Shown here: positions 1-64,000 of the stretch, piece by piece | Position numbering within the stretch: position 1 is the stretch's first letter | How the letters are laid out: every line of letters starts with the position of its first letter | Assembly (NCBI GenBank): GCA_013821825.1 | Contig: PNJK01000013.1 | Coordinates: 1-64,000 of the forward strand | Direction of reading: 5' to 3' | DNA from: Rhodobacter sp. | GTDB taxonomy: Bacteria > Pseudomonadota > Alphaproteobacteria > Rhodobacterales > Rhodobacteraceae | DNA length: 64,000 nucleotides | Notes under the pieces: generated by a model | Databases searched by the model: none | The model's input: only the letters and a program-made list of their open reading frames with translations | Told to the model about the DNA's origin: nothing | Position numbers and translations under genes: made by a program

Positions 1-1572
1 TTCGAACTTGCGGGCGGTTTCGGCGTCGGCGGGCGTGTCGGCATTGGCGCGGATGCCGATGTCGCGCAACTCGTCTGCCCAGCTCAGCAGTCGACGGAAA
101 CAGTCGTCCAGCGCCGGGGGCAGCATTTCGGCGGCCCCCGCCAACGCCTCGCCCTTCGAGCCGTCCAGCGTCACCATGTCGCCTTCGCGAAAGACGCGCC
201 CGTCCGCAGCCGTCAGCTTCTTTTCGCGCGCATCCAGCCGCAGTTCCGATGCACCGACCACGCAAGGCAACCCCAGCCCGCGCGCGATCACCGCCGCGTG
301 GCTGGTCATGCCGCCGCGTTCAGTCAGCACCGCCGCCGCCGAATGCATGCCGCGAATATCCTCGGGCGAGGTTTCGCGGCGCACCAGAATGCACGCTTCG
401 CCGCGCGACGCACTGGCTTGCGCAGCCGAAGACGAGAACACCAGCCGCCCCGTCGCAGCCCCGGGGCTGGCCGCGATGCCGCGGGCAAAGACATCGCGCG
501 CGCCGCGTGGATCAACCTGATGGTGCAACAGTTCCGACAAGGCGCGCGGTTCGACCCGCATCACCGCCTCTTCGCGCGGAATCACCCCGTCTTCGGCCAA
601 AGCCACCGCAATCCGCAGATTCGCCCGAGCCGACCGCTGCACCTTGATCGCGTCCAGCACGGCCAGGCGGCCATCCTCGACGGTAAACTCGATCTGCATT
701 TCCTCGCGCAGGCGGGCGCGGCAGATCGCGCCATGCCCGACCAGCGTGGCAAAGATCTCGGGCGCGACCTCTTCCAGAGATGGCCCGCGCGGATCGCGGG
801 TAAGATACATCGCCTCGGTCGTCCTCAGCGCATCTCGGCCCTGCGATTGGCCCAGATAGCGCCCGGTGATCTGACGTTGGCCGGTGACCGGATCGACGAA
901 CTGGATCACCCCGGAACCCGAAATCCCGACGCCGATTCCCTGCGCCATCTCCTGCACCACAAGGCCCAGCGCCGCCTTGTCCGGCGCGCCCTTGGCCTGG
1001 CGCAGCAGACGGGCTGAGGTGCCTTCCCAGGCCCGGGCCATGCTGCGCAGCACCTCGGACAGTTGCCGCGCGGCGTCTTCGGGGAAGGGTTCGTCGGTCT
1101 CGACCTCGTAAAGCCGCAGCGCCTCGCGCAGGGCACCGGGCCCCGGTTTCAGGCTGTCGAATTCCTCGGGGTCCAGCCGCGCGACGTGAATCGCGTAGGA
1201 CTGAATGAAACGCAGGTAAAGCGCGTCCGCCGCCGCCTCGCCATGGGTTTCGGCAAGGCGGGCGTGGCGCTTGGCGTTCAACCCGATGTTGAGGATGGTG
1301 GCCGGACCGCCCCAATCGGGGTTGGCGGGCGAGGGGCGGACGGAAATCAGTGGTCCGTCGCCGAAATGATCAAGGATTCCAGTGGCATCCACCCCATGCC
1401 CCGCCGCAATTGAGCGGACGGTGGTGGCGGGAAGTGCAACGGATTTCGGCACCGGCAGCTCCAGCCGCACAAGGCGTTGCAGGCATTTCGCCCGCCAGCC
1501 ATGCGTGACCGCAGAAATGGCAGCCGAGGGGCTGACCTGTGCGAATTCCGGAATCGGATCGTGTTTCTGCAC
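1..1572 (-). CDS. ppdK: PPDK-like PEP/pyruvate-binding protein (partial)
   Basis: The 5' 524 codons are visible; the gene runs off the left edge. Pyruvate phosphate dikinases interconvert pyruvate/ATP/Pi and PEP/AMP/PPi in the cytoplasm. The central swivelling domain is clear, with GGMTSHAAVIARG and the phosphorylatable His near residue 425. The GTG start at 1572 is fixed by an in-frame TGA 18 nt upstream and an AAAAGG ribosome site. The N-terminus is shorter than in classical PPDK and diverges: the GGKGANL-type lysine loop and the MPGMMDTVLNLG stretch are replaced (here GGPATILNIGL). It may therefore be a PPDK paralogue with altered nucleotide use. It is last in the glyQ-glyS operon, 90 bp after glyS. 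Family assignment is firm; the exact reaction is not. Confidence 0.85.
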   Translation of the reverse strand, partial: MQKHDPIPEFAQVSPSAAISAVTHGWRAKCLQRLVRLELPVPKSVALPATTVRSIAAGHGVDATGILDHFGDGPLISVRPSPANPDWGGPATILNIGLNAKRHARLAETHGEAAADALYLRFIQSYAIHVARLDPEEFDSLKPGPGALREALRLYEVETDEPFPEDAARQLSEVLRSMARAWEGTSARLLRQAKGAPDKAALGLVVQEMAQGIGVGISGSGVIQFVDPVTGQRQITGRYLGQSQGRDALRTTEAMYLTRDPRGPSLEEVAPEIFATLVGHGAICRARLREEMQIEFTVEDGRLAVLDAIKVQRSARANLRIAVALAEDGVIPREEAVMRVEPRALSELLHHQVDPRGARDVFARGIAASPGAATGRLVFSSSAAQASASRGEACILVRRETSPEDIRGMHSAAAVLTERGGMTSHAAVIARGLGLPCVVGASELRLDAREKKLTAADGRVFREGDMVTLDGSKGEALAGAAEMLPPALDDCFRRLLSWADELRDIGIRANADTPADAETARKFE

Positions 1573-1662
1573 CGCAGCACCTTTTGTTCACCTGCAGCAT
1601 ACGCCGAAAGACTTGTCATACAAGCGTGACATTTCTGCGCGGTGACGAATTTGGCGCCGCTT

Positions 1663-3747
1663 TCAGCCCTCGATGCGCGAAAGATCGGCAACGCCGGAAC
1701 AGACGGCCCGGATTCGGTGCATGAGGTTGAGGCGATTCCGCCGGATCACCGGGTTGTCGCTGTTCACCTGCACGGCGGTAAAGAAGGCGTCGATGGGCGC
1801 GCGGAGGGCGGCCATCGCGGCCATGGCGGTGGCGAAGTCCTCCGCCGCCATGGCCGGGGTGATGGTCGCCTCGGCCCGGTCGAGGGCCGCGAAGAGCGCG
1901 CGTTCCTCGTCGGCTTCCGCAAACTTCGGGTCCGCGCCGTAGGAGTATTCGACGCCATCCTTTGCCTCGGCCTGGGCCAGAATGTTGTTGGCCCGCTTGT
2001 AGCCTTGCAGCAGGTTCGCCCCGTCCTCGGTCTTCAGCGTCTCGGAAAGGGCAGTGGCCCGTTTCACCAGCAGCGTCAGGTCGTCATTGCCGGGCATGGC
2101 AAGGCAAGCGTCGATAATATCGTGCGGGACACCTTGGTCGCGGAGGGTGACCTTGAGACGGTCGTGGAGGAAGGCGAGGAGGTCGTTGACATCAGCAAAG
2201 GCTGCCTCACGTTCGCCCACTAGATCAGCGCCTTTGCGGAAAGGCCCTCTCAGCAAGCTGAAGCGAAGGGCATTTTCGAGCACCAACCGGATCACCCCCA
2301 ACGCCGCCCGCCGCAGCGCAAACGGGTCCTTGCTCCCCGTCGGCTTCTCGTCAATCGCCCAGAACCCGGTCAGCGTGTCGATCTTGTCGGCCAGCGCCAA
2401 GGCTACCGACACAGGGTCCGAAGGCACCCCATCACTCTCGCCCTTAGGCCGCCAATGGTCAGGAGCGGCATCGGCGACGGCAGGATTCTCCCCGGCCTCC
2501 AGCGCGTAGTAGCGGCCCATTACGCCCTGCAACTCCGGGAATTCCCCGACCATGGCGCTCTGCAGGTCCAGTTTGGCAATACGCGCGGCGCGTTCCGCCT
2601 CCCCAGCATCCGCCCCGACCAATGGCGCAATCTCGCGCGCCAGCGCGGCGATGCGGTCGATCCGCTCGGCCTGAGACCCAAGCTTGTTGTGGAAGGTGAC
2701 CGATTTCAGTCCCTCCGCCCACTCACCCATCCCCGTCTTCGCCACCCGCAAGTCATTCTCCCAGAAGAACTTGGCGTCCGACAGCCGCGCTGACAGCACC
2801 TTCTGGTTGCCCTTCAGGATCACCGCCCCACCATCCGCCGCCTCGATATTGGCGACGGTCACAAAGCCCTCAATCCGGCCGGTCTTGGGGTTCCTGACCG
2901 AAAAGAACTTCTGATGCTCCTTCATCGAGGTTTGCAACACCTCGGGAGGCAGGCCAAGGAACGCTTCGCCGATGCGGCCCATCAGCGGCACGGGCCATTC
3001 GACCAGCCCCGCCACCTCGGCCAGAAGGCCGGGATCGGGGACGACTTCCATGCCGGCGGCAAAGGCGAGATTCTGCGCGCCCTGCCAGATCGCAGCCTCC
3101 CGCTCGGAGAACTCCAGCACCACCTTGGCGCGCTTCAGCTTGACCGCGTAGTCGTCAAAGCCCGAAACGGTGAACCGCCCCATCCCCATGAAACGGTGGC
3201 CTTCGGTGGTGTTGCCCGCCTCGATGCCATCGACCGTCAGCGGCACGACATGCGCGCCGGTCTCATCCGTCAAGAGGCAGAGGATCGACTGCAACGGCCG
3301 CACCCAGCGCAAGGAGCCGTTGCCCCAGCGCATCGACTTTGGCCAGGGGAAGGCGCGGATCGTGGTGTCCAGCACCTCGGCCACGATGGCGTCGGCCTTC
3401 CGACCGGGCTTTTCGACCACTGCGTAGAAGGTTTCGCCCTTCTTGTCGGCGCGGCGTTCCAACTGGTCCAGCGTCAACCCGGTCGAGCGCAGGAAGCCTT
3501 CGACCGCCGCAGCCGGGGCGGTGGTGTTCGGACCCTTCCGTTCTTCGCGCACGGGGCGGGATTCGGCGGTCAGACCATCGACCGACAACACCAGCCGCCG
3601 CGGCGTGGAAAACGCCCCCGCCGAGGCGTAGGTCAGCCCAGCCTCGACCAGACCATCGGTCACCAGCTTCTTCAGATCCTCGCGTGCGCGGGCCTGCATC
3701 CGCGCCGGGATTTCCTCTGAAAAGAGTTCGATCAGAAGGTCGGCCAT
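1663..3747 (-). CDS. glyS: glycyl-tRNA synthetase beta subunit
   Basis: 694 residues, the usual length for bacterial GlyS. With GlyQ it forms the alpha2beta2 enzyme that charges tRNA-Gly. The N-terminus MADLLIELFSEEIPARM is the family hallmark, and the protein is collinear to the C-terminal anticodon-binding region. It begins 4 nt after the stop of the small membrane protein gene and is co-directional with glyQ, so the three genes are one transcription unit, with the PPDK-like gene downstream. No irregularity seen. Confidence 0.97.
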   Translation of the reverse strand: MADLLIELFSEEIPARMQARAREDLKKLVTDGLVEAGLTYASAGAFSTPRRLVLSVDGLTAESRPVREERKGPNTTAPAAAVEGFLRSTGLTLDQLERRADKKGETFYAVVEKPGRKADAIVAEVLDTTIRAFPWPKSMRWGNGSLRWVRPLQSILCLLTDETGAHVVPLTVDGIEAGNTTEGHRFMGMGRFTVSGFDDYAVKLKRAKVVLEFSEREAAIWQGAQNLAFAAGMEVVPDPGLLAEVAGLVEWPVPLMGRIGEAFLGLPPEVLQTSMKEHQKFFSVRNPKTGRIEGFVTVANIEAADGGAVILKGNQKVLSARLSDAKFFWENDLRVAKTGMGEWAEGLKSVTFHNKLGSQAERIDRIAALAREIAPLVGADAGEAERAARIAKLDLQSAMVGEFPELQGVMGRYYALEAGENPAVADAAPDHWRPKGESDGVPSDPVSVALALADKIDTLTGFWAIDEKPTGSKDPFALRRAALGVIRLVLENALRFSLLRGPFRKGADLVGEREAAFADVNDLLAFLHDRLKVTLRDQGVPHDIIDACLAMPGNDDLTLLVKRATALSETLKTEDGANLLQGYKRANNILAQAEAKDGVEYSYGADPKFAEADEERALFAALDRAEATITPAMAAEDFATAMAAMAALRAPIDAFFTAVQVNSDNPVIRRNRLNLMHRIRAVCSGVADLSRIEG

Positions 3748-3751
3748 TGGA

Positions 3752-4228
3752 TCAGTCCTTGAGGCTGTCGTTCAACTGGTGCCAGGCATAGGCCCGGCCA
3801 TCGGGAAAGACGGCGACGACGCGGTTGACGCCGGGGCGGATGCCTGCCTCCGACAGGAAAGCCAGCGCCTCGCCCCGTTCCAGCGCGGTGCCGATGGCCC
3901 GGGCATCGAAGCAATCGAACCAGCCGGGCGCGATCAGAGGTTCGGCGCCTTCGTAGGTCTGATAGGTCTCGGTCAGTTCGGCGAGGCTCAGGGTCGTGGT
4001 AAAGCAGGCGCGGAACCGGATCGGAGAGCTTTCGCTGTCGATCCCGGTCGCGTTTTCGGCCGGGATGGCTTCGGGCGTGGCACCGATGATCGGGGTCAGG
4101 CGAATCTCCTGCCCCGGCTGGAAGGTCACTGGTTCATAGAACGCGTAGACCTGCAGATACCACATGACCACGCCACCAAGTGCCGCGATCAAGAGCATTG
4201 CTCCCACTGCAAGCCGCCCGCCATTCAT
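3752..4228 (-). CDS. small single-TM protein between glyQ and glyS (DUF6446-like)
   Basis: 158 residues from the ATG at 4228, which overlaps the glyQ stop as ATGA. A further upstream start exists but would lie inside glyQ. Residues 1-25 ([20 protein letters not shown]) form one N-terminal membrane anchor; the rest is soluble and probably periplasmic, with two cysteines (FRACF, WFDCFD). A protein of this kind sits between glyQ and glyS in many Rhodobacterales (recollection of gene order, not searched). Function unknown; translational coupling to glyQ suggests it is made in step with the synthetase. Confidence 0.8.
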
Positions 4229-5148
4229 AGGTCTGCCCCCGCTGGCGTCTGCCGGAAGGCATCGGCGCATTTCTTGGCCAGCGCGCGAACGCGGCCGATA
4301 TAGGCCTGCCGCTCGGTGACCGAAATCACCCCACGCGCATCCAGCAGGTTGAAGATGTGGCTGGCCTTGATCGTCTGGTCATAGGCCGGATGCGCCATGA
4401 CGATGCTGCGCCCCGCCTTGTCGGGCTGGACGGCGGCAAGGATGCGGTCGCATTCGGCCTCGGCGTCCTTGAAGTGCTGGAACAGCATCTCGGTATCGGC
4501 CTGGTCAAAGTTGTGGCGGCTGTATTCCTCTTCCGTCTGGCGGAAGATATCGCCGTATTTCAACGGGATCGGGCTGTCGGGATCGTTGAACGGCATGTCC
4601 ATCACATGATCGACTCCCATCACATACATCGCCAGCCGTTCCAGCCCATAGGTCAGCTCGCCACTGACGGGCTTGCAGTCATGGCCGCCGACCTGCTGGA
4701 AATAGGTGAACTGGCTGACCTCCATCCCGTCGCACCAGACCTCCCATCCCAGACCCCACGCGCCAAGGGTCGGGCTTTCCCAGTCGTCTTCGACAAAGCG
4801 GATGTCGTGGACGCCAAGGTCGATCCCGATGGCAGCCAGCGAACCGAGGTAAAGGTCCTGCAGATCCGGCGGCGAGGGTTTGATGATCACCTGATACTGG
4901 TAGTAATGCTGCAACCGGTTCGGGTTTTCTCCATAGCGCCCATCGGTCGGGCGGCGCGAGGGCTGCACATAGGCAGCCGCCCACGGCCGGGTGCCAAGCG
5001 AACGCAGCGTGGTTGCCGGGTGAAAGGTGCCTGCCCCCACTTCCATGTCATAGGGCTGCAGGATCGCACAGCCCTTGGCGGCCCAGTAACCTTGCAGGCG
5101 CAGGATGATTTCCTGAAAGCTGCGGGGCGTGGTGGTGGCGTCAGACAT
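4225..5148 (-). CDS. glyQ: glycyl-tRNA synthetase alpha subunit
   Basis: 307 residues, standard length. It is the catalytic class II subunit, binding Gly and ATP and pairing with GlyS. Family hallmarks are visible: [19 protein letters not shown] near the N-terminus, [15 protein letters not shown], and [20 protein letters not shown]. It is the first gene of the operon; its stop overlaps the next start (ATGA). Start at 5148 gives the expected N-terminus. Confidence 0.97.
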
Positions 5149-5343
5149 GGCTGCGGCGTCCAGACTTGCGGCGGGAAATGGTTGCGCCTTCCCTATCCAT
5201 TGGGCCCGACAGGGTCAATTCCGGAAAGAGCTGGCCCCGCCCGACGATCTTGTGACCACCGGGCGGCCAGTCAGACCCTTGCTGCGGGCGGCTTGATCCC
5301 TGACGCCGACCGCGATTGCCCGTGAAGCCTCAGTGCACCCACC

Positions 5344-5573
5344 GTGATTTTCAGACCCGTTGCCGTCTTTGCCCTGTTCATGACGACATTTCTGGCGGTT
5401 GCCCCGCCCGCGGCGGCTCGGAATGGCACCGCCTGCCGGCCCAAGTGATGACCTTCGGCAGGCTGGAGGATGTGACCGGCCTCAACGGTGGGTCTGGCCT
5501 GAAAGGCCTGGCCATCGAAACGCTGTCTGTCGACGCAGGCGGCCCGGTTCCGGATACCACCGGAGCGGGATGA
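5344..5573 (+). pseudogene. possible frame-broken small secreted protein
   Basis: The 447-bp gap between glyQ and trkH holds one coding-like trace. A GTG-started frame (5344-5448) encodes a signal-peptide-like segment (VAVFALFMTTFLAVAPPAAA) and stops as TGATG. The overlapping ATG opens a second frame (about 40 codons, ending 5573) with GLKGLAIETLSVDAGG. Read together they could be one small exported protein broken by a frameshift, or chance. No clear ribosome site. Nothing else is evident in the gap. Confidence 0.2.
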
Positions 5574-5595
5574 TCGTCCTTGTGTCCTGCTGGGA

Positions 5596-7044
5596 CTAGC
5601 GTCGCCAGAAGCTGGGCAGGACCAGCACCAGAACCGCCAGCAGGCCCAGGCGGCCAAGGATCATGCACAGCGTCATGATCGCGATCGCGCCGGGCGGGAA
5701 GTCGACGAACGTGCCGGTGCGCTCGACCAGTGGGCCGAAGCCGTAGCCGACATTGCCAAGGGTCGTCCAGACCGCGAACAGCGCCGAGACCGTATCGACG
5801 CCAAAAAGGGTCAGCGCCACGCTCATGATCCCAAGGATCAGGATGTAGCTCGACACGAACAGGATGAGCGCGTTCAGCACGTCCTCCTCGACCGAGCGCC
5901 CGTCATAGCGGATCGGGTCCACGCTGGAAGGGCTGCCGATCCGCCGGATCTCGCGCTTCAGGACGGCCGCCACCAGCTGGACGCGGAAAACCGACAGCCC
6001 GGCGGCGGATGACCCGGAACAGGCCCCGATCACCCCGATCACGAAGGCCACCACCAACATCAGTCCGCCCCAGGTGGGGAAGGTGCCGGAAAAGAACCCG
6101 GACGAGGACATGATGGAGGTGAGGTTGAAGAGCGTCTCGCGGAAGGTCGGCTCCAGCGGTGCCCCGGTCGTCAGCACCCGCCAAACCCAGATCACGACGA
6201 CAGCAAAGCCAAGCCACAGCAGATAAGCCCGAGCCTGGCTGTCCTGCCACAAGGGCCGGGCCGAGCCGTTCACCAGCTGCACATAGCGGATATAGGGCAG
6301 GCTGCCCAAGATCATGAACAGCGCGCCGAAATACTCGCCGGCCCCGATGTACTTGTTGAAGGACTCATCCGACGGCGAAAAGCCGCCGGTTGCAATGGTC
6401 GCCAAGCCGTTCACCACCGCGTCGAGCGCAGTCATCCCGATGGCGGAATAGACCGCGATACAGGTCACCGTCAGCCCGAAATAGACGACGAGGAGCTGGC
6501 GGGCGATGTCGGTCGCGCGCGGCAGGGCCTTGCCGAATGTGTCGAAGCCTTCGGTGCGGAAAAACTGCATCCCGCCGATCCGCATCAGCGGCAGGAAGAT
6601 CATCGCGATGAAGGCGATACCGAGGCCTCCCAGCCAGTTCAGCATCCCCCGCCAAAGGTTCATGCCGATCGGCAGGTCGTCCAGCCCGTAGATCACCGTG
6701 GCCCCGGTCGTCGTGATGCCCGAAACCGCTTCGAAATAGGCGTGTAGCAGGCTGAGGCCCGGCGCGCCGATGTAAAAGGGCAGCGCGCCGAACAGCGGCA
6801 CCAGCGTCCAGATGCTCGCGGTCAGAAGATAGGCCTGCCGGGTGTCCAGCGACTTGCCCAGCGCATTGCCGGTGGACAGGGTCAAGGCACCACCGATCAC
6901 CCCGGTGATCGCGGCCGAGGCGGCAAAGGCGGCGCCGTTGTCCAGCCCGGCCCGCCAATCGATGACGCCAGGAGCCAGCATCAGGATCGCAAGCACGATC
7001 AGGATGCGGCCGATGACATAGGCGACGGGGCGGAGGTCAACCAT
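5596..7044 (-). CDS. trkH: TrkH family potassium transporter
   Basis: 482 residues, strongly hydrophobic throughout, about ten membrane segments as expected for four M1-P-M2 repeats. TrkH is the K+-translocating inner-membrane subunit of Trk systems and works with cytoplasmic TrkA, which is not in the window. Selectivity-loop-like segments include ITTTGATV (near residue 110), ATGGFSPS (near 220) and LGNVGYGFGP (near 430). Stand-alone gene; neighbours are unrelated. Confidence 0.93.
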   Translation of the reverse strand: MVDLRPVAYVIGRILIVLAILMLAPGVIDWRAGLDNGAAFAASAAITGVIGGALTLSTGNALGKSLDTRQAYLLTASIWTLVPLFGALPFYIGAPGLSLLHAYFEAVSGITTTGATVIYGLDDLPIGMNLWRGMLNWLGGLGIAFIAMIFLPLMRIGGMQFFRTEGFDTFGKALPRATDIARQLLVVYFGLTVTCIAVYSAIGMTALDAVVNGLATIATGGFSPSDESFNKYIGAGEYFGALFMILGSLPYIRYVQLVNGSARPLWQDSQARAYLLWLGFAVVVIWVWRVLTTGAPLEPTFRETLFNLTSIMSSSGFFSGTFPTWGGLMLVVAFVIGVIGACSGSSAAGLSVFRVQLVAAVLKREIRRIGSPSSVDPIRYDGRSVEEDVLNALILFVSSYILILGIMSVALTLFGVDTVSALFAVWTTLGNVGYGFGPLVERTGTFVDFPPGAIAIMTLCMILGRLGLLAVLVLVLPSFWRR

Positions 7045-7106
7045 GGTTGGGCATGGCTACGCGGACCGCGCCGCCCCGTCAATCGGCATCAGGCTGGCAT
7101 CCCCGC

Positions 7107-8198
<1,092 letters not shown>

Positions 8199-8340
8199 GG
8201 GGAGTCCTTTCGGTTCAGGCAGGCAAAGCGGCGCTGCCGTCAATTTCAGACAATATACGCGGGAAGCCCGCCCCCGGATCACCCTGGTCCGCGACAAGCC
8301 AGCCAAGAAAACACCGTTCTTGCCGCAATCGCAAGCCCCT

Positions 8341-9522
8341 TCAGGCCCGAGCCAGCGCGCCTTGCAGATCCGCGATCAGATCGCCGGTGTCCTCCAGCCC
8401 CAACGACAGCCGGATCAGGCCCGGAGTGATCCCCAGCGCGTCCTTCAGGTCTTGCGGCAGGCGCTGGTGCGTGGTGGTGGCCGGATGGGTGGCGATGGTC
8501 TTGGCGTCGCCAAGGTTGTTGGAAATCTTGGTGATCTCAAGCGTGTTCATGAAGCGGAAGGCCGCTTCCTTGCCGCCCTTCACCTCGAACGTCACCAGAG
8601 TGCCGCCGGACCCCATCTGATCCATCGCCAACCCATGCTGCGGGTGGCTGGCAAGGCCCGGATAGATCACTCTGGACACCTTTTCATGCCCTTCCAGCGC
8701 CCGCGCCACGGCCAGCGCCGTATCCGCCATCGCCCGGCAGCGCAGATCCAGCGTCGCCATCCCGTTCAAGTGCATCCATGCGGTAAAAGGGCTCATCGAG
8801 CCGCCGGTGTGTTTCATGAACGGTTCCAGCACCTTGCGAACATAGTCGCGGGTGCCGCAGACCACGCCGCCCAAGGCACGGCCCTGCCCGTCGATATGCT
8901 TGGTGGTGGAATAGACCACAACATCCGCCCCCTGCTCTACCGCGCGCGAAAAGATCGGCGTGGCGAAGACGTTGTCGCAGATCACCAGCGCGCCCGCCGC
9001 GTGGGCGATCGCGCAGACCGACCGGATGTCGACCAGTTCCAGCGTCGGGTTCGACATCGATTCGAAGAACACCGCCTTGGTGCCGGGCGTGACGGCCTGC
9101 CGCCACTGGTCCAGATCGGCACCGTCAACGAAAGTGACCTTGACGCCAAAGCGTTGCAGCACCTCTTCCAGCACGTAAAGACAGGATCCAAACAGCGCCC
9201 GCGAGCTGACCACGTGGTCTCCCGCCCGCAGACAGGACATCAGCGCCCCGCTAACCGCCGCCATACCGCTCGCGGTGGCAAAGGCATCCTCGGTCCCCTC
9301 CAGCGCCGCGATGCGTTCCTCGAACATTCTGGTCGTGGGGTTGCCATAACGGGCATAGATGAACTCGTCCTCGCCCGCCTTGACGAAACGGGCTTCGGCG
9401 GCCTCGGCTGTTGGGTAGACAAAACCCTGGGTCAGAAAGATCGCCTCGGCCATCTCGCCATACTGGCTGCGGCGGGTGCCTTCATGCACGAGGCTCGTGC
9501 GGGTCTTCCAGTCTTTCGTCAT
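8341..9522 (-). CDS. metZ: O-succinylhomoserine sulfhydrylase
   Basis: 393 residues from ATG 9522 (GGGGAAG upstream). A PLP enzyme of the Cys/Met metabolism family: it makes homocysteine from O-succinylhomoserine and sulfide. Features seen: TRTSLVHEGTRRSQYGE at the start, YARYGNPTTRMFEERIAALEG, and the PLP lysine in STTKHIDGQGR (about K208). The leader carries a SAM-II riboswitch and an intrinsic terminator, which supports a methionine-biosynthesis role. The choice of MetZ over MetB/MetC rests on general resemblance and the riboswitch. Confidence 0.93.
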   Translation of the reverse strand: MTKDWKTRTSLVHEGTRRSQYGEMAEAIFLTQGFVYPTAEAAEARFVKAGEDEFIYARYGNPTTRMFEERIAALEGTEDAFATASGMAAVSGALMSCLRAGDHVVSSRALFGSCLYVLEEVLQRFGVKVTFVDGADLDQWRQAVTPGTKAVFFESMSNPTLELVDIRSVCAIAHAAGALVICDNVFATPIFSRAVEQGADVVVYSTTKHIDGQGRALGGVVCGTRDYVRKVLEPFMKHTGGSMSPFTAWMHLNGMATLDLRCRAMADTALAVARALEGHEKVSRVIYPGLASHPQHGLAMDQMGSGGTLVTFEVKGGKEAAFRFMNTLEITKISNNLGDAKTIATHPATTTHQRLPQDLKDALGITPGLIRLSLGLEDTGDLIADLQGALARA

Positions 9523-9559
9523 CGCGCCACTTCCCCGATCATGACCCCGCAAGGCCAAG

Positions 9560-9591
9560 AAAAAACCCCGGCAAACCGAAAGGTGCCGGGG
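9560..9591 (-). terminator. intrinsic terminator in the metZ leader
   Basis: On the minus strand an 8-bp stem CCCCGGCA/TGCCGGGG with a 10-nt loop is followed by six T. It lies between the SAM-II aptamer and the metZ start, so it is the likely off-switch formed when SAM is bound. Confidence 0.85.
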
Positions 9592-9603
9592 CCATTGCCC
9601 TTC

Positions 9604-9660
9604 ACCTCTTTAGCGGCTTGTTTAACGTGGCCCGCAATCCGGTAACAAAGCGCCACGACC
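9604..9660 (-). ncRNA. SAM-II riboswitch
   Basis: The minus strand reads TCGTGGCGCTTTG...ATTGCGGGCCACGTTAAACAAG...CCGCTAAAGAGG. This matches the SAM-II aptamer: P1 TCGTGG/CCACG, the invariant GTTAAACAAG, and the terminal CGCTAAAG that forms the pseudoknot. SAM-II elements control methionine genes in alphaproteobacteria. Here it precedes metZ by about 80 nt with a terminator between. Confidence 0.93.
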
Positions 9661-9765
9661 GTTTCCATACGCCCGGGCACCGGCGGGGTCAAGCAGGCGC
9701 CAACATTGCGGCTTTGCGCCACCGTCACCCTTCCGTCATGACCGCGTCACGCGCGCGTTGCCGCC

Positions 9766-10110
9766 TTGCTGCAGGGCTGCAACCAGAGCAGCAACAGCCG
9801 ATCAACAGGCCATGACCGACGATCCCCGCCGGATTCGCGCCGATGCCGGGCCTTACAGGCTGGCGCTGGACCGGGACCGTTCGAAGAGGCGCTCGGCTGC
9901 TTTGACACCGCCATCGCGCTGGCGCCCGGCTTCCGGCGCGCCTACCGCAACAAGATGTCGGCGCTGGCAGACCTGGGCCGCTTCGAAGAGGTGGTGGCCC
10001 TTGGGGATGAGGCGCTGCGCCCCGGCACGATACCGAGTTCGAACCCCCGGATCGAAGAAGACATCCTGTCGCGCCGCCTGCTGGCTCTTGCCAGCTGCAC
10101 GCCAATGTGA
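9766..10110 (+). pseudogene. TPR-repeat protein, probably frameshifted
   Basis: The second half reads as tetratricopeptide repeat: FEEALGCFDTAIALAPGF, RRAYRNKMSALADLGRFEE, VVALGDEAL. The first half of this frame is low quality. An ATG at 9811 in another frame gives MTDDPRRIRADAGPYRLALD, which flows into the TPR frame if one base is gained or lost near 9878. Likely a short TPR protein with a frameshift, or a remnant. A sequencing slip cannot be excluded. Confidence 0.4.
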
Positions 10111-10176
10111 AGAAAATTGCCTGTCTGGTGGCAAGCTGAACCGCCAAACCCCGCCTTCAGGCAGGGTCCACCGCTC

Positions 10177-10812
10177 TCAGACCGGCTGGCCGTCGTCGTC
10201 CAGGTTGATGACTGTCAGGACCAGAGCCCGCAGCACCATGTGCCCAAGCAGCGGAAGCAGTGCCCAGAATACCAGCCATTGCGATGCGGCGACGCTGTAG
10301 ATCAGCGTTTCGTTCAGCAAAAGGAAGCTGAAGTTGTAGACCACCATCATCCGGGTCAGGTTCGGCAGATGGCAGCGCATCTCGGCGTCGGGCCAGAAGC
10401 TGGCGGCGGTTGCCGTACGGCCCTTCATGACATCCACCAGGAAGATGCCGCCGATGATCACGTAGAACGCGCTTTGCATGCGCTGGCTCCACAGCGGATC
10501 GTCCGCACCGACCAGCACCAGCAACGGCAGGCCGGCGAACAGCACCGCAAGCATCGCAGCCTGCGTTGCCGAATAGCGGGTGAGCATCCGCAGCAACATG
10601 CCTTCGAAGCCCAGTCCTATCCGGACAGCCAGAGCGGCAAGGAAAGCTGTCACGAAGGCTTGATCGCCAGAATCGGAGCCCAGCAGAACCGACAGCACCG
10701 GATATCCGACCAGAAGCACCGCGCCCGGCAGGTAAAGACCGCGCGACATCGGCGGCAGGTCCTGAAACAGACTCAGGAAAATGCGGACAAGATCGGCGGG
10801 ATGACGGTACAT
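10177..10812 (-). CDS. multi-TM membrane protein, unknown function
   Basis: 211 residues from ATG 10812, preceded by GAGGGGG. Hydrophobic segments are at about residues 28-48, 55-75, 88-106, 115-135, 155-175 and 180-200, giving five or six membrane helices. The C-terminus NLDDDGQPV is acidic. The overall look recalls Yip1-type proteins but no diagnostic motif was recognised. It lies downstream of yciB on the same strand, 97 bp away, and may share its transcript. Confidence 0.7.
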   Translation of the reverse strand: MYRHPADLVRIFLSLFQDLPPMSRGLYLPGAVLLVGYPVLSVLLGSDSGDQAFVTAFLAALAVRIGLGFEGMLLRMLTRYSATQAAMLAVLFAGLPLLVLVGADDPLWSQRMQSAFYVIIGGIFLVDVMKGRTATAASFWPDAEMRCHLPNLTRMMVVYNFSFLLLNETLIYSVAASQWLVFWALLPLLGHMVLRALVLTVINLDDDGQPV

Positions 10813-10908
10813 GGCGAACCCCCTCAAGTTCATGATCGGGATTAGAGGCCGATCAAGGCAGTGCTGGGGCAGGAATCGCACCGTTAAGGGGCATTCCCGT
10901 GCAATGCG

Positions 10909-11517
10909 TCACGAGTCCTCGTCCTGGGGTTCGATGATGTATCGGTTCAGCATGGTGATCTGCACCATCAGGAACAAGAACAGCGCGACGGGCATCGCGA
11001 AGGTCTCAAGCTTGACCCAAAGCTCGGTCGACTGGGTGCGCCAGATCACCTCGTTGGCGATGGCAAGGCCCGCGAACATCAGCGCAAGGCGCCGGGTCAG
11101 GATCATCCAACCTTCTGGTTTCATTGGCAAAGCTTCAGCCATCACCCATTGCAGCAAGCTGCGTCCGCGCACCAACCCGGCGCCAAGGATCAGCGCGAAA
11201 GTGCCGTAGACGATGGTCGTCTTCATCTTGAAGAAGCTCTCGTCGTTGAACCACGCGGTCAGCCCGCCGAAGAAGACCACCATCACCGCAACGAAGATCT
11301 GCATCCGGCTCAGGGCCCCCGTCAGCCACCATAGCGCCGCAATTGAGGCCAAAAGCAGCGGCACCAGAACCACGGCGGCCACAATAAATCCCGAATACTC
11401 GGTACCGCCGACCAGATAGGTCTCGTCCTTGATCCACATGTAGATCACGAAGAAGACCAGCGTCGGCCCCAGTTCCAGCACCTGCTTCAGCACCGGGTTG
11501 ATCTTGCGTTCGGCCAT
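10909..11517 (-). CDS. yciB: inner membrane-spanning protein YciB / septation protein A
   Basis: 202 residues with five predicted membrane helices. LELGPTLVFFVIYM near the N-terminus, TALSRMQ-like ALSRMQIFVAVMVVFFGGLTAWFNDESFFKMKTT split across residues 68-100, and NEVIWR (near 155) fit the YciB/IspZ family. These proteins act at the inner membrane in envelope maintenance and cell division. Downstream of ftsY and an unidentified secreted protein on the same strand. Confidence 0.92.
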   Translation of the reverse strand: MAERKINPVLKQVLELGPTLVFFVIYMWIKDETYLVGGTEYSGFIVAAVVLVPLLLASIAALWWLTGALSRMQIFVAVMVVFFGGLTAWFNDESFFKMKTTIVYGTFALILGAGLVRGRSLLQWVMAEALPMKPEGWMILTRRLALMFAGLAIANEVIWRTQSTELWVKLETFAMPVALFLFLMVQITMLNRYIIEPQDEDS

Positions 11518-11633
11518 GGCTGCGCTAATTCCTTTCTGTCCATCCGAGGCCTGTCGCAGACCTTTTCCTTCATGTGGCGTGAAACCAGCCCCGGATCAAG
11601 ACGACACGGCGTTCAGTGCCCTTTGTGGGCAGG

Positions 11634-12515
11634 TCACGGCTGCCAGCTCGCTTCCAGCCGTGCATCGGCGAGCAAACGTTTCAGGGCATCGGGACCGGTA
11701 GGATCGTCCGACAGCCCGGCAAGCAGCAGCCGCGACGCGCCGATCCCTTCGGTGGCGGTCAGGGACAGCCGCAACCGGCCACGCCCCTGCGGCAGACCGG
11801 CGACCATCCGGGCCAGAGCCGCGCGGCTTTCCGGCGAAACCATCGCTTCAGGCAACGCTTCGACAATAGCGCGAAGCGCCGCCCGCGTCGCATCGATTGC
11901 CTCGGCTTCCGTCCCGCCTTCGGCCAGCCGCTCTCCGGCCATCGCCAGTGCCAGGCGCAGCAGGCGGCCGTCACTCCGCCAGTCGAGGTCAAGCGCCGTC
12001 AGGCTGCCGCCGGCAAAAGAGGCGAAGGTCAGCCCCGCCCCGCGGATATCGGCGGCAAGCATGACTTCAGTCCCGCCGGACAGGCGCAGCACGACCTCGC
12101 GCAGTTCCAGCGTCTCTGTGTCCGCATCGACCGACGCCACGAAGCGCAGGTCAGCACTTTGCAGCTGAAGCATCGCGCGGATCCGGTCATCCATGGTGCG
12201 GTCGCCAATCCGGGGCCTTGCCCGCAGACCAGCAGCCTCGAGCTCGACCGACACGGGAACACCGTCCGCAACCGTCCCGCGCAAACGCAGGCGTTCGACC
12301 GAGATCTCGGGGAAACCGGGATCCGATCCTTTGAGTATAGCCCCATCCAGCACGCACCACCCGGCCTCGGGACCGGCAGGCGGCGCTGTCAGCGTCTGCC
12401 CCCCGATGGATCGCAGCGCCGCAGTCAGGGCCGTGCAATCGGCAGAAACCGTCTCTGCCGCCGCGGGCAAGGACAGGCCAAGGATGATGACCGAGACGCC
12501 AGGGAGTATCCTCAT
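11634..12515 (-). CDS. secreted protein of unknown function
   Basis: 293 residues from ATG 12515. Residues 1-20 (MRILPGVSVIILGLSLPAAA) are a signal peptide with an AxA-like site before ETVSADC. The mature part alternates strand-like hydrophobic segments and ends with two alanine-rich helical stretches. Cysteines occur near DCTAL and GWCVLDG. I do not recognise the family. It lies between ftsY and yciB on the same strand. The 197 bp between it and ftsY carry a coding-like frame without its own stop (GQALCDAVWTDLASRVMGYA), so the gene may once have been longer or two genes. Confidence 0.7.
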   Translation of the reverse strand: MRILPGVSVIILGLSLPAAAETVSADCTALTAALRSIGGQTLTAPPAGPEAGWCVLDGAILKGSDPGFPEISVERLRLRGTVADGVPVSVELEAAGLRARPRIGDRTMDDRIRAMLQLQSADLRFVASVDADTETLELREVVLRLSGGTEVMLAADIRGAGLTFASFAGGSLTALDLDWRSDGRLLRLALAMAGERLAEGGTEAEAIDATRAALRAIVEALPEAMVSPESRAALARMVAGLPQGRGRLRLSLTATEGIGASRLLLAGLSDDPTGPDALKRLLADARLEASWQP

Positions 12516-12712
12516 GGGTCCATCCGATGTCGAACACCACCCCGTCAAACACGGGCGGCGCAGCGCCAAGCGTAGCAGGCACCCCGGTCATCGCATAGCC
12601 CATGACGCGCGAAGCGAGATCCGTCCAGACCGCATCACACAGTGCCTGCCCGGTCAGACCTTGCGCCCCGGCGGGCATGGCCAACCCAGTGACAGAAGCC
12701 ACGCCTTGCGGA

Positions 12713-13945
12713 TCACGCCCCCGCCCCAACCAGCGCGCGGGCGAAATCATCAGGGTCGAAGGGAGCAAGATCGTCGATTTGCTCGCCTACGCCGATTGCA
12801 TGTATCGGCAGACCGAACTTGTCGGCCAAAGCCACCAGGACCCCGCCCTTGGCGGTGCCGTCCAGCTTGGTCATCACCAGGCCCGAGACATCGGCGATCT
12901 TGCGGAAGATCTCGACCTGCAGCAGCGCGTTCTGGCCAGTGGTGGCATCCAGCACCAACAAGGTGTTGTGCGGTGCGGTCGGATCCTTCTTGCGGATGAC
13001 GCGAACGATCTTGGCCAGTTCTTCCATCAGGTCCTGCCGGTTCTGCAACCGCCCCGCTGTGTCGATCATCAGAAGATCAGCGCCTTCCGCCTCGGCGCGG
13101 GTCATCGCATCGAATGCCAGACTGGCGGGGTCGCTGCCTTCGGGCGCGGTCATCACCGGAACTCCGGCCCGCGTGCCCCAGATCTGCAACTGTTCCACCG
13201 CCGCCGCGCGGAAAGTGTCGCCCGCCGCGATCACCACCGACTTGCCCGCCGCCTTGAACTGGCTGGCCAGCTTGCCGATCGTCGTGGTCTTGCCCGACCC
13301 GTTCACGCCCACCACCAGCACCACCTGCGGCTTTTTCGGATAGATCGGCATCGGCCGCGCCACTGGCGTCATGATCCGCGCCACTTCCGCCGCCAGCGCA
13401 TCGCGCAATTCCGAGGTCGAGATCTTCCGCCCGAACCGCCCCTCAGCGATGTTCGCCGTCACCCGGACCGAAGTATCGACCCCCATGTCCGCCTGGATCA
13501 GCAATTCTTCCAGGCTTTCCAGCATGGCGTCGTCCAGCACTCGGCGCGGTTCCTCGTCCTTGCGCCCGAACATTCGCCCAAGGAAGCCCGGCTTTACCTG
13601 CGGTTCCAGAACCGGGCCGCTGCGGTAAGCCCCGGCGTGTCCCAGCGACACAGGAGCCTGCGGCTCATAGGCCTCAGGCGGTGGCATTTCGGGCAGCGAA
13701 GGTTCCGGCAGTTCCGGCATTGGCGGCTCTGGCACTTCCAGCGGCCCAGGCTGCGGCGCTTCGGGTTGCGGCAGGGTTGGAACCGGCTCTTGCGGCACCG
13801 GGATCTCGGGCTCCGGCACCTGAGGAACCGGCTCGCGCGGCGCGGCTTGCGGCGCGTCACCCTCTGCAACCAGCGCCTCCAGCCCCTCGCCGATCTTGTC
13901 GGACGAACGGAACATCCTGTCCTTGAGCTTCCTGAAAAAGGACAT
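12713..13945 (-). CDS. ftsY: signal recognition particle receptor FtsY
   Basis: 410 residues. The SRP receptor GTPase docks ribosome-SRP complexes at the membrane. Order: a short basic N-terminus (MSFFRKLKDRMFRSSDKIGEG), a Pro/Glu/Val-rich acidic A domain (about 35-90), then the NG domain. The P-loop is VVGVNGSGKTTT (near 200); DTAGR is near 285 and TKLDGTAKGG near 345, all intact. The proline-rich A domain is typical of Rhodobacterales. Confidence 0.97.
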   Translation of the reverse strand: MSFFRKLKDRMFRSSDKIGEGLEALVAEGDAPQAAPREPVPQVPEPEIPVPQEPVPTLPQPEAPQPGPLEVPEPPMPELPEPSLPEMPPPEAYEPQAPVSLGHAGAYRSGPVLEPQVKPGFLGRMFGRKDEEPRRVLDDAMLESLEELLIQADMGVDTSVRVTANIAEGRFGRKISTSELRDALAAEVARIMTPVARPMPIYPKKPQVVLVVGVNGSGKTTTIGKLASQFKAAGKSVVIAAGDTFRAAAVEQLQIWGTRAGVPVMTAPEGSDPASLAFDAMTRAEAEGADLLMIDTAGRLQNRQDLMEELAKIVRVIRKKDPTAPHNTLLVLDATTGQNALLQVEIFRKIADVSGLVMTKLDGTAKGGVLVALADKFGLPIHAIGVGEQIDDLAPFDPDDFARALVGAGA

Positions 13946-14070
13946 CTCTTCGGCCTCCTGCTGCCCGTCATATCACCTAATGCCTTTGGGGCATCGATGT
14001 AAGTCCCGCAAGCCCGACCTGCGGCAATCTCGGGACTGGCAGAGCCAAAACGGCGTGATAGGCTTGTCCG

Positions 14071-15144
14071 ATGACCACCCTGGCCCGCCCGCTTCCCCTT
14101 GCCGCCTTCGCGCTGGCCTCGCTTTTCCCACTGCCGCTGATCGGGCTTGGCGCGCTGGAAGGCGGGATCTGGCTGTGGCTGGCCTTCCTTTACATGACGG
14201 TGCTGACGGTCCTGCTGGACCAGCTGATCCCGCTGACCGTCGGGACCGCGGACGGGGTCGAGTTTCCGGCCGCCGACGCACTCTTGGTCAGCGTGGCGCT
14301 TGGCCAGCTTGCTGCCCTGCCGGTGGCGGTCTGGGCCATCGCCGGCGACAGCGGCCTTGCCGTGGCGGAACGAGTCCTTCTGTTCCTCGCTGTCGGGTTC
14401 TGGTTCGGACAGGTCGCCCACCCCGCCGCGCACGAGCTGATCCACCGCCCGCGACGCGAGCTTTTCCGCCTTGGCGCAACCGTCTATGTCTCGCTTCTTT
14501 TCGGCCAGCACGCCTCGGCCCACCGGCTGGTCCATCACCGCCACGTGGCCAGTCCGCAGGATCCGAACACCGCCCGGGCGGGCGAGAGTTTCTACCGCTT
14601 TGCCCTGCGCGCCTGGCGCGGCAGCTTTCTGGACGGGCTGCGCGCCGAAACCGATCTGCGCGCCCGCGGACAGGGGCCGGGATTGCATCCCTATGCCGCC
14701 TATCTGGTCGGCGGCGCCGCAGCCCTGGTCCTTGCCCTTCTGATCGCCGGGCTGCCGGGGCTTTTGGTCTGGGTCCTTTTGGCGCTGCATGCCCAAAGCC
14801 AGATCCTGCTGTCGGATTACGTCCAGCACTACGGCCTCACCCGCGTCATGCGCCCCGATGGCCGCCTTGAACCGGTGGGCCCGCAGCACAGCTGGAACAC
14901 CGCGCATTGGTTCACCTCGGCCCTGATGCTGAACGCGCCACGCCATTCCGACCACCACGCCAACCCCTCGCGCCCGTTTCCCGCCCTGCGCCTGCCGCCC
15001 GAGGATCAGGCCCCCCGCCTGCCCTGGCCCCTGCCGCTGGCCTGCGCGATGGCCCTGATGCCCCGCCTCTGGCGCCGGGCGATCCGCCCGCATCTGGCGC
15101 GGTGGCGGCCCACGGCCCTGCCCTCGCAAGACACGGCTCGTTGA
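14071..15144 (+). CDS. alkB: AlkB-type alkane 1-monooxygenase / membrane fatty-acid hydroxylase-desaturase
   Basis: 357 residues, several membrane helices. The di-iron histidine boxes are present and in order: HELIH (from residue 121), HRLVHHRH (from 151) and RHSDHH (about 291-296), plus the AlkB signature QHYGL. AlkB enzymes hydroxylate terminal carbons of n-alkanes at the inner membrane using rubredoxin as electron donor. No rubredoxin or reductase gene is adjacent, so partners are elsewhere or the substrate differs. Flanked by ftsY (divergent) and the secreted four-gene array. Confidence 0.85.
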   Translation: MTTLARPLPLAAFALASLFPLPLIGLGALEGGIWLWLAFLYMTVLTVLLDQLIPLTVGTADGVEFPAADALLVSVALGQLAALPVAVWAIAGDSGLAVAERVLLFLAVGFWFGQVAHPAAHELIHRPRRELFRLGATVYVSLLFGQHASAHRLVHHRHVASPQDPNTARAGESFYRFALRAWRGSFLDGLRAETDLRARGQGPGLHPYAAYLVGGAAALVLALLIAGLPGLLVWVLLALHAQSQILLSDYVQHYGLTRVMRPDGRLEPVGPQHSWNTAHWFTSALMLNAPRHSDHHANPSRPFPALRLPPEDQAPRLPWPLPLACAMALMPRLWRRAIRPHLARWRPTALPSQDTAR

Positions 15145-15202
15145 CTGGCTTTCCCCGGCTGGCTCTGGCACTCTTCCCCAAATGCCCTGACCGGAGCCCT
15201 TG

Positions 15203-15607
15203 ATGCGATACCTGCTTGCCGCCCTGATCCTTGCCGCCACACCCGCCGCAAGTCCTGCCTTTGCCCAAACCCCGCTCACCGGCGAGGAGTTCGACTCGAA
15301 CACCGTGGGTGAGACGATCACCTATGATTACGGCGGCGGCCTGTTCGGAACCGAGGAATACCTCGAAGGCCGCCGCGTCCGCTGGGCCTTTGACGGCGAA
15401 CTGTGCATCTATGGCGTCTGGTACCAGAAAGACGACCAGATCTGCTTTGAATATGAGGGCGATCCAGACCCCGCCTGCTGGCAATACTTCCTCGACGGCG
15501 ACCAGATCCGCGGCCGCTACATGGGCGAAGGCGGCGGCTGGGAAATCCTTGAATCCTCGCGCGATGGCGGCCCGCTGCCCTGCGCTGGTCCCGACGTCGG
15601 TGTCTGA
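15203..15607 (+). CDS. secreted four-cysteine protein, array copy 1
   Basis: 134 residues. Signal peptide MRYLLAALILAATPAAS with cleavage near AFAQ. The mature part follows a pattern shared by four consecutive genes: PLTGEEFD, a glycine/tyrosine-rich YDYGGGLFGTEEYLEGRRVRW, C-x2-G-x-W, ICFEYEG, ACWQY, and PLPCAGP-D-GV near the end. Four conserved cysteines suggest two disulfides in the periplasm. Function unknown; the acidic, aromatic mature domain could bind a ligand or cation (speculation). Confidence 0.75.
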   Translation: MRYLLAALILAATPAASPAFAQTPLTGEEFDSNTVGETITYDYGGGLFGTEEYLEGRRVRWAFDGELCIYGVWYQKDDQICFEYEGDPDPACWQYFLDGDQIRGRYMGEGGGWEILESSRDGGPLPCAGPDVGV

Positions 15608-15611
15608 AGGG

Positions 15612-16010
15612 ATGCGGTCTGCCCTTTGCGCCATCGCCCTTGTTGGCACGACCACGGCAGCGCTGGCGCAGACGCCCCTGTCGGCGGATGAATTCGAGGC
15701 ACATGTCCTTGGCAAGACCCTGACCTACCGCCAGTTCGCCGGCGTCTTCGGGATCGAGGAATACCTTCCCGGCCGTCAGGTCCGCTGGAGCGTGGCCGAA
15801 AACCTCTGCCAGTATGGCGGCTGGTATCCGCAAGGGGACACGATCTGCTTTGTCTACGAATACAGCCCCACGCCGCATTGCTGGGCTTTCTGGCTGGAAG
15901 ACGGCTCTCTGGTGGCGGTGTCGGTCAACGATCTGCCGGGGGCCGAGCTTTACGAGGTGGACCAAAGCGAGGTGCCGCTACCCTGCCCCGGACCGGACAT
16001 CGGAGCCTGA
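15612..16010 (+). CDS. secreted four-cysteine protein, array copy 2
   Basis: 132 residues from ATG 15612, 4 nt after copy 1. Signal peptide MRSALCAIALVGTTTAALAQ. It repeats the family pattern: PLSADEFEAHVLGKTLTYRQ, FGIEEYLPGRQVRW, NLCQYGGWYPQGDTICF, HCWAF, PLPCPGPDIGA. Closest to copies 1 and 3 by eye. Same operon; unknown function. Confidence 0.75.
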   Translation: MRSALCAIALVGTTTAALAQTPLSADEFEAHVLGKTLTYRQFAGVFGIEEYLPGRQVRWSVAENLCQYGGWYPQGDTICFVYEYSPTPHCWAFWLEDGSLVAVSVNDLPGAELYEVDQSEVPLPCPGPDIGA

Positions 16011-16011
16011 G

Positions 16012-16404
16012 GTGCGGGCTCTTATGGTCAGCCTCTGCCTTGCCGCCTCTGCCGCCCAGGCCGAAGCGCCACTGTCGGCAGAAGCCTTCGATGCCCTGAC
16101 CCAGGGCCGCACCATGACTTGGGCCGAATTCGGCCAGGTCTACGGGGTGGAGCAATACCTTCCGGACCGCCGCGTGCGCTGGACGGTCCTTGGTGGAGAT
16201 TGCAGGACCGGGCACTGGTATGCCGACGGCCCGGCAATCTGCTTTCTTTACGAAGACCGGCTTGACCCGGTCTGCTGGGAAGTCACCGAAGGACCAAGTG
16301 GCCTTCTGGCCCGCCTGACCAGCAACCCGAAAGAAGTCGATCCCGTGGTGATCGAAGAAACGACCGACCGGCTTGCCTGCTTTGGCCCGGAGGTCGGAGC
16401 ATGA
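16012..16404 (+). CDS. secreted four-cysteine protein, array copy 3
   Basis: 130 residues from GTG 16012, preceded by GGAG and 1 nt after copy 2. The alternative ATG at 16024 would shorten the signal peptide VRALMVSLCLAASAAQA. Family pattern: PLSAEAFDALTQGRTMTW, YGVEQYLPDRRVRW, GDCRTGHWYADGPAICF, VCWEV, RLACFGPEVGA. All four cysteines are kept. Its stop overlaps the next start (ATGA). Confidence 0.75.
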   Translation: MRALMVSLCLAASAAQAEAPLSAEAFDALTQGRTMTWAEFGQVYGVEQYLPDRRVRWTVLGGDCRTGHWYADGPAICFLYEDRLDPVCWEVTEGPSGLLARLTSNPKEVDPVVIEETTDRLACFGPEVGA

Positions 16405-16796
16405 AGACCCTCACCTTGGCCCTCGCCCTCACCGCCCTGCCCGTTTCAGCGCTGGCCGAAGGCGACCCGCCGCTGGGCGCCGACGCCTTCGAGGCACTGG
16501 TTCAGGGCAAGACCATGGACACCCGTAATTCCGGCGGGCTTTACGGGGTAGAGACTTTCCTGCCCGGTCGCCGCGCGATCTGGCGCGATGCGACGCAATG
16601 CCTGGAAGGCACCTGGCGTGCCGAGGGCGATATGATCTGCTTTGACTATATTGGCGAGCCGAAGCCCTATTGCTGGAGCTATCACGACCGCGGCGGCTGG
16701 TTGATGGCCCGGCTGGACGGCGATCGGGCCACGGGTCCGATCCTGCTTTATCCGTCCAGGGACTTTGTCACCTGCGACGGCTTCCCCGTATCTTAG
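16401..16796 (+). CDS. secreted four-cysteine protein, array copy 4
   Basis: 131 residues. Signal peptide MKTLTLALALTALPVSALAE. The pattern is kept at the start (PPLGADAFEALVQGKTMD, YGVETFLPGRRAIW, TQCLEGTWRAEGDMICF, YCWSY), but the tail diverges: FVTCDGFPVS replaces the C-x-GP-x-GA end. It is the most divergent copy and the last gene before a double palindrome that likely ends the operon. Confidence 0.75.
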   Translation: MKTLTLALALTALPVSALAEGDPPLGADAFEALVQGKTMDTRNSGGLYGVETFLPGRRAIWRDATQCLEGTWRAEGDMICFDYIGEPKPYCWSYHDRGGWLMARLDGDRATGPILLYPSRDFVTCDGFPVS

Positions 16797-16800
16797 CGCC

Positions 16801-16845
16801 GCAAATCTTTTCGAAAAGATTTGCAAAATCCTTCAAAGGATTTTG
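16801..16845. terminator. two adjacent palindromes between convergent genes
   Basis: A perfect 24-bp palindrome (16801-16824, half-site GCAAATCTTTTC) is followed one base later by AAAATCCTTCAAAGGATTTT (16826-16845). They sit between the 3' ends of the secreted-protein array and xseA, and runs of A/T flank each stem. A bidirectional terminator is the simplest reading; a dispersed genomic repeat is possible. Confidence 0.6.
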
Positions 16846-16860
16846 GCCCGTGCGGTCTGG

Positions 16861-18426
16861 TCAGAAAAGGCTCCCCTGCCCGCCGCCCTCTTCAGCCTTG
16901 GCCCGCCTGGCGCCCCTGCCGGAAAGGTTGAGCCGGCCATCCTGAAACTCGATCTCCAGCGAGGTCGCGCGCTCTGCTGCAGCCTTGCCGGTGACCACCG
17001 CCCCGTCCCCGCGCACCACGGCGTAACCGCGCTTCAGGGTCTGGGCATAGCCGAGCGTCAGCCTTGTGCGGTCCAACGCCTCCAGCCGGTCGGCCAGCCG
17101 CGCCAGCCGCTGCGCCGGTGCGATTTCCAGCCGGTCCGCCAATCGGCCAAGGTCGCGCCGTCCGTCGCCCGTTCGCCGCGCGGCATCACCCAGCATCCGC
17201 GCCAACGCCGGGGCCAGCCGCGCGGCCAGATCGGCGAGCCGGTCCCGCCGGCGTTCCAGCCGCTGCGCCATAGCGCGGGCAAGCCGGTCCTGCCGCCCTT
17301 GCAGAAGATCGCCCTGCCGCGCCAGCGCCCCGCGCAGAAGCGCCGGTTGCACCCGCCCAGCCACCCTGTCGAACCCGCCGCGCTTCCGGGCCACCGCCAG
17401 TCCCAGCCCCGCGCCAAGCCGGGTTCCGGCCCCGTCCAGCCGTTGCCGGGGTGTCGCCAGAAGCGTTTCCAGCCTTGGCAGCGCCCGCCCCAGATCGCGC
17501 AGCCTCTGGCCCCGCGCCGTCACTCCATGCACCGTGCCCCGCAGGAGCCGGGCACCCAGCGCATCCAGCGTTGCCAGGAGTTCCAGCCGCACCGGCACCG
17601 CAAGCTCCGCCGCGGCAGTGGGAGTCGGCGCGCGCAGGTCGGCGGCAAGATCGATCAGAGTGGTGTCCGTCTCGTGCCCGACCGCGCTGATCAGCGGGAT
17701 CTCGCTTTCAGCCGCAGCCCGGACGACGATTTCCTCGTTGAAACCCCAGAGGTCCTCCAGGCTGCCGCCACCCCGCGCCACGATCAGCACGTCAGGCCGC
17801 GGGATCGGCCCGCCCGGCGCAATCGCGTTGAACCCCCTGATCGCCGCCGCCACCTGGCCCGCGCAGTCCTGCCCCTGCACGACCACCGGCCAGACCAGCA
17901 CATGGCGCGGAAACCGGTCGCGCAGACGGTGCAGGATATCGCGGATCACCGCCCCGCTCGGGGACGTGACCACCCCGATAACCCTCGGCAAAAAGGGGAT
18001 TGCCCGCTTTCGCCCGGCATCGAACAGCCCTTCTGCCGCCAGCGCCGCCCGCCGCTTTTCCAGCATCGCCATCAGCGCACCGGCCCCGGCAGGCGCCACA
18101 TCATCGACGATCAGCTGATATTTCGACTGGCCGGGGAAGGTGGTCAACCGCCCGGTGGCGACAATCTCCATCCCCTCTTCCGGCCGCACTTGCATCCGCG
18201 CGACCTGGCCCTTCCAGCTCACGGCGGCAATCACCGACCGGTCGTCCTTCAGGTCAAAGTACAGGTGCCCCGAGGCCGGACGCGACACCCGCCCCACTTC
18301 GCCCCGCACCCGCACCAGACCGAATTCCCCCTCGATCACCCGCTTCACCGCGCCGGAAAGCTCCGACACGGTGTATTCCGGCTGGTTTCCTTGAGGCGCG
18401 GGGGTTTCGTCGTCGATCAGATCCAT
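16861..18426 (-). CDS. xseA: exodeoxyribonuclease VII large subunit
   Basis: 521 residues. With XseB it degrades single-stranded DNA to oligonucleotides. N-terminal OB fold (YTVSELSGAVKRVIEGEFG through GHLYFDLKD), then the catalytic domain with FPRVIGVVTSPSGAVIRDIL, VLIVARGGGSLEDLWGFN and AVGHETDTTLIDLAADLRAPTPTAAAE (listed in parts). A long arginine-rich coiled C-terminal region follows. The start overlaps the stop of a 56-residue membrane-protein gene (TGATG). Confidence 0.95.
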   Translation of the reverse strand: MDLIDDETPAPQGNQPEYTVSELSGAVKRVIEGEFGLVRVRGEVGRVSRPASGHLYFDLKDDRSVIAAVSWKGQVARMQVRPEEGMEIVATGRLTTFPGQSKYQLIVDDVAPAGAGALMAMLEKRRAALAAEGLFDAGRKRAIPFLPRVIGVVTSPSGAVIRDILHRLRDRFPRHVLVWPVVVQGQDCAGQVAAAIRGFNAIAPGGPIPRPDVLIVARGGGSLEDLWGFNEEIVVRAAAESEIPLISAVGHETDTTLIDLAADLRAPTPTAAAELAVPVRLELLATLDALGARLLRGTVHGVTARGQRLRDLGRALPRLETLLATPRQRLDGAGTRLGAGLGLAVARKRGGFDRVAGRVQPALLRGALARQGDLLQGRQDRLARAMAQRLERRRDRLADLAARLAPALARMLGDAARRTGDGRRDLGRLADRLEIAPAQRLARLADRLEALDRTRLTLGYAQTLKRGYAVVRGDGAVVTGKAAAERATSLEIEFQDGRLNLSGRGARRAKAEEGGGQGSLF

Positions 18427-18596
18427 CAGTCGCCGCCCCGATCACCGCTGCCCGATTCACCATTTTCGTGTTCGGATCGCTTGCGATCCAAGCTGGTGTA
18501 ACCTCGTAGATCGTCTTGGAATCGCCATCGACGACGCATCCAGAAGCTCACGACCAGAACAAGCAGAATAGCGAAGAAGAAGTCACCTGTTCCCAT
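18426..18596 (-). CDS. 56-residue single-TM membrane protein
   Basis: Starts at ATG 18596 after AGGCGCAGGGA and stops at 18426-18428, overlapping the xseA ATG as TGATG, which implies coupled translation. Sequence: a short N-terminus, a membrane helix (FFFAILLVLVVSFWM, residues 6-20), then RRRWRFQDDL and a polar tail ending GSGDRGGD. The positive-inside rule puts the C-terminus in the cytoplasm. Function unknown. Confidence 0.6.
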   Translation of the reverse strand: MGTGDFFFAILLVLVVSFWMRRRWRFQDDLRGYTSLDRKRSEHENGESGSGDRGGD

Positions 18597-18674
18597 TCCC
18601 TGCGCCTCTCTTGCCCTCTGTCTCCTCCGACCCTATGACGCCCTGAGCGAAAGTCCAAGCGGGGGCGTGCGGCC

Positions 18675-19937
18675 ATGAACATCCTCATCCTAGGCTCCGG
18701 TGGCCGCGAACACAGCTTGGCCTGGGCAGTGAAGCAGAACCCCAAATGCGACCGGCTGATCGTGGCACCAGGGAATGCCGGCATCGCCCAGCTGGCCGAA
18801 TGCGCCGACATCGACATCCTGGACGGCGCCACCGTCGTGACCTTCTGCGAGGAAAACGCCGTCGACTTCGTTATCGTCGGACCCGAGGCCCCGCTCGCCG
18901 CCGGTGTCGCCGATGCCTGCCGTGCTGCGGGCCTGCTGACCTTCGGCCCCTCTGCCGCTGCCGCCCGGCTGGAGGCCTCGAAAGCCTTCACCAAGGAAAT
19001 CTGCGACGCCTGCGCTGCCCCGACCGCCGCTTACGCCCGCTTTACCGAAGCCAGCCCCGCCCGCGCCTATATCGCCGAAAAGGGCGCGCCGATCGTGGTC
19101 AAGGCTGACGGTCTTGCCGCGGGCAAGGGCGTGATTGTCGCGATGACCGAAGCCGAGGCGATTGCCGCCATCGACGACATGTTCGCCGGCGAATTCGGCG
19201 CGGCGGGGGCCGAGGTGGTGATCGAGGATTTCATGACTGGCGAAGAAGCCAGCTTCTTCATCCTGACCGATGGAACGGCCGCCCTGCCGATCGGCACCGC
19301 CCAGGACCACAAGCGCGTTGGTGACGGCGACACCGGGCCCAACACCGGCGGCATGGGCGCCTATTCCCCGGCCCCGGTCCTTACGGAAGCATTGCAGCAG
19401 CAGGCGATGGACCGGATCGTCCTGCCCACGATCCGTGAAATGGCGCGGCGTGGCACGCCCTATCAAGGTGTGCTTTATGCCGGGCTGATGATTGAAAACG
19501 GCGAGGCGAGGCTGGTCGAATACAACTGCCGCTTTGGCGACCCCGAAACCCAGGTCCTGATGATGCGGCTTGGCGCGCAGGCCCTTGACCTGATGCTGGC
19601 CTGCGCCAAAGGCGCGCTGGCACAGGCGCAGGTGAACTGGGCCGAGGATCACGCCCTGACCGTGGTCATGGCGGCGAACGGTTATCCCGGCACCTATGCC
19701 AGGGGCAGCCAGATCCGCAGGCTTGACACCCTGCCCGAGGACAGCCGCCACATGGTGTTTCACGCCGGCACCGCCGAACGGGACGGCGGCATCGTCGCCG
19801 CGGGCGGCCGGGTCCTGAACGTCACCGCACGGGGGACCACCCTGGCCGAAGCGCGGGAGGCCGCCTACGGGCTGGTCGACCGGATCGACTGGCCCGGTGG
19901 CTTCTGCCGCCGCGATATCGGCTGGCGCGCGCTTTAG
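18675..19937 (+). CDS. purD: phosphoribosylamine-glycine ligase
   Basis: 420 residues, the normal GARS length. Joins phosphoribosylamine and glycine with ATP in de novo purine synthesis. MNILILGSGGREHSLAWAV at the start and the ATP-grasp signature RFGDPETQ in the C-terminal half are clear, with KADGLAAGKGV in the nucleotide loop. Single gene, divergent from xseA. Confidence 0.97.
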   Translation: MNILILGSGGREHSLAWAVKQNPKCDRLIVAPGNAGIAQLAECADIDILDGATVVTFCEENAVDFVIVGPEAPLAAGVADACRAAGLLTFGPSAAAARLEASKAFTKEICDACAAPTAAYARFTEASPARAYIAEKGAPIVVKADGLAAGKGVIVAMTEAEAIAAIDDMFAGEFGAAGAEVVIEDFMTGEEASFFILTDGTAALPIGTAQDHKRVGDGDTGPNTGGMGAYSPAPVLTEALQQQAMDRIVLPTIREMARRGTPYQGVLYAGLMIENGEARLVEYNCRFGDPETQVLMMRLGAQALDLMLACAKGALAQAQVNWAEDHALTVVMAANGYPGTYARGSQIRRLDTLPEDSRHMVFHAGTAERDGGIVAAGGRVLNVTARGTTLAEAREAAYGLVDRIDWPGGFCRRDIGWRAL

Positions 19938-20088
19938 GCCGGTTGCGCGTCCGGGCCGGCTGGCGCGGCACGCACTCATTTCCCCGGTCGCCGGGGACTT
20001 GCGCCCACCTCCGGCGTTGCATAAGACACGCGCGGGTTGGGCCGACCCGATGCGGACGGCCCGATGTGGACGGTTCGTGGGAGGCACC

Positions 20089-21345
20089 ATGCCGCTTCTG
20101 GTGATGAAATTCGGCGGGACGTCGGTCGCCGATCTGGCGCGGATCCGCAACGCCGCCGAAAAGGTCAAGCGCGAGGTCGAGCGCGGCTATGACGTCATCG
20201 TCATCGTCAGCGCGATGTCCGGCAAGACAAACGAGCTTGTCGGCTGGGTCGAAAGCACCTCGCCCCTTTACGATGCCCGCGAATATGACGCCGTGGTTTC
20301 CAGCGGTGAAAACGTCACCGCCGGGCTGATGGCGCTGACCTTGCAGGAAATGGATGTCCCGGCGCGCAGCTGGCAAGGTTGGCAGGTGCCGATCCAGACC
20401 ACCTCGGCCCATGCCGCAGCGCGGTTCGTCGACATCCCCCGCGCCAATATCGACGCCAAGTTTGCCGAGGGCTTCAAGGTCGCGGTGGTCGCCGGTTTCC
20501 AGGGCGTCAGCCACGAAGGCCGCATCACCACCCTTGGTCGCGGCGGCAGCGACACCACGGCCGTCGCCTTTGCCGCCGCCTTCGCTGCAGAACGCTGCGA
20601 CATCTTTACAGACGTGGACGGCGTCTACACTACCGACCCCCGCATCACCTCCAAGGCACGCAAGCTTGACCGCATCGCTTTTGAAGAGATGCTGGAACTC
20701 GCTTCCCTTGGTGCCAAGGTCCTGCAGACCCGATCTGTCGAACTGGCGATGCGCTACAAGGTGCGGCTGCGGGTGCTGTCCTCCTTTGAAGATACCGACG
20801 AAAACTCTGGAACCCTGGTCTGCGACGAGGATGAAATCATGGAATCGAAAGTCGTCTCTGGCGTGGCCTATTCCCGCGACGAAGCGAAAATGACTCTGGT
20901 GCGGGTCGAAGACCGCCCCGGCATCGCTGCCGCGATCTTCGGCCCCCTTGCCGATGCGGGGGTGAACGTGGACATGATCGTCCAGAACATCTCCGAGACC
21001 GACGCGCCCGGCGACAAGCGTGCCTATACCGACATGACCTTCTCCTGCCCGACCAATCAGGTCGCCCGCGCGAAAAAGGCCATCGAGGATGCCCGTGACG
21101 CGGGCCGCTTCGTCTATGCCGACCTTGTGACCGACACCGATGTGGCCAAGCTTTCGGTCGTCGGCATCGGCATGCGCAGCCATGCCGGCGTCGCCGCCCG
21201 GATGTTCGCCGCCCTTGCCGCCGAGAATGTGAACATCAAGGTCATCACCACGTCAGAGATCAAGATTTCCGTGCTGATCGACCGGAAATACATGGAACTC
21301 GCCGTGCAGGCCCTGCACGACACGTTCGAGCTGGACAAGGCCTAG
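20089..21345 (+). CDS. lysC: aspartate kinase
   Basis: 418 residues from ATG 20089 (GGGAGG upstream). First step of the Asp family (Lys, Thr, Met). Kinase domain: VMKFGGTSVAD, SAMSGKTNEL, TLGRGGSDTTA, FTDVDGVYTTDPR. Two C-terminal ACT domains (about 265-418; RVEDRPGIAAAIF and GIGMRSHAGVAARMF) carry feedback control by Lys/Thr. In many alphaproteobacteria lysC is next to ptsP; here a small oxidoreductase-like gene and a remnant separate them. Confidence 0.96.
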   Translation: MPLLVMKFGGTSVADLARIRNAAEKVKREVERGYDVIVIVSAMSGKTNELVGWVESTSPLYDAREYDAVVSSGENVTAGLMALTLQEMDVPARSWQGWQVPIQTTSAHAAARFVDIPRANIDAKFAEGFKVAVVAGFQGVSHEGRITTLGRGGSDTTAVAFAAAFAAERCDIFTDVDGVYTTDPRITSKARKLDRIAFEEMLELASLGAKVLQTRSVELAMRYKVRLRVLSSFEDTDENSGTLVCDEDEIMESKVVSGVAYSRDEAKMTLVRVEDRPGIAAAIFGPLADAGVNVDMIVQNISETDAPGDKRAYTDMTFSCPTNQVARAKKAIEDARDAGRFVYADLVTDTDVAKLSVVGIGMRSHAGVAARMFAALAAENVNIKVITTSEIKISVLIDRKYMELAVQALHDTFELDKA

Positions 21346-21418
21346 GCGCCTTTCCCCGCCCTCTGGAAACAGAAGGGGGAGAATCGACGCGACTTCCGTT
21401 TTCTTTCGGAAAGGGGCT

Positions 21419-21464
21419 GGGGGCGTGCCGGGGCCAAGACATCCCGCATCCCCGGCACGCCCCC
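21419..21464 (+). terminator. strong GC hairpin after lysC
   Basis: A perfect 15-bp stem (GGGGGCGTGCCGGGG at 21419-21433, complement at 21450-21464) with a 16-nt loop lies 73 bp after the lysC stop. There is no U-tract, so it may act as an RNA-stabilising or Rho-assisted end. Confidence 0.6.
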
Positions 21465-21538
21465 CGCGCGGCGATCACTTGTGCCACGTAAAGGGCTCAG
21501 CTACACTTCTCAGGACGACCAGACCTGCGGAGGATGCA

Positions 21539-22210
21539 TTGCAACGCGTCTGCATCGTCGGGATATCCGGCAAACTCGGGCGCTACATGCTGCGCCACGC
21601 ACTGGATCGCGGCTACCGCGTGCAGGGCGTCTGTCGTCCGGAAAGCGTGGGGAAACTGGCCGAATACGCCGACCGCATAATGCTCTTTCCCGGCCGGACG
21701 GATGACCGCGCGGTCATCGCCAAGGCGCTTGCCGGTTGCGACGGGGTGCTTACCGTCCTCGTCCCCTTCGGTGTCGGCGGCTATGCCACCCACACCGCCG
21801 AAGCGGTGCTTGATCTGGCAGATCCCGGTGCGCGGCTGGTCTTTTCCTGCGGCTGGCACATCAGCATGGATGGCAAGGACAGCTATTCCCGCAGCCTGCG
21901 CCTGCAACTGGCGCTCTTCGGTCCGATTGCGCGGTTCTTCCGCTTTGCCGACATCGACGATCAGGTCCGCGCTTGCAGCCGCGTCTTCGCCTCGGACCGC
22001 GACTGGACGGTGGTGCGCGGCAGCGATCTGGAGGAAGGCGAAAGCGAAGGCCTTCCGCTGTGGTCGGAGCATGTCGGCGACCCGATCCTTGCGCTGAACC
22101 GCACCCGGCGGATCGATTTCGCGCTTTTCATGGTGGCAGCGTTGACCGACCCCACCCTGATTCACCGTGCCCCCGCCATCGTCAGCCGCCGCGCGGCAGC
22201 CTCGTCCTGA
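21539..22210 (+). CDS. NAD(P)-binding Rossmann protein (NmrA/SDR-like)
   Basis: 223 residues from TTG 21539, chosen because CGGAGGATGCA precedes it and the Rossmann strand follows at once (RVCIVGISGKLGRYML). The dinucleotide loop is G-x-S-G-K-L-G. VLTVLVPFGVGGYATHTAEAVLDLA and VVRGSDLEEGE resemble atypical SDR (NmrA) proteins that act as oxidoreductases or redox sensors. No catalytic Tyr-x3-Lys is evident, so an enzymatic role is not claimed. Confidence 0.7.
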   Translation: MQRVCIVGISGKLGRYMLRHALDRGYRVQGVCRPESVGKLAEYADRIMLFPGRTDDRAVIAKALAGCDGVLTVLVPFGVGGYATHTAEAVLDLADPGARLVFSCGWHISMDGKDSYSRSLRLQLALFGPIARFFRFADIDDQVRACSRVFASDRDWTVVRGSDLEEGESEGLPLWSEHVGDPILALNRTRRIDFALFMVAALTDPTLIHRAPAIVSRRAAASS

Positions 22211-22273
22211 CCCCTTCGACTGCAACTTGCCTGCCGCGATCTGAGCATTTGCCGGAATTCGAACCAATTGTTC

Positions 22274-22640
22274 GACGGAAGTCTTATCCTTCGCCGTCAC
22301 ACCCCTGACACCAACGAGGTCACCGACGCCGATCTGGACGAATGCACCGGCTATGCCGGCCCGACCGCGGAGTTTCCGCACGGGATCTGCCACGACCACC
22401 TGACCACCGAAAAGGCGCCCCACTCCGTCGACTGCTGCCACGGTCAAGTTGACGCCCCGCTGACCATGTTGGCCGGTCCCGGCGACCCTGGCGGCGCCCC
22501 CCCCCGATTTCGCCGCCATCGCCAAGATCTTGGGTGTCGGTCAGCACGACCTGATGGATGAGCTCGACGCCCAGCGCGCGGCGATGCGTACGCCCCCCGG
22601 ACTCCAAGCCAGCACAAGCCTGTTTTCGGCTCTCCCCTTC
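22274..22640 (+). pseudogene. remnant of a YHYH-domain protein
   Basis: The frame reads LDECTGYAGPTAEFPHGICHDHLTTEKAPHSVDCCHG (22334-22447 region, in parts), which fits the YHYH family consensus (LDECNG...PTAEFP.GIYHYH...PY...CYHG) except that four tyrosines are now C, D, H and C. After a C9 run (22497-22505) a +1 shift is needed to continue as DFAAIAKILGVGQHDLMDEL, a plausible family C-terminus. The N-terminus and signal peptide are absent. A decayed gene between lysC and ptsP; the remaining sequence of this gap shows nothing else. Confidence 0.5.
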
Positions 22641-22693
22641 ATCCCGAAACTCACTTATAGCTTGAGGAAGTTGACAAGGGTGAAGGGGTTAGA

Positions 22694-24937
22694 ATGCCCG
22701 AACGGACGGAAAGCGACAGTCGCAAGCTTCTGCGCCGTCTGCGCGACACCCTTGCCGTCCCCGGCAAGGGGCAGGACCGGCTTGACCAGATCACCCACCT
22801 CATCGCTGACAGCATGGGGACCGAGGTCTGCTCGATCTACCTCTTCCGCGATCCGGAAACGCTGGAGCTTTGTGCCACCGAAGGCCTGAAGAAGGCCGCC
22901 GTCCACAAGACCCGTATGAAGCTGGGCGAAGGCCTCGTCGGCCGCGTCGCCCGCAGCGGCATGCCGGTCAACACTGCCAACGCCCCCTCGGAACGCGGCT
23001 TTCGCTATATGCCCGAAACGGGGGAAGAACTTTACTCTTCCTTCCTGGGCATCCCGATCCAGCGGGTTGGCGAAAAGCTGGGCGTGCTGGTCGTGCAGTC
23101 GAAGACCGCCCGACAGTTTTCCGAAGATGACATCTATGCGTTGGACGTCGTGGCCATGGTGCTGGCCGAGATGACCGAACTTGGCGCCTTCACCGGTGAA
23201 GAAGGCGGCATGCGCGCGCTTCACAAGCAACCGGTGATGCTGCGCGGCACCTCGGGTCAGGAAGGCGCCGCCGAAGGCCGGGTCTGGCTGCACGAACCCC
23301 GCGTCGTGATCACCAACCCCGTCGCCGACGACCCCCTGACCGAGATCGACCGCATCCGCGACGCCGTGGGCCAGCTGCGCGTTTCAGTCGACGACCTGTT
23401 GTCCGCCGAAAGTCTGGACAAGGAGCAGAAGGCCGTCCTTGAAGCCTACCGGATGTTCGCCCATTCCCGCGGCTGGCTGCGCCGGATGGAAGAGGACATC
23501 ATGCGCGGCCTCTCGGCCGAGGCCGCGGTGGAAAAGGAACAGTCCGCCGCCCGCGCCCGCTTTGAACAGGTGCCCGACGCCTACTTGCGCGAACGGCTGT
23601 CCGATCTTGACGACCTCTCGAACCGCCTCTTGCGCATCCTGACCGGTCAGGGCCGCGACACCGGCGCCGAGATGCCTGAAAACCCCGTCCTTGTCGCCCG
23701 CAACATCGGTCCCGCCGAACTTCTGGAATACGGGCGCAAGTTGAAGGGCGTCGTCATGGACGAAGGCAGCGTCAGCAGCCATGCGGCTGTCGTCGCCCGC
23801 GCGCTGTCCATCCCGCTGGTGATCAACACCGAACGCATCACCGCCGAGGCGCTGAACGGCGACCCGATCCTTGTCGACGGCGATCAGGGCGTCGTCCACC
23901 TCCGCCCCGAGGAGGCCGTCGCCCGCGCCTTCCGCGACAAGATCGCCATGCAGGCCGAGGCGCAGAAACGCTACGCCTCGCTCCGGAGACTTCCCGCAAC
24001 GACAACCTGCGGCACCACCATCGCGTTGCACATGAATGCAGGGCTGATGGCCGACCTGCCCAGCCTTGAAAGCTCGGGCGCCGAAGGGGTCGGGCTCTTC
24101 CGCACCGAATTGCAGTTCCTCGTCCGTTCCAAGATGCCACAGCGCGCCGAACTGGCCCGGCTTTATGCCCGGGTGATGGACGCAGCCAAGGGCCAGCGCG
24201 TCGCCTTCCGAACGCTGGACATCGGGTCGGACAAGGTGCTGCCCTACCTCAAGCCGCAGGACGAACCGAACCCCGCAATGGGCTGGCGGGCGGTACGCGT
24301 CGGCCTCGACAAGCCCGGCGTTCTTCGGATGCAGTTGCAGGCCCTGATCCGCGCGGCAAACGGGCGGCACCTGACGGTGATGTTCCCGCTGGTCACCGAA
24401 CTGACCGAATTCCAGCAGGCCCGCGCCCATGTGCTGCGGGAACTGCACCGCGAAAAATCGCTTGGCCACCCGGTTCCGGAAAAGGTCGAGATCGGCGCGA
24501 TGATGGAAACGCCGTCGCTGGCTTTCGCGCCGAGAGCCTTCTTTGAACTGACCGATTTTGTATCCGTCGGCGGCAATGACCTGAAGCAGTTCTTCTTCGC
24601 TGCCGACCGCGAAAACGAACTGGTCCGCCGCCGCTATGACACGCTGAACCTGTCCTTCCTGACCTTCCTGGAACAGATCGTCGCCCGCTGCGCCGAGACG
24701 GACACGCCGCTTTCTTTCTGCGGCGAAGACGCGGGCCGCCCGATCGAAGCATTGGCCCTGGCCGCGATCGGCTTTCGCAGCCTCTCGATGCGCCCGGCCT
24801 CGGTTGGCCCGGTCAAGGCACTTCTGCGCCGGGTGAGCCTGACCGAGGCGCACGCCGTCATCGACAGGGCCCGCGAAGAAGGGGCGGAAAGCGCAAGGCC
24901 GCTGCTGATGGACTGGCTGGCGTCGCAGGGCGGCTGA
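22694..24937 (+). CDS. ptsP: PEP-protein phosphotransferase PtsP (EI-Ntr)
   Basis: 747 residues. First phosphotransferase of the nitrogen-related PTS: it takes phosphate from PEP and passes it to NPr. Order: GAF domain (about 25-165), PTS EI N-domain, phospho-His in SSHAAVVARAL (about H363), then the PEP-binding barrel with GVGLFRTELQFL, MVMFPLVTE-like MFPLVTELTEFQ, VEIGAMMETPSLA and SVGGNDLKQF. In this last motif the usual T of GTNDL is G. It generally signals nitrogen or carbon state. Confidence 0.96.
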   Translation: MPERTESDSRKLLRRLRDTLAVPGKGQDRLDQITHLIADSMGTEVCSIYLFRDPETLELCATEGLKKAAVHKTRMKLGEGLVGRVARSGMPVNTANAPSERGFRYMPETGEELYSSFLGIPIQRVGEKLGVLVVQSKTARQFSEDDIYALDVVAMVLAEMTELGAFTGEEGGMRALHKQPVMLRGTSGQEGAAEGRVWLHEPRVVITNPVADDPLTEIDRIRDAVGQLRVSVDDLLSAESLDKEQKAVLEAYRMFAHSRGWLRRMEEDIMRGLSAEAAVEKEQSAARARFEQVPDAYLRERLSDLDDLSNRLLRILTGQGRDTGAEMPENPVLVARNIGPAELLEYGRKLKGVVMDEGSVSSHAAVVARALSIPLVINTERITAEALNGDPILVDGDQGVVHLRPEEAVARAFRDKIAMQAEAQKRYASLRRLPATTTCGTTIALHMNAGLMADLPSLESSGAEGVGLFRTELQFLVRSKMPQRAELARLYARVMDAAKGQRVAFRTLDIGSDKVLPYLKPQDEPNPAMGWRAVRVGLDKPGVLRMQLQALIRAANGRHLTVMFPLVTELTEFQQARAHVLRELHREKSLGHPVPEKVEIGAMMETPSLAFAPRAFFELTDFVSVGGNDLKQFFFAADRENELVRRRYDTLNLSFLTFLEQIVARCAETDTPLSFCGEDAGRPIEALALAAIGFRSLSMRPASVGPVKALLRRVSLTEAHAVIDRAREEGAESARPLLMDWLASQGG

Positions 24938-24972
24938 CCGGAGGTTTCTTGCCGGCCGGGCCGGCCATGCCC

Positions 24973-26238
24973 TCAGCCTCCGGCCTTTGCCTCGATCAGC
25001 CCGGCATGGGCAAAGTGGTCCAGAAGCCGGCCAAGATCTGCGGCGATCCGGTCATGCCCTACCTCCGGGAAGGTATCGACCAGCAGCGTCTCCAATTCCG
25101 GCCGCGTCACCGGCACGTCCAGTACCCCCCAGATAGCGGCGGCGATTGGGTCCATCCGGTGAATTGCCCAGCCTTCCACATCGGCCAGGTAAAGACTGCC
25201 GCCGATGGTCCGCTCGACCGTGCCCTGCCTTTGTCCAAGAAGCGCATCCGGGGCCCGGGCCCTCCGCACGCCTTGGCCGATGCCGGCCTTCCGGAATGGC
25301 AGGGCTGGCGCCGGTGCGTCCGGCGCGCCGATGTCCGGCCAGCGGGAAAAGGCGGTTTCAAGACAGGCAACCGCATCGGAAAGCGCCGAAAAGGAAAGCC
25401 TGAACACGGGCAGGTTCGACAATGACGCGGCCATGGCCTGAAGAATGTCGGCGGAATGCCGGTCGCGGGTAAAGTTCTGATGCAACAGCGCATCCATGGC
25501 GACATCCGGCGTGACAGGGCATAGGCGCGCCGGAACAGGCACCTCATGTCGGTCAAGGATTACGAAGGCCCCGACTGGCAAGGCGGCACCCTGCGCGGGC
25601 TGCCCCTTCAGTGTGAGGTACTTGTATTGCCGGTTCCGGGGGCCGTCCAAAGCATCCACCCAATCGCGGAAGCCCCTTTCGATGCTCGCGGGCAATGGCA
25701 GACGCAGACGCGGTGCGATGCCCATGGAATAGCCGAAGGCGCGGTTGTCCGCCGCGAAGCACAACGGCAGCACATCGTCACCGTAAAGCGCATGCCCGGC
25801 CCGGGCGAGAGCGACAGAAAGCGTGCTCTTTCCCGCCCGCCTGACACTCGGGAACACCACCAATCGCCCCGCCATCGCCACGCCCGCTGCGTGCAGGCAG
25901 ATCAGGCTTGGATCCTCGGCCGGCAGGGCCAGTGCAAGGGCCGCAATCATGTCACACAGCGCATTGACCGGATCATGCCGGCGCGCAGGCGTTGCCTCGA
26001 CATGGCTTTGGCACAACAGCAGGGACTCGCCCGCGTCGGACCGGATCGAGAAGAAGGGTACTGCAGCCGGATCGGCTTCCCGAAACTCATGCGGCCATCC
26101 GGCCGCCACCACCGGCAAAAGCAGCCGGACAGCTTCGGCCCCGTCCAAGCGAAGCGGCGCTGCGATCCCCCGAAAGACGATATCCTGCGCCACTGGACCT
26201 GCCCTTGCCTCTCCCTTCAGTTCAGTAGGCCGCGCCAA
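24973..26238 (-). CDS. HPr-kinase-like protein fused to a PqqD/RRE domain
   Basis: 421 residues from TTG 26238; no better start exists after the in-frame TGA that ends the upstream gene 18 nt away. No clear SD, so coupling to the upstream gene is likely. Residues about 110-260 resemble HprK-type kinases: LHAAGVAM, the P-loop-like PSVRRAGKSTL (130-140, first Gly of GxxxxGKS is Ser) and GDDVLPL (153-159). Residues about 340-420 are a PqqD-like domain (GGSLYLADVEGWAIHRMDP, AAAIWGVLD, ELETLLVDTFPE, DLGRLLDHFAHAGLIE), the fold that binds leader peptides in RiPP pathways. HprK homologues phosphorylate peptide serines in lasso-peptide clusters. With the serine-rich neighbour, a peptide kinase is plausible (inference). 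Confidence 0.75.
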   Translation of the reverse strand: MARPTELKGEARAGPVAQDIVFRGIAAPLRLDGAEAVRLLLPVVAAGWPHEFREADPAAVPFFSIRSDAGESLLLCQSHVEATPARRHDPVNALCDMIAALALALPAEDPSLICLHAAGVAMAGRLVVFPSVRRAGKSTLSVALARAGHALYGDDVLPLCFAADNRAFGYSMGIAPRLRLPLPASIERGFRDWVDALDGPRNRQYKYLTLKGQPAQGAALPVGAFVILDRHEVPVPARLCPVTPDVAMDALLHQNFTRDRHSADILQAMAASLSNLPVFRLSFSALSDAVACLETAFSRWPDIGAPDAPAPALPFRKAGIGQGVRRARAPDALLGQRQGTVERTIGGSLYLADVEGWAIHRMDPIAAAIWGVLDVPVTRPELETLLVDTFPEVGHDRIAADLGRLLDHFAHAGLIEAKAGG

Positions 26239-26256
26239 AGGGGGATGGTCAAGAAA

Positions 26257-26526
26257 TCAGGGCTGCGTGCATTCGGTGTCGGACGGGCCCGAGCAGGTGC
26301 TCGGTGTGCTGGCGTCGCTGGATGAGGACGGCGCGCTTGGCTCGGACGATCCGCTCGCCTCGGAAGGGGCACTTGAGCTGCTGGCCGGGCTTGAACTGCT
26401 TGCTTCGCTTGCCCGAGCAACACTCAGGGTGGTCAACGCGGGTGCTGCATAGGCGCCTAATGCCAAGGCTCCGATCCCGACAAGGGTCTTGCGGCGCGAC
26501 AGGGTAGTCTCGTTTGAATCGCTCAT
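26257..26526 (-). CDS. Tat-type exported serine-rich 89-residue protein
   Basis: Start ATG 26526 with a strong AAGGAG site. Residues 1-39: MSDSNETTLSRRKTLVG then a hydrophobic core to SVARA, i.e. a twin-arginine-type signal (SRRKTL) with cleavage near residue 39. The remaining roughly 50 residues contain 21 Ser plus Pro, Ala, Thr and acidic residues in SSSS blocks, and end with two Cys in a CSGPSDTEC-like tail. It is in the same frame as, and 18 nt before, the kinase/PqqD gene. Candidate substrate of that protein; otherwise a low-complexity surface peptide. No homologue recognised. Confidence 0.7.
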   Translation of the reverse strand: MSDSNETTLSRRKTLVGIGALALGAYAAPALTTLSVARASEASSSSPASSSSAPSEASGSSEPSAPSSSSDASTPSTCSGPSDTECTQP

Positions 26527-26717
26527 TTCCGTCTCCTTTTTCCCCCACGGTCCCCTACGGTATGGCACCGTGCTCTCTCTTGGTAAGTGTCGAATTGCGG
26601 CAAGAAAAAGGCGATTGCTGCCGGCAATTGGTTTAGATGGGCGAATTAAACCATAGGTATATGGGCTTTCCTGCCGATCTGGGCCCCCTCGGGGCAGCAG
26701 CGATAGTTCAAAGGCCC

Positions 26718-28196
26718 TCAGCCTGTGCTGAACAGCTTTGCATGCACCTTGCGCAACTCGGCCTTCTGGACCTTCCCCATCGCATTCCTCGGCAAATCCG
26801 CCAGCACCAGCACCCGCTTTGGAATCTTGAACGCCGCCAGCCTTTCGCGCAGCGCCACGCGGACGCCCTCCGCGTCCAGCATGTCGTCCGCCACTGGGAC
26901 CACGCAGGCCACCACCGCCTCGCCGAAATCCGGATGCGGCACGCCGATGACGGCCGAGGCTGCGACGCCCGCAAGATCGTCCAGCGCCGCTTCGACCTCG
27001 GCCGGGTAAACGTTCAGACCCCCGGTGATCACCAGATCCTTTGCCCGGCCAAGGATCGACAGATACCCTTCGGCATCGAACGCCCCCAGATCACCGGTGA
27101 CAAACCAGCCGCCCTCGCGAAACTCTTTCGCCGTCTGCTCCGGCATCCGCCAATAGCCGCCAAAGACGTTCGGCCCCCTGACCTCGATCTCCCCCGCCTC
27201 GCCCACGGGAACCACGCCCGCCGGCCCTGTCACCCGAACCTCTACCCCCGGCAGAGGCATCCCCACGGTCCCCGCCCGCCGGTCGCCGTCGTAGGGGTTC
27301 GAGGTAATCATGTTCGTCTCGGTCATCCCGTAGCGCTCAAGGATGGCCTGCCCGGTCCGGTCGCGCCATTCGGCGTGGGTCGCGGGCGAAAGGGGTGCCG
27401 ATCCGCTGACGAAAAGCCGGATGTGGTCGCAGACTGCAGGGGTCAGGCGCGGGTCGGCCAGCAGGCGGGTATAGAAAGTCGGCACCCCCATCATCACGCT
27501 GGCCGCAGGAAGGGCGTCCAGCACCGCATCCGGGCTGAACGCGCGCTGGAAGATCATCGAGGCCCCGGCGTAAAGCACGCAGTTCGTCGCGACGAACAGG
27601 CCATGCGTGTGAAAGACGGGCAGCACATGCAACAGCACATCGGACTCGGTGAACCGCCAAAACTCCACCAAGGTCCCGGCGTTCGAGGCGAGGTTCAGAC
27701 GGCTGAGCATCACCCCCTTCGACCGCCCGGTCGTGCCCGAGGTGTAAAGGATCGCCGCCAGATCACCGGGCGAAGGAACGGGATCGGCAAATTCTGCCGG
27801 GGCAGAACCCGCCATGCCAAGGAAGTCATCCAGAGCCATCGCCCGAACGCCCTTTTCGCCAATCGCCGCCACCCGGGAGCTTTCGACCAGCGCCAGCGCC
27901 GGTTCGGCATCGGTCAGGAAATGCGCGGTCTCGGGGACGGTGTAGCCCGGATTCACCGGCAGAAAGACCACCCCGGCCCGCAGGCAGGCGAGATAAAGCG
28001 ACAGCACTGCCTCGCGTTTTTCCACCTGAAGCAGCAACCGGTCGCCCTTGACCAGCCCAAGACCTGCCAGCGCATTGGCCATGCGCCCGGTCTCGGCCAG
28101 AAGATCGGCATAGCTGACGGGGGCCACGCCTTGCAGCCAGACGCGGCCCGGCATCGCGGCCTTTGCTTTCAAGGTCTCGATCACATCCACGGACAT
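26718..28196 (-). CDS. matB: malonyl-CoA synthetase
   Basis: 492 residues, ANL superfamily. Activates malonate to malonyl-CoA with ATP. AMP-binding motif ILYTSGTTGRSKGVMLS, motif ERYGMTETNMI (typical of MatB), GWFVTGDLGAFD and the C-terminal catalytic Lys in RNAMGKVQK are present. No malonyl-CoA decarboxylase (matA) is adjacent, so it may feed fatty-acid or polyketide synthesis. Start ATG 28196 gives MSVDVIETLKAK. Confidence 0.88.
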   Translation of the reverse strand: MSVDVIETLKAKAAMPGRVWLQGVAPVSYADLLAETGRMANALAGLGLVKGDRLLLQVEKREAVLSLYLACLRAGVVFLPVNPGYTVPETAHFLTDAEPALALVESSRVAAIGEKGVRAMALDDFLGMAGSAPAEFADPVPSPGDLAAILYTSGTTGRSKGVMLSRLNLASNAGTLVEFWRFTESDVLLHVLPVFHTHGLFVATNCVLYAGASMIFQRAFSPDAVLDALPAASVMMGVPTFYTRLLADPRLTPAVCDHIRLFVSGSAPLSPATHAEWRDRTGQAILERYGMTETNMITSNPYDGDRRAGTVGMPLPGVEVRVTGPAGVVPVGEAGEIEVRGPNVFGGYWRMPEQTAKEFREGGWFVTGDLGAFDAEGYLSILGRAKDLVITGGLNVYPAEVEAALDDLAGVAASAVIGVPHPDFGEAVVACVVPVADDMLDAEGVRVALRERLAAFKIPKRVLVLADLPRNAMGKVQKAELRKVHAKLFSTG

Positions 28197-28271
28197 GCCG
28201 CACCCCTCACCCGGTTTTCGCGCGCATTTAGGCGCAACGCGACCGGGGTGGCAATCGGGTCTGGCACCCTC

Positions 28272-29030
28272 TCAGGCGCGGACGATCCCCGGCGGTTCCA
28301 CCGCCAGGCGGAAAGCCTCCAGCACGGCCTCGGACCCATGCACTTCGGCCAGGCGCAACAGGCCAAAGCGGATGCGCGCCACCTCGCGGTAATAGTTCAG
28401 GAAGGCCGCGTTCAATGCAGCCCCCGTCACCGCCCCAAGCACCGGTACGGCCTGTGCTGCCAGCTTCTGCCCCAGCACGGCGGCCAGTTTCGGCGCCACC
28501 TTTGCGATCAGGCTCTGCACTGCCGAGCCCGTGATCGTCATGCGCGCGGTCAGGAACGAGGTGTTTACCCCGTCATCGCCGGCCTGGGGGCTCCCCGCGC
28601 CGAAGACGCGCAGGCATTCCGCCCGGACCCAATTCTCCTTGGGGTCCAGCCCCGCCTCGATCGCCGCGGCACAAATCGCCTTCAGGATCAGCGTCACCGT
28701 CACCGGCAGTTCGGCAAGCGAGGTGGCAATGCCCCCCGCCCCTCCGGCTGCCCCCGAGGCCATCACGGCCACCAAAGGCCCCCGAGCGCCCATGTCGGGC
28801 GTACGGCCAGCCAGCCCGTAGGACGCCTCGAGCGCGCGGGCAACCGTCCGTTCCATCTGCTCGCGCAGCGAGACTGGCATCAGAGCCAGTTGGCTTTCCA
28901 AGGACCCGCCCAACCGGTTCACCAGCCGCATCACCGGCCCGTTGGCCCGACGATAGCGCAGCGCCAGGGCGGCGATCTCGTCGCCGGGGTCACTCTGCAG
29001 GGCAATCGGATGCATGATCTGGTCCATCAT
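28272..29030 (-). CDS. EcsC family protein
   Basis: 252 residues. The glycine/alanine-rich core VMASGAAGGAGGIATSLAELP with a following hydrophobic helix, and the later AVLGQKLAAQAVPVLGAVTGAALN segment, fit the EcsC family, which is associated with membranes and of unknown molecular role. It precedes matB on the same strand (75 bp gap). Two adjacent ATGs (29030, 29027) are possible starts. Confidence 0.75.
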   Translation of the reverse strand: MMDQIMHPIALQSDPGDEIAALALRYRRANGPVMRLVNRLGGSLESQLALMPVSLREQMERTVARALEASYGLAGRTPDMGARGPLVAVMASGAAGGAGGIATSLAELPVTVTLILKAICAAAIEAGLDPKENWVRAECLRVFGAGSPQAGDDGVNTSFLTARMTITGSAVQSLIAKVAPKLAAVLGQKLAAQAVPVLGAVTGAALNAAFLNYYREVARIRFGLLRLAEVHGSEAVLEAFRLAVEPPGIVRA

Positions 29031-29067
29031 CGGAATATGGCCCCGCCCGGCCCCGGTGCAATGGCAT

Positions 29068-29553
29068 TCAGGACGCTTTCGTGACGCGGCCCTTGACGCC
29101 CGCCCAAGCCCCGGCCTTCAACTCCAGCCCTAGCACGCGGTCGGGGTTTGTGGGGGGCGGCAACTCAACACCTTCCAGCTTGCGAAACCCGAAGCGCGAA
29201 TAGTAGGGAGCGTCACCGACCAGAAGCACCCGCTCCCACCCCAGCCGCCGGGCTTCGGCCAGGCTTTCGTTGATCAGAAGACCGCCCAGCCCCTCGCCCT
29301 GCCGGGTCGGGTGAACGGCGATCGGACCCAGCAGCAACACGTCTTTCTCGCCGATCAGCGCCGGCCAATAGCGGATGACCGCCGCCAGCGTGCCATCGTC
29401 ATCGCGCAGGGTCAGGCACAGAGGGGCGACCATCGGCACGCCATCGCGCAGACGGTAGGATGAAAGCGCAGTCCGCCCCGGCGCAAAGCAAAGGTCGTAA
29501 AGCGCCTCCACCTCCCACCAGTCGGCCTCGGTCTCTTCTTCAAGCCTGTACAC
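29068..29553 (-). CDS. GNAT family N-acetyltransferase
   Basis: 161 residues from GTG 29553. The acetyl-CoA site shows as LLGPIAVHPTRQGEGLGGLLI (V-x-P-x-x-Q-G-x-G-x-G) near residues 75-95, followed by LVGDAPYYSRFGF, characteristic of the YhbS-type subgroup. Substrate unknown. Starts 85 bp from the divergent flavin reductase gene. Confidence 0.9.
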   Translation of the reverse strand: MYRLEEETEADWWEVEALYDLCFAPGRTALSSYRLRDGVPMVAPLCLTLRDDDGTLAAVIRYWPALIGEKDVLLLGPIAVHPTRQGEGLGGLLINESLAEARRLGWERVLLVGDAPYYSRFGFRKLEGVELPPPTNPDRVLGLELKAGAWAGVKGRVTKAS

Positions 29554-29637
29554 CCGCGAAGGCCCTCACCCCGAATCCGCTGGAAACGGGCCGTAACATG
29601 GCGTTACGTCAGGATCAAATCGCGAAAGGCACTGCAG

Positions 29638-30207
29638 ATGTTCTACCGCCCCGCCGATGGCCACGGCCTGCCCCACAGCCCGTTTTCCGCCATCGTCTCG
29701 CCGCGCCCGATCGGCTGGATCTCGACCCGGTCGGCGATGGGTGATAACCTTGCGCCCTACTCCTTTTTCAACGCCGTGGGCTACCACCCGCCGCAGGTGA
29801 TGTTCGCCGGCGACCTTCGCGACAGCATGGAAAACGCGCTGGAAAGCGGGGTGTTCGCGGTCAATGTGGTGCAGGCCTCGGCGCTGCAGGCGATGAACGC
29901 CACCTCGGCCCGGTTTCCGCGCGCGACGGATGAATTCCTGGAGGCTGGCGTGGCAAAGGCGGAATGCGTAGCCATCGACTGCCCCCGCGTGGCCGATGCG
30001 CCTGCCACGCTGGAATGCCGGGTGGTAAAGCTGGTTGACCTCCTTGGCAACGAGCGGATGCTGCTGGGCGAGGTGGTGGGCATCCACATGCGCGACGATT
30101 GCCTGATCGACGGCCGGTTCGACGTCACCCGCTATCAGCCCGCGGCCCGGATGGGCTATCACGACTACACCTTCGTCCGCGACGTGATCACGCTGCACCG
30201 CCCCTAG
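29638..30207 (+). CDS. flavin reductase family protein
   Basis: 189 residues. FMN-binding split-barrel: SPRPIGWISTRSAMGDNLAPYSFFNAV near the N-terminus (shown in part) is the family signature, with DSMENALESGVFAVNVV following. Such proteins reduce or bind FMN, often supplying reduced flavin to a monooxygenase; none is adjacent. ATG 29638 follows GAAAGG. Confidence 0.9.
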   Translation: MFYRPADGHGLPHSPFSAIVSPRPIGWISTRSAMGDNLAPYSFFNAVGYHPPQVMFAGDLRDSMENALESGVFAVNVVQASALQAMNATSARFPRATDEFLEAGVAKAECVAIDCPRVADAPATLECRVVKLVDLLGNERMLLGEVVGIHMRDDCLIDGRFDVTRYQPAARMGYHDYTFVRDVITLHRP

Positions 30208-30230
30208 GTCAACCTAGCAAGCGTCCTGCA

Positions 30231-31034
30231 TCATCCTGGCCGACCGGCACCATCGGCTCCGGCGAATTCCGGCGCGACCTCGGCAAAGGCGGAGTGGCTG
30301 TCCTGGAGCGTCAGGCGAAGCACCTGCAGCGCGGCTGCCGCCGGAGGTTGGGCGTTCACCACAGCCGCCTCCGGCTCCTCGATAGCCAGACCCCAACCTT
30401 CGTCCTCACTCTCGAATGCGTCGGGCAATTGCATCGCCCCTTGCAGCGCAGCGCGGAACTGGTCTTCGTCGAACGAAGTATCCTCGACCGCAAAGCCGCC
30501 GACCGCCGCGAAGACGCCAGAGATCGGCTGCTCCACCATCACCAGATCGACCGGCTCGGCGCAAAGGGCAGCCAGCGCCCGCACGCAGTCGATCGCCGCG
30601 ACCTCCGACGCGGTGTCGTGCCGGAAATCGAACACCAGGTCTGCCGCCCCCGGCTGACCAAATCGCGCTGCCATCAGCCGGCGGTCGGCAATCGCCAGAT
30701 GCGCTGACCGAGCCCCGGCCGCGATCACCACTTCGTTCGGGTCATGCACGATGGCAAGCCGGTCAAGAACCGCTGCCTGCCGCGCCTCTGCGCTTGTGTC
30801 GCGGCCAAGGGTCAGGGCGGTGACACGCCGCAGAATCGCCGCGTCAGACGCTTTGCCGCGGGCTCCTCTTGCGTCATCGGCATCAACACCGGTCCACGGA
30901 TCCGGCATGGCCGCAACGCGGGTCCCTTGCGTGACAAGGCCAGGCAGCTGGTCAGGACTTGCCGCGGTGGAACCTGCGCCTCCCGCAGCACGCGACCGAC
31001 GTTTCCGACCGAAGAGCAGATTTAGAAATGACAC
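30231..31034 (-). CDS. hypothetical cytoplasmic protein
   Basis: 267 residues from GTG 31034, preceded by AAAGGATG; an upstream extension would lack a ribosome site. The N-terminus has a short hydrophobic segment and a basic patch (VSFLNLLFGRKRRSRA). The middle has an alpha/beta look (VVIAAGARSAHLAIADRRLM, LVFDFRHDTAS) and the C-terminal third is acidic. Single gene; family not recognised. The 296 bp upstream (31035-31330) hold no convincing feature. Confidence 0.6.
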   Translation of the reverse strand: MSFLNLLFGRKRRSRAAGGAGSTAASPDQLPGLVTQGTRVAAMPDPWTGVDADDARGARGKASDAAILRRVTALTLGRDTSAEARQAAVLDRLAIVHDPNEVVIAAGARSAHLAIADRRLMAARFGQPGAADLVFDFRHDTASEVAAIDCVRALAALCAEPVDLVMVEQPISGVFAAVGGFAVEDTSFDEDQFRAALQGAMQLPDAFESEDEGWGLAIEEPEAAVVNAQPPAAAALQVLRLTLQDSHSAFAEVAPEFAGADGAGRPG

Positions 31035-31330
31035 GAAACATCCTTTCGCGATGCAAGCAGCCCGGATTTGCAAAGGCGCGCCGCCGAAAGTGTCGCTTCG
31101 TCGCATGGCATGGGTTTTCTCCCGCGTTAGCTGGCGTTCCTTTGGAGAGTCCGCCCCAATGCTGGCGGCCCAGACACAATCAGCAATGCGCGCCAAGGTA
31201 GAACTGGCCGCGCGAACCGCTCGGGGCAACGAAGATTCCGCCCGTTATGGTTGTATTTACAGTCTGTCAGACCCCATTGTGGCAGCAGTTTGTCCGAAAC
31301 GTGGTCCATCTCGCGCCGCACCCGGCGCTG

Positions 31331-32260
31331 TCAAAGCGCGGACCGGATCAGCGTCAGGATCGTTTCCGCCGCTGCCGTCAGCCGCGCGCCCTTGCGGGTC
31401 AGCAGGCTGTAGGGGGAGACGGCAATCTGCAGATCAAGGCCGATCTGCACGAAGGGCGCATCCGGACCGCCGGCGAACTGGTCTGCCACTGCCTTCGCCA
31501 TCGGCGCCACCACATCGGCCTCTTGCAACGCAGCCAGCGTCAGCAGGAACGACGATGTCGCCAGATGCAGCGTCGGACGCGGCAGCCCAAGCTCAGCCAG
31601 CCGCGCCAGCACCGCCTGTGCCAGCGGGCTCTCTGCGCCGGGCATCACCCAGTCATGCGCCAGAAGAGCGGCGGCCTTCTCCGGCACGGCAAGCGCCAGC
31701 GGATGCCCCCGGCGGACCACCAGCGCCACCGGTTCGGGCGCGATGACCACGGCATCGAACAGCCCCCGCTCCACCGATTGCGGCACCCGCCCGATGGCGA
31801 AATCCAGCCCGCCCGAGGCCAGCTGCGCACACAGGATGTCGGAACTGGCAACGACCACCTCGCAGGCGATGCCAGGATGCGTCTGCCGGGAATGGCGCAA
31901 GGCCGGCAGCACCAGATCCAGCGCGGGCGCCGTCACCGCCCCGATCCGCACCCGTCCGACACCGCCCGCCGCAATCTCGCCGACTTCACGCGCCGCCTCG
32001 GCCAGTTCCTGCATCACCCGCGCGGCGCGGTCGGCCAGCGTATGGCCGGCCTCGGTCAGCACGACGCCGCGCCCCGACCGTTGCCGCACCGGCACCCCAA
32101 GGATCGCCTCGACCTCGGACAAGAGCCGCGAGGCTGCGGGCTGGGCGATCCCCACCCGCGCCGCCGCAGCCCCGATCTGCCCGGTCTCGGCAAAGGCAGT
32201 CATGAACTGCAGATGGCTCAGCTTCATGCCCCGCGCCAGCAGGCTTTGCGCCGAACTCAT
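31331..32260 (-). CDS. LysR family transcriptional regulator
   Basis: 309 residues from ATG 32260; a downstream ATG at 32227 (MKLSHLQF) is the other option. N-terminal winged HTH: MTAFAETGQIGAAAARVGIAQPAASRLLSEVEAILG (in parts), then a periplasmic-binding-like effector domain. It is divergent from the dehydratase/dehydrogenase operon with 132 bp between starts, so it probably regulates sugar or sugar-acid oxidation. A TTATG-N8-CATAA site lies in the gap. Confidence 0.9.
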   Translation of the reverse strand: MSSAQSLLARGMKLSHLQFMTAFAETGQIGAAAARVGIAQPAASRLLSEVEAILGVPVRQRSGRGVVLTEAGHTLADRAARVMQELAEAAREVGEIAAGGVGRVRIGAVTAPALDLVLPALRHSRQTHPGIACEVVVASSDILCAQLASGGLDFAIGRVPQSVERGLFDAVVIAPEPVALVVRRGHPLALAVPEKAAALLAHDWVMPGAESPLAQAVLARLAELGLPRPTLHLATSSFLLTLAALQEADVVAPMAKAVADQFAGGPDAPFVQIGLDLQIAVSPYSLLTRKGARLTAAAETILTLIRSAL

Positions 32261-32270
32261 GGCATATCTG

Positions 32271-32288
32271 TTATGAAATGATCCATAA
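32271..32288. promoter_or_regulatory. candidate LysR operator
   Basis: Inverted repeat TTATG-N8-CATAA in the shared promoter gap, 11 nt upstream of the LysR start and about 105 nt from the dehydratase start. Spacing and symmetry fit LysR-type boxes. Confidence 0.45.
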
Positions 32289-32392
32289 ACATGATTTGAC
32301 GGATATGGCCCCGCATTGCAAACACCCAATGACGCGCGTGCCGCCAAAGCGCCGGGGCTGCACGCAAAGACCCCGAACCCATGAGGATTCCG

Positions 32393-34135
32393 ATGACCTT
32401 CAAGCCTGCCAAATGGCCTCGCAAACTCCGCTCGCAGGAATGGTTCGCCGGCACCTCGAAGGATGCGATCTACCACCGCTCTTGGATGAAGAACCAGGGC
32501 CTGCCCGCCGACCTCTTCGACGGTCGCCCGGTGATCGGGATCCTGAACACCTTCAGCGAGCTCAACCCCTGCAACGCCCACCTGAATGACCTTGCGGAAC
32601 GGGTGAAGCACGGGGTCTACGAAGCGGGCGGCTTCCCGGTCATCGTCCCGGTCTTCTCGGTGTCTGAATCCGGCTTCCGCCCCACCGCGATGATGTTTCG
32701 CAACCTCGCTGCCATGGCGGTCGAGGAAACCATCCGCGGCCAGCAGATGGACGGCGTCGTCTGCCTTGTCGGCTGCGACAAGACCACGCCCTCGCTACTG
32801 ATGGGGGCGGCGTCGTGTGACCTGCCCACGATCATGGTGTCGGGCGGGCCGATGCTGAACGGCTATTTCCGCGGCGAACGGGTCGGCTCGGGCACCCACC
32901 TGTGGAAGTTCTCTGAAGCCGTGAAGGCTGGCGAGATGACGGCGGAAGAATTCGTCGAGGCTGAGGCGTCGATGTCCCGCAGCCCCGGTTCTTGCAACAC
33001 CATGGGCACAGCGTCGACCATGGCCAGCATGGTCGAAGCCTTGGGGATGACCCTTTCAGGCAACGCCGCGATCCCGGCGGTGGACTCGCGCCGCCGCGTG
33101 ATGGCGCATCTGACCGGGCGACGCATCGTGCAGATGGTGAAGGACGACCTGAAGCCGTCGGACATCCTGACCCGTGACGCCTTCATGAACGCGATCCGCA
33201 CCAACGCCGCGATTGGCGGTTCCACCAACGCCGTGATTCACCTTCTTGCCATCGCCGGCCGCGTCGGCATTCCGCTGACCCTGAACGACTGGGACGAATG
33301 GGGCCGCAACGTGCCGACCATCGTCAACCTGATGCCCTCGGGCAAATACCTGATGGAAGAGTTCTTCTACGCCGGTGGCCTGCCCGCCGTGATCAAGCGC
33401 CTTGGCGAAGTCGGGCTTCTGGCCCGCGAGGCCCTCACCGTTTCCGGTGGCCCGATCTGGGACGAGGTGAAGGACGCCCGCATCGACAACGACGACGTGA
33501 TCCTGCCGGCAGACAAGGCGCTGACCCAATCTGGCGGCATCGTGGTGCTGAAAGGCAACCTTGCCCCGGATGGCGCCGTCCTGAAACCCTCGGCGGCCAG
33601 CCCACACCTGATGACCCACCGGGGCCGCGCGGTCGTCTTCGAGGATATCGACGACTACAAGGCCCGCATCGAGGACGAGACCCTGGACATCGACGAAACC
33701 TGCGTCATGGTCCTGAAGAACTGCGGCCCGCGCGGCTATCCCGGCATGGCCGAGGTCGGCAACATGGGCCTGCCGCCCAAGGTGCTGCGCAAAGGGATCA
33801 CCGACATGGTCCGCATATCGGACGCCCGGATGTCGGGCACCGCTTACGGTACGGTCGTGCTGCACACCTCGCCCGAGGCGGCCCGTGGCGGGCCGCTTGC
33901 AGTCGTGCAATCCGGCGACATGATCGTGCTGGATGTTGCCAACCGTCGCCTGCATCTCGACATCGCAGAGGCTGAACTTCACGCCCGCCTCGCCGCGTGG
34001 AAGCCGCCGGTGGACCCGCCGGTCAGCGGCTATGCCAAGCTTTACCACGACCAGGTGCAGGGCGCCGACAAAGGCGCCGACATGGACTTTCTGGTCGGCT
34101 GCCGCGGCAACGCCGTCGCACGGGAAAGCCACTGA
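32393..34135 (+). CDS. araC: IlvD/Edd family sugar-acid dehydratase (L-arabonate type)
   Basis: 580 residues from ATG 32393 (GAGGATT upstream). Fe-S dehydratase family converting aldonates to 2-keto-3-deoxy acids. SWMKNQGLPADLFDGRP, GCDKTTPSLLMGAAS and PGSCNTMGTASTM carry the cluster cysteines and match the pentonate branch rather than IlvD proper. Next to a sugar 1-dehydrogenase and near a mutarotase, it fits a non-phosphorylative L-arabinose/D-galactose route. The arabonate name is inferred; xylonate or galactonate is possible. Confidence 0.8.
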   Translation: MTFKPAKWPRKLRSQEWFAGTSKDAIYHRSWMKNQGLPADLFDGRPVIGILNTFSELNPCNAHLNDLAERVKHGVYEAGGFPVIVPVFSVSESGFRPTAMMFRNLAAMAVEETIRGQQMDGVVCLVGCDKTTPSLLMGAASCDLPTIMVSGGPMLNGYFRGERVGSGTHLWKFSEAVKAGEMTAEEFVEAEASMSRSPGSCNTMGTASTMASMVEALGMTLSGNAAIPAVDSRRRVMAHLTGRRIVQMVKDDLKPSDILTRDAFMNAIRTNAAIGGSTNAVIHLLAIAGRVGIPLTLNDWDEWGRNVPTIVNLMPSGKYLMEEFFYAGGLPAVIKRLGEVGLLAREALTVSGGPIWDEVKDARIDNDDVILPADKALTQSGGIVVLKGNLAPDGAVLKPSAASPHLMTHRGRAVVFEDIDDYKARIEDETLDIDETCVMVLKNCGPRGYPGMAEVGNMGLPPKVLRKGITDMVRISDARMSGTAYGTVVLHTSPEAARGGPLAVVQSGDMIVLDVANRRLHLDIAEAELHARLAAWKPPVDPPVSGYAKLYHDQVQGADKGADMDFLVGCRGNAVARESH

Positions 34136-35058
34136 TGCCCGATGCGGTGAAGATCGCGCTTGTCGGCATCGGCAAGATCGCGCTGGACCAGCACGTGCCC
34201 GCGATCCATGCCTCGCCGGACTGGCAACTTGCCGCCACCGTCAGCCGCAAGGGCTCGGTGGCGGACGTCCCCGCCTTCACCGACTTTGACCGCTTTCTTG
34301 ACCAGCACCCCGAGGTGTCGGTCGTCTCGCTCTGCCTGCCGCCCGTGCCGCGCTTTGCCTATGCCAAGACCGCCCTCATGGCCAATCGCCACGTCATGCT
34401 GGAAAAGCCCCCCGGCGCGACCCTGGCCGAGGTCCATGCGCTGCAAGCGATTGCCGCCGACCGGGGCCTGACGCTTTACGCGACATGGCATAGCCGCATG
34501 GCCCATGCCGTCGCCCCCGCCAAGGCATGGTTGCAGGGCAGGACCGTCACCCGCGCCCACATCACCTGGCGCGAGGATGTGCGGAAATGGCATCCCGGCC
34601 AGGACTGGGTATTCGAGCCCGGCGGCATGGGCGTCTTCGACCCCGGCATCAACGCGCTGTCGATCCTGACCGAGATCCTCCCTGCGCCGGTCCACCTGAC
34701 CGCCGCCACGCTGACTTTCCCCGAAAACCGCCAGACCCCAATCGCCGCCGCCCTGACCTTCAGCGACAACGTCACCGCCGATTTCGACTGGCGCCAGACC
34801 GGCCCGCAAACCTGGGATATCGAGGTTGCGACCGACACGGGCCACCTAGCCCTGCGCACGGGCGGCAATGTGCTGGAGATCGACGGAGAACCCGCCACGG
34901 GCGAAGCGTCGATCATGGGCGAATACCCGGCGCTTTATGCCCGGATGGCCGACCTTGTCCGCAGCGGCACCAGCGAGGTCGACCTGACCCCGATGATCCA
35001 CGTCGCCGATGCGATGACGCTGGGGCGCCGCGTCGTGACGGACGCCTTCCACTTCTAG
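34135..35058 (+). CDS. Gfo/Idh/MocA sugar 1-dehydrogenase (D-galactose/L-arabinose type)
   Basis: 307 residues. The start overlaps the dehydratase stop (TGATG). Rossmann motif ALVGIGKIALDQHVPAI, then MLEKPPGATLAEV with the conserved EKP lysine, and WREDVRKWHPGQDW, which is typical of the galactose/arabinose 1-dehydrogenase subgroup. Oxidises the aldose to its lactone, feeding the dehydratase encoded just upstream. Confidence 0.82.
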   Translation: MPDAVKIALVGIGKIALDQHVPAIHASPDWQLAATVSRKGSVADVPAFTDFDRFLDQHPEVSVVSLCLPPVPRFAYAKTALMANRHVMLEKPPGATLAEVHALQAIAADRGLTLYATWHSRMAHAVAPAKAWLQGRTVTRAHITWREDVRKWHPGQDWVFEPGGMGVFDPGINALSILTEILPAPVHLTAATLTFPENRQTPIAAALTFSDNVTADFDWRQTGPQTWDIEVATDTGHLALRTGGNVLEIDGEPATGEASIMGEYPALYARMADLVRSGTSEVDLTPMIHVADAMTLGRRVVTDAFHF

Positions 35059-35111
35059 ACCCTTACGGTTTTCCCGACTGTCCTCCACCCTGGTTCCGTG
35101 CCAGCCTCGCA

Positions 35112-35145
35112 TCCGGCGGAAATTTCCTCCGCCGGAACTTCTTTT
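35112..35145 (+). terminator. hairpin after the sugar dehydrogenase gene
   Basis: Stem TCCGGCGGA (35112-35120) / TCCGCCGGA (35128-35136) with a 7-nt loop, followed by ACTTCTTTT. Likely end of the dehydratase-dehydrogenase operon. Confidence 0.6.
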
Positions 35146-35158
35146 GCGGAGCATTTCC

Positions 35159-35761
35159 ATGTGTAACTTCGCCGCCATCATGGCCGGGCTCGCGGTTGCC
35201 GATGCCTTCATCATCGCCGCCATTGTCGCCACGGGCATCGCCATCGCCACCAATTCCTCGTTCTTCGCCGCGCCTACCGCCGTTGTGCCCTACGGGATCG
35301 CCATGGTCGCGGCCTTTGCCGCAGCCGGGTCGATCACGGTTGCCAGTTCCATCCTTGCCCAACCCGGTTGCGCGAACGCGGCCTGCGCCGCCGAAGCCGC
35401 CGCCGCCCGCACCGCGATGGAGCTCTTGACCGCCGCCATGTGGGCCGCAACCGTCCTTGGCATCGCCGCGGCCGCGCTGACGCCAATCCCTGTCGCGGGC
35501 GCCATCGCACTGATCGCCTACACCGTCGGCCTTGCCGGCGTGGCCATCGCCATGCTGCCAGTAACCCAGACAGTCGCCGCCTTGGAGCGGTGCGTCACTG
35601 CGGCTGCGAACTCCACGGTCACCGAAGTCGTCATTGTCGTCAGTGCGGTCGTCAGCCTCGTGGGCATCGCCTTCTTGCTGGTCATCATCGGCTCGACCCG
35701 CAACGGCGGCGACGAGAACGACCCGTTCAACCCGCGCCCCAGCGGCCCGAACCCGGACTGA
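35159..35761 (+). CDS. multi-TM membrane protein, unknown function
   Basis: 200 residues from ATG 35159. Very hydrophobic and alanine-rich; four or five membrane helices (about 5-30, 42-65, 88-110, 112-135, 155-178). A loop near residues 70-80 has two cysteines (PGCANAAC) and the tail is polar (GDENDPFNPRPSGPNPD). Composition differs from neighbours and no family was recognised. A terminator precedes it, so it is probably a separate unit. Confidence 0.65.
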   Translation: MCNFAAIMAGLAVADAFIIAAIVATGIAIATNSSFFAAPTAVVPYGIAMVAAFAAAGSITVASSILAQPGCANAACAAEAAAARTAMELLTAAMWAATVLGIAAAALTPIPVAGAIALIAYTVGLAGVAIAMLPVTQTVAALERCVTAAANSTVTEVVIVVSAVVSLVGIAFLLVIIGSTRNGGDENDPFNPRPSGPNPD

Positions 35762-35875
35762 TCCGGCCGGGCCGGAACCGCAAGGCCCCGGCCCCCCCGG
35801 CAAAGCCACGCCACGAGGACTTGGCCTGCCGCCCTGCACGCGCCATAGTGCCCCCGGCGCAGATCGGGAACACGC

Positions 35876-36907
35876 ATGGTACAGATCGACGACATCGGGA
35901 ATATCGCTGGCCAGCCGGTCCGCACCGTGACCCTGACCGGTAACCATGGGCTTGCCCTGACGCTGATGAACCTTGGCGCCCGGGTGACGCAGCTTTGGGT
36001 GCCGGACCGCACCGGGAAGACTGCCGATATCGTGCTGGGTCACGACAGTCTGGACGACTACCTGACCCATGGCCGCCATATGGGGGCCACCTGCGGACGC
36101 TTTGCCAACCGCATCGCCGGGGGCCGGTTCACGCTGGACGGGACCGAGGTGCAGCTTGACCGCAACGAAGGTGCCAACCAATTGCACGGCGGCAGTGACG
36201 GGTTCGATCACCGCCTCTGGGACATTGCCGAGACATCGGCCAACCACGCCACCTTCATCCTGACCTCGCCAGCGGGCGACATGGGGTTTCCGGGCAAGGT
36301 GCAGGCCAGATGCACCTACCGCCTCTCAGGTGCGCGCCTGATGATCGAGATGACGGCGACGACCGATGCGCCTACCTTGGTGAACCTTGCCCATCACAGC
36401 TACTTCAACCTTGCCGGACATGGGTCCGGCGACGTGCTGGGCCATCATCTTCAGATTGCCGCGCGGCACTATCTGCCCGTCGATGTCACGAACATCCCAA
36501 CCGGCGCGGTGTTGCCCGTCGCGGGCACCCCATTCGACTTCGCCGAGGCCCGCTCGATCGGGCAGACCATGCCGGGACCGGGCGGTTTTGATCATTGCTT
36601 CTGCCTTTCCGCGCCGCTTGCCGACACCGAAGGCCAGCTTCTGCGCCCCTGCGCCACGCTTCACGACCCGGCCTCGGGGCGACGCTTGCGGCTCTTGACA
36701 AATCAGGTTGGACTGCAAGTCTACACCGGCGCGCATTTCGACCGGACGGCCGGCAAGGCAGGGGCGAAATACGGGCGTTTCGCCGGCATCGCCCTGGAAA
36801 CACAAGGCTTCCCCGACGCACCGAACCAGCCGCAGTTCCCCTCGACCCGGCTGGAGCTGGGACAGGAATACCACCACCTGATGCTGTGCGATTTCACGCC
36901 TGACTAA
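35876..36907 (+). CDS. galM: aldose 1-epimerase (mutarotase)
   Basis: 343 residues. Interconverts alpha and beta anomers of aldoses. GATCGRFANRIAGGRF, NQLHGGSDGFDHRLWDI (general His), NLAHHSYFNLAGHGSGDVLGH (second His) and a C-terminal glutamate region (ALETQGFPDAPNQPQFPS) are the family landmarks. It suits the oxidative galactose/arabinose genes just upstream by supplying the beta anomer. Confidence 0.93.
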   Translation: MVQIDDIGNIAGQPVRTVTLTGNHGLALTLMNLGARVTQLWVPDRTGKTADIVLGHDSLDDYLTHGRHMGATCGRFANRIAGGRFTLDGTEVQLDRNEGANQLHGGSDGFDHRLWDIAETSANHATFILTSPAGDMGFPGKVQARCTYRLSGARLMIEMTATTDAPTLVNLAHHSYFNLAGHGSGDVLGHHLQIAARHYLPVDVTNIPTGAVLPVAGTPFDFAEARSIGQTMPGPGGFDHCFCLSAPLADTEGQLLRPCATLHDPASGRRLRLLTNQVGLQVYTGAHFDRTAGKAGAKYGRFAGIALETQGFPDAPNQPQFPSTRLELGQEYHHLMLCDFTPD

Positions 36908-37010
36908 GGCTGTCGTCGTGGCAGGCAGGCCTGGTTGACAGCCCATGAAGGCCACAGGCAATGCTCTGACTTCATTGGATTTCGGAACATATCGCTGCCC
37001 GGGACAGTCA

Positions 37011-37036
37011 GAACCGCGCCCAAAAGGGCGCGGTTC
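37011..37036. terminator. hairpin between convergent galM and TRAP operon
   Basis: Perfect 11-bp stem GAACCGCGCCC / GGGCGCGGTTC with a 4-nt AAAA loop, between the 3' ends of galM and dctP. No U-tract on either strand; probably a bidirectional transcript end. Confidence 0.55.
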
Positions 37037-37050
37037 CCGGTCGTGCGACC

Positions 37051-38142
37051 TCAGCGGTACGGATAGCCCGCCTTGTCCATCGTGTCGGCGTATTTCTTGA
37101 ACGCCTCCACGACCCTGCCCGCGCGCGGCGAGGAGGCGGCGACTTCGTCCCAGAAGACTTTGGAATCGGCGATGACGGTCGCCCATTCCTCGTCGGGGAT
37201 CGACGTCAGTTCCATCTTGTCACCCTCGACACGCAGCTTGGCCTCGCCGCCCCAATACCAGACGTTGCGGTAGTAGTGCGACTGGTCAATGGTGATCCTG
37301 AACAGTTCCTGCAGATGCGGCGGCACCTTCTCCCAACTGGCGGTGTTGGCGAAATAGCTGCCGAACCAGGCGCCGGTGATGGAGTTCGTCAGCGCGTATT
37401 TGGCGACATCTGCCCAGCCCACCTCATAGGCTTCGGTAAAGCCGCACCAGGCCACGCCGTCGATCTCGCCGGTCTGCATCGCGACCTCGACGTTGTCCCA
37501 CGGGATCGTCACCGGGATCAGGCCGTACTTCGAAAGGAACTTGCCCGCCGTCGGCACGCCGAAGACGCGCAGGCCGTTCATGTCGGCAAGGCTGCGGATC
37601 GGCTTGTCCACCGTGAAGATGTGCAAGGGGTCCCAGGCCCCGGTCGAGAGCCAGGTCACACCCTCGACCTCGGCATAGGCCTCTTCCCAGATTTCCTTCA
37701 GCCCGTAGTAGCGGAACAGCGCCGGCACATCGAGGCTGAAGCGGGTGGCAAAGGGGAAGTAGCCGCCGAAGACCGAGATGTCGACCGGCGAGGCCATCGT
37801 CGCCTCATCCGACTGCACGGCATCGAGCGTGCCGTTCTGCAGCGCGCGGAAGAGGTCGGCCGTGGGGACCAGTTGGTCGGCATAGTAAAGCTCGATCTCC
37901 ATCTGGCCATTGGCGGCGGCGTTGAAGGCGTCGATCTGCGGCTTGATCACATGGGCACCAAGGGGCGCGCCGGAATAGGTCTGCAACCGCCACTTGATCG
38001 GCGCGGTTTGGGCGTTGACGTAAGGGGCGGCCAGCGTGGCGCCCGCGACGGCGCCTGCCCCGACGACGGACTGGCGCAGGAAGTTTCGCCGCGTGGCGAG
38101 GATCGCCTCGGACGGGCTTTGCGGTTTCTTCGGATCGGTCAT
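37051..38142 (-). CDS. dctP: TRAP transporter substrate-binding protein (DctP)
   Basis: 363 residues. Tat signal RRNFLRQSVVGAGAVAGATL with cleavage near VNAQ. Periplasmic binding protein of a tripartite ATP-independent transporter. The body has the DctP fold features KWRLQTYSGAPLG, LRVFGVPTAGKFLSKYG and GEIDGVAWCGFTEAYEVGW. Typical ligands are organic acids; the neighbours suggest a sugar acid or polyol, but the ligand cannot be read from sequence. Last gene of deoR-dctQ-dctM-dctP. Confidence 0.9.
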   Translation of the reverse strand: MTDPKKPQSPSEAILATRRNFLRQSVVGAGAVAGATLAAPYVNAQTAPIKWRLQTYSGAPLGAHVIKPQIDAFNAAANGQMEIELYYADQLVPTADLFRALQNGTLDAVQSDEATMASPVDISVFGGYFPFATRFSLDVPALFRYYGLKEIWEEAYAEVEGVTWLSTGAWDPLHIFTVDKPIRSLADMNGLRVFGVPTAGKFLSKYGLIPVTIPWDNVEVAMQTGEIDGVAWCGFTEAYEVGWADVAKYALTNSITGAWFGSYFANTASWEKVPPHLQELFRITIDQSHYYRNVWYWGGEAKLRVEGDKMELTSIPDEEWATVIADSKVFWDEVAASSPRAGRVVEAFKKYADTMDKAGYPYR

Positions 38143-38192
38143 GTGCGTCTCTCCTGTTGTTATGGGTCTTGCGGGCCCGAGGTGGTTGCAGT

Positions 38193-39530
38193 TCAGCCTT
38201 TCACGTTGATCTGCTCGGGCAGCCAGAGCGCGATCTGGGGGAAGATCATCAGAAGGATGATCGTCAGAACCATCATCGCGGCAAAGGGCCAGATCGAACG
38301 GTAGATGTCGCCCAGAGAAATCTCCTTCGGTGCAAGCGAGCGCATCAAGAAGAGGTTATAGCCGAAGGGCGGGGTGATGTAGGCGATCTGGCAGGTGATC
38401 GTGTAAAGCACCCCATACCAGATCAGCTGGTTGTCAAAGCCAAGGTCAAGGCTGGCGACCAGCGGGATATAGAGCGGCGCCACGATGACCAGCATCGCGG
38501 TGTCATCGAGGAACATGCCCAGGATCAGGAAGCTGAGCTGCATCATGATGATGATCATCCAGGGGCTCAGTTCCCACTGGGTGAGGAACAGGCTCTCGAT
38601 CGCCTTGACCGCGCCCAACCCATCAAACACCGCGCCAAAGGCCAGTGCGGCCAGGATCAGCCACATGAACATGGATGACACCGCCAGCGTCTTCATCGAG
38701 GTTTCGCGGATCAGACGCCACGAGAAGCGCCCCTTCAGCGCCGCCGCCAGCGTGGCCGAGGTCGCACCTACGGCGGAACTTTCCACAAGGCTCGTGTAGC
38801 CGAAGACGAAAAGCCCGGTCATGAAGAAGAAGATCAGGAAGGGAATGATCCCGGCGCGGGCCAGTGCCAGCTTTTCGGCGAAGGGCATGTTCAGCTCTTC
38901 GGCCGGCACGGGCGGGGCAAGCTTGGGGTTCAGCTTGGCGCGGATGACGATGTAGACGATGAACAGGCCCGCCATCAAAAGCCCCGGGATCAGGCCCGCG
39001 AACCACAGTTTCGACACCGGCTGCCGCGCGATCATGCCGTAAAGCACCAGGACGACCGAGGGCGGGATCAGGATGCCCAGCGACGATCCGCCCTGCACCA
39101 CGCCCGAGATCAGCACCTTGTCATAGCCGCGCCGCAGCATCTCGGGCAGGGCGATCGTGGCACCAATCGCCATGCCCGCCACCGACAGTCCGTTCATCGC
39201 CGAGATGATGACCATGACCAGGATGGTCCCTACGGCAAGCCCGCCGGGAATGCGCCCGACCCAGACATGCATCATCTTGTAGAGGTCTTCGGCAATCCCG
39301 CTCTCGGCCAGGATATAGCCCATGTAGATGAACATGGGCAGCGTCAGCATGGCGTACCAGTTGAACAGCTTGAAGACCTGGTTGTAGGGCAGCTCGATCG
39401 CCCCGTTGCCGTAGAGGAGCAGCGCCGCTCCCGCCGCGACAAAGCCGATGGCCGCAAACACCCGCTGGCCGGTCACCAGCAGAAGCGCCATCGAGGCGAA
39501 CATCAGAAGCGCAATCAATTCGTAGGACAT
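38193..39530 (-). CDS. dctM: TRAP transporter large permease (DctM)
   Basis: 445 residues, about twelve membrane helices. The 12-TM subunit that moves substrate with Na+ or H+. Motifs: GLSVAGMAIGATIALPEML, SLGILIPPSVVLVLYGM, and the C-terminal YITPPFGYNLFLM. Its ATG abuts the dctQ stop codon. Confidence 0.95.
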   Translation of the reverse strand: MSYELIALLMFASMALLLVTGQRVFAAIGFVAAGAALLLYGNGAIELPYNQVFKLFNWYAMLTLPMFIYMGYILAESGIAEDLYKMMHVWVGRIPGGLAVGTILVMVIISAMNGLSVAGMAIGATIALPEMLRRGYDKVLISGVVQGGSSLGILIPPSVVLVLYGMIARQPVSKLWFAGLIPGLLMAGLFIVYIVIRAKLNPKLAPPVPAEELNMPFAEKLALARAGIIPFLIFFFMTGLFVFGYTSLVESSAVGATSATLAAALKGRFSWRLIRETSMKTLAVSSMFMWLILAALAFGAVFDGLGAVKAIESLFLTQWELSPWMIIIMMQLSFLILGMFLDDTAMLVIVAPLYIPLVASLDLGFDNQLIWYGVLYTITCQIAYITPPFGYNLFLMRSLAPKEISLGDIYRSIWPFAAMMVLTIILLMIFPQIALWLPEQINVKG

Positions 39531-40040
39531 CTAGAGGCGCTCCCCGCGCAGGGTGGCAATGTGTTTGAAAACCAGCGCGAAGGCTTGCATCAGCATCAGG
39601 ACAAGACTGACGGTCAAAAGCGCCTTGATCGGGATGACCGATGGGTTCCACATTGAAAAACGCCGCTCGCCCGTGTCGATGGCGTATTGCAGGCTGGAGA
39701 TGCTGCCGACCAGCATCACCCCAAGATAGAAGATCAGGCAGACGACCGTCACAAGGTCTAGCTTGGCCCTGCCCCTGTCGGACAGGTTGGCATACCAAAG
39801 GTCCATCCGGACATGTTCGTTGTTCTTCAAGGTAATGGGCCCGCCCATGAAGTAATAGGCGACGAGCGTGAACTGGGTGAATTCGATGGCCCAATGGATC
39901 GGGATGTTCAGCACGTTGCGGGTGACGGCATCCAGAAGCAGCGTCGCGCCCATCAGAAAGATCAGCGAGGCGGCGAAATAGCCGACAAGATCGGACACCT
40001 TGTCGGTCAACCGGACATAGGTCTTGATCAGCTGAGGCAT
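39531..40040 (-). CDS. dctQ: TRAP transporter small permease (DctQ)
   Basis: 169 residues from ATG 40040 (GGGGGG upstream). Four membrane helices typical of the family; RNVLNIPIHWAIEFTQF and GGPITLKNNEHVRMDLWY are the signature region. Starts 22 bp after the regulator's stop. Confidence 0.93.
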   Translation of the reverse strand: MPQLIKTYVRLTDKVSDLVGYFAASLIFLMGATLLLDAVTRNVLNIPIHWAIEFTQFTLVAYYFMGGPITLKNNEHVRMDLWYANLSDRGRAKLDLVTVVCLIFYLGVMLVGSISSLQYAIDTGERRFSMWNPSVIPIKALLTVSLVLMLMQAFALVFKHIATLRGERL

Positions 40041-40062
40041 GGTCCCCCCGCCGGCTTTCGAA

Positions 40063-40815
40063 TCAGGTCCACAGATCCACTCCCTTTTCCGCCAGCGCAT
40101 CCTTGTGCGCCCTTTTCAGTTGCCCATCGCTGACGATTAGATCGATGTCCCCGGTGGCGCAGACCGCGTAAGCCGCCTGCCGCCCGAACTTGCTGGCATC
40201 CGCCAGCACGGTCACGCTGCGGGCGTTGCGGATCATGGCACGGGCAATCTGCGCCTCATCGAGGCTGGCATCCATCGCGCCGATCGCGGGATCAATTGCT
40301 GCGATGGTCAGGATCGCCCGGTCGGCGCGGAAGGTCTGCACCTGCTCGATCACCGAGCTGCCGGTGGTCTGGGCGTTGTCGGCGCCATAACGCCCGCCCA
40401 GGAGGTGGATTACGGCATCGGACCGGCCCAGACGCTCGGCCAGCCGGCAGGAATTGGTGATGATCGTCAGGCCGGGAATGGTGGCAAGGGTGTCGGCCGC
40501 GGCAAGGGTGGTCGACCCGGTGTCGATGAACAGCGTCTCGCCGGGGGCGACGGCACGGCCAAGGCTGCGGCCGATCCGGGCCTTGGCTTCGGCGGCGGTG
40601 CCCTGACGCTCGCCGTGGCTGGGTTCGGCAATCAGGAAGGGCCGGCGCGCGCCGCCATGCACCTTCTGCACCCGGCCGCGTTCGGCCAGCGTTCCCAGAT
40701 CGCGGCGGATCGTCTCGGACGAAACGTCGAAGCGTGCTGCAAGCATATCGACCGACACTTCCCCTTCGCGCCGGATGATCGCCTCGATCTGAGGCTGTCG
40801 TTCGTGCGGCTTCAT
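40063..40815 (-). CDS. DeoR/GlpR family transcriptional regulator
   Basis: 250 residues from ATG 40815 (GGGGAAG upstream). N-terminal HTH: RQPQIEAIIRREGEVSVDML and SSETIRRDLGTLAERGRVQKVHGGA (in part), the DeoR signature. The sensor domain has FIDTGSTTLAAA and the conserved TGGR-like LLGGRYG, usually responding to a sugar phosphate. It heads the TRAP operon and diverges from the glycerol-type operon (150 bp between starts), so it likely controls both. Confidence 0.9.
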   Translation of the reverse strand: MKPHERQPQIEAIIRREGEVSVDMLAARFDVSSETIRRDLGTLAERGRVQKVHGGARRPFLIAEPSHGERQGTAAEAKARIGRSLGRAVAPGETLFIDTGSTTLAAADTLATIPGLTIITNSCRLAERLGRSDAVIHLLGGRYGADNAQTTGSSVIEQVQTFRADRAILTIAAIDPAIGAMDASLDEAQIARAMIRNARSVTVLADASKFGRQAAYAVCATGDIDLIVSDGQLKRAHKDALAEKGVDLWT

Positions 40816-40965
40816 GATCTTCCCCAGCACAGCCGACCGTGCAAGTCGTCTTAGGTCAACTGTTTTTTTGACCAGACGGTGAAAATGCGTCACCGTCGTC
40901 TTGGCGGTCAGCTTGACAGGAATGCCCGAATAGTCAATTCATGATGAAAACCACGGGGTTTGTGG

Positions 40966-42372
40966 ATGATCGACAGCGCTGGCCCCACGGAACCTGCCCC
41001 TCGCTTTGACGTCGCGGTCATCGGGGCCGGCGTGGTGGGCGCGGCCTTGGCGCGCGCCTTCACTTTGGCCGGTGCCCGAGTCGTTGTGCTGGAAAAAGCG
41101 GCGGATGTGCTGGATGGGGCGTCCAAGGGCAATTCTGCGATCCTGCACACCGGCTTTGACGCACCCGAAGCGTCGCTGGAACTGGCCTGCATCCGCGAGG
41201 GCTATGCGCTTTACCTCCAGATTCGTGACCGTCTGGGCCTGCCGCTGATCCGCTCTGGCGCGATGGTGCTGGCATGGTCCGAGGCGGAAGAGGCCGAACT
41301 CCCCACGCTGATGGCGCAGGCGGTGGCGAATGGCGTCACGGATGTCGAGCCGGTTACGGCGGCCAAGGCGCTGGCGCTGGAGCCGCGGCTTTCGCCGCGC
41401 GTCATGGGCGGGTTTCGCGTGCCGGGCGAGCATCTGATCGACCCATGGTCCGCAGCGCATGGCTATCTTCTGCAAGCGCTGGAAAACGGCGCGGTGCTGA
41501 TGCGACGGGCCGAGGTTCTGGCGGGGCGACGGTCGGCGGGGGACTGGCATCTGGCCACCACATCGGGCGCGGTGCAGGCCGGGCTCGTCATCAATGCCGC
41601 CGGCCTTTGGGGCGACGAGGTGGACCGCCGCGTGACCGGTGAAAGCTGGTTCGAAATCAGGCCGCGAAAGGGCCAGTTCGTCGTCTATGACAAGACCGCT
41701 GCTGCCCTGCTTGGCCATATCCTGCTGCCAGTTCCGACGAAGCTGACCAAGGGGATCGTCGTCTGCCGCACCGCCTTTGGCAACCTTTTGGTCGGGCCTA
41801 CGGCAGAGGAGCAGGACGACCGTGAACACGCCACGCTCGATCGCCCCACCCTGCAGGCCTTGATGCGCCGAGGCGAGGAGATCCTGCCCGCTCTGGCGGG
41901 ACATGAGGTGACGGCGGTCTATGCGGGACTGCGCCCGGCCACCGAGGAAAAGGAATACCGCATCCGCACCGATCTGGCCGAGGATTACATCTGCGTTGGC
42001 GGCATCCGGTCCACCGGCCTGTCGGCAGCGCTGGGGATTGCGGCGCATGTGCTGCGGCTGGCTGATCGCAACTACGCGGCTCTGGCGGACCCGGTCTGGC
42101 CGCTGATGCCATCGCTGACCGACACGGCCCCGCGTGATTGGCAAAAACCGGGTCATGGCGGCATCGTCTGTCACTGTGAACTGGTAACAAGGCGCGAGAT
42201 CGAGGCGGCACTGACCGGCCCTCTGGCGGCGGGCAGCATGGGGGGCCTGAAGCGGCGGACGCGGGTGACGATGGGGCGCTGTCAGGGGTTCTACTGTTCC
42301 GCCGGACTGGCGCGGATCACCGAAGGGCGTCTGGCGCAACCGATGCTGGGGACCGGCGATGGCGCAGACTGA
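40966..42372 (+). CDS. FAD oxidoreductase with C-terminal BFD-like [2Fe-2S] domain (glycerol-3-phosphate dehydrogenase-like)
   Basis: 468 residues. N-terminal FAD site DVAVIGAGVVGAALARAF; DAO fold with KGNSAILHTGFD and RKGQFVVYD. C-terminal domain carries IVCHCELVTRREIEAAL and GRCQGFYC, the four-cysteine cluster of BFD-like domains. This matches GlpA/GlpO-type enzymes in operons with a second FAD protein and an FGGY kinase, oxidising glycerol 3-phosphate or a related polyol phosphate. The next gene overlaps by 14 bp. Confidence 0.8.
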   Translation: MIDSAGPTEPAPRFDVAVIGAGVVGAALARAFTLAGARVVVLEKAADVLDGASKGNSAILHTGFDAPEASLELACIREGYALYLQIRDRLGLPLIRSGAMVLAWSEAEEAELPTLMAQAVANGVTDVEPVTAAKALALEPRLSPRVMGGFRVPGEHLIDPWSAAHGYLLQALENGAVLMRRAEVLAGRRSAGDWHLATTSGAVQAGLVINAAGLWGDEVDRRVTGESWFEIRPRKGQFVVYDKTAAALLGHILLPVPTKLTKGIVVCRTAFGNLLVGPTAEEQDDREHATLDRPTLQALMRRGEEILPALAGHEVTAVYAGLRPATEEKEYRIRTDLAEDYICVGGIRSTGLSAALGIAAHVLRLADRNYAALADPVWPLMPSLTDTAPRDWQKPGHGGIVCHCELVTRREIEAALTGPLAAGSMGGLKRRTRVTMGRCQGFYCSAGLARITEGRLAQPMLGTGDGAD

Positions 42373-43579
42373 GGTCCTCGTTATCGGCGCTGGTCCGGCG
42401 GGCCTCTCGGCCGCCACGGAACTGGCGCGGCTGGGGGTGCAGGTCACCGTCCTTGACCGCGAGGCCGAGGCGGGTGGCATCCCCCGTCATTGCAACCACT
42501 CGCCCTACGGCCTGCGCGAGTTTCGCCGCCTGATGCGCGGACCTACCTATGCCCGGCGGCTGGTGGCCGAGGCATTGGCGGCGGGGGTATTGATCCGCAC
42601 CGGAACCACGGTCACGGCCCTGCATCCGGGCGGCGCTGTCGATGTGACCGGCGCAGACGGCCTGGAAACGCTGACCGCCCGCGCCGTCCTTCTGGCAACC
42701 GGCGTCCGTGAGACCAGTCGGGCAGCACGTCTGATCGGCGGCGAAAAGCCGGGGGGCATCCTGTCCACCGGCGCGCTGCAAGGGATTGTCCACCTGAACG
42801 GTCAGCGCCCCTTTCTGCGGCCTGTCATTCTGGGGACGGAACTGGTCGCTTTCTCGGCGCTGCTGACCTGCCGCCATGCCGGAATCACCCCGGTCGCTAT
42901 GATCGAACCCGCCGGCCGCATCACCGCCCACAGCCCGGCGATCTGGCTGGCTCGCGTGCTGCGGGTGCCGGTCCTGACCGGCACCACAATCGCCGAAATC
43001 CACGGACGAACCCGGGTCGAGGGCGTGCAACTGCTCAGTCGCGGCGACAGACGCGAGGTCGTGACGGACGGCGTCATCGTTTCGGGCGGATTCCGGCCCG
43101 AGGCAAGCCTTCTGCGCGCCAGCCATCTGGAGGTGGACGCGGGCAGTGGCGGTCCCGTTATCGACGTCTGGGGCAGGCTTTCCGATCCCGCCTATTTCGC
43201 CGCCGGAAACCTGCTGCGCCCGGTGGAGACCGCTGGCTGGTGCTGGGCCGAGGGCCGCCGCATTGCCCGTGCAATCCACGCCGCTTTGCAGGGGCGTCTG
43301 CCGGAACCGGGGGGGGCGCGGCTGCGGGTCGCGTCTGACGCCGTCAGGCTGGCTTTGCCTCAGGTCCTGCCGCTGACCACGAAGAAGGACAACGGTGCAG
43401 CCGACAAGCTCCAACTGCGCCTGGCCCGCCCCGCCAAAGGCCGGTTGCGGCTGATGCAGGACGGGCTCTGTCTTCTGGATCGCCGGATCGACAGCCTGCC
43501 GGAACGGCGGATCACCCTGCCCCTGCCCAGCCCCCGCACCACATCCGAAATCACCGTCACGCTGGAGGACCCAAGGTGA
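42359..43579 (+). CDS. NAD(P)/FAD-dependent oxidoreductase (HcnB-like)
   Basis: 406 residues. Two-dinucleotide fold: VLVIGAGPAGLSAATELARLG for FAD, GGIPRHCNHSPYGLREF, and LATGVRETSRAARLIGGEKP in the second site. Commonly the partner subunit that carries electrons from the GlpA-like enzyme. Overlaps the genes on both sides (14 bp upstream, GTGA downstream), so the trio is translated together. Confidence 0.82.
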   Translation: MAQTEVLVIGAGPAGLSAATELARLGVQVTVLDREAEAGGIPRHCNHSPYGLREFRRLMRGPTYARRLVAEALAAGVLIRTGTTVTALHPGGAVDVTGADGLETLTARAVLLATGVRETSRAARLIGGEKPGGILSTGALQGIVHLNGQRPFLRPVILGTELVAFSALLTCRHAGITPVAMIEPAGRITAHSPAIWLARVLRVPVLTGTTIAEIHGRTRVEGVQLLSRGDRREVVTDGVIVSGGFRPEASLLRASHLEVDAGSGGPVIDVWGRLSDPAYFAAGNLLRPVETAGWCWAEGRRIARAIHAALQGRLPEPGGARLRVASDAVRLALPQVLPLTTKKDNGAADKLQLRLARPAKGRLRLMQDGLCLLDRRIDSLPERRITLPLPSPRTTSEITVTLEDPR

Positions 43580-44988
43580 GGATCGTCGCAATCGATCAGG
43601 GCACCACCAGCACCCGCGCGCTGGCGCTTGGGGCGGATGGCCGGCTGCAACCGATCCTCTCTCTGCCCCATGCCCAGACCACCCCTGCCCCCGGCCATGT
43701 GGAACAGGATGCAGAAGAGCTTCTTGGCAATGTCCTGCACAGTCTTCAGGCCTCGGGCGCCGACGTCGTGGGCCTGTCCAATCAGGGCGAAAGCTGCCTT
43801 GCTTGGGATGCCCGCGATGGCCGCCCGCTTGGGCCGGTCATCTCGTGGCAGGATGACCGCACGGCCGGTGTGACCGCGCATCTGGCGCTGGACGGCGCGG
43901 GGCCGATGGTGATGGCCCGGGCCGGGCTGCCGCTGGACCCCTATTTCTCGGCCTCCAAGCTGGGCTGGATGGTGCGGGAACTGCCCGAGGTGGCCAAGGC
44001 CGCGCAAGCGGGGCATCTGCGTCTTGGCACGACGGACGCCTTCTTCCGCGACCGGCTGACCGGGCGGTTCCAGACCGATGTCGCCACCGCCTCGCGCACC
44101 TCGCTGATGAACCTTGCGACCGGGGAGTGGGACGCGGACCTTTGCCACCTTTTCGGCGTGCCGATGAAGGCGCTGCCGCTGATCGGCCCGACCTCGGGCG
44201 ATCTGGGCGCGCTGCCCGGGGGCGCGCGGCTGGCGGCATCCATCGTCGATCAGCAGGCGGCGCTCTACGGTCACGGCTGCCGCCGGCCCGGCGAGACGAA
44301 GGTGACCTTCGGCACCGGGGCTTTCGCGCAATGCGTGACGGGTGGGCTGGTCGCGCCCGCGGCGTCTGGCGTGCTGCCGACGGTCGCCTGGCAGGCCGAG
44401 GGCGGGCCGGTCACCTATGCGCTGGACGGGGGCGTCTATGCCGCTGCTTCGGCGGTGAACTGGGCGCGGCAACTGGGGCTTTTCGACGATTATGCGCAGG
44501 TTTCCGGGTTCGAAGGGGCGGCCATCGACCGGGGGCTGGCCTTCGTGCCGTCCCTTGTCGGCCTCGGTTGCCCGCACTGGAACCGGTCCGCGCGCGGTGC
44601 CTGGCTGGGGCTTGGCCTTGGCGACGGGAAGGCCGACCTGATGCAGGCGCTGCTGGAGGGGATCGCCCTGCGCACGGTCGAGGTGCTGGCAGCGATGGCC
44701 GAGCTGCAACCGGTCAGCGGGAGGGTTTCCATCGACGGGGGCCTGTCGCGGAACCCTTATTTCACCGGCTTTCTGGCCGACACGCTGGGGCGCGAGCTGT
44801 TCCTCTCGGACGAGGCGGAACTGACTGCCGCAGGCCTTGCCCATATGGCCGCAACCGTGGCAGGCGTTCCGCTGCCCGAGACGCGCCCCGGCCGGGTCCT
44901 CACCGCAAGACAGGGGGCGGGTGCCAACCGTCTGGCCCGCTTTGCCGCCGCCCGCCGGGCGGTCGAAGGCTACGCCAGCGGGGCCTGA
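43576..44988 (+). CDS. FGGY carbohydrate kinase (glycerol kinase-like)
   Basis: 470 residues from GTG 43576 overlapping the previous stop (GTGA). Family features: IVAIDQGTTSTRALAL (phosphate-1), WQDDRT, GFGTGAF-like TFGTGAFAQCVTGG, and GGLSRNPYF near the C-terminus. It is shorter than classical GlpK (about 500). Phosphorylates glycerol or another short polyol; the context with a GlpA-like dehydrogenase supports glycerol. Confidence 0.85.
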   Translation: MRIVAIDQGTTSTRALALGADGRLQPILSLPHAQTTPAPGHVEQDAEELLGNVLHSLQASGADVVGLSNQGESCLAWDARDGRPLGPVISWQDDRTAGVTAHLALDGAGPMVMARAGLPLDPYFSASKLGWMVRELPEVAKAAQAGHLRLGTTDAFFRDRLTGRFQTDVATASRTSLMNLATGEWDADLCHLFGVPMKALPLIGPTSGDLGALPGGARLAASIVDQQAALYGHGCRRPGETKVTFGTGAFAQCVTGGLVAPAASGVLPTVAWQAEGGPVTYALDGGVYAAASAVNWARQLGLFDDYAQVSGFEGAAIDRGLAFVPSLVGLGCPHWNRSARGAWLGLGLGDGKADLMQALLEGIALRTVEVLAAMAELQPVSGRVSIDGGLSRNPYFTGFLADTLGRELFLSDEAELTAAGLAHMAATVAGVPLPETRPGRVLTARQGAGANRLARFAAARRAVEGYASGA

Positions 44989-44991
44989 TCC

Positions 44992-46650
44992 CTAGCGTCC
45001 GGCCTTCTGCGCCGCCGCGCGGATCGCGCTCAGACTTGCCCGGGGGGTCAGCGCCTCGGCCGAGATCGCCAGTTCAAGGACCGCGCCTGTCGTGGATTGC
45101 ACCGCCCGTTCGAACGCCGCCGGAAAGTCTGCGGTGGCCTCGACCCGTTCGGCATGAAAGCCATGCGACCGGGCAAGCAGGACGAAATCCGGGTTGATCA
45201 TGTCCGTCCCCGACACCCGCGCCGGGTATTCGCGCTCCTGATGGGCGCGGATGGTGCCGTAGATGCCATTGTTCAGGATCAGGATCACCGGCTGCGCGCC
45301 CGCCTGCCTTGCGGTGGCAAGCTCTTGCCCGGTCATCTGGAAATCCCCGTCGCCGGCAAAGCACAGCACCAGCCGGTCGGGATGCGCGACCTTCGCGGCA
45401 ATCGCGGCAGGCACACCATAGCCCATCGCCCCCGATTGCGGCGCAAGCAGGCGCGACTGCCCCCCGTATTGCAGGAACTTGTTCGGCCAGACCGCGAAGT
45501 TCCCGGCCCCGTTGGTAACGATGGCATCCGGCGGCAGCACCTTGCGCAGATGCGCGGTGCAGACCCCCATGTCCACGGGCGAGGGCAACGGGCCAAGCTC
45601 AAGCGAGGCGAGGTAATCCGCCCGCGCCCCGGCCAACCAGTCAGCCCATTGCGCGGTGACGGGCCGCAGGGCCGTGGCAAAGGCGTTCGGCCCGGCTTGA
45701 ATGCCCAGCGCCGGACGATAGATCTTGCCCAGTTCCGCCTCCGATCCGTGAACGTGGATCAGCGTCTGCCCCGGCTGGGGCACGGTCAGCAACGTATAGC
45801 CGTCCGTCGTCATCTCGCCAAAGCGCAGGTTGACGGCAAGGATCACATCCGCCTGAGATATCAACCGCTTGACATGAGGAGGCATGCCGACCCCCGCCTC
45901 GCCCGCATAGACGGGGGAGTGGTTGTCGAACTGGTCCTGATAGCGGAAGGCGGCGACGGTCGGCAGGCCGGACCCCTCGGCAAAGGCCTGCAAGGCGCCG
46001 CGCCCGGCTGCGGTCCAGTTGCAGCCGCCCAGCATCAGCAGCGGCCGCTTCGCCCCGGACAACAAGGCCAGCGCATCGGTCACCGCGACAGCGTCCGGCG
46101 CAGGCTCGGATATCCGCAGGGGCGCGGTCAGGGGCGCGGCACCGGTCAGGGTGACCAGCATGTCTTCGGGCAGGGCCACCACGACGGGGCCGGGGCGACC
46201 GGAAAGTGCCACGGTCCAGGCTCGGGACAGAAGTTCCGGGATACGGTCGACCTGATCGATTTCGACCACCCATTTTGCCATCGTGCCAAAGACCGCCCGG
46301 TAGTCGAGTTCCTGAAACGCCTCGCGCCCGCGCATGTCGGTTGCGACTTGGCCCACGAACAGGATCATGGGCGCGGAATCCTGCATCGCGGTGTGAACGC
46401 CGATGGCCGCATTCGTTGCCCCCGGCCCGCGCGTGACCATGCAGATGCCGGGACTGCCGGTCAGCTTGCCCCAGGCGGCGGCCATGAAGGCGGCACCGCC
46501 CTCGTGGCGACAGAGCACATAGTCCAGCCGCCCCGCGCTGTCATGCAGCGCGTCCAGCACCGCCAGATAGCTTTCACCCGGCACTCCAAAGGCTTTGGTT
46601 GCACCAAGACCAATCAGGCTTTGCACCAGAAGTTGCCCGCCGTTCCGCAT
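44992..46650 (-). CDS. thiamine-pyrophosphate enzyme (acetolactate synthase-like)
   Basis: 552 residues from ATG 46650. Three-domain TPP fold: the N-terminal catalytic Glu in VLCRHEGGAAFMA, GPGATNAAIGVHTAMQDS, and the C-terminal TPP-binding GDGDFQMTGQELATA...NNGIYGTIR. No regulatory subunit or ilvC is adjacent, so it is more likely a catabolic enzyme (for example sulfoacetaldehyde-, oxalyl- or glyoxylate-type) than IlvB. Convergent with the FGGY kinase, 3 bp apart. Confidence 0.82.
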   Translation of the reverse strand: MRNGGQLLVQSLIGLGATKAFGVPGESYLAVLDALHDSAGRLDYVLCRHEGGAAFMAAAWGKLTGSPGICMVTRGPGATNAAIGVHTAMQDSAPMILFVGQVATDMRGREAFQELDYRAVFGTMAKWVVEIDQVDRIPELLSRAWTVALSGRPGPVVVALPEDMLVTLTGAAPLTAPLRISEPAPDAVAVTDALALLSGAKRPLLMLGGCNWTAAGRGALQAFAEGSGLPTVAAFRYQDQFDNHSPVYAGEAGVGMPPHVKRLISQADVILAVNLRFGEMTTDGYTLLTVPQPGQTLIHVHGSEAELGKIYRPALGIQAGPNAFATALRPVTAQWADWLAGARADYLASLELGPLPSPVDMGVCTAHLRKVLPPDAIVTNGAGNFAVWPNKFLQYGGQSRLLAPQSGAMGYGVPAAIAAKVAHPDRLVLCFAGDGDFQMTGQELATARQAGAQPVILILNNGIYGTIRAHQEREYPARVSGTDMINPDFVLLARSHGFHAERVEATADFPAAFERAVQSTTGAVLELAISAEALTPRASLSAIRAAAQKAGR

Positions 46651-46740
46651 GCCGCCCGCCCCTTCTGCTGTCCCGTTTCCGGCAATCTGCAACGCTTCGC
46701 CGGAAACCGGAAGGGCCGGGCCAACATTTCCCGGCCAGAC

Positions 46741-47241
46741 TCAGGGGTTGGTCACGGTAGCGTCAGGTGCGGGTTCTGCGGGGGCAGCTTCCGCCGGTGC
46801 AGGTACTGCTGATGCGGCGGCGGCCATCTCGTCGATTTGGGCCTGAAGGGCTGCCACCTGTTCGGTCAGGGTGGCCTTTTCCGCCTCAAGCGCGGCGAGG
46901 GCATCGGCCATAGCGGCCTTTTCACCCTCAAGCGCTGCCACCTGATCGGTGAACCCGGCCTTCTCGGCCTCCAGTGCTGCGATCTTCTCGCTCAGCGCGC
47001 CAGCCTCACCCTCAAGCGCTGCGGTCGCGTCGGCTGCCGCCTGAGCTGCCGCGTCGGTCTGGCCCTGCAATGCCGTGACCCGTTCGGCCAGCGTGGCCTT
47101 TTCCGCCTCCAGCGCCGCCATTGCCCCGTCTTTCGCGGTCAGTTGGGTCTGCAATGCATTGCCCCTCTGGCTGCTTTGATAGGCAAAGAAGCCCAGAATT
47201 GCGATCGCGGCCACCAGAATGCCAAGGATCAGGTTTCTCAT
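46741..47241 (-). CDS. membrane-anchored coiled-coil protein with 14-residue repeats
   Basis: 166 residues from ATG 47241 after GGGGGATG. One N-terminal membrane helix (LILGILVAAIAILGFFAY), then a long coiled coil containing near-exact 14-residue units of the type (V/I/L)AALE(A/G)EKA-x4-(Q/A), at least three in a row, with diverged units before. The C-terminal 25 residues are Ala/Pro/Glu-rich. Probably a periplasmic or cytoplasmic rod; function unknown. Repeat number could vary between strains. Confidence 0.65.
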   Translation of the reverse strand: MRNLILGILVAAIAILGFFAYQSSQRGNALQTQLTAKDGAMAALEAEKATLAERVTALQGQTDAAAQAAADATAALEGEAGALSEKIAALEAEKAGFTDQVAALEGEKAAMADALAALEAEKATLTEQVAALQAQIDEMAAAASAVPAPAEAAPAEPAPDATVTNP

Positions 47242-47316
47242 CGTCACATCCCCCACGTTTTCCTTACTTGGAGGCAACCTGACCACATGCCCCCGCGCCG
47301 CACAACCCTGTTGCAC

Positions 47317-47593
47317 AGAGGAACCGGATGTCCGGAGCTTCGCAAGACATCAGTGAACGCGCCGCGTCGCAGAGGCTACCCCCAGACACGCGTCCGGTGG
47401 CATGGTTCAGTCGGGCTTGCTTGCCCCAGATAGCCGAATAGGCCGCAGGGGTAAGGCGGGTCCGGGTCGAAGGCGTTGCCGTCGCCCATCGCGCCGAGGC
47501 CTTCCTTGGTCACCAGTGCCGCGGCGGTGACCTACGGCGTCGTCTTCGGCCACGGCAACCTCAAATCCGGAATCCCGTTACTGAGCACGACGC
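47317..47593. other. intergenic remnant region
   Basis: 277 bp without an intact gene. On the minus strand 47400-47520 reads TKEGLGAMGDGNAFDPDPPY then PCGLFGYLGQ, which looks like the end of a lost gene. No promoter or repeat seen. Confidence 0.25.
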
Positions 47594-48997
47594 CTAGTCG
47601 CGGGCCCATGGCCCGTGATTGCCGCTGGTGCCATCGTCAAGGCGAGCAAAGCCGTGCAGCCCAAAGAAGTCCCGCTGACCCTGGATCATGTTGGCGGTGC
47701 CGCGTGCGGTGCGCATCGCGTCGAAATAGGCCAAGGCCGCCGCATGGGCCGGAACCGCGATGCCGTGCAGCGCGGCCACGGACACCACCTTGCGCAGCGC
47801 GGCATGCGTCGCGGCGATCTGCCTGGCAAAGAACGGCGCGGCCATCAGGCTGCGGTCCGGGTCTTCGGTAAAGGCGCTGGCCATGTCGTCCAGCATGGCC
47901 GAGCGGATGATGCACCCTTCGCGCCAGACGCGGGCGATGGCGGGGGCCTGCAGGTTCCAGCCGAACTCGCCAGAGGCGGCCTTCATCATCCGGAAACCCT
48001 GATCGTAGCACAGGATCTTGCCGCAGATCATCGCCTGCTCCATCACCTCTGATGACAGATCATCCGGCGCGATCGCGGTCGGCCCGGCGCCGAACACCGC
48101 CTGAAGCGCCGCCCGCTCCTCGATCCGGGACGAGATGTTGCGCGCGACCACGGCCGCCTCGATCACCGGGATGGCTGCGGCCAGATGCTGCGCCTCGATC
48201 ACGGTCCAGCGCCCGGTGCCCTTTTGGCCCGCAGCATCGACAATCACATCCAGCAGCGGAGCGTTGGTGGCATCGTCGATCACCGCGGCAACCTTGCCCG
48301 AAATCTCGACCAGATATGACTGCAGCGGACCGGCATTCCATTGCGAGAAGACCTCGCCGATCTGCTTGGCGGCCATGCCAAGACCGTCGCGCATCAGCCC
48401 GTAGGTTTCCGCGATCAACTGCATGTCGGCGTATTCGATGCCGTTATGGACCGCCTTGACGAAATGCCCGGCACCTTCCTCGCCCATCCAATCGGCGCAA
48501 GGCGTATCCCGGAACTTCGCCGCAATCGCCGTCAGGATATGCGCCACGCGGTCCCAATGCGGACGCGGGCCGCCGCCCATGATCGCTGGGCCGTGGCGTG
48601 CGCCCTCCTCACCGCCTGAAACCCCGATGCCAAGGAAAGGTGTCGGCAAGCTGCGCATCCGGCGGTTGGTGTCGTGGAAATTGGCGTTTCCTGCGTCGAT
48701 GATCAGGTCTTGCGGGCCGATCAGAGGTTGCAGCGCCGCGATCTGGTCGTCGACGGGCTGCCCTGCCGGCACCATCAGGATGATCGCCCGCGGCTCGGCA
48801 ATGGCCGCCACGAAATCCACCAGCGTTTCCGTGGGCGTGATGCGCGGCCCAAGGTCGCCCGCCTCGGCCACGAACTCCCGCGTGACCGAGGTTGTCCGGT
48901 TGAACACCGCGATGTCAAAGCCCTTTTCGGCGATGTTCAGCGCCAGCGCCGAGCCCATCGTGCCAAGGCCGATCAGGCCGATTTCGCTTTTGCTCAT
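47594..48997 (-). CDS. gnd: 6-phosphogluconate dehydrogenase, decarboxylating
   Basis: 467 residues. Converts 6-phosphogluconate to ribulose 5-phosphate and CO2 with NAD(P)+. IGLIGLGTMGSALALNIAEKG for the cofactor, GIGVSGGEEGARHGPAIMGGG around the substrate site, FVKAVHNGIEYADMQLI with the catalytic Lys. Start overlaps the lactonase stop (ATGA), so the two genes form a gluconate operon on the minus strand under the operator at 49921. Confidence 0.94.
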   Translation of the reverse strand: MSKSEIGLIGLGTMGSALALNIAEKGFDIAVFNRTTSVTREFVAEAGDLGPRITPTETLVDFVAAIAEPRAIILMVPAGQPVDDQIAALQPLIGPQDLIIDAGNANFHDTNRRMRSLPTPFLGIGVSGGEEGARHGPAIMGGGPRPHWDRVAHILTAIAAKFRDTPCADWMGEEGAGHFVKAVHNGIEYADMQLIAETYGLMRDGLGMAAKQIGEVFSQWNAGPLQSYLVEISGKVAAVIDDATNAPLLDVIVDAAGQKGTGRWTVIEAQHLAAAIPVIEAAVVARNISSRIEERAALQAVFGAGPTAIAPDDLSSEVMEQAMICGKILCYDQGFRMMKAASGEFGWNLQAPAIARVWREGCIIRSAMLDDMASAFTEDPDRSLMAAPFFARQIAATHAALRKVVSVAALHGIAVPAHAAALAYFDAMRTARGTANMIQGQRDFFGLHGFARLDDGTSGNHGPWARD

Positions 48998-49893
48998 GGA
49001 AACTGGACTCCGTTCCGGTTCAGGGTCACACGGTAGACGCTGGTCGTCGCCGTAAAGTAAAGCTCATGTCTTGCCCGGCCCCCGAAACAGAGGTTCGACA
49101 CCGGTTCGGGCACAAGGATCTTGCCCATCAGGTGACCATCGGGCGCGATGCAGTGCACGCCATCGGCGGCAGACGACCACAGGTTGCCATCGCTGTCGAC
49201 GCGAATGCCGTCGGCACAGCCCGGGGCGATGGTGTGAAAATGCCGCCCGCCCGTCAGCTTTCCATCGGTTGCACAGTTGAAGACCTTGATAAGCTGCGGG
49301 TCGTCGGAGTGCATCCGCCCGGTATCCGCCACGTAAAGCAGGCTTTCGTCCGGCGAAAACGCCAGGCCGTTCGGGCAGTTCATCTCGTCGGCCACCACCG
49401 CAAGCGAGCCCGCCCGGGGGTCAAGGCGGTAGACCACGCAAGGGTTTTCCTCATCCGCCGCGAAGCCTTCGTAATTGTTAGCGATCCCGTAATGCGGATC
49501 TGTAAACCAGATCGTCCCGTCCGATTTCACCGCCACATCATTGGGCGAATTCAGGCGCTTGCCGCCGAAGGCATCGGCGATCACCGTGATCGACCCGTCA
49601 TGTTCGGTGCGCGTCACCCGCCGCAGCCCATGTTCGCAAGAAATCAGCCTGCCCTGCCGGTCGCGGGTGTGGCCGTTGGCATAGTTCGACGGCGTGCGGT
49701 AGACCGACACCCCCTGCCCCGGCGTCCAGCGCAATATCCTGTCGCTGGGGATGTCCGAGAACAAGAGGCACCCCGCGTCCCCGAACCAGACCGGCCCTTC
49801 GACCGAGTCGAATCCTGTCGCAATCTGCTTGACCGGCGCGTTTCCCAGGACATAACGGCCAAATGCCGGGTCAATGATCTCGAACTGTGACAT
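48994..49893 (-). CDS. SMP-30/gluconolactonase family lactonase
   Basis: 299 residues from ATG 49893. Six-bladed propeller of the SMP-30 family: EGPVWFGDAGCLLFSDI with the metal Glu, RLNSPNDVAVKSDGTIWFTDPHYG (in part) with the metal Asn, and CPNGLAFSPDESLLYVADT with the metal Asp. Hydrolyses aldonolactones such as gluconolactone, feeding gluconate to the kinase and dehydrogenase genes here. Confidence 0.88.
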   Translation of the reverse strand: MSQFEIIDPAFGRYVLGNAPVKQIATGFDSVEGPVWFGDAGCLLFSDIPSDRILRWTPGQGVSVYRTPSNYANGHTRDRQGRLISCEHGLRRVTRTEHDGSITVIADAFGGKRLNSPNDVAVKSDGTIWFTDPHYGIANNYEGFAADEENPCVVYRLDPRAGSLAVVADEMNCPNGLAFSPDESLLYVADTGRMHSDDPQLIKVFNCATDGKLTGGRHFHTIAPGCADGIRVDSDGNLWSSAADGVHCIAPDGHLMGKILVPEPVSNLCFGGRARHELYFTATTSVYRVTLNRNGVQFP

Positions 49894-49920
49894 GGTGCTT
49901 TCCCGTCTCAATCTGAGAGT

Positions 49921-49936
49921 TAGTTATCGGTAACAT
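49921..49936. promoter_or_regulatory. GntR/LacI-type operator 1
   Basis: TAGTTATCGGTAACAT, 14 of 16 positions of the ATGTTA-N4-TAACAT gluconate operator pattern known for E. coli GntR. It lies between the divergent lactonase-gnd operon and the GlcG/HbpS gene, near both promoters. Confidence 0.7.
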
Positions 49937-49964
49937 TCCAAACTGTCAAACCAGGAGGCCTCCC

Positions 49965-50381
49965 ATGACACCATTTCAGTCCACCATGACCTTAACCCAC
50001 GGCGGCACCATGGCAATGCTGCAAGCAGCCATCGCCCAGGCCGAGGCGATGGGCCAGCCGCAATGCATTGTCATCGTCGATGCCAGCGGCGAGCTTCTGG
50101 GAGAAATCCGGATGACCGGCGCCCGGTTCCTCAGCCGCAAAAGCGCGCTTGCCAAGGCCCGGACCGCCGCATCGACCGGTGCCCCCTCGGCTGCGATCCC
50201 CGAGGCGGTCCGCCAGGGGCTTGGTCTGGCCACGGGTGGCGCAGTGACGGGTTTGGCCGGCGGCCTGCCCATCCGGGTCAAGGGCGCGTTGCTGGGCGGG
50301 ATCGGCGTCGGGTCGGGCAGCGGTGACCAGGATGTCGAGGTCGCCAAGGCGGCCCTGACCGCCATCGGCGCCGATGCCTGA
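49965..50381 (+). CDS. GlcG/HbpS family heme-binding-like protein
   Basis: 138 residues. The family pattern is visible: CIVIVDASGELLGEIRMTGA, FLSRKSALAKARTAAST, GGLPIRVKGALLGGIGVGSG and a C-terminal QDVEVAKAAL. Members bind heme or small ligands and often sit in glycolate/gluconate operons with unclear roles. A GAGG site precedes the start. Confidence 0.85.
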   Translation: MTPFQSTMTLTHGGTMAMLQAAIAQAEAMGQPQCIVIVDASGELLGEIRMTGARFLSRKSALAKARTAASTGAPSAAIPEAVRQGLGLATGGAVTGLAGGLPIRVKGALLGGIGVGSGSGDQDVEVAKAALTAIGADA

Positions 50382-50387
50382 AAGGGG

Positions 50388-50942
50388 CGGCCCGGCGCGC
50401 AGCTTGCAGGCAGACAGCCAGCGGTTTGGCCATCGCCGCTTCGCCCGCGCTGAACCCGGCGGCAGGGGCGCATTGCGCGGCGTGGGCCACCAGAACCTCG
50501 CGGAACGCGCCCTGAACATGCGGGAAAGGTTTGGCCGACCCGAAAAAACGCATGTTCAGGCAATGGTTATTCGCAGCCTCGCGGCAATACCGGCAAGCCC
50601 CGCAGAGCCGCGATGGCGGCACCGCGACGAGTTGGCCGGCCTTCAGCCCGATGACACCTGCCCCGCGTCCGGTCACATGGCCCGGCACCTCATGCCCAAG
50701 CACCATCGGTTCGCGCAGCCGGATGGCGCCGAACCCGCCGTGATTGAAATAATGCACCTCACCGGGGCCCGGGGTTTCGACCCGGTGGTCCTGGATGCGC
50801 AGAGTTATAGCCGACCCCGTAGTCCGAAATCACCGCAAGCTTCGGGCAGGCCGCGATGATCTGCGCATTGGCGCCCTGTTCCCCCCCCCGCACGGCGATG
50901 GCGCGGACCTCAGGGCCGACCTTTGCGGGTTCCTGGATGAGA
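50388..50942 (-). pseudogene. fused remnants: 2-hydroxyacid dehydrogenase 5' part and L-idonate 5-dehydrogenase
   Basis: From 50942 the frame gives KVGPEVRAIAVRGG, IIAACPKLAVISDYGVGYN, the N-terminal part of D-isomer 2-hydroxyacid dehydrogenases, without a start codon. At about 50805 it switches frame to an L-idonate/sorbitol dehydrogenase: LRIQDHRVETPGPGEV joins directly to HYFNHGGFGAIRLREP, skipping roughly 13-16 residues with the first zinc Cys (…GGICGSD…). The structural zinc loop CGACRYCREAANNHC remains, and the gene ends after AMAKPLAVCLQAARR. So two genes are collapsed by deletions and cannot make active enzymes. Confidence 0.75.
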
Positions 50943-50959
50943 CGGGTGGTTGACAGTCT

Positions 50960-50975
50960 ATGTTATCGGTAACAT
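50960..50975. promoter_or_regulatory. GntR/LacI-type operator 2
   Basis: ATGTTATCGGTAACAT: exact match to the ATGTTA-N4-TAACAT gluconate operator pattern, in front of the SDR remnant-gntK unit and of the divergent pseudogene. Confidence 0.8.
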
Positions 50976-51017
50976 AAACGAGCAACGGATCGCCTGTCTA
51001 CTCCCAAAAGGAATGCC

Positions 51018-51284
51018 ATGAGCCTGAAACTGTTCGACCTCGGTCAGAAACGCGCCCTGGTAGCCGGGTCGTCCCTGGGGATCGGCTTCGCCCGCGCCAA
51101 GGGCCTGGTCGCCGCTGGGGCCGAGGTCGTCCTGAACGGACGCGACACAGACAAGCTGGCAACCGCAGCCACGGCCCTGCGGCAATCCGGGACAACCGTT
51201 CACGTCCTTCCTTTCGACGCGACCGACCATGCCGGCCTCCGCGCGACCATCCATGTCGATGGCGGGACTACGGCGTCACTATGA
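51018..51284 (+). pseudogene. gluconate 5-dehydrogenase (IdnO-type SDR) with large internal deletion
   Basis: 88 codons. The N-terminal part is a normal SDR: FDLGQKRALVAGSSLGIGFA, VVLNGRDTDKLATAA, HVLPFDATDHAGLR. It then jumps to HVDGGTTASL, the usual last residues of IdnO/Gno enzymes (VDGGxTASL). About 165 residues, including the catalytic Ser-Tyr-Lys, are missing in frame. The stop still overlaps the gntK start (ATGA), so the operon structure survives. Upstream is operator 2. Confidence 0.8.
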
Positions 51285-51775
51285 CGCGGGTCGTGGTCAT
51301 GGGGGTCTCGGGCTGCGGCAAAAGCAGCATCGGCGCGGCGGTCGCGGCCAGGCTTGGCGCACGGTTCATCGACGGCGACCACCTGCATCCGGACGCCAAC
51401 ATCGCCAAGATGGCCCGGGGCGAAGCCTTGAACGATGCCGACCGCACACCGTGGCTGGCCCGCGTGGGCGCGGCATTGATCGCAGACAACACCGTAGTCG
51501 CCTGTTCGGCGCTGAAACGGATCTACCGCGACCAGATCCGCGCCGCCGCCGGGGCGGAGGTGGTGTTTCTTCACCTCAAGGGCGACCGCGAGGTGCTTCT
51601 TGACCGGGTGTCGAACCGGCCCGGACACTTCATGCCGGCGTCGCTGCTCGACAGCCAGTTGGCCATCCTGGAAGACCCGCAACCCGATGAAACCCACCTC
51701 ACGGCAGACATCCGGTCAACCCCGGACCAGATCGTCGCAAACGCCGTCATTGCCCTGAAGGGAATGCAGCCATGA
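51281..51775 (+). CDS. gntK: gluconokinase
   Basis: 164 residues, normal length. Phosphorylates D-gluconate to 6-phosphogluconate. P-loop VVMGVSGCGKSSIG, then FIDGDHLHPDANIAKMARGEALND (in part), ACSALKRIYRDQIR and the late HFMPASLLDSQLAILEDP are family landmarks. Intact among broken neighbours; its product feeds Gnd. Start overlaps the SDR remnant (ATGA). Confidence 0.94.
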   Translation: MTRVVVMGVSGCGKSSIGAAVAARLGARFIDGDHLHPDANIAKMARGEALNDADRTPWLARVGAALIADNTVVACSALKRIYRDQIRAAAGAEVVFLHLKGDREVLLDRVSNRPGHFMPASLLDSQLAILEDPQPDETHLTADIRSTPDQIVANAVIALKGMQP

Positions 51776-52106
51776 GCTTGAAGATCGCCTTGATCGGCGC
51801 GGGAGCGACCATGGCGCTGGCGGCAAGGGCGGCACCGCGCAAGACGTGACCGACGCCCATGCCGTCTGGCGGCGTTTTCCCGGCAAGTCCGAAGTCCGGG
51901 TGGTGTTCGGCGAAGAACGGGACGAGGGCGCGCCGGAGTTCCCGCTGATCCTCGCCATCTCGCATTCCGACCGGCAGGCCATGGCCGGTGCGCTGGCCGG
52001 CGATGCCCGCGGCAAGTCACGCGACACCACAGACGAGATCGTTGCCGGGTCTTTCCTCGGGCGGAGCCACCACCACGTCACATCGCCCAACGACAGCAAG
52101 GCCTGA
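51772..52106 (+). pseudogene. broken gene(s) after gntK, family uncertain
   Basis: A frame opens at ATG 51772, overlapping the gntK stop, with MSLKIALIGAGATM, the start of a Rossmann protein, and stops after 24 codons. A second frame (51846-52106, GTG) gives VWRRFPGKSEVRVVFGEERD, APEFPLILAISHSDRQAM and a polar tail (86 codons). The first is a truncated dehydrogenase start; the second I cannot assign. Together they look like another deletion joint. Confidence 0.4.
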
Positions 52107-52180
52107 AGCGCCGCCCGGACCCCTGCTATCGGCATCTGCGGTGATGGACAGGCCTGCGGGAAGATGCGAAAACTCCAAAT

Positions 52181-52196
52181 ACGTTAACGTTAACCT
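52181..52196. promoter_or_regulatory. GntR/LacI-type operator 3
   Basis: ACGTTAACGTTAACCT containing the perfect palindrome GTTAACGTTAAC, 54 nt upstream of the LacI-type regulator start. Suggests autoregulation and shares the GTTA-N4-TAAC core with operators 1 and 2. Confidence 0.65.
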
Positions 52197-52249
52197 TGGA
52201 TGAGGCAGGTTGGAGCCTGCAACAGCAACGCCCGAAAAAGGTTCCCGGA

Positions 52250-53302
52250 ATGGCACGCACCTCTGTCACGATGAAGGACCTCGCCAAGGCAGCGGATGTG
52301 TCGGTCATGACCGTCAGCCGCGCCTTCAAGGCCGACAAGTCGATCGGGGCTGACACACGGGAACGCATCCTGCGGCTGGCCGAGCAGCTTGGCTATGTCT
52401 TCGACAGCACCGCCGCCAATTTTCGCAACCAGAGGACCGATTTCGTGTCGGTCATCCTGCCCTCGATCAACAACGCCAATTTCGCCGAAACGGTCGACGT
52501 GCTCTCGACACAGCTTGCCTTGGGGGGGATGCAGGTACTGCTGGGCTACACCGGCTACAGCCTTGCAAGGGAAGAGGCCCTGATCGACCAGATGCTGCGC
52601 CGCAAGCCCGAGGCCATCGTCGTCACTGGCGGGCAGCATACCCCCGACGCCCGCAAACTGCTGGCCAAGGCGGGGATCCCGGTCATCGAAACCTGGGACT
52701 GGCCGCAGGACCCGGTCCAGCATGTCGTGGGCTTTTCCAATGCCGAGGCCATTCAGGGCGTGGTCGATCATCTGGTCGACCGAGGCTATGCCAGGATCAG
52801 TTTCCTCGGTGGCGAACAAGGCGACGATTTCCGCGGGATGGAACGGCGGGCCGGCTTTGTCGCCGCAATGGCGCGGCACGGGCTGGCCGCCGACAGGCTT
52901 GTGCCAACCGGCCCTGCCCCGGCCTCGATGAAAGAGGGGGCCGCCGCCCTTGCGCTGATGCTGGACCGGTTTCCGGACACCCGCGCGGTAGTCTGCGCGT
53001 CCGACCCCATCGCTTTCGGCGCGCTGACCGAATGCCAGCGCCGCGGCATCGACGTCCCCCGAGATCTGGCGATTGCCGGGTTCGGGGCCTATGAAATCGC
53101 CGCCATTTCCCACCCCAGGCTGACGACCATCGACCCTATGCCCAGCGAAATCGGCCTGCGGACCGCCAACCTGATCCTGCGCCTCCTTGACCCGACCGCC
53201 CCGGAACCTGAGGCCCCGGAACAAGAGGGCCCGATCAGGATCCGCATCGATTGGAAACTGATCCCGTCCGAAAGCACGGGCGAAAGCACCGGCACGCGCT
53301 GA
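52250..53302 (+). CDS. gntR: LacI family regulator (gluconate repressor-like)
   Basis: 350 residues from ATG 52250 (AAAAAGG upstream). HTH: VTMKDLAKAADVSVMTVSRAFKAD (in part) and hinge region, then a sugar-binding domain (VILPSINNANFAE, FLGGEQGDDFRGMERRAGF, ASDPIAFGALTECQRRGIDVP). SINNxNFAE is seen in GntR-type members. Adjacent gluconate genes and three matching operators support a gluconate regulator. Confidence 0.88.
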   Translation: MARTSVTMKDLAKAADVSVMTVSRAFKADKSIGADTRERILRLAEQLGYVFDSTAANFRNQRTDFVSVILPSINNANFAETVDVLSTQLALGGMQVLLGYTGYSLAREEALIDQMLRRKPEAIVVTGGQHTPDARKLLAKAGIPVIETWDWPQDPVQHVVGFSNAEAIQGVVDHLVDRGYARISFLGGEQGDDFRGMERRAGFVAAMARHGLAADRLVPTGPAPASMKEGAAALALMLDRFPDTRAVVCASDPIAFGALTECQRRGIDVPRDLAIAGFGAYEIAAISHPRLTTIDPMPSEIGLRTANLILRLLDPTAPEPEAPEQEGPIRIRIDWKLIPSESTGESTGTR

Positions 53303-53637
53303 TGGCGGCGGATGCTGGAAACTGCACGCCTTCGCCGACGACAGAAACGCCAACCTCAAGCTTGCCCTGACTGGTCGCCGATGGCGCCCCTAATCCTTGC
53401 CGTCATGCCCCTGACCGCTATCCCGACCAAAACCAGGCAAAAGCACCGCGACAGGTCTGCCCGTACCCCGGAATGACACGGCTGCCGGTTCGGTATGGCG
53501 CAGGTTCACGGCATGATCTTCGTGATGGCTTCTGGCGTTTCCGCAGCTGCCGGCACGTCCCGGGGCGAAAGACACTTGAACTGCGGGCCTGATTGCGCCC
53601 TATGGGAACGCGCGGCAGATAACTTGAGGAATTGCAG
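53303..53637. other. intergenic region, nothing convincing
   Basis: 335 bp between the LacI gene and the cupin gene. Several short frames on both strands have no ribosome site or recognisable product. No repeat or hairpin stands out. Confidence 0.5.
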
Positions 53638-54162
53638 ATGATCACTTTGGCGGATTTCAAGGACGATGCCCCCTGGACGCCTGATCCTGATGACTTTGCC
53701 GAGGTCAGGATCGATAACCAGATCGACGGCGTCGAAATGCGCAGGCTTTCCGCCAAGGCAGACGGGCGCGGCGATCTGACGGTCTTGATGTCGGACCGCT
53801 TTGGCACCCAGTACCGGACGCCGCATGTCTATCTGGTCCGGGCAACTGCAAGATCGGTGCGGGCCTGGGTCTATCACAAGCGGCAATGGGACCGGCTGGC
53901 CTATACCAGCGGAACCTTGCGGATCGTCCTTTATGATCTTCGTCCGGAAAGCCCGACCTACAAAGGCCTGAACGTCCTCGATCTCGGCGCAGCGAACAAG
54001 GTCATGCTGAGCATCCCTCCCCTCGTCGTGCACGGCGTGCAGAACCTGGGCGACGAGGAAGCGTACTTCGTCAACATGCCGACGCGTGCCTATGATCCCG
54101 GCTATCCGGACAAGTCGCGGTTGCCCATTGATCATCCCGGAATTTCCTACCGCTTCGAATGA
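53638..54162 (+). CDS. cupin sugar epimerase-like protein (dTDP-4-dehydrorhamnose 3,5-epimerase family)
   Basis: 174 residues from ATG 53638 (TTGAGGA upstream). DGRGDLTVLMSD, VRAWVYHKRQWDRLAYTSG and LRIVLYDLRPESPTYKGLN follow the RmlC-like pattern (R-x2-x-Y/H-x-H-K-x-Q-x-D ... D-x-R-x-x-S-P-T). Likely acts on a nucleotide-linked deoxysugar; the catalytic His/Tyr cannot be mapped with certainty. Overlaps the glycosyltransferase start (ATGA). Confidence 0.75.
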   Translation: MITLADFKDDAPWTPDPDDFAEVRIDNQIDGVEMRRLSAKADGRGDLTVLMSDRFGTQYRTPHVYLVRATARSVRAWVYHKRQWDRLAYTSGTLRIVLYDLRPESPTYKGLNVLDLGAANKVMLSIPPLVVHGVQNLGDEEAYFVNMPTRAYDPGYPDKSRLPIDHPGISYRFE

Positions 54163-55421
54163 CAGGATCGGCACCCCTCTTCACCGTCATCATGGCGACC
54201 TGGGGTCGGGGGCGGCATATCCTGCCTTCGGTCACGTCGGTCCTGCAGCAGAGTTTCAAGGACTTCGAGCTGATCGTCGTCGGCGATGCCTGCGTGGATG
54301 AAACCGAAGCCGTCCTGGCCGAGGTGAAAGATCCTCGGGTCAAATGGTTCAACCTGACCAGCCGCTGTGGCAGCCAGTCAGCGCCGAACAACGCCGGGAT
54401 CGCGGCGTCGCGGGGCAGCATCATCGCGTATCTCGGACATGATGATGTCTGGGACCCAAACCACCTTGCAGAAGTCGCCCGCGCCTTCGCATCGCCCGAG
54501 GCGCCGGATTTCGTCGTCTCCGGCCTGATCGCGCATTTGCCGAACGGGCTGAAAGGCTCGGCGGTCATGGGCCTTTTCGGTGAAGACAGCGACAAGCACC
54601 GCTACTTCTTCCCCCCAAGTTCGTTTGCCCACCGCAAGACCATTGTCGATCAGATCGGCCCCTGGGGAATGCCAAAGGACCTACGGCCCCCTGTGGACGC
54701 AGAATTCCTGTTGCGCGCCGCGGCCGCAAACCTGCGTTTCGTGTCGACCGGAGTGGTGACGGTGCACAAGTTCACCTCCGTCTTGCGCTACCTCGCCTAT
54801 CTGCAGCAAAGCTCGGACGAGCAGGAAGAGATGCTGGCCGACTTCGCCGCCCCCGACCACTCACTGCGCATGGCGAACATCGTCGAGACATCCCGGCAGA
54901 TGGGAAAATTCATGCTGGAGGCGCGGTCCGGCTATGACGATCTGGAACCGGGTGAGCTTGCCAGAATCGCTTCGGAACGCCGCGGGCTTTCGGGCAAGGC
55001 CCTGCATCTGCCCGCAGCGGGTGCCGTTATCCGGCAAGTTCCCGAAAACTGCTGGCTTGACTGGCAGATCAGTCCCAGGTTCGGAATCCGGCTGAACGGA
55101 AGGAACCCGCGACCACGTTTCCTGCTGCCATTCACCGCGACCACCCCGGTGGCCGTAACGATCCGGGCGGTGCATCCTGATCGCAAAGCCTTTGGTCCGC
55201 TTGGGCTTCTGTGCAACGGCGTCCCGATCACGGCCGTGCCAACGGGTCTGCGCCCCAGCCTCTGGGGCTGGACCGCGTGCTATCGGGCAGTGATCCAGCT
55301 GAGGGCCGATCAGGCATCTGTGCTGGAATTCCGGCTGGACCGGAACCAACGGAAAAAGCACAGACACCTGAGGTCGCACTTCGGGTTTGGCATCGGCAGA
55401 ATCGCGCTGCGCCCGGACTAG
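54159..55421 (+). CDS. family 2 glycosyltransferase
   Basis: 420 residues. GT-A domain in the first 230: FTVIMATWGRGRHILPSVTSVLQQSFKDFELIVVGD (in parts), APNNAGIAASRGSIIAYLGHDD with the D-x-D metal motif as GHDDVW. The C-terminal 170 residues are a separate domain of unknown role (LDWQISPRFGIRLNG, LEFRLDRNQ). With the cupin gene it makes a two-gene surface-sugar unit lacking other polysaccharide genes. Confidence 0.88.
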   Translation: MTGSAPLFTVIMATWGRGRHILPSVTSVLQQSFKDFELIVVGDACVDETEAVLAEVKDPRVKWFNLTSRCGSQSAPNNAGIAASRGSIIAYLGHDDVWDPNHLAEVARAFASPEAPDFVVSGLIAHLPNGLKGSAVMGLFGEDSDKHRYFFPPSSFAHRKTIVDQIGPWGMPKDLRPPVDAEFLLRAAAANLRFVSTGVVTVHKFTSVLRYLAYLQQSSDEQEEMLADFAAPDHSLRMANIVETSRQMGKFMLEARSGYDDLEPGELARIASERRGLSGKALHLPAAGAVIRQVPENCWLDWQISPRFGIRLNGRNPRPRFLLPFTATTPVAVTIRAVHPDRKAFGPLGLLCNGVPITAVPTGLRPSLWGWTACYRAVIQLRADQASVLEFRLDRNQRKKHRHLRSHFGFGIGRIALRPD

Positions 55422-55834
55422 GGACTGTGACCCTCGCCTCGGTCAAGGCCCTCCATGCTGCGTTCTGCGGCCATGACTCACCCCTGTCTGGCACACCTGA
55501 ACTGCACAACGCCAGTCCACGCCCGGATTTCAGAATACCCGCATTGACCCGGGATCTTCGGGTGCCGCGGGCTGCTCTTGGAGGGAGAAATGGTGGCGAG
55601 GGAGGCCTTCCCACTTTTCTTCTAATAATTTGAAAAAATTTCATTAAGTCAGAAGGGTGAAACCTTCATACCCGCAAGAATACCCGCAGAGCGTGGCCGC
55701 TGGCGGGCTTGGTCGCACCAGATCGGCCAGGGCTCAGGGAGCGAAAACTTTGCCGTCTTAGTTCCTGTTTACCAGCGCCCAGTCCTGCCAGCCTAAGGAC
55801 ATGTCCCGCTAGGGGCGAGAACCTGGAGGCAGCG
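55422..55834. other. intergenic boundary of a mobile element
   Basis: 413 bp. Contains AGAATACCCGCA twice (55532-55543, 55677-55688) plus ATACCCGCA at 55668-55676, and an AT-rich stretch (55619-55645) unlike the flanks. At 55590-55606 TGGTGGCGAGGGAGGCC could be the complement of a tRNA 3' end (CCTCCCTCGCCACCA), a common attachment site. Genes to the right are mobile-element type, so the left edge of the insertion probably lies here. Confidence 0.4.
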
Positions 55835-56071
55835 ATGTTAGACCATTTTTATACCCTAAAGGAGGCCGGAGTGATCCTGAAAAGATCGCGCGCCGGTCTC
55901 TACCTGATGATCGGCCGGGGCGAGTTGGAGGCCGTCAAGCACGGCAAGAACACCGTCATCCGCCAATCCGAGATTGACCGGTATCTCTCGGAACTGCCGA
56001 GGGCGACCGTCATTTCTGTGCCACCCATGCGGGGGCGGGGCTGTGAGCGCACTGCGAGCGCCAATGGCTGA
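55835..56071 (+). CDS. AlpA/excisionase-type helix-turn-helix protein
   Basis: 78 residues from ATG 55835 (CTGGAGG upstream). FYTLKEAGVILKRSRAGLYLMIGRGELEAVKHGKNTVIRQSEIDRYLSELP (in parts) is the MerR-like excisionase-family domain: wHTH followed by a small wing and the Q-S-E-I-x-R-Y end. Such proteins regulate or excise integrated elements. First gene of the element. Confidence 0.8.
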   Translation: MLDHFYTLKEAGVILKRSRAGLYLMIGRGELEAVKHGKNTVIRQSEIDRYLSELPRATVISVPPMRGRGCERTASANG

Positions 56072-56510
56072 GCCTTGGCTGAAAGCGTTGCGGGCCGTCT
56101 TTGACGCCACCGAACTCCCGCGCCTTGGGGATATCGGGCCGGGTATCACGCCGCGAATGCAAGCGGTTCGTGGCCAACGGCGCTTCGAGGCTGACGGCCA
56201 GCGGCCTTGGCCGCGCCGCCGGTTCGAAAACATCCGCTTCGAAGAAATGTGCAGGCTCAGCCGTTTGCTCGCCGTGAGCCCGGAAGCGGCCCGCGCCTGG
56301 GTGGCCACAAACCGCGCGATGCTCGTGGTCGATATCCGGGCTGACGTCCAGTGCTGGACAGCACGCGCCAGTCTTTGGGACGCCCCCAGCGAAACCGCAT
56401 TCATGCGCGCCGATGATGGAACACCGGCACCGCCCGACGAGGTGCTGTTGGCCACGGGTTGGCGGCGCGTAGGCGGAACCTGTGTCGAGGGGCAGCCCGA
56501 TCAATGCTGA
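56043..56510 (+). CDS. mobile-element protein, unknown
   Basis: 155 residues from GTG 56043, overlapping the excisionase gene by 29 bp; ATG 56064 is the other start. Basic, helix-rich; RFENIRFEEMCRLSRLLAVSPEAARAWVATN (in parts) may be a DNA-binding or scaffold segment. No family recognised. Lies just before the primase-helicase gene. Confidence 0.6.
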   Translation: MSALRAPMAEPWLKALRAVFDATELPRLGDIGPGITPRMQAVRGQRRFEADGQRPWPRRRFENIRFEEMCRLSRLLAVSPEAARAWVATNRAMLVVDIRADVQCWTARASLWDAPSETAFMRADDGTPAPPDEVLLATGWRRVGGTCVEGQPDQC

Positions 56511-56598
56511 ACGGCGCGACCGTGAAGCCGCGCCGCCCAAGACTTCTGATGATGACTGAAACCGCAGCGTGACCAGCACTGCAACCGAGGAGACAAGC

Positions 56599-59286
56599 AT
56601 GGACCACGATCCGCAAAAGATCAATAAGACTGACCTATCTGCCCATCCGACCGATGTTGACTGGCTTGGCGACATGACCGGCCTGCCAGCGGCCAACGCT
56701 GCGACGCTTCCCGTCACGGATTGGGAGGATCAGGGCGAAATCGCTGGCCAGAATTCGCAGTCAGGCTTTGCAGATCAGACCCCCTGGCACCCCCCAACGC
56801 TGGCCCAGGCGGGGCGGGGGGAAGTCGTCCACAGTTTTCCGCCGACTTTCGAAACCGTGGGTCCGGGCGGCAACCCCAGTCGTCAGATCGTGATCGACGA
56901 TCCACTCCTTGGGCCGATCTACGTCACGCCGACGCACGCGGAGCCCGATCCGGACCCGGAGCGCCCTGCCGATCCTCTGCTCCCGGCCCCGGACGCGCCA
57001 CCATCTGCGGAGGCACCTGGCGCGCCTGACAGCGGCCCCTGTGGCCCGCCTGAACTTCCCCCGACCGAACCTCCGCGCGACGGTGGTGAGCCTTCTGGCG
57101 GGCCGCCTGAGCCTGATCTGGCCATGGCCGGGCGGTTCCTGCGGGCGCTGGATGCCATGTCCCCCGGCGGGACCTTCCAGACGTTCGACGACAGCAAGCC
57201 CCCGCGCAGGGAACTGGCCCGCGTGCTGCACGGTAGCCTTGCGGGGCACGCCAAGACTCTGGCCGGTCTGCAGGCCAAAGGCGCCGGTGTCTTTGTGACT
57301 GTTAATGAGACCGACCTCGCAGGGCGGAGCCGCGCCAACGTGACCCGGGTGCGGGCGTTCTTCGTCGATCTGGACGGCGCGCCGCTGGAACCCGTGCGGG
57401 CCTGGCTGGAGCCGCATATCCTGGTCGAGACCTCCCCGGGCCGGTGGCACGCCTACTGGCTGGTGAGCGACTGCCCGCTGGATGCGTTCACGCGGATACA
57501 GAAACAGCTCATTGCAGCGTTCGGCAGTGACAAGTCGGTGCACGATCTGCCCCGCGTCATGCGCCTGCCGGGGTTCTGGCACCAGAAAGGCCAGCCCGTG
57601 CGGGTGCAGCTTTGCGACACGGCCCCGCAGACCGCTCTGACCTTTGCCGACTTCGAGGAGCGGCTCGCCGCGCGCGAAGCAGAGCTTGCGCTGGTCGTCC
57701 CGGCAGTGGCGGTAACGCAGCCCCTCGCGGCCAGTGCTGTGCCGGAGGGTTTCGACCTTGACGACCCTGAGGAAATCGAGAGCGCCACCCGATGGCTGCT
57801 GACGGTGGCACCGGTGTCGATCGACAGACAGGGCGGCAACAACACGGGCTACAAGGTTGCTGCCAAATTGCGGGGCATGGGTTTGTCGCCCGGGCTCAGC
57901 GTGGAGCTGATGGCTGAACACTGGAACCCGAGGTGCGAGCCGCCGTGGGAGCATGAGGATCTTGAGCGGTTCGCAGCTAACAGCGAAAGCTACGGACAGA
58001 ACGCCCCGGGCTCCGAGGGGATCAGGGCTGCAGCGGCGGCTTTTGGAGACGTGGTGCCCCTGCCTGAACACATCCCGCCGCAGTTTGTGCTTGGGCCGCG
58101 CGGCAGGCCGATCTGGTGCGCAGAAAACGCGCGGCAGGCTCTGGAGCGGCATGGCGCCTGGGAGAACGTCTGGGCCTATGACGAGTTCAACGGGCTTGTG
58201 ATGCTGATGCGGCCAGTGCCGGGAACGCCGGTCCCCCGGCCGCGGTTCAAGCCGCGCCCGTTCCGCGACTGCGACGTGGCAGATGCGGTCTGTTGGTTCA
58301 ACCGGAACGGCTTCCCTGATGCGACCAAGACGACAATGTGGGACGCTATCGTGCAGGTGGCCTGGACGAGCATCATCTCCCCGGTGCGGCACTACCTGGA
58401 GGGACTGGTCTGGGACGGCACGCCCCGCATCGGTGGGTGGCTCACGACCTGTCTGGGCGCGGACCCGTCGCCCCTGACTGCTGCCATGGGGCAGGCATGG
58501 CTGATATCGGCGGTGGCTCGGGCGCTGGAGCCCGGCTGCAAGGCAGACTGCGCGCTGGTGCTGGAGGGGCCGCAGGGCGGCGGCAAGTCGTCTGCCCTCG
58601 CAGCCCTGGCCGGGGAGGACTGGTTTCATGACGGCCTGCCCGACCTTCACTCGAAAGACGCAGCCCTCGGCCTGAGGGGCAAATGGATCATCGAACTGCC
58701 GGAACTGTCAGCCATGCGCCGGACGGACACCGAGGCGGTGAAGGCATTCCTGAGCCGCACGACAGAACGGTTCAGACCACCCTACGGTCGGGGCGAGGTG
58801 ACAGAACCCCGACGGTGCGTCTTTGCCGGGACCACCAACCGGTCGGACTGGCTGGCAGACGATACCGGGGGGCGGCGGTTCTGGCCAGTGCCTGTTGGTC
58901 AGATCGATCAGGCCGCGATCCGCCGGGACCGGGATCAGCTGTGGGCCGAGGCAGTCTCCCGCTACCGAGCCGGGGAGCCGTGGTGGCTCTCGGAAGAGGC
59001 AGAGCGACAGGCCGCGGCCCGAGTATGCGAACGACACGCAGAGGACCCGTGGGACGCCAAGGTGCTTCGATACGCCAGGGAGATCGCGGACGACTTCGAG
59101 AACCTAGAGGGCGCGGTCAGCACTGGCCAGATTATGGAGCGGCTCGGGCTCTCGCTTCCCGAACGGACCAAGGCGCTGTCAATGCGGGTCGGCGGTATCC
59201 TCACAAGGGCCGGGTGGCGGCGTGACGGCCAGTTTACGGTGGGGCCCCTCAGGGGCAGTGCGCGATACCTTGCACCCGAGGCCTGA
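56599..59286 (+). CDS. primase-helicase (RepB/PrimPol-like primase with VirE/VapE helicase domain)
   Basis: 895 residues from ATG 56599 (GAGGAGA upstream). Order: a disordered Pro-rich N-terminus (about 1-170), a primase domain (about 180-350) with FFVDLDG (D-x-D near 256) and VETSPGRWHAYWLV, a middle region, then a P-loop helicase domain (about 560-830) with LEGPQGGGKSSALAAL (near 655), KWIIELPEL and FAGTTNRSDWLADDTGGRRFWPV (in part). Such proteins start replication of satellites, phages and integrated plasmids. The iteron region follows at once. Confidence 0.85.
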   Translation: MDHDPQKINKTDLSAHPTDVDWLGDMTGLPAANAATLPVTDWEDQGEIAGQNSQSGFADQTPWHPPTLAQAGRGEVVHSFPPTFETVGPGGNPSRQIVIDDPLLGPIYVTPTHAEPDPDPERPADPLLPAPDAPPSAEAPGAPDSGPCGPPELPPTEPPRDGGEPSGGPPEPDLAMAGRFLRALDAMSPGGTFQTFDDSKPPRRELARVLHGSLAGHAKTLAGLQAKGAGVFVTVNETDLAGRSRANVTRVRAFFVDLDGAPLEPVRAWLEPHILVETSPGRWHAYWLVSDCPLDAFTRIQKQLIAAFGSDKSVHDLPRVMRLPGFWHQKGQPVRVQLCDTAPQTALTFADFEERLAAREAELALVVPAVAVTQPLAASAVPEGFDLDDPEEIESATRWLLTVAPVSIDRQGGNNTGYKVAAKLRGMGLSPGLSVELMAEHWNPRCEPPWEHEDLERFAANSESYGQNAPGSEGIRAAAAAFGDVVPLPEHIPPQFVLGPRGRPIWCAENARQALERHGAWENVWAYDEFNGLVMLMRPVPGTPVPRPRFKPRPFRDCDVADAVCWFNRNGFPDATKTTMWDAIVQVAWTSIISPVRHYLEGLVWDGTPRIGGWLTTCLGADPSPLTAAMGQAWLISAVARALEPGCKADCALVLEGPQGGGKSSALAALAGEDWFHDGLPDLHSKDAALGLRGKWIIELPELSAMRRTDTEAVKAFLSRTTERFRPPYGRGEVTEPRRCVFAGTTNRSDWLADDTGGRRFWPVPVGQIDQAAIRRDRDQLWAEAVSRYRAGEPWWLSEEAERQAAARVCERHAEDPWDAKVLRYAREIADDFENLEGAVSTGQIMERLGLSLPERTKALSMRVGGILTRAGWRRDGQFTVGPLRGSARYLAPEA

Positions 59287-59301
59287 GCGGCCAGGGGTGC
59301 A

Positions 59302-59514
59302 GTAGAACCTCGCGTAGCACCTCTGTCGGATTTCCCTTGTTTCTCCAAGGCTGAAAATGATCTTGGTAGCACCTGTAGCACCTTTTTCTCACGCACTCAG
59401 TAGTAACGGTTAACCCACTGATAAAAAAGAGCTATTCGGATATAGGTTGGTTCTACAGGTTCTACCTGTTTTGGTGCTGCCAAAGTGCGTGGGAAAAGGT
59501 GCTACAGGTGCTAC
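59302..59514. repeat. symmetric 9-bp iteron array, candidate replication origin
   Basis: Eight copies of GTAGMACCT in inverse symmetry. Forward: GTAGAACCT 59302-59310, GTAGCACCT 59314-59322, 59366-59374, 59375-59383. Reverse: TGGTTCTAC 59448-59456, AGGTTCTAC 59457-59465, AGGTGCTAC 59497-59505, 59506-59514. The inner pairs are part of a 31-bp imperfect inverted repeat (59366-59397 against 59484-59514) around an AT-rich core (about 59398-59470). It starts 15 bp after the primase-helicase stop. Iterons beside a primase-helicase are typical of replication origins. Confidence 0.65.
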
Positions 59515-59893
59515 TCGGTCGGGTTGAAACATTTGTTGCGGGGCTGAAATCGAGGCGGCAAACAATTGTTGCACCCTTTCAGGAAGCCCGTGGCCGCATC
59601 ATCGTTGGACCGGGTTGCAGCCGGGTTACCGGGAAGGCGATCCGACATCGCGTCTGAAAATAGGTCAGTTTTGTTGTCCTTCCTCGCGCGCGCCGCGAGT
59701 TCCGGTCGATCAAGTGTGGCATTGGGGGAATTTGCTCTTAGCACTGTTTGCAAATCAGCAAATCTTTTCTTGCGAACTCAGCTAAAATACGTCAGCCTTA
59801 CTGACATATTGGGGTTCCCGCACTCGCCACCACACCCTGCAGACACAGGCTGGATCACGGCACGCAGGAAGCCCGCCAGGAGGAAGCCCGACC
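59515..59893. other. intergenic region before the small-gene cluster
   Basis: 379 bp, more AT-rich than the surroundings. Short frames on both strands lack ribosome sites. GTCAG-N5-CTGAC at 59791-59805 is a possible operator near TAAAAT (59783-59788), so a promoter for the following cluster is likely here. Confidence 0.35.
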
Positions 59894-60640
59894 ATGGCCG
59901 CACATGTCACTACCACGACGCGCGTTGCCGTCGCCGCACCGGTCAGCACGACGCGGACTGTGCCAGTCGATCTGCCTCCGGAGCCTGAGGCCCCCGCCTT
60001 GTCTCAACCCGCTGCCTATGAGGCGCGGGCGAACGAGCGTGTCGCGCTGCGCAGCCAGATCGTTCGGCTTGAGGGGCAGCACGCAGAAGCCGTGGCCGCT
60101 CGGGATCGTGCAATCGCGCGCAAGGCAGTAGACGGCTCAGAAGCTGCCCGCGCCGCGTCCGACGCGGCTATCGGGGCAGTCATTCGGATCGAGGCGGAAC
60201 TGGACGGGGTGCGGTCTGCCCTCGCCCGTCTCACCGCCCAGGCCGAGGCCAACGCCGAGGCCAGCGCGCTGAACAAGGCCGCCGCTCAAGTCAAGGCTGC
60301 CGCCCAGACCGCACAGGACATGCTTGCTCTGGCCGGCGAAGCGGACGCTGCCTTGACAGCTTTTGTTGCGGCCCACCGCGCCCTTGGCGAAAAGCTGGCG
60401 GTGTTGCATGGCCTCGCGCCCTCGCGTTTTCACGACGGGCTGTTCGGGGGCGGCAACGGGCTCACGCAAGCCCTGCTGGCCACTGCGGCGAAGAACCAGC
60501 TTGCCGCCGGGGGGATCGTGCCCCGCGCGGCCTTCCCGAACCCGATTGCGGCCACTCTGATTGCCGCTGTGGAGCACTTCACGAAACCGCTGATCGAGGA
60601 AGCGGCCGGGCTCCAGCCCGCGCCGGTCGATCGGGATTGA
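59894..60640 (+). CDS. mobile-element coiled-coil protein
   Basis: 248 residues from ATG 59894 (AGGAGG upstream). A Thr/Pro-rich start, then a long alanine-rich coiled coil (about 45-175), then a glycine/alanine-rich tail. No enzyme motif. Could be a structural or scaffold protein of a phage-like particle or a replication accessory factor; unassigned. Confidence 0.6.
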   Translation: MAAHVTTTTRVAVAAPVSTTRTVPVDLPPEPEAPALSQPAAYEARANERVALRSQIVRLEGQHAEAVAARDRAIARKAVDGSEAARAASDAAIGAVIRIEAELDGVRSALARLTAQAEANAEASALNKAAAQVKAAAQTAQDMLALAGEADAALTAFVAAHRALGEKLAVLHGLAPSRFHDGLFGGGNGLTQALLATAAKNQLAAGGIVPRAAFPNPIAATLIAAVEHFTKPLIEEAAGLQPAPVDRD

Positions 60641-60652
60641 GGAGCAGAAGCA

Positions 60653-60949
60653 ATGAGCCAGATACGGTTATTGCAGGTCCACGGCCCGGCCAGCGCGGCG
60701 GGGACAGTTCTGGGAACCCAGAACCCGACCGAAACAGGGACGTGGGCCGAAGTCACGGGTCTGGGCACTATCCCGCCGGGCGGTGCGATGCTCGACATCT
60801 CCGCCAATGCCGGTGCAATACGTTTCGCCGTCATGCCGCCGAATACCATAGCAACCCCGCCGCCGCACAATGGCGAGATCGTACAGAACGGCGCAGCCCG
60901 GCGGCAGCATATCCCTACCGGCTCGCGCGTCTGGACGCGCCTAACCTGA
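60653..60949 (+). CDS. small mobile-element protein A
   Basis: 98 residues after GAGGAG. Beta-rich look: TGTWAEVTGLGTIPPGG, IRFAVMPPNT, and the tail HIPTGSRVWTRLT. It shares TGxWxEVTGL and the G-x-R-x-W end with the next gene, so the two are probably paralogues. Function unknown. Confidence 0.6.
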   Translation: MSQIRLLQVHGPASAAGTVLGTQNPTETGTWAEVTGLGTIPPGGAMLDISANAGAIRFAVMPPNTIATPPPHNGEIVQNGAARRQHIPTGSRVWTRLT

Positions 60950-60959
60950 GGAGAGAAAC

Positions 60960-61499
60960 ATGGCCGATATCATCCTTTCCGGTCTGCACCTCGCCGGCCA
61001 CCCCGACGACAGCCTCAGTCTGAGCGTCAACGAAACCGGCGGCTGGCTGGAAGTCACTGGCTTGCCGGACCTCACCTGGCCGGAGAGGGCGCTTGAAGTG
61101 CGCCCGCGCCTTGCCGACGTGCCCGCGTGGTGCGAGGCCAAGATCATCGCGTCTCAGGGCGACGTGTGGTTTCTGATCGCACCGGCCGAAGCGCCACCGC
61201 CCACAGGTGCGCCCCGGCCCGGACGCCAGGCAGAGGGGGAGCCCCCAGTCTCAAGCGTCAAGGCAGGGGAAGCCTCAGCCCGCCACATGCTGCGCGCAGG
61301 CGAGCGGCTTTGGCTCTGGAGCACCGGCATTGCGCTTACTGTGACGCTCACGGCCACCGGCAGCCCGGCGCGGATCATCTTCGCCGAAGGCGAGCAACCG
61401 CCTTTCGACGCGGGCCAGGGTGAGATCATCGCACCCGGTGAGACGATCACCCGCACTGTGCCGCGCTCGCAGCGACTGTGGCTGCTCGGGGCGACCTGA
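60960..61499 (+). CDS. small mobile-element protein B
   Basis: 179 residues after GGAGAG. TGGWLEVTGLPDLTWPERAL and MLRAGERLWLWSTG parallel protein A. A second related unit ends VPRSQRLWLLGAT, so it may be a tandem duplication of the protein A fold. A proline-rich linker (PPPTGAPRPGRQ) lies between. Possibly a surface or spike-like component; unproven. Confidence 0.6.
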   Translation: MADIILSGLHLAGHPDDSLSLSVNETGGWLEVTGLPDLTWPERALEVRPRLADVPAWCEAKIIASQGDVWFLIAPAEAPPPTGAPRPGRQAEGEPPVSSVKAGEASARHMLRAGERLWLWSTGIALTVTLTATGSPARIIFAEGEQPPFDAGQGEIIAPGETITRTVPRSQRLWLLGAT

Positions 61500-61870
61500 T
61501 GCTGGCCGCCCGCTTGTCGGTCGAGGAACTGCTCTACCGGGCGGAGACGGCGCGGCCGGGTTCCGTTGTGGACCTTATGCTTGCGCCCGGCGAAGCCCTG
61601 TCGCTGCACGCCCCCGGCGCGGCGCGCGCCAGCAAGCGCGGTGCGGTGCATGTGGCGGAGGATGAAATGGCCATCGCCTGCGTTCCGCCTGTCGGTCGGG
61701 GCCTGCGTGTCCTGTTGCGCGAGCCCGGCCACGGGGCGCTATGGCCGCTGGACCTGGCCTTGCCGCGCGACGTGGCCGTCGCACTGACCAAGCCCGACAC
61801 CGGGCGCCTGTCGCTGCGACGAACCCCGAATCTTGAACTGGTCATCACGCGAGGATCCGACGATGAATGA
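61499..61870 (+). CDS. small mobile-element protein C
   Basis: 123 residues from ATG 61499, overlapping the previous stop (TGATG). Beta-rich with LMLAPGEALSLHAPG and VPPVGRGLRVLLREPG. Weaker likeness to proteins A and B. Function unknown. Confidence 0.55.
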   Translation: MLAARLSVEELLYRAETARPGSVVDLMLAPGEALSLHAPGAARASKRGAVHVAEDEMAIACVPPVGRGLRVLLREPGHGALWPLDLALPRDVAVALTKPDTGRLSLRRTPNLELVITRGSDDE

Positions 61871-62534
61871 CACCCCGATTTCTGCCCCAGCCACCCCCGC
61901 CGCTCCGGCCCCTGCCGTCACGCCTTCTCTGGCCGCAAACATCGCGGAACTGACAGCCCGTCAGGCCACGATGACCAACCATCAATACAAGGACCGCATG
62001 GCGCTGATCACGGCCTTCGATGCTGAGGTTGCGGCCGGGGGCGACGGTTCCGTAGCGCTCGGCAAGTCACCCGATGCCATCCGGGGCGACGAAATCGCCA
62101 AGGCGCTGCAGCCCCCGCCGAATGTGCAGCCCGGCGTCCATGCCCCGGACAGCTACACGCGGTTGTCGCCGGAACTGTTCGGCACGATCGAGGAGCGCGT
62201 GGCTTTCGGCGAGGCGGCCAGCGCTGCCGGGTTCGATCCGCAGATCGTGCAAGGCACGCTGCAGTCGATCCGCAACGATGCCGCCATTACCCGGGCGATC
62301 GAGGGCGGAGACGCCGCGATTGACGCTCACCTGGTCGGGGTCCGGAATTTCTTCAAGAGCTTGCCCGGCGGGCCGGAGCGCCTGAACCTGGCCGTGTCCT
62401 ATCTCGATCACCTCGCAGCTGGTAAGCCGCTCCTGAGCGAGACGATAGAGGTAGCCAAGATGAGCCCAGATGCCCTGAGCATGGCTGCTTTTCACGCGGA
62501 ACAGGCGGGGTTCAAGCCACCCGCGCCCCGCTGA
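61863..62534 (+). CDS. mobile-element protein D, helical
   Basis: 223 residues, overlapping protein C by 8 bp. Disordered Ala/Pro N-terminus (about 1-25), then helical: TARQATMTNHQYKDRMALIT, IEERVAFGEAASAAGFDPQIV, FFKSLPGGPERLNLAVSYLD. No family recognised. Position and composition suggest a structural or assembly role (inference). Confidence 0.6.
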   Translation: MNDTPISAPATPAAPAPAVTPSLAANIAELTARQATMTNHQYKDRMALITAFDAEVAAGGDGSVALGKSPDAIRGDEIAKALQPPPNVQPGVHAPDSYTRLSPELFGTIEERVAFGEAASAAGFDPQIVQGTLQSIRNDAAITRAIEGGDAAIDAHLVGVRNFFKSLPGGPERLNLAVSYLDHLAAGKPLLSETIEVAKMSPDALSMAAFHAEQAGFKPPAPR

Positions 62535-62630
62535 AAAGGTACTAATCCATACAGGGAGATTTCCACACTTGTTGGCCTTTGCGCGTTCGCTACTCTGGTG
62601 AAACCTAATCATCAGTGAAGGGCTTCTTTG

Positions 62631-63419
62631 ATGACCGAGGACCCAAGCGTCAAGGACGTGCTCTCTGCGGCAGTGAACATCCCTAAGAAGGCGGGGCAAG
62701 CGCTGCTTGGCGCCAAGGTTCCCGTCAAAGGATTGCAGCGTTTCGGCCGAGCCGTTGCGACACAGTGGCTGGCACTAGTTCTTTTGACGGCACTTTTCTT
62801 GTGGGTTTTTGTTGACCACTTGGCGATGGTGGAAGAAGTGAAAAACCTGAGGTTCGCCAGAGAACATCCTCCTATTGAGAATACTGCGAAGCCGACTACT
62901 GCCTCGCCAAAGCATACTTCGGCGCTTCACTCTTTCGACGAACTGGAAGCGGCCAATCCGGCGAACAGGTCGCTGGGCTTCAACCCGGCTGCGCGTTCCG
63001 TCGCCACCACCGAGGAGGAGTTCGCCGCCGAGCGCGCCCGTGCCGCCGCCGTGGCCGAACGGTCAGTGATCGGCGCGGCGTTCCAGAACGAAAACATGAT
63101 CGGGTCTCTGTTCTCGAAGCAGGCCGACGTGATGTCGAACGTGGACAAGGGCGACGACTTCGACATCGTGAAATACATCGACGACAACAACCTGCGGGGC
63201 TACGAGGACGAGTTCATGGGTGTCCTGAACAAGGACTATGCCGACGCCCTGTTGTCCGACCTCCAGCGCAAGCAACGGAACGACGAGACCCTGGCCGCGG
63301 CGGGCTGGGCCGGAGTGCTTGCGGTCCTTGCTGCAAGTTTATTCGACCTGCCGGGGATAGTCCTTATCGGGGCTTTTCTTTGGGGCCGTCGCCCGTATGC
63401 CGGGCCAGCCGGCGCGTGA
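62631..63419 (+). CDS. two-TM mobile-element membrane protein
   Basis: 262 residues from ATG 62631; base composition at its start is more AT-rich than the flanks. Membrane helices at about 45-65 (WLALVLLTALFLWVFVDH) and 222-245 (AGWAGVLAVLAASLF, IVLIGAFLWG), with an acidic, helical loop between (about 66-220; DDFDIVKYIDDNNLRGYEDE). A membrane protein of a virus- or transfer-type element is possible. Its 3' end overlaps the next gene on the other strand by 56 bp. Confidence 0.6.
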   Translation: MTEDPSVKDVLSAAVNIPKKAGQALLGAKVPVKGLQRFGRAVATQWLALVLLTALFLWVFVDHLAMVEEVKNLRFAREHPPIENTAKPTTASPKHTSALHSFDELEAANPANRSLGFNPAARSVATTEEEFAAERARAAAVAERSVIGAAFQNENMIGSLFSKQADVMSNVDKGDDFDIVKYIDDNNLRGYEDEFMGVLNKDYADALLSDLQRKQRNDETLAAAGWAGVLAVLAASLFDLPGIVLIGAFLWGRRPYAGPAGA

Positions 63420-63903
63420 CCCGAAGTGTCAGAGCCTTCATCTCGACACTTCCGCTTGAGACCTTTTCAGGCGGCCCGACAGTGACGAATTTATCATCGT
63501 CAGTCAGGACGCTGGATCCGGTCCAGTCGGAAAGATCCCTGTGGAGCATATCAAGCGAAGCCCGCGCAACTTCACGGGCAGTGGCCTCGCCAAGTTCTCC
63601 CTTTGCGCGCTCGACATAGAAACCGTCAGCCCCGTTCACCGTCGCCCGGTCATAGACGTTGGCCGGGTCTGCCTCTGCTTCCTGCCCCGCCCAAGGTGCG
63701 GCGGTGATCGGGGGCCGTCGTGCTGCCCCGCCGAAACCTCTGCCGCCACGATCTAAGCCGAGTTCGTATGACCAGTTTCTGGCAGTGCGCTCCGACACAC
63801 CAAACCGGGCGGCCGTGGCCTTCACCTTGACAGCCTTGTCCACCCACAAACGCATGAAGGTGTCGCGCTCCTCGGGGGAAATCTGATCAAGCTTCTTGAC
63901 CAT
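63364..63903 (-). CDS. HTH protein of the mobile element
   Basis: 179 residues from ATG 63903 (GAGGAGG upstream). HTH near the N-terminus: DKAVKVKATAARFGVSERTARNWSYELGL (in parts), then a Gly/Arg linker and an acidic/helical C-terminal half (EVARASLDMLHRDLSDW). A terminase-small-subunit-like DNA-binding fold is possible, but no large terminase follows, so a regulator is equally likely. It starts 7 bp after the end of the possible integrase gene. Confidence 0.6.
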   Translation of the reverse strand: MVKKLDQISPEERDTFMRLWVDKAVKVKATAARFGVSERTARNWSYELGLDRGGRGFGGAARRPPITAAPWAGQEAEADPANVYDRATVNGADGFYVERAKGELGEATAREVARASLDMLHRDLSDWTGSSVLTDDDKFVTVGPPEKVSSGSVEMKALTLRVTRRLARHTGDGPKEKPR

Positions 63904-63910
63904 GGCCTCC

Positions 63911-64000
63911 TCAACCGGCTTTCAATATGGCAACGCCCTGCAACCGCCCTGCCCGCAAGGCATCCAGATGATCCGCCCACCACTGCGCCATGCGGACCCG
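63911..64000 (-). CDS. partial gene, possible tyrosine integrase C-terminus
   Basis: The last 29 codons of a gene running off the right edge: RVRMAQWWADHLDALRAGRL and a short tail. The W-x2-x-L-D-x-L-R-x-G end resembles the extreme C-termini of some integrase families, but this is too short to prove. Its presence next to a HTH gene at the far end of the element would fit an integrase module. Confidence 0.35.
   Translation of the reverse strand, partial: RVRMAQWWADHLDALRAGRLQGVAILKAG

Follow-up and report, generated by a model that had tools for sequence, protein, structure and literature searches.

The window analysed here, a 64,000-nucleotide stretch of Rhodobacter sp. DNA, carries a gene for a small serine-rich protein with a Tat-type signal, followed by a gene for an HprK-like kinase fused to a PqqD-like RRE domain. 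The pair is genuine. It occurs widely in Rhodobacteraceae and in scattered relatives outside them, and the pairing, the catalytic residues, the RRE fold and a composite leader are all conserved. We consider it likely that these genes make up a minimal phosphopeptide system guided by an RRE, in which the small protein would be phosphorylated, or polyphosphorylated, on serine in the cytoplasm and then exported by the Tat pathway. We infer that binding, phosphorylation at particular sites and export would follow one another in this order, and that the biological role could lie in envelope signalling or in a surface property.

The two genes and their products

Both open reading frames lie on the minus strand. 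As the original prediction had stated, the small protein comes first and the kinase after it. The stop codon of the small protein is separated by 18 nt from the TTG that opens the kinase reading frame, and the two are in the same frame. The features are as follows.

26257-26526, minus strand: precursor-like small protein of 89 residues, with a Tat-type signal, a Ser-rich body and a C-terminal Cys pair
26533-26538, minus strand: Shine-Dalgarno-like AAGGAG, 6 bases 5' of the small-protein ATG, read from the sequence
26410-26526, minus strand: leader and Tat-type signal peptide, residues 1-39, ending in ARA (putative cleavage site; from the sequence and the leader profile A3)
26491-26496, minus strand: twin arginine R11-R12; RR in 86 of 86 distinct signals, collected with a pattern that required R[RK]
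26434-26451, minus strand: Y26-x-x-P29-x-L31, proposed RRE-binding motif, as in lasso and LPP leaders (available part of PMC13381572); the collecting pattern required the Y and the P
26395-26400, minus strand: S43-S44, at Tyr+17 and Tyr+18, best candidate phosphoacceptors, from the LPP phospho-Ser at Tyr+18 and from relatives
26296-26409, minus strand: Ser-rich body, residues 40-77; in relatives, Ser/Thr at every third residue
26269-26295, minus strand: C-terminal Cys pair CSGPSDTEC (C78, C86); two Cys in most relatives' bodies
24973-26238, minus strand: HprK-like kinase fused to PqqD/RRE, 421 residues from the TTG (406 from the likelier GTG at 26193)
25339-26190, minus strand: HprK-like kinase region (bounds approximate), related to 3tqf, 1ko7 and 1jb1 by sequence and to 1kkl by fold
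25891-25893, minus strand: putative catalytic His116, invariant in alignment A4 (65 sequences)
25822-25851, minus strand: P-loop PSVRRAGKST with K137; AGKS invariant in A4
25774-25779, minus strand: putative catalytic Asp154-Asp155, invariant in A4
24985-25242, minus strand: PqqD-like RRE domain, strands then three helices, from Pfam, the family profile and AlphaFold2

The small protein has the expected 89 residues, the motif SRRKTL and 21 Ser among its final 49 residues; it ends with TQP after CSGPSDTEC. The features of a Tat substrate, namely a twin-arginine n-region, an h-region and an A-x-A end, were read from the sequence. Its sole match in Pfam and NCBIfam was a weak one to formate_TAT (20.6 bits for a cut-off of 48.45), and four of its relatives gave no matches in NCBIfam. 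The TatC gene of the window's genome was found as two pieces on two contigs. Neither the Y26-x-x-P29-x-L31 motif within the signal nor the Cys pair C78/C86 had figured in the original prediction.

The kinase had been described as a protein of 421 residues. A reading frame of this length does exist from the TTG, but translation more probably begins with the GTG at 26193, which gives 406 residues and a 63-nt gap to the small protein, since several close relatives begin there (e.g. L062, VAQDIVFRG) and the first ten residues of the model have a mean pLDDT of 55. The announced HprK-like P-loop was found as PSVRRAGKST; however, the match to the NCBIfam model HprK_rel_A reached 44.9 bits for a cut-off of 200, so that the kinase is HprK-like yet falls outside this equivalog. 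H116, A135-G136-K137-S138, D154 and D155 are invariant in 65 of 65 fused kinases in A4, an alignment that leaves out fused kinases more than 85% alike, sequences with masked letters, and L010, L075 and L116.

The C-terminal PqqD-like domain of the original prediction was recovered by Pfam at residues 351-415 (PF05402, 27.7 bits for a cut-off of 23.4). The C-terminal part of the family profile matched the solved RREs TbiB1 (5v1u, E 1.6e-9), LppB (9x8z, 9.9e-8), 9x90 (1.2e-5) and TfuB1 (6jx3, 2.6e-5), and its N-terminal part the HPr kinases 3tqf, 1ko7, 1jb1 and 2qmh (E 0.00085 to 0.0073). AlphaFold2 modelled the window kinase from 65 sequences with a pLDDT of 94.1 and a pTM of 0.91, placing strands between residues 333 and 362 and then three helices between 364 and 411. 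A PqqD/RRE fold is thus predicted at residues 333-418, where 340-420 had been anticipated. When the full model was submitted to Foldseek, HprK and PEP carboxykinase folds were returned, with no RRE among the best 50 of 303 matches.

Conservation of the kinase and its partner

Conserved adjacency in related Rhodobacteraceae had been proposed as a check of the pair, and it was found. A scan of public genomes provided 65 named loci, mostly from Tabrizicola, Aliiroseovarius, Yoonia, Shimia and other Rhodobacteraceae. With all loci pooled, duplicates (judged by the last 120 residues of the kinase) and L075 (at a contig edge) being dropped, there were 77 distinct fused-kinase genes, 76 of them eligible in having at least 300 nt upstream. 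In all 76, the 1 kb upstream of the kinase encodes a protein that has a Tat signal and Y-x-x-P. The exact spacing RR-x13-Y-x2-P is observed in 75, the other locus (L033) having x16. Elsewhere in the same loci, the leader pattern gave 23 matches in 2.0 million six-frame residues, one of which (L121) looks genuine. The pairing of kinase and leader therefore exceeds chance, the 76 loci not being independent trials since the species are related. In view of the conserved leader and the fixed spacing, a chance low-complexity reading frame was rejected. A Ser-rich body was also discarded as the defining feature: the Ser fraction of the partners goes from 0.04 to 0.52, and the leader is the constant.

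Kinases that are not fused to an RRE have the partner next door in 14 of 28 cases, by our own reading. The raw group numbered 31, from which three cut fused genes (L021, L024 and L076, all with the motif) were removed; the match in L053, a chance one, was not counted. In several genomes, other non-fused kinases are separated from the partner by 25-119 kb or have it on a different contig.

We also ran a 38-column leader profile (A3) independently of the kinase. When 295 genomes of the family were searched for the kinase, 40 showed some match. We counted 24 of them as carrying a window-type kinase, among them one whose gene is split in two and one whose gene lies at the end of a contig, the line towards weaker matches, about 55 bits, having been set after the list was seen. 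A3 matched 25 of the 295 genomes, which are all 24 kinase genomes plus G007, and the leader signal was absent from the 16 family genomes with a weaker kinase match. The match in G007 is partial (E 7.5e-5) and the leader lacks Y-x-x-P; two genes on, in an apparent polysaccharide locus, comes a domain-swapped protein of 387 residues with PqqD first and HprK second. In the window's genome, A3 found only one leader protein, and kinase and leader searches found neither gene in G191, a genome of the same genus.

At the level of the class, 30 of 372 genomes matched A3, and 29 of the 30 have the kinase at 1e-20; the samples differ, the kinase scan covering 385 genomes and the leader scan 372. In these differing samples, seven kinase genomes (G397, G478, G603, G664, G668, G672 and G673) are missing from the signal list, and one signal genome, G407, is missing from the kinase list. 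In G664 and G672 the partner does adjoin the kinase; these two may have fallen outside the leader sample. At the level of the phylum, 8 of 299 genomes matched, including the window's genome and G321. The leader directly adjoins a fused kinase in G714 and G746, which are outside the class. In G722, G726 and G798, a Y-x-x-P leader precedes apparent ordinary Tat enzymes, oxidoreductase-like by eye, with no kinase in the 3.1 kb examined, and in G848 the leader match lacks Y-x-x-P, with no kinase in the stretch examined. In view of these matches, the leader is nearly but not wholly specific to genomes with the kinase.

A Tat signal that appears to be a recognition leader

The leaders of RiPPs and the signals for export are usually regarded as separate. 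Here, some 35 residues seem to serve as both at once. The consensus of 86 distinct upstream signals, gathered with a pattern that required R[RK], Y and P, is [ST]RRxALx[RK][IL]GxxAxxAYxxPx[LF]TxLSxAxAS, and places Y-x-x-P inside the hydrophobic part of the Tat signal. Recognition of YxxP by RREs has been characterised, according to the available part of PMC12710340. The portion of PMC13381572 at hand reports that discrete lasso RREs bind [Y/W]xxPx[L/V/I/A/F/Y] and that efficient precursor binding by the RRE of the LPP system of Paenibacillus requires YxxP. By analogy with these leaders, an RRE site seems to be built into the Tat signal. The original prediction gave this signal the task of carrying the product out. 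Its Tat-type features are borne out by the sequence, but it appears to be more than an exit tag, that is, the recognition leader itself.

The original prediction had also called for a model of the fusion together with the small protein. Since the stop between both genes is in frame, the window DNA with this TGA read as Gly gives a single chain of 517 residues. The AlphaFold2 input held 45 rows, 18 of which were such tandem reads, the window's included. In the model, the leader formed a helix at residues 2-22 and a strand at 31-36, directly after Y26-x-x-P29, with a pLDDT below 50 for residues 39-107. This strand lies as would be expected from pairing with the RRE sheet and supports such pairing weakly, the pLDDT of the leader, in blocks of ten residues, being only about 60-76.

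A search of the PDB with the leader profile returned nothing relevant, and none of the matches listed by a search of the open-licence literature described the gene pair or a Tat leader combined with an RRE. If the dual leader is true, a family of phosphopeptides would be exported through Tat. The system would also offer a direct test of how one signal serves a modification enzyme as well as a translocase.

Proposed phosphorylation, alternatives and related systems

We propose that, in the cytoplasm, the PqqD/RRE domain would bind YxxPxL in the signal peptide, probably by a strand of the leader joining the RRE sheet. The fused HprK-like domain would move phosphate from ATP onto at least one Ser just past the signal (S43/S44), and perhaps onto further Ser along the body, possibly with several phosphates per site, after the manner of the LPP and lasso kinases. 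Once released by the kinase, the protein would be taken over by TatC via the same N-terminus and cut after ARA, and a phosphorylated, unfolded peptide ending with its Cys pair would arrive in the periplasm or at the cell surface. It counts against this mechanism that the h-region of the signal would need to serve both the RRE and TatC. As to the leader-guided serine kinase of the original prediction, the invariant catalytic set and the RRE motif of the leader argue for it at the sequence level, whereas phosphorylation itself is what we infer.

The SSSS blocks had been taken as the targets of this kinase. Comparison with LPP and with Ser/Thr-poor relatives points away from them and to the first Ser after the signal. 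According to the excerpt of PMC13381572, the LPP kinase puts several phosphates on a single Ser, S3 of the core, and with the leader Tyr at -16 this Ser is at Tyr+18. Among the 28 partners with less than 20% Ser+Thr, a limit of our own choosing, 25 keep a Ser/Thr at Tyr+17 to +20, often in P-[ST]-x-C, which favours the first Ser as target, several of the 28 being close relatives. By position, 10 of the 28 have it at +17, 11 at +19 and only 2 at exactly +18; in L038, L040 and L055, the stretch from Tyr+15 to +21 is free of Ser/Thr.

In the bodies of the partners, Ser/Thr recur with a marked period. The mean ratio of observed to expected, over 73 fused-kinase partners, is 1.89 at lag 3, 1.77 at lag 6 and 0.71-0.84 at lags 1, 2, 4 and 5 (L010 and L101, which have masked letters, were left out of the body counts). 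This bears on another reading, in which the kinase would hold the signal peptide and phosphorylate nearby in order to time Tat export, the body being a flexible stalk for the conserved C-terminus. Such a gatekeeper would agree with the conservation of the leader and the C-terminal Cys pair, with a body that varies among Ala-, Gly-, Pro- and Arg-rich triplets, and with the Ser/Thr retained near the signal in 25 of 28 Ser/Thr-poor partners. We nevertheless hold it to be unlikely, Ser/Thr at every third residue representing more order than a stalk requires.

For pseudomycoidin, in which PsmN acts after PsmK (available text of PMC9266682), it has been proposed that the phosphate is a handle on which an NTP_transf_5-type enzyme carries out glycosylation. 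One could imagine the same for the phosphopeptide proposed here: among 31 kinase genomes picked by hand, PF14907 (NTP_transf_5) is present in 24, namely 17 of the 18 whose kinase is non-fused and 7 of the 13 whose kinase is fused, and it adjoins the non-fused kinase in several genomes. However, it is absent from the window's genome and from six of the 13 fused-kinase genomes (G241, G093, G135, G175, G451 and G714), and we find this explanation improbable.

Exactly two Cys are observed in the bodies of 60 of the 73 distinct fused-kinase partners and none in the other 13, which suggests that the C-terminal pair forms a disulfide. All 87 distinct bodies counted have either two Cys or zero, and distant relatives have P-[ST]-x-C, as could be expected if the small protein were a bioactive peptide of lasso or lanthionine type, with phosphorylation one step of several. 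This we judge very improbable: Cys pairs would suit a periplasmic disulfide too, and among the neighbour clusters scanned (26 occur in at least 4 of the 65 loci; one protein each from 13 was examined) there was no cyclase, lyase, leader peptidase or signal peptidase. A cluster of ABC ATPases (C4, 11 loci) does occur, at scattered positions on both strands.

In the window, the pair is flanked by a malonyl-CoA synthase-like gene and by the convergent ptsP (22694-24937). That the kinase is a nitrogen-PTS HPr kinase acting on a regulator tied to ptsP, with the small protein unrelated, is hardly credible. In its favour, the ptsP cluster occurs in 10 of the 65 named loci (directly adjoining the kinase in 8), and NF003883 (HPr kinase-related) gives a weak match of 13.9 of 252 bits. 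Against it, the cluster is absent from the other 55 loci, some of them cut short, as compared with a small protein in 76 of 76 eligible loci, and PF07475 (HPr kinase C-terminal) has no match in the window kinase at E ≤1 in Pfam, with a separate PF07475 gene on contig C15. The same PF07475 results led us to reject a canonical HPr kinase/phosphorylase.

For the phosphopeptide system that we favour, the closest parallel is with LPP (LppA/LppK/LppB), the linear polyphosphorylated peptides of Bacillota described in 2026 in PMC13381572, to the accessible part of which the following comparison is limited. Both have an HprK-like kinase with a His-Lys-Asp-Asp set, a PqqD-type RRE, a YxxPx[hydrophobic] leader, a candidate Ser about 18 residues past the Tyr, a variable C-terminus and no macrolactam cyclase. 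The RRE of LPP is discrete, whereas here it is fused to the kinase (and discrete in the non-fused relatives), and only in the window's system is the leader a Tat signal. The LPP cluster has a SipW-like peptidase and an MsbA-like transporter, neither of which was among the neighbours scanned here, and an NTP transferase, whereas PF14907 is absent from the window's genome. Unlike in LPP, the body here is Ser-rich with a Cys pair, and PepSY-like and subtilase proteins bear the same leader. The text of PMC13381572 contains no mention of twin-arginine, Tat pathway, signal peptide, Pseudomonadota or Proteobacteria. Since the RRE here is not discrete, and the peptidase, the pump and the NTP transferase that help define LPP were not recovered in these scans, we set the window's system apart from LPP, though it is LPP-like in its working. 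Our finding would carry LPP-like chemistry, known from Bacillota, into Pseudomonadota.

The lasso-peptide kinases PadeK, ThcoK, SyanK and PsmK, with their B1 RREs, share the YxxP leader and the His-Lys-Asp-Asp set, which lasso kinases need (available parts of PMC9266682 and PMC12710340). Unlike in lasso clusters, no asparagine-synthase-like cyclase or B2 peptidase is among the direct or scanned neighbours, and no lasso core is known. The HPr-rel-A system (TIGR04352/TIGR04353) likewise joins an HprK-related kinase to a PqqD protein. We did not retain this assignment, the window kinase scoring below the curated HprK_rel_A cut-off, as do its relatives L080 and L129 (40 and 43.3 of 200 bits; the separate PqqD of L129 reaches 20.8 of 35). 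Our finding would give a likely substrate to HprK-like kinases that, like the three tested, score below existing family models. A last parallel can be drawn with the DUF2063-associated RREs of PMC12710340, which also combine an RRE with an exported precursor having a signal-peptide N-terminus. In the part of that paper available, these signals are Sec rather than Tat and no specific recognition motif was found; the word kinase is absent from its main text.

The leader is found on other proteins as well. The next gene in 24 of the 65 named loci encodes a protein of 167-228 residues in which this leader is joined by a Ser/Pro- or Gly-rich linker to a PepSY-like C-terminus. Position +2 holds an OmpR-type regulator in 26 loci, position +3 a histidine kinase in 25, and 22 loci have all three so placed; the regulator and the histidine kinase were confirmed with Pfam in one locus, L080. 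This arrangement, read from the sequences, suggests that one kinase may serve several exported proteins. We tentatively put forward, as a possibility that we hold somewhat doubtful, a leader code in which a Tat signal with an RRE site would mark Ser-rich, PepSY-like and subtilisin-like proteins for phosphorylation by one cytoplasmic kinase before export. If true, there would be a dedicated pre-export phosphorylation pathway tuning envelope signalling. The tie of these kinases to a two-component system would make a function assayable by genetics. PepSY itself is weakly matched in Pfam (four of five members at E ≤10, the best at E 0.0017; L080 at 15 for a cut-off of 24 bits). In G135 and G026, the leader is carried by subtilisin-like proteases, PF00082 having been tested on L219 of G026.

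Variants of the kinase and of its partner

In genome G007, one locus (L236, 4030-6540) encodes, in this order, a leader-like protein, a 358-aa protein and a 387-aa protein. The leader-like protein is devoid of Y-x-x-P, the proposed RRE-binding motif. The 387-aa protein displays the PqqD domain first and the HprK domain second, with the motifs HGA, GSGKS and ED, and is a domain-swapped version of the kinase-RRE fusion. It adjoins genes that, by eye, appear to be polysaccharide genes.

Weaker HprK-like matches were also observed. In three loci (L026, L029 and L030) they adjoin apparent asparagine-synthase-type genes, recognised by eye, an arrangement that is reminiscent of lasso clusters. In two others (L025 and L028, from genomes G047 and G101), the match is accompanied by a small upstream ORF, Ser-rich or Gly-rich, that begins with RR or DRR and contains no Y-x-x-P at the usual place.

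Neighbourhoods of the kinase and leader genes

Locus L080 (7500-11799) and similar loci contain successively a leader protein, the kinase-RRE, a PepSY-like leader protein, an OmpR-type regulator and a histidine kinase. The last three were all present in position in 22 of the 65 named kinase loci. In addition, hldE-like genes of ADP-heptose synthesis lie near leader proteins or non-fused kinases in L205, L206, L211, L213 and L217, and also in L128, L131 and L132, some of these loci harboring as well gmhA-like genes of this pathway. The hldE-like architecture (PfkB plus cytidylyltransferase-like) was tested on L206, the other genes being recognised by eye.

The leader on other proteins

The same Tat/RRE leader is borne by subtilisin-like proteases in L221 (4020-5336) and L219 (9154-10536), the PF00082 assignment being tested on the latter; in L221, the protease immediately precedes the small gene and the kinase. 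In L207, L209 and L216, two leader proteins with FPS[NGAD]C, encoded in tandem, adjoin a protein of 1768-1977 aa with calcium-binding-type repeats, as judged by eye. L121 contains a second leader motif, RRRMLMRLGLAAGAVYAAP (~6200), and its Rhizobiaceae kinase lies some 1.6 kb downstream of this motif. Apparent oxidoreductases from G722, G726 and G798 (L226-L228) also possess a Tat signal with Y-x-x-P at the same spacing, and no kinase was found in the 3.1 kb examined.

A tandem family elsewhere in the window

Four related genes lie in tandem on the plus strand (15200-16796). Their products are each ~130 aa long, display signal-like N-termini and are ~35-45% alike in pairwise BLAST.
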